This document shows, piece by piece, positions 1 to 9,244 of a stretch of DNA of 9,244 nucleotides (positions within the stretch are counted from its first letter, which is position 1; each line of letters begins with the position of its first letter). Location: positions 1-9,244 of the forward strand of contig CAQRXS010000051.1 of assembly GCA_948874605.1 (NCBI GenBank), written 5' to 3'. The position numbers were made by a program, and so were the translations under genes. The notes beneath the pieces were generated by a model, which was not told the DNA's origin, did no database searches, and saw nothing but the letters and a program-made list of their open reading frames with translations. The DNA comes from an uncultured Bacilli bacterium (GTDB taxonomy: Bacteria > Bacillota_I > Bacilli_A > RF39 > UBA660).

Positions 1-15
1 ACCATAGCTTTCTAC

Positions 16-33
16 TATGATGATTTTATCATA
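16..33. repeat. Inverted repeat next to the poly-G tract
   Basis: A 6-bp perfect inverted repeat, TATGAT at 16-21 and ATCATA at 28-33, surrounds a 6-base loop. It overlaps the possible -10 element of the outward-pointing promoter at 25-53, so it could be an operator or a hairpin in the 5' end of that transcript. A second small dyad (CATAG/CTATG, about 3-19) lies next to it. Function is inferred only from position. Confidence 0.4.
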
Positions 34-53
34 TACCCCCCCCCTAAAGTCAA
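25..53 (-). promoter_or_regulatory. Possible sigma-A promoter with a G9 tract in its spacer
   Basis: On the minus strand TTGACT (48-53) is followed, after 17 bases that include nine consecutive G (36-44), by GATAAA (25-30). A second possible -10, TATGAT (28-33), sits at a 14-base distance. The -35 begins directly beside the stop codon of the upstream gene (54-56). The promoter would drive a gene beyond the left edge of the window. A homopolymer in the spacer can change length by replication slippage and so change promoter strength. The reading rests on motif matching alone; the -10 matches consensus at only four of six positions. Confidence 0.4.
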
Positions 54-758
54 CTATTTTTTTGATTGAATTAATGTAATTGCAATAAGAATGAAAACTA
101 CAGCAACTAATCCAATAATGATGTAATTTACACTTTGAGGATTATTAACGGCATCATTTACAACTGCTGCGGTTAGAAAGTAATCAGAACAGTGCTCGAT
201 TTGAAATTCTACGTAACCATTTTTTACTTCTACATCTTTTGCAATATATTCAATGTTATCATTTTCGGGATTATAATAATATAAATACAAGGACTCTCCA
301 TTTTGAAAACGTTCACTTACATTTATTTTAACGGTTGTTTTTAAAGGTAACTCACCATGATAATCAAAAGAAATAATTAATTTTTTTTGATTTACTTTAT
401 CTTCAATACGATTCGCCCCAGAAGTAGTACTATCTAAAGAAAGTCTTAGGTCTTCTGTAATATACATACTATCTTCTACTGAAATATTTTGGTCTTTCTT
501 TTTTTCAAATTGCCAAGAATAACTTAAATTTCTTTCATAATCCGTAATACTATAAAAATAATAATCTTTTGTTTCAATTTTCTCGATTTTTGTCTTTGGA
601 TTATTATAAGCTACTGAATTATCTTGAAATCTTTCTAATTCTATTGTTTCGATAGATTCTTTTTTATTTACAAAAAGGAAAGAGATGGAAACACCAGTAA
701 TGATGATTCCAATGGTTAAAATTAAACTAAAAATTATATAATTATTTTGTTTTTTCAT
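54..758 (-). CDS. Membrane-anchored surface protein, unknown function (234 aa)
   Basis: I do not recognise a named family. The protein has an N-terminal hydrophobic segment (about residues 7-29) followed by NKK, a polar and probably extracellular region (31-210), and a C-terminal membrane segment (211-230) ending in QSKK. The outer region is rich in Tyr and looks like beta structure; its last part (about 155-197) reads LYLYYYNPEN, then HCSDYFLT. From memory this 'YYYN ... H-S-D-Y-x-L' pattern recurs in surface proteins of gut Firmicutes; that is a recollection, not a search result. The ATG at 756-758 follows GGGAG about nine bases upstream. The gene starts 26 bases after the stop of the CPBP-family gene, so the two are probably co-transcribed. 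No clear terminator follows; a poly-G promoter-like element starts at once. Confidence 0.8.
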   Translation of the reverse strand: MKKQNNYIIFSLILTIGIIITGVSISFLFVNKKESIETIELERFQDNSVAYNNPKTKIEKIETKDYYFYSITDYERNLSYSWQFEKKKDQNISVEDSMYITEDLRLSLDSTTSGANRIEDKVNQKKLIISFDYHGELPLKTTVKINVSERFQNGESLYLYYYNPENDNIEYIAKDVEVKNGYVEFQIEHCSDYFLTAAVVNDAVNNPQSVNYIIIGLVAVVFILIAITLIQSKK

Positions 759-784
759 TCCTTCTCTCTCCCTTCTATTCTTTT

Positions 785-1459
785 TTATTTTAGTAGCTCA
801 ATAATTAGCATGGTCAGTGGCATCAAATTATATACAAATTTCATAATCATTATTACAACAATGTTCCGATTATTTTTGACATACAAATAACTGATTAATA
901 ATGACGGGATAAAATATGTTAACCAATATAATACTGAAATGTTCGCAGTATTAAATGCAAATGGTAATAAGCTATATATTAATGAACTAAGAAGAATAAA
1001 TAAAACGTTATTTTCTATAATTCCACTGAGTGACTCACGATATAAAATTTCTTCTGCGATTACCCCAAAAATCATAACTTTGAAAATAGCATATACAGGA
1101 GCTACTTTGGCAAGATCTTGAATCGATTCCATATTGGCATCCATCTCGACATTCGGATAGAATATTTCACTCACAAAAGATAAAATAATATTTATTACTA
1201 ATACTCCTAAAAAGTAAAGAAGGACAATACCTAATATTTTTTTCCAATTATATTCTTTTCTTAATTGTTGCCAATCTTTTTTTAAATCTTTATAAAATAA
1301 GAAGCAAACAAATCCTAAAAAGAAAATATCAAATATTAAATACATCGCTTTGCCATTCATCAAAGTTATTGTTTGAGCAAAAAATGCAGCTAATTTGGAA
1401 TATAAAAAATATAATAAATAAATTCCCACTACCTTTAAAAGTTTTTGATTTTGTTCCAT
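785..1459 (-). CDS. CPBP-family (CaaX protease/bacteriocin-processing) membrane protein, degenerate (224 aa)
   Basis: This multi-pass membrane protein shows the CPBP (Abi/Rce1-like) signature: the EExxxR motif as EEILYR (Glu136, Glu137, Arg141), the later 'YFIPSLLISYLYVKNN.NI' stretch (about 182-200), and a final helix containing Asn211. Active CPBP proteases also have FxxxH and HxxxN motifs. Here the equivalent positions read YSLLP and KFVYN, so both histidines appear replaced by Pro and Lys. It may be non-catalytic, for example an immunity or scaffold protein. The start is ATG 1457-1459, preceded by GGTGAG five bases upstream. The frame stays open up to 1543, but that stretch carries the gene's own promoter. 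It follows the small W-rich ORF and its terminator, and runs on into the two-TM surface protein. Confidence 0.8.
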   Translation of the reverse strand: MEQNQKLLKVVGIYLLYFLYSKLAAFFAQTITLMNGKAMYLIFDIFFLGFVCFLFYKDLKKDWQQLRKEYNWKKILGIVLLYFLGVLVINIILSFVSEIFYPNVEMDANMESIQDLAKVAPVYAIFKVMIFGVIAEEILYRESLSGIIENNVLFILLSSLIYSLLPFAFNTANISVLYWLTYFIPSLLISYLYVKNNRNIVVIMIMKFVYNLMPLTMLIIELLK

Positions 1460-1515
1460 AGTCTCACCACTTTCTATAATAAGAATATCATATAATTTAA
1501 GATATTTCTTTAGAA

Positions 1516-1543
1516 ATTGTACTGTTGACAAAAAATTTGACAA
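1516..1543 (-). promoter_or_regulatory. Sigma-A promoter of the CPBP-family gene
   Basis: The minus strand carries TTGTCA (1538-1543), a 16-base spacer and TACAAT (1516-1521). It lies directly downstream of the terminator hairpin at 1544-1577 and about 55 bases before the ATG. Its position inside the upstream open frame supports the shorter CPBP protein. Confidence 0.5.
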
Positions 1544-1577
1544 AGAAAAAGAGCCAACTCATCATGACTCTTTCTCT
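1544..1577 (-). terminator. Hairpin terminator after the 10-codon ORF
   Basis: In minus-strand RNA a 13-bp stem forms between AGAGAAAGAGUCA (1577-1565) and UGGCUCUUUUUCU (1556-1544) around an 8-base loop. The 3' arm is itself U-rich and continues into UUG. Two of the pairs are G-U, which would be C-A mismatches in plus-strand RNA, so the structure fits minus-strand transcription. It ends the small unit starting at 1687 and any read-through from rpmA, four bases after the small ORF's stop. Confidence 0.7.
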
Positions 1578-1580
1578 AGA

Positions 1581-1613
1581 TTAAAAAAATCTTTTCCAAA
1601 TCCAATCCCACAT
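1581..1613 (-). CDS. Ten-codon Trp-rich small ORF (MWDWIWKRFF)
   Basis: ATG at 1611-1613 is preceded by a strong ribosome binding site (AGAGAGGTGA, seven bases between GAGGTGA and ATG). The ORF reads M-W-D-W-I-W-K-R-F-F and stops at TAA (1581-1583). Three of ten residues are Trp, two are Phe, and the net charge is about +1. It has its own extended -10 promoter upstream (1659-1687) and a hairpin terminator just downstream. The complete promoter-RBS-ORF-terminator layout argues for translation. I know of no family it belongs to. It could be a regulatory leader peptide (Trp codons followed by a terminator, then the CPBP gene), a signalling peptide, or a small membrane-active peptide. An in-frame TTG ten codons upstream lacks an RBS and is less likely. 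Confidence 0.6.
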   Translation of the reverse strand: MWDWIWKRFF

Positions 1614-1658
1614 GGTTTTCTCACCTCTCTTTATTCTCTTCAAGTATATTACATTTAT

Positions 1659-1687
1659 ATGATAACACACAATACTTTATTTATCAA
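1659..1687 (-). promoter_or_regulatory. Sigma-A promoter (extended -10) of the small ORF
   Basis: The minus strand reads TTGATA (1682-1687), a 17-base spacer, then TATCAT (1659-1664) preceded by TGT, an extended -10. Transcription would start near 1652 and end at the hairpin near 1541, giving an RNA of about 110 nt. It lies between the rpmA stop and the small ORF. Confidence 0.55.
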
Positions 1688-1714
1688 GTTGGCAATTACT
1701 TTACATTTTTCTAT

Positions 1715-1736
1715 AAAAAAAGCTTATGCTTCTTTT
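1715..1736 (-). terminator. Weak hairpin at the end of rpmA
   Basis: The last rpmA codons form AAAAGAAGC-AUAA-GCUUUUUUU in minus-strand RNA: a 9-bp stem with one G-U pair and a core of only four strong pairs, ending in seven U. The rpmA stop codon is in the loop. It may be a partial terminator, with the stronger hairpin at 1544-1577 as back-up. Confidence 0.4.
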
Positions 1737-2014
1737 GCATAAACACTTGCTTTCTTTTTATCTCTTCCTAAACGCTCAAAACGTACAATACCATCTATTT
1801 TAGCAAATAATGTATGGTCTTTTCCCATTCCAACATCAGTTCCTGGATAAATTTTAGTTCCTCTTTGACGATAGATAATGCTTCCAGCAGTTACAAATTG
1901 TCCATCTGCAGCTTTTGCACCTAATCTACGTCCAGCAGAGTCACGACCATTATCTGTAGATGATTGTCCTTTTTTATGAGCGAAGAGTTGTAAATTTAAA
2001 AGCATTCTTTTCAT
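1724..2014 (-). CDS. rpmA: 50S ribosomal protein L27, with Prp-cleavable N-terminal extension
   Basis: The 96-residue protein is L27 of the large subunit, which lies near the peptidyl-transferase centre. The mature part starts [15 protein letters not shown] and contains the typical [14 protein letters not shown] and [20 protein letters not shown] block (here [16 protein letters not shown]). As in other Firmicutes the gene encodes an extension, [11 protein letters not shown], ahead of AHKK. Prp removes it between the Phe and the Ala in this family. The usual cleavage motif is LQFFA; here it is LQLFA. ATG at 2014 overlaps the prp stop as ATGA, and GAGAGGAA lies upstream. Last gene of the rplU-prp-rpmA operon. 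Confidence 0.97.
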
Positions 2015-2325
2015 TCTATTTCTTCCTCTCTAATTTGAATATTTTTTGGATATTGCTCTCCTAATTCTTTTAGTAAGTTCAACATATTTTCTAAAAGTTT
2101 CGAAGTGATGTCATCCATTTTTTGAATTTGTAAAACAAAATCTTTTTTTTGCTCAAAAATTACAGCATTCTCATCAAACATTAAAATCGCATTGACCGTT
2201 GTTGTAAGTATACTTGATACGCCAGCACATACGATATCACGTCCAAAGTCATCATACATTGCGTGACCTTTAAAATTGATTTGTTTTACTTTATTCTCTT
2301 TCTTTTTTACTTCAATTTGAATCAT
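2011..2325 (-). CDS. prp: Ribosomal-processing cysteine protease Prp (YsxB family)
   Basis: The 104-residue protein has the Prp signature [19 protein letters not shown] (residues 20-38), with catalytic His21 and Cys33. Prp cleaves the N-terminal extension of ribosomal protein L27, which is encoded by the next gene and shows the matching site. The gene lies between rplU and rpmA as in Bacillus and Staphylococcus. Its ATG shares one base with the rplU stop (TAATG), and its TGA overlaps the rpmA ATG, so translational coupling is likely. The C-terminal tail (IREEEIE) is acidic. Confidence 0.95.
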
Positions 2326-2624
2326 TATTTAACAATCTTCTTAATCGTAACTTTTGTATAAGGTTGTCTATGACCTTGTGTTTTACGATATTTTTTCTTT
2401 GGACGATATTTAAAAACAATAATTTTCTTTTGTTTTCCATGTTTTTCTACTGTACCAACAACTTTAGCACCTGAAACATATGGACTTCCTGATTTTCCGT
2501 CAACATATAAAACATTCGTAAATTCTACTTCACTACCTGCTTCATTTGGTAATTTTTCAACGTAGATTACATCGCCTTCTTGTACATAGTATTGTTTTCC
2601 GCCTGTTACAAATATAGCCTTCAT
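2325..2624 (-). CDS. rplU: 50S ribosomal protein L21
   Basis: The 99-residue protein starts [18 protein letters not shown], the conserved L21 beginning. It has the family C-terminal basic block [19 protein letters not shown] that binds 23S rRNA. The length is normal for Firmicutes. The ATG follows a near-perfect AGGAGGG Shine-Dalgarno sequence. It is the first gene of the L21-Prp-L27 operon, preceded by a structured leader and a near-consensus promoter. Confidence 0.98.
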
Positions 2625-2640
2625 AATTCCCTCCTTCTAA

Positions 2641-2725
2641 ATTAAGACACGCCGCGTAAGGCACAAGTAACTTGTTTTAAAACCTGACACGTGCGGTTTT
2701 ATAAAAGCTAAAATTAAGCTTTTCA
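2641..2725 (-). ncRNA. Structured 5' leader of rplU (L21-leader type)
   Basis: Between the promoter and the RBS the minus-strand RNA can form three hairpins: AAAAGCU/AGCUUUU (2703-2723), AAAACC/GGUUUU (2679-2700) with a GC-rich 10-base loop, and ACAAG/CUUGU (2663-2675). The loop sequence GCAC can pair with GUGC (2661-2664), and CCGC can pair with GCGG near 2651-2656, so a pseudoknot or alternative fold is possible. The segment is clearly GC-richer than its surroundings. L21 leaders upstream of rplU are known in Firmicutes and are thought to mediate autoregulation by the ribosomal protein; the assignment rests on position and structure, not on a covariance search. Confidence 0.6.
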
Positions 2726-2735
2726 AAACAAATTA

Positions 2736-2764
2736 ATTCTACCAAATAAAAACGAAGGTGTCAA
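2736..2764 (-). promoter_or_regulatory. Sigma-A promoter of rplU-prp-rpmA
   Basis: The minus strand has a perfect TTGACA (2759-2764), a 17-base spacer and TAGAAT (2736-2741; five of six consensus bases). Transcription should start near 2729, just before the leader hairpins. This is the strongest promoter in the window, as expected for ribosomal protein genes. Its -35 lies in the loop of the terminator-like hairpin at 2753-2769. Confidence 0.85.
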
Positions 2765-2769
2765 CTTCG
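2748..2769 (-). terminator. Terminator-like hairpin after spoIVFB
   Basis: In minus-strand RNA CGAAG and CUUCG pair around a 7-base loop (2753-2769), followed by five U (2748-2752), then AUUU. It lies about 30 bases after the spoIVFB stop. The stem is only five base pairs, so termination may be partial. It overlaps the rplU promoter. Confidence 0.45.
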
Positions 2770-2799
2770 GGTGAGCAGTATTTTTTGTAAAGCGCAAAC

Positions 2800-3570
2800 T
2801 TATTTCTTTAATCGCCAATAATATTTTTCTAAAGCTTCTTTCTCATGTATATAATGACTCTCTGAATAGTAAAAATGTAATGTTTCTTTTTTTAAGGAAT
2901 TAAAATCTAATTTTGTTTCATTTTTTATTTTTTTATATGGATATTCTTTTAGAGTTCTTTCTAAAAAGAAACGGCGAATGATATATTTTTCTTGTTTTTT
3001 TAATAGGATAAATTGTGTGATTAAAACTCCACAAATAAAGTAATTGTCAAGATGTAATATAATATTTAAATATAAAAAAACTAAGAAAAACAAAGCTGAA
3101 AAGATTTCATAAACGAAAAACGCTTTTTTATAAGGAAGTATTTTTTCTAAAATGGAATGTAGTATGATACTACCATCTAGGGGAATGATAGGTAGCAAAT
3201 TAAAGATTAGAATTGTAAAATTATAGGTTTGGAAAAGTAAGTAATTATTATAAGTTAAACATCTTTCTTTTAGAAAAATCAAAATAAGTCCTAAAAATAT
3301 TTGACTTATAACGCCTGATATAGCAATCAAAATTTCTTTATTAATGGAAGAATTAATTGGTTTATCAATGTGAGTTAATCCACCAAAAGGGAAAAATTCT
3401 ACTTTTAAAAATTTGTATTTACATAAATGTATCATAATAATATGCCCAAATTCATGAACAACAATAATGATAAAGATGAAAAGCGTTTGTTTAAAATATC
3501 CACATAAAAAAGAAAGTAAAAAAAAGAAATATGTTGCAACATTAAGATGAAATTTCTTGATATTTTTCAT
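2800..3570 (-). CDS. spoIVFB: SpoIVFB-like intramembrane site-2 metalloprotease (M50)
   Basis: The 256-residue membrane protein has the M50 zinc motif HEFGH (His39, Glu40, His43) in its second hydrophobic segment. The second zinc-ligand motif is FNLLPIIPLDGS (Asn124, Asp132). In Bacillus the protein cleaves pro-sigma-K in the outer forespore membrane. About six hydrophobic segments are visible up to residue 190. The basic C-terminal part (191-256, IIRRFFLERTLKEY onward) resembles the start of the SpoIVFB CBS-domain tail but is shorter than in B. subtilis (256 against 288 residues overall). The start overlaps the end of spoIVFA by 29 bases, with GGAG about 12 bases upstream, so it probably depends on coupling. 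The gene order spoIVFA-spoIVFB-rplU matches Bacillus. If the host does not sporulate, it would be another S2P-type protease. Confidence 0.9.
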   Translation of the reverse strand: MKNIKKFHLNVATYFFFLLSFLCGYFKQTLFIFIIIVVHEFGHIIMIHLCKYKFLKVEFFPFGGLTHIDKPINSSINKEILIAISGVISQIFLGLILIFLKERCLTYNNYLLFQTYNFTILIFNLLPIIPLDGSIILHSILEKILPYKKAFFVYEIFSALFFLVFLYLNIILHLDNYFICGVLITQFILLKKQEKYIIRRFFLERTLKEYPYKKIKNETKLDFNSLKKETLHFYYSESHYIHEKEALEKYYWRLKK

Positions 3571-4165
3571 AAGTTAAATTTTCTCCATCTTTTACATAAA
3601 CTAAATAATAGTAATCATTTTCTGTATTTCCCAAAATGGTATTTGCTTCTACATAGTCATATAATTTTAGTGAAGCATCTGTAATTCCTCCATACCAAAT
3701 ATCTACTCCATCAACCCCTTGTATAATCATCGTATTGCCATAGCCTTCTTTTTCTCCCATAAAAACTAATATACCACTTGTGATGTTTTCAACAGGAGTT
3801 GTTGTTGAGGTAGTTAGTTTATAACCATCCAAGTATTCTTCCCTTTTTAAAGGAGTATTTGAATTTGATGAAACAAGGTTTTCTTTTGGCTCTGTAACTG
3901 TAGGTAAGATACTTCCAAATAATTCGTGATACCAATTATTAATTTTCATAAAAGTGAAATTGCTTTCAAAAATATTTTTTTTAAAATAATCTAGATTTTC
4001 TGGACTTAACTTTATATAAATTACACTGCTAAGTAAAAATATTACACTAAGAAGTATTTTTGTGAATACATTGCTTATCGTTGTATTTTTCTCGTCGTAA
4101 TTTTTTTTGTGAGGAGTGCTTTTTCTTTGTTCATGTCGTAATAATGCCATTTCTATTTCATTCAT
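3542..4165 (-). CDS. spoIVFA: SpoIVFA-like protein (degenerate LytM/M23 domain)
   Basis: The 207-residue protein has a basic N-terminal cytoplasmic part, one membrane segment (about 34-52), a linker rich in Ser/Thr (95-127) and a C-terminal LytM fold (about 128-197). The fold begins SGILVFMGEKEGYGNTMIIQ and ends with LVYVKDGENLTYEKYQEI. The zinc ligands of active M23 enzymes are absent: the usual YAHL strand reads WYGGI and no HxH follows. This is typical of SpoIVFA, which holds SpoIVFB inactive until a signal peptidase cuts it. I chose ATG 4163-4165 because AGGTGA lies five bases upstream; a GTG at 4172-4174 is inside that Shine-Dalgarno sequence. It sits directly upstream of spoIVFB and behind a sigma-E-like promoter. 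Confidence 0.85.
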   Translation of the reverse strand: MNEIEMALLRHEQRKSTPHKKNYDEKNTTISNVFTKILLSVIFLLSSVIYIKLSPENLDYFKKNIFESNFTFMKINNWYHELFGSILPTVTEPKENLVSSNSNTPLKREEYLDGYKLTTSTTTPVENITSGILVFMGEKEGYGNTMIIQGVDGVDIWYGGITDASLKLYDYVEANTILGNTENDYYYLVYVKDGENLTYEKYQEISS

Positions 4166-4181
4166 TTTTGTCACCTAACAA

Positions 4182-4210
4182 AATATATGTGAAATTGCCG
4201 CAAATTATTC
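4182..4210 (-). promoter_or_regulatory. Possible sigma-E promoter of spoIVFA-spoIVFB
   Basis: On the minus strand GAATAAT (4204-4210) fits the sigma-E -35 consensus kmATATT at six of seven positions. After 14 bases comes CATATATT (4182-4189), which fits CATACAnT at all but one of the defined positions. The spacing of 14 is the one expected for sigma-E, which transcribes spoIVF in Bacillus. The predicted start falls very close to the ribosome binding site at 4171-4176, giving an unusually short leader, which weakens the case. Confidence 0.5.
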
Positions 4211-4216
4211 TTTCTT

Positions 4217-4247
4217 AAAAACAAAAAAATGAGCAAACTCATTTTTT
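4217..4247 (-). terminator. Rho-independent terminator of dut
   Basis: In minus-strand RNA AAAAAAUGAG and CUCAUUUUUU (4238-4247 and 4224-4233) pair perfectly around UUUG, followed by further U and GUUUUU. The dut stop codon TGA is inside the 5' arm. It separates dut from spoIVFA and leaves the latter to its own promoter. Confidence 0.8.
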
Positions 4248-4697
4248 ATCTGTGGAACCAAATCCACCTGTACGAATTCCTTCGGCACAGTCGTCATCTG
4301 TAATTAAGTATTTCATAAAAACTACTTGGCCTATAACGTCACCTTTTTTAACATGTAGTTCTTGGTCAGAACAGTTGAAATATTGGAAATAAAAATGCCC
4401 ATCATTTGATTCGTTTCCATAATAATCTGCATCAACTAATCCAATACTATTCGCCATTACAAACCCTTTTTTAGGACCAGAGCTACGATTGGCTAATATG
4501 AAAAATTCATCGTCTTCGCAGTAAGCTTTTAATCCAGTCGGAATTAAAGTGGGTTTAATCCCTGGAGTGTATACTGGAATTGTAATATCTTCTGCTGCTT
4601 CGACATCATATCCCATGGCACGAGCTGTGCTTCTTTTTGGTAAATGAATCCCTTTATCTTCATATCCTTTCGCAATTTCAAAACCTCTTTTTCTCAT
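4239..4697 (-). CDS. dut: dUTP diphosphatase (trimeric dUTPase)
   Basis: The enzyme hydrolyses dUTP to dUMP and pyrophosphate, keeping uracil out of DNA and feeding thymidylate synthesis. All five motifs of trimeric dUTPases are present in order: ARAMGYDVEA (25-34), NRSSGPKKG (70-78), GLVDADYYG (86-94) with catalytic Asp89 and base-stacking Tyr92, IGQVVF (122-127) and RTGGFGST (142-149), the last being the Gly-rich lid. The insertion after motif 3 (NESNDGHFYFQYFN) is typical of the Firmicutes branch. At 152 residues it is full length. ATG at 4695-4697 has AAAGGA about ten bases upstream. It lies between mreD and spoIVFA, where minC and minD are found in Bacillus, and has its own leader and terminator. 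Confidence 0.95.
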   Translation of the reverse strand: MRKRGFEIAKGYEDKGIHLPKRSTARAMGYDVEAAEDITIPVYTPGIKPTLIPTGLKAYCEDDEFFILANRSSGPKKGFVMANSIGLVDADYYGNESNDGHFYFQYFNCSDQELHVKKGDVIGQVVFMKYLITDDDCAEGIRTGGFGSTDKK

Positions 4698-4725
4698 TTT
4701 TACTACATCCTTTCTGTAAACTCTA

Positions 4726-4768
4726 GAAATCGTATTATTTATTTGATAAAAATATTATGTACGATTTC
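4726..4768 (-). repeat. Inverted repeat in the dut leader
   Basis: GAAATCGTA (4726-4734) and TACGATTTC (4760-4768) are perfect 9-bp inverted copies with 25 bases between them; the inner bases are partly complementary as well. It lies between the possible dut promoter and its RBS, so the dut mRNA would carry a long hairpin. It could instead be the binding site of a dimeric regulator. There is no U tract, so it is not a standard terminator. Confidence 0.6.
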
Positions 4769-4778
4769 CTACTTCTTT

Positions 4779-4787
4779 AGTATAACA
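4779..4787 (-). promoter_or_regulatory. Possible extended -10 promoter of dut
   Basis: TGT-TATACT on the minus strand is an extended -10 (TATACT 4779-4784) directly after the mreD stop. There is no good -35 at 17 bases; extended -10 promoters can work without one. The start would be near 4772, just before the inverted repeat. Confidence 0.4.
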
Positions 4788-4790
4788 TGA

Positions 4791-5147
4791 TTAACTCATT
4801 TTTTTCGGAAAAACTCGCTTTTTTTCGAAAAAAGCAAAGGATAATAAGATATTCCAAAATATATGTAGTATCATAAAGAACCAATTTATTTTTTGAATTA
4901 ATATAGCTAACACAACAAAATAGAGAATTGTATTTGTGAGTGTTTTCCACAGGAAGCCCCTTTTTGTTTTATACGGAATTGCGTGATTAACGAGAAATAA
5001 TAATAACAATATCCCTGTATTTATAAACGGTAAGTTGTAATAGACTTTATCCAAGAAAAGGCCAATGCTCAAAAGAATTTCTAGGTTACATAGATTTGGC
5101 GAATTAAGAAGTATTAAAAAGAAAAAAACAGGCAAATAACTAATCAT
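4791..5147 (-). CDS. mreD: MreD-like rod-shape membrane protein
   Basis: This 118-residue, very hydrophobic protein starts MISYLPVFFFLILLNSPNL and has about four membrane segments. It ends in a basic tail (KKRVFPKKMS). Sequence identity with MreD is too low to see clear motifs; the call rests on topology and on its place directly after mreC. MreD is a membrane partner of MreC in the elongasome. It is shorter than typical MreD proteins (about 160-170 residues). I chose ATG 5145-5147, preceded by AAGAAGG six bases upstream, over a TTG at 5163-5165 inside that region. The start overlaps the mreC stop by eight bases. Confidence 0.7.
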   Translation of the reverse strand: MISYLPVFFFLILLNSPNLCNLEILLSIGLFLDKVYYNLPFINTGILLLLFLVNHAIPYKTKRGFLWKTLTNTILYFVVLAILIQKINWFFMILHIFWNILLSFAFFEKKRVFPKKMS

Positions 5148-5793
5148 AGCTAACCTTCTTGCCAATCATAACATAGTTTAAATTTTCAAAATCTACAACT
5201 GGAGTAACAACAAGTATTTGCTCAATTCCGTCATTTTGAATACTTTGTACCGTGGCAACAGGAATATCTCCTATAGTACCTGCAAATGCTGAAGTAACAA
5301 CTAAACTCCCCTCTTTAATTTCTTCTTTACTAGTTATATTTTTTACGATAATTTTCTTTCCTTCTCTTTGTAAGATGCCATAACTATTTTGAATTTTTAC
5401 AGATAATTTTGTATTTTGGTTTCCTAAGAGTTCTACGATACTTGAATGATTTTTTACATTTTTTATAGTTCCAATGAAACCACTTTCATTGTATACAATA
5501 TCACCATTATTCACACCTTCATTTTTCCCTTTTAAAATAGTTATTTCATCAAAAAAGTAAAATACATCTCTCAATATTACTTTGCTTGTAACCATATCTT
5601 GCCGTTCTTTCCATAATTCGTTTTGTCGTAAAAGATTCTCGTATTCTGTTTTTAAGTTGTTATAATCTAATTCTAAAACTGTTTTTTCCTCTAGATTATT
5701 ATCTTTTAATAGATAAGAATAAACTATTTCACTTCCATAAGATGTTAAAAAAAGTAATGTTACAGACAGGATAAGCGTTAAAATTTGCTTCAT
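5140..5793 (-). CDS. mreC: Rod-shape-determining protein MreC
   Basis: The 217-residue protein has an N-terminal membrane anchor (about 3-19), a coiled coil (about 33-66, heptad-like Leu spacing), then the two-lobed beta domain of MreC. That domain includes ILKGKNEGVNNGDIVYNESG (87-106) and GFIGTIKNVKNHSSIVELL, the family core, and ends VMIGKKVSYD. MreC scaffolds the cell-wall elongation machinery outside the membrane. It is shorter than B. subtilis MreC (about 290 residues) because it lacks a long C-terminal extension. ATG overlaps the radC stop as ATGA and GGGGTG lies upstream. mreB, normally just before mreC, is not here. Confidence 0.93.
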   Translation of the reverse strand: MKQILTLILSVTLLFLTSYGSEIVYSYLLKDNNLEEKTVLELDYNNLKTEYENLLRQNELWKERQDMVTSKVILRDVFYFFDEITILKGKNEGVNNGDIVYNESGFIGTIKNVKNHSSIVELLGNQNTKLSVKIQNSYGILQREGKKIIVKNITSKEEIKEGSLVVTSAFAGTIGDIPVATVQSIQNDGIEQILVVTPVVDFENLNYVMIGKKVSYD

Positions 5794-6473
5794 TCAAGCA
5801 CCCCATTTTCTAGATAGCTATAATAAGACTGTGTCCCAATTATGATATGATCAATTAAGGGAATACCAACAATATTGCCGACATCTTTTAAACGTATGGT
5901 GGTTTTATTGTCTTCCACACTTGGGATTACAATACCTGTTGGATGGTTGTGAATGCATAATATTTTTACTGCATTATTTAAAATCGCCTCACGGAAAATA
6001 TCTCTTGGATGGACAATGCTTTGATTGACAGTTCCTGTAAATAATATTTTTTCACTTTGAATATAATTTTTGGTGTCTAAAAATAAAACAAGAAACTTTT
6101 CTTGAGTTGCGCCTTTAAAATAATTTTTATAATTATCCCAAACATCCTTGGATTTTTTTATTTGAATTCTTTTATGAGTTTCTTTTCGACTCATTCTTTT
6201 GGCAAGTTCGATGGAAGCAAGAACTGTGATTGCTTTTGTTTCTCCTATGCCCGTTATTTCTAATAAAGCTGGTAGTCTAATATTCGTATAACCTCCGCTT
6301 GCACTAATTTTTTCTAAAAGTTTCATTGCCAAGTCTTTTACTGATATCTTTTTGGTTCCCGTCCTAAGAAGAATAGCAAATAATTCAGCATCACTTAAAT
6401 TTTCAATCCCATATATTTTCGCTTTTTCTCTTGGTTTTTCTTGCTCTGGTAAATCTTTAATTAAATAACTCAT
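5790..6473 (-). CDS. radC: RadC/YsxA family JAMM-domain protein
   Basis: The 227-residue protein has the N-terminal RadC segment (LIKDLPEQEKPREK, 4-17; ENLSDAELFAILLRTGT, 24-40) and a helix-hairpin-helix (about 70-93, LEITGIGETKA). The C-terminal JAMM metalloprotease-like domain has HNHPTGIVIPSVED, with His175, His177 and Asp188 as metal ligands. Despite the name, a role in DNA repair is not established. In Bacilli the gene lies just upstream of mreBCD, as here. ATG shares one base with the stop of the SPOR gene (TAATG), and AGAGATGG in that gene's end may serve as RBS. Confidence 0.95.
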   Translation of the reverse strand: MSYLIKDLPEQEKPREKAKIYGIENLSDAELFAILLRTGTKKISVKDLAMKLLEKISASGGYTNIRLPALLEITGIGETKAITVLASIELAKRMSRKETHKRIQIKKSKDVWDNYKNYFKGATQEKFLVLFLDTKNYIQSEKILFTGTVNQSIVHPRDIFREAILNNAVKILCIHNHPTGIVIPSVEDNKTTIRLKDVGNIVGIPLIDHIIIGTQSYYSYLENGVLE

Positions 6474-6892
6474 TACTCTACCATCTCTTCTAATATTTTA
6501 CGATTTAACAGTGATATTGATTTTTCATCATTTGTTTTTTCAAGTAATAAATTGTATTTTTCTAACGTTTCATTTTCATTTGCTATTTGAAGAACTTTTT
6601 TATAATAAGGAATTTCTTTTTCTTTCAAAGTTTGCTCAATTTTTAATAGGTCTTCTTCTCTTTTGGCAGCACCTACTAATACGCGATATTCAAATCCATC
6701 TTGGAAAATATATGCATTTGAAACTTTACTCTGTGCTTCTTTGGCATTATCATAATCCGAAAAAACACCAGTTTGTAGTACATAGAAATCTATAGTATTA
6801 TTTTGGTTTAAATCTGGAACTTCTAGTAAAGGCAAGGCTAATACTACTCCAATTCCTACTGCAAGTAACAATATCTTTAACTTTTTTTTCAT
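6473..6892 (-). CDS. SPOR-domain membrane protein (SpoIIB position)
   Basis: The 139-residue protein has a short basic start, one membrane segment (about 5-24) and a SPOR domain (about 35-103). This begins FYVLQTGVFSDYDNAKEA, continues with FEYRVLVG (67-74) and ends with the beta-strand YYKKVLQI. A charged helical tail follows. SPOR domains bind septal peptidoglycan lacking stem peptides. In Bacillus the gene two places upstream of radC is spoIIB, a SPOR protein needed for septal thinning during engulfment; this gene is in the matching place but is far shorter than SpoIIB (about 330 residues). I chose ATG 6890-6892 because ACTGGAGG lies six bases upstream; the frame is open to 6919. Upstream (6913-6937) lies ATATC/GATAT around a T-rich stretch; no convincing promoter was seen. 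Confidence 0.88.
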   Translation of the reverse strand: MKKKLKILLLAVGIGVVLALPLLEVPDLNQNNTIDFYVLQTGVFSDYDNAKEAQSKVSNAYIFQDGFEYRVLVGAAKREEDLLKIEQTLKEKEIPYYKKVLQIANENETLEKYNLLLEKTNDEKSISLLNRKILEEMVE

Positions 6893-6951
6893 GATAAACC
6901 TCCAGTAAAAAGATATCAAAAAAAAGTGTGATATATTGTCGAAATATGTAA

Positions 6952-7599
6952 CTAAATCTCACTTTTCGAAATTAAATAAATTTTCTTATTTTTGTAAAAA
7001 GCATAAAATATATTTTGAATTTCTAAATTCTTTTTTCGTAATTCTTCTTCTATCCAAAATTTATCTTTTCCTAAAAAGTCCAAGGTTTTTTTATTAATTT
7101 CTCCATCTAATATTAATGGCATTGGATAGCTTGATTTTATTTTGAATAAATTATATTGAAAAATAGAGAGTTTTCCATTAGGTTCTAAAAATGCATATTC
7201 AATTTCTCCTAAATCTTTAATTTCTTTTTGACGCATTGAAAGTAGTAAATCATCCATACTGTAACGTTGGCGTACCATTTCTTTATAGTTTACTTTACCA
7301 TCACAAATGATTAAGGAAGGTTTTCCATCAAAGATGCGCCGGAAAGTTCTAGATTTAATGCTAATAAATGCTAGGGCAATTTCTAGAAATCCTAATAATG
7401 ATAACGGAATGACTGTAAGCCAAAGTGACTTCTCGATATTTTCAATAGAAATCGCGACTAATTCTGCCATAAGGATAGAGACAATTAGATCAATAATACC
7501 TAATTGTCCAATTTCTCTTTTTCCCATTAAACGGTATAATAAAACGATAAAGAAATAAAAGAATATTGTTCTTAAAACTATGTTTCCTAATTCTGCCAT
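6952..7599 (-). CDS. DUF421 membrane protein (YrbG/YetF-like)
   Basis: The 215-residue protein has three N-terminal membrane segments (about 6-22, 33-52 and 60-80). It includes the family motifs RLMGKREIGQLGIIDLIVSI (23-42), GKPSLIICDGK (92-102), and MDDLLLSMRQKEIKDLGEIEYAFLE-type text ending in NGKLS. The cytoplasmic domain is the YetF-type fold. In Bacillus yrbG, of this family, lies near tgt and yrzE, as here. Some DUF421 relatives act in spore membrane permeability and germination; which role this one has cannot be read from the sequence. ATG 7597-7599 follows AGGTGAT closely. It is divergent from the yrzE-like gene with only 73 bases between them. Confidence 0.93.
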   Translation of the reverse strand: MAELGNIVLRTIFFYFFIVLLYRLMGKREIGQLGIIDLIVSILMAELVAISIENIEKSLWLTVIPLSLLGFLEIALAFISIKSRTFRRIFDGKPSLIICDGKVNYKEMVRQRYSMDDLLLSMRQKEIKDLGEIEYAFLEPNGKLSIFQYNLFKIKSSYPMPLILDGEINKKTLDFLGKDKFWIEEELRKKNLEIQNIFYAFYKNKKIYLISKSEI

Positions 7600-7602
7600 A
7601 AG

Positions 7603-7667
7603 ATCACCTATTTTTATTATGGGAGTATTCTATTTTTTTTAATCATTCATATACTCTATTAGGTGAT
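7603..7667. promoter_or_regulatory. Divergent intergenic region with nested dyads
   Basis: The 73 bases between the two divergent genes contain ATCACCTA (7603-7610) and TAGGTGAT (7660-7667), which are the two Shine-Dalgarno sequences facing opposite ways. Between them lie GAGTAT (7623-7628) and ATACTC (7651-7656). Possible -10 hexamers are TATACT (plus, 7650-7655) and CATAAT (minus, 7616-7621), each only a few bases before an SD and without a good -35. Both promoters must fit in this space or just inside the neighbouring genes. Confidence 0.4.
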
Positions 7668-7672
7668 GAATT

Positions 7673-8031
7673 TTGAAAACTTTAAAAAGATATGGAAAAA
7701 CAATTGGAATATTTGGCGTTTTTTTAATCATTTTTGCTGCTATACTTTCTTGTTTTAATGTATTTAATCTAATGTATTCTAAAAGCACAGATATTGTTAT
7801 TATGATTGGTATGGTTCTTTCTCTTTTTCTGATAGGTTTTAGTTATGGAAAGAAAGCAGAAAAAAAAGGCTTTTTAGAAGGCCTTAAAATTGGTATTTGT
7901 TTCATTTTATTATTAGTTTTTATTAATCTTATTTTCTATCAAACTGGATTTTCAATAGAAAGAATTATTTACTATACTGTTCTAATCCTTTCTAGTACAC
8001 TTGGTTCTATGATTGGAATTAATAAAAAGAA

Positions 8032-8035
<4 letters not shown>
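7673..8035 (+). CDS. YrzE-like TIGR04086/DUF3792 membrane protein
   Basis: The 120-residue protein has four membrane segments (about 11-30, 39-59, 68-88 and 95-114). Between the second and third segments is GFSYGKKAEKKGFLEGLKIG (56-75), the central GK...GxxxGxKxG pattern of the TIGR04086/YrzE family. Its function is unknown; the family is usually encoded next to tgt and yajC in Bacilli, as here. The start is TTG at 7673-7675, with AGGTGAT eight bases upstream; an ATG at 7666-7668 is in another frame. It is the only plus-strand gene and its TAG overlaps the stop codon of the opposing gene. Confidence 0.85.

Positions 8036-9244
<1,209 letters not shown>

Follow-up and report, generated by a model that had tools for sequence, protein, structure and literature searches.

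A candidate ten-codon, Trp-rich micropeptide gene next to a CPBP pseudo-protease gene in uncultured Bacilli

Is a Trp-rich ORF of ten codons, followed by an intrinsic terminator and then by the gene of a CPBP-family membrane protein, a leader that controls its neighbour or a small gene in its own right? The question arose from a first-pass annotation of a 9,244-base stretch of DNA of an uncultured Bacilli bacterium, hereafter the window, which is gene-dense and in which the minus strand predominates. Two options had been put forward: a leader peptide that senses charged tRNA-Trp and allows readthrough into the CPBP gene, or a free-standing micropeptide with the CPBP protein as its partner. Trp-operon-type and antibiotic-type transcription attenuators are built as a short ORF and then an intrinsic terminator, a layout that the unit shares. 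Genes of about ten codons normally escape annotation; by comparative genomics, the promoter, RBS, stop codon, terminator, regulator-like box and codon constraint make the reality of this one directly testable.

The micropeptide unit in the window and in related genomes

All the parts that had been read from the window, namely a promoter with an extended -10, a strong RBS, an ATG, ten codons with Trp as residues 2, 4 and 6, a TAA and a 13-bp hairpin, are present on the minus strand between positions 1541 and 1687 (Table 1). The hairpin, with an 8-nt loop and a stem that starts three bases past the stop codon, has a predicted energy of -16.6 kcal/mol, compared with -7.93 +/- 2.27 for shuffled sequences (z -3.82; as good a fold in 1 of 200 shuffles). 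The longer stretch 1530-1660 folds unremarkably as a whole (z -1.51; 14 of 200 shuffles as good), and thus the significance resides in the hairpin. Promoter matches in the AT-rich window are as frequent as the shuffle mean (48 found and 50.4 expected). The window by itself is therefore little proof, and the case rests on comparison.

Table 1. Features of the micropeptide locus, in window coordinates
Feature	Position	Strand	Basis or remark
Third gene, 234-aa protein	54..758	-	No family match above cut-off
CPBP/Rce1-like membrane protein, His of motifs 2 and 3 replaced by Pro and Lys, predicted all-helical	785..1459	-	Pfam, AlphaFold
Extended -10 (TGATATTCT) of the CPBP gene's own promoter	1482..1490	-	Extended -10 search
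Direct repeat TGTCAA-N6-TGTCAA upstream of the CPBP promoter	1525..1542	-	Repeat search; spacer 5 commonest in relatives
Intrinsic terminator hairpin, 13 bp, U-rich 3' arm	1544..1577	-	Fold; terminators of relatives' units
Micropeptide ORF MWDWIWKRFF, stop TAA	1581..1613	-	ATG at 1613-1611; codon constraint in relatives
Micropeptide RBS AGAGAGGTGA	1621..1630	-	Sequence; relatives' units
Sigma-70-type promoter TTGATA-17-TATCAT with extended -10 (TGTTATCAT)	1659..1687	-	TG before the -10
Direct repeat TGTAAA-N5-TGCCAA, 38 nt before the extended -10 of the micropeptide promoter	1689..1705	-	1 mismatch to TGTMAA-N5-TGTMAA

The relatives used here are, where titled, metagenome or uncultured assemblies. 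With the YsxB-like protein encoded nearby as the query, 12 loci were obtained, mostly from assemblies titled as Bacilli. One of them (L007) has the gene order of the window, L21-YsxB-L27-gap-CPBP, and its gap holds MLRWLLFWL with an RBS, an extended -10 and a terminator. Searching 36 genomes of the genus with the CPBP protein of the window yielded matches in 27 and strong orthologs in 19 (35-73% identity), 18 of which have a micro-ORF upstream, the exception being L035. Examples of their products are MFDWIWRMFR, MWWFWWMFR, MWWIFRIFF, MLAWLLRWL and MMGILAWFRRFF. A profile of the genus CPBP orthologs matched proteins in 182 of 291 family genomes, sampled evenly; 28 of these genomes stand out (E 4.6e-34 or better; next match 1.7e-26), two of which were already known. 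Among the 26 new loci, the ORF is present in 23, typically coding for peptides such as MWAWLRRFL, MWRWLTRFF or MWKWLARFF, while two have none (L062 and L076) and one is cut by the contig end (L075).

In total, an ORF of 9-13 codons lies upstream of 42 of the 45 evaluable CPBP orthologs (the window, 19 genus and 25 family loci, all from uncultured Bacilli), and a common form of the peptide is M-W-x-W-L-x-R-F-[FL]. The original reading was to be given up if relatives with the same gene order lacked or broke the ORF. We found no broken copy, but the three orthologs L035, L062 and L076 have no ORF beside them, and in L076 the CPBP gene still follows rpmA. In two genomes with a CPBP gene and no adjacent ORF (G111 and G114), two pattern searches did not find the unit elsewhere, and two weaker CPBP matches (L079 and L080) are without a micro-ORF.

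An exact pattern built around the consensus peptide had matches in 15 of the 385 genomes searched in the order, and its reversed version in 1 of 385. Three new units were obtained in this manner, two adjoining a CPBP gene (L081 and L085) and one adjoining hrcA (L084). The same pattern, which misses divergent peptides including that of the window, gave no match in a sample of 346 genomes of the class. A core pattern, which would miss many of the genus peptides, was run on 21 genomes, comprising 17 genus genomes in which no strong CPBP ortholog had been found, three whose CPBP gene has no unit beside it, and G041 as a positive control. It matched 14 places in 12 genomes: one is the control (L109), one a real unit (L114, kept outside all the statistics below), and the other 12 were rejected as units by inspection.

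For statistics, 45 units were selected by eye among RBS-preceded short ORFs, 44 of them linked to CPBP genes; the linkage count of 42 in 45 is less biased than this set, but depends on the same by-eye recognition. L074 and L077 fit the consensus most poorly, and the CPBP protein of L081 is distant (E 1.3e-19). An ORF of 9-13 codons with an RBS, at least one Trp, a net positive charge and 60% hydrophobic residues was found in 44 of the 45 selected units, all except L056, whereas 100 shuffles gave 0.38 on average and never more than 2 of 45. No such ORF was detected at 17 loci of CPBP paralogs, whose gene starts were placed only approximately.

The surrounding signals are similarly recurrent. 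Three of them were each found in 43 of the 45 units: an extended -10 before the micropeptide (on average 11.5 in shuffles, at most 18), a T-run hairpin behind its stop codon (on average 3.9, at most 9) and a further extended -10 ahead of the next gene (on average 7.8, at most 14). These -10 counts include elements at odd distances (L063, L064 and L081) and that of L069, after a riboswitch, which is probably a chance match. The proposal that the CPBP gene has its own promoter holds across the linked loci, 43 of 44 of which have the extended -10, with L053 as the exception.

No Rfam family was assigned to the unit, whether that of the window or those of the searched loci. In these sequences, Rfam matches comprise the L21 leader, one c-di-GMP-I riboswitch, a T-box, a group II intron end (RF00029, 43.5 bits, a fragment at L054:3023-3098 (-), at the end of the locus) and Histone3. 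The last one, at 2249-2295 of L061, lies on the opposite strand and overlaps the terminator region of the unit; as Histone3 is an animal family, we regard this match as chance.

Peptide sequence and coding constraint

Most of the peptides are nine residues long (33 of 45) and the others have 10-13 residues, 36 being of 9-10. Of the residues after Met1, a fraction of 0.775 is Trp, Phe, Leu or Arg (W 23%, F 23%, R 15%), and 44 of the 45 peptides have a net side-chain charge between +1 and +3. The number of Trp residues varies from 1 to 4, with a single one in 8 of 45. The helical hydrophobic moment is on average above that of shuffled peptides (percentile 0.77). The peptide sequence varies by clade, yet many peptides share one consensus across genera, and the Leu at position 5 is written with four different codons across species.

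Coding constraint was assessed on 22 disjoint sister pairs of nearest CPBP relatives, chosen greedily, some of them distant and four with identical ORFs. Nucleotide identity averages 0.81 in the ORF, against 0.70 in the 22 nt upstream (-40 to -18; Wilcoxon p 0.002) and 0.61 in the 30 nt downstream (Wilcoxon p 0.00016). The first-pass annotation had proposed to compare the ten codons with synonymous changes in relatives, and this comparison came out in favour of a coding function. In 16 same-length pairs there are 18 nonsynonymous codon differences, compared with 27.9 simulated (minimum 19 in 2000), and 9 synonymous ones, compared with 4.5 simulated (p 0.032, a modest value on its own). Selection thus appears to act on the amino-acid sequence of the micropeptide. 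One pair (L024/L025) has identical ORFs and only 0.40 identity in the 30 nt downstream; terminators get replaced. As far as sequence comparison can tell, the unit is well supported as a free-standing and complete coding gene, comprising a promoter and a terminator of its own around an RBS and ten codons.

The CPBP protein, genetic linkage and shared promoter boxes

The protein encoded next to the micropeptide in the window belongs to the CPBP family (PF02517, 7.8e-9, 36.1 bits for a cut-off of 22.4), and its AlphaFold model is a helical bundle (pLDDT 86.5) for which Foldseek found no significant fold match in the PDB. Active CPBP glutamic intramembrane proteases have a glutamate pair in motif 1 and His residues in motifs 2 and 3. 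The glutamate pair is present in 40 of the 44 linked CPBP proteins. The motif 2 His is replaced in 41 and kept in 3 of 44, and the motif 3 His is found in none, with Lys instead in 41. Both catalytic His are kept in 16 of 16 CPBP paralogs, which had been chosen by motif 1. The linked proteins therefore do not have the predicted active site of such proteases and, with the catalytic His gone, the CPBP protein should not cut the micropeptide, which makes the processing role initially suggested for it unlikely. The nearest NCBIfam model to the CPBP protein of the window is that of MroQ, a CPBP protease implicated in AIP processing; unlike MroQ, however, the protein scores far below the cut-off (30.7 bits for 270) and lacks the catalytic His.

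A closer likeness is found among non-catalytic family members. In the partial texts of two reports, SpdC is a CPBP/Abi protein said to be without key catalytic residues, which binds WalK and is under WalKR control (PMC5854430, PMC7387801). According to the same partial texts, SpdC/LyrA and LnsB resemble the CPBP protein described here in being non-catalytic, envelope-tied CPBP membrane proteins, and SpdC alone also shares control by a response regulator (PMC5854430, PMC7387801). No micropeptide and no third gene are mentioned in those parts of the SpdC/LyrA descriptions, and the likeness is one of description. As SpdC is non-catalytic, binds WalK and is controlled by WalKR, we favour an SpdC-like envelope module to which a micropeptide is added. 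Behind the CPBP gene, 31 of the 45 unit loci, the window among them, have a relative of the third gene, and 14 do not.

The micropeptide and CPBP genes can be apart. In genome G463, MWAWLKRFL is encoded before hrcA on contig 1, and the CPBP ortholog (E 9.6e-71) is on contig 4, behind another gene, with no micro-ORF of the same kind there. In G030, a unit coding for the same protein as that of G041 (MGWLLDWFRRFF) lies behind rpmA and is followed by rpsB, and the CPBP gene (L035) is on another contig, behind a different gene and without a micro-ORF. The names of the neighbouring genes, hrcA and trigger factor in G463 and rpsB and mscL in G030, are those that we presume by recognition. That both genes persist although separated, in two genomes, speaks for an action in trans, with the caveat that misassembly or misbinning could mimic such unlinking.

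In part of the units, both promoters harbour direct repeats of the same kind. The box TGTMAA-N5-TGTMAA, with at most two mismatches, occurs ahead of the peptide promoter in 17 of 45 units (2.4 in shuffles) and ahead of that of the CPBP gene in 23 of 44 regions (2.1 in shuffles). In the peptide upstream regions, 5 is the only tested spacer that beats the shuffle maximum; in the CPBP regions, spacers 3, 7 and 16 (10, 7 and 11 regions) also exceed all shuffles. The distance from the repeat to the extended -10 is fixed: it is 37-38 nt at 11 of the 45 peptide promoters, namely in 9 of 19 genus units (window counted) against 2 of 26 others, and 51-52 nt in 21 of the 44 CPBP regions.

The WalR (YycF/VicR) consensus is given as TGTWAH-N5-TGTWAH in the partial texts of two reports, and WalR boxes are thus similar to ours in having two hexamers with a 5-bp spacer (PMC4168254, PMC9210968). 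The box described here differs in being TGTMAA, often TGTCAA, with C as its frequent fourth base, and the WalR-like spacing combined with a fixed position is present in part of the units. No WalR ortholog above the cut-off (NF040534, 340 bits) was found in the 36 genus genomes, the best score being 213.2; the YycF model has matches in all 36, each below the cut-off. As both promoters, in part of the units, carry a repeat of the same kind in a placement like that of OmpR-family sites, the micropeptide and CPBP genes are probably switched on together, within a cell-surface regulon whose regulator would be of that type.

In genome G045, the exact box occurs 25 times and the reversed pattern 5 times. 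An extended -10 is found at 39-41 nt from 12 of the 25 exact boxes, and three boxes (L116, L120 and L139) lie inside long ORFs; L130, which was also flagged, is the CPBP site itself. At four sites (L115, L119, L125 and L132) the box, 39-41 nt from an extended -10, precedes genes that might form a surface regulon. The products of L115 and L125 have DUF285 repeats, that of L115 being also a PARCEL-repeat surface protein, and one of the four genes codes for an NPCBM domain. The product of L119, whose start is like that of L115, has no family match.

Possible roles of the micropeptide

Based on these analyses, the second of the two original options is the one that we retain: the linkage in 42 of 45 loci, the codon constraint and the similar promoter boxes speak for a free-standing micropeptide with the CPBP protein as its partner, the nature of the partnership being our proposal. 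A short mRNA made from its own promoter would yield an unprocessed, leaderless, cationic and aromatic micropeptide. The CPBP gene would form a second, separately transcribed unit, with the third gene behind it in the window and in the closest relatives. An OmpR-family response regulator may bind the repeat at both promoters in part of the units. The peptide presumably sits in the membrane interface and might act in trans on, or through, the SpdC-like pseudo-protease, thereby tuning envelope signalling or the display of surface proteins. We give this reading, a leaderless cationic aromatic micropeptide that is co-regulated and acts in trans with an SpdC-like pseudo-protease at the membrane, a probability of roughly 55%. 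The expression of the micropeptide, the response regulator driving both promoters and the membrane action with the pseudo-protease are the parts that we infer.

A more specific version is tentative, and we would not bet on it at even odds. In this version, these genes of 9-13 codons would be among the smallest free-standing ones, their product would be an interfacial membrane ligand or subunit of the pseudo-protease, and the pair would constitute a trans switch in a regulon of repeat-rich surface proteins, with a c-di-GMP input in one genome. That genome harbours a c-di-GMP-I riboswitch (L069:2484-2566 (-), RF01051, 52.5 bits for a gathering threshold of 35) upstream of the RBS of MLRWLRKFL, where c-di-GMP would control a nine-residue peptide. 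Such a micropeptide would be of a class distinct from the receptor-linked pheromones described so far, and would provide non-catalytic CPBP proteins, few of which have an assigned function, with a ligand. A literature search revealed no published report of such a gene, and six micropeptide strings were absent from the text searched, subscription papers being mostly outside both searches.

A leaderless pheromone, which would be exported unprocessed, accumulate and be perceived by the producing cells or their neighbours as LCPs or SIP are, is an unlikely alternative. In the partial text of the LCP report, most LCPs have 8-10 mostly aliphatic and aromatic residues, no leader and a strong RBS, and the micropeptides fit that description in length, hydrophobicity, lack of a leader and RBS (PMC10518010). 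Like SIP and the LCPs with RopB-clan receptors, as that partial text presents them, they are hydrophobic, aromatic, leaderless products of ultrasmall ORFs with strong RBSs in Firmicutes (PMC10518010), and their sequences differ between clades, as those of pheromones might. Nevertheless, we do not assign them to the LCPs, since the Rgg C-terminal domain of the receptors (PF21259) was found in none of the 36 genus genomes, in a search whose 14 control genomes included a match in Lactococcus lactis. Furthermore, many peptides hold one consensus across genera, with no fast diversification, and all but one are cationic. Unlike LCPs, they have a pseudo-protease neighbour, no receptor-regulator, a W-x-W-L-x-R-F core and a positive charge.

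It is rather improbable that the peptide is a micro-bacteriocin or otherwise perturbs membranes by itself, as a Trp/Arg-rich ten-mer against which the CPBP protein would serve as immunity factor or antidote. The abundance of Trp, Phe and Arg, the positive charge and the hydrophobic moment suit such an activity, and CPBP proteins are known as immunity factors. However, the peptide evolves under purifying selection, unlike the arms race of toxins and immunity proteins, and the two genes are unlinked in G463 and G030, which is unusual for immunity pairs.

The chances are slim that the unit specifies a regulatory small RNA in which the ORF is incidental or secondary. A short terminated transcript is predicted, the riboswitch of L069 lies upstream of one unit, and several units of another clade fold an extra hairpin between the stop codon and the terminator. 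Against this, conservation is on average higher in the ORF than in the tested flanks, its amino-acid changes are fewer than random, and terminators are replaced, as in the pair with identical ORFs. The extra hairpins, from single-sequence folds, belong to L060, L063, L065-L067 and L069-L073; in some species they start at or beside the stop codon, and the CPBP gene there has no third gene behind it.

The ribosome-controlled attenuator, in which translation of the Trp codons would decide on readthrough into the CPBP gene, is strongly contradicted. In its favour are the typical layout, a short ORF rich in Trp codons with a terminator and a gene right behind it, and the stem that in the window starts three bases after the stop codon. 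Against it, the CPBP gene has its own extended -10 in 43 of 44 linked loci, and the genes behind the unit of G463 and of G030 are unrelated ones, the CPBP gene being found elsewhere and lacking such a leader, so that leader, terminator and controlled gene are not together in cis. Only one Trp codon is present in 8 of 45 peptides, and 13 single-sequence folds inspected by eye revealed no common alternative pairing. The unit thus differs from known attenuators in having a downstream gene with its own promoter, in occurring without that gene and in showing no common antiterminator in these folds, and a Trp-rich ORF before a terminator is not necessarily an attenuator. A phage origin was also rejected: a longer pattern had no match in viral contigs, and the one viral match of an earlier seven-codon pattern (L013) is taken as a chance one, its frame continuing as a different, 21-residue ORF.

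Two other features of the window deserve mention. A ribosomal protein L21 leader (RF00559, 46.8 bits for a gathering threshold of 36) was detected at 2635-2708 (-). At 2800-4174 (-), a membrane metalloprotease-like and an M23-like protein are encoded in tandem, with weak NCBIfam matches below the cut-offs, a pair that we take to be like SpoIVFB/SpoIVFA.
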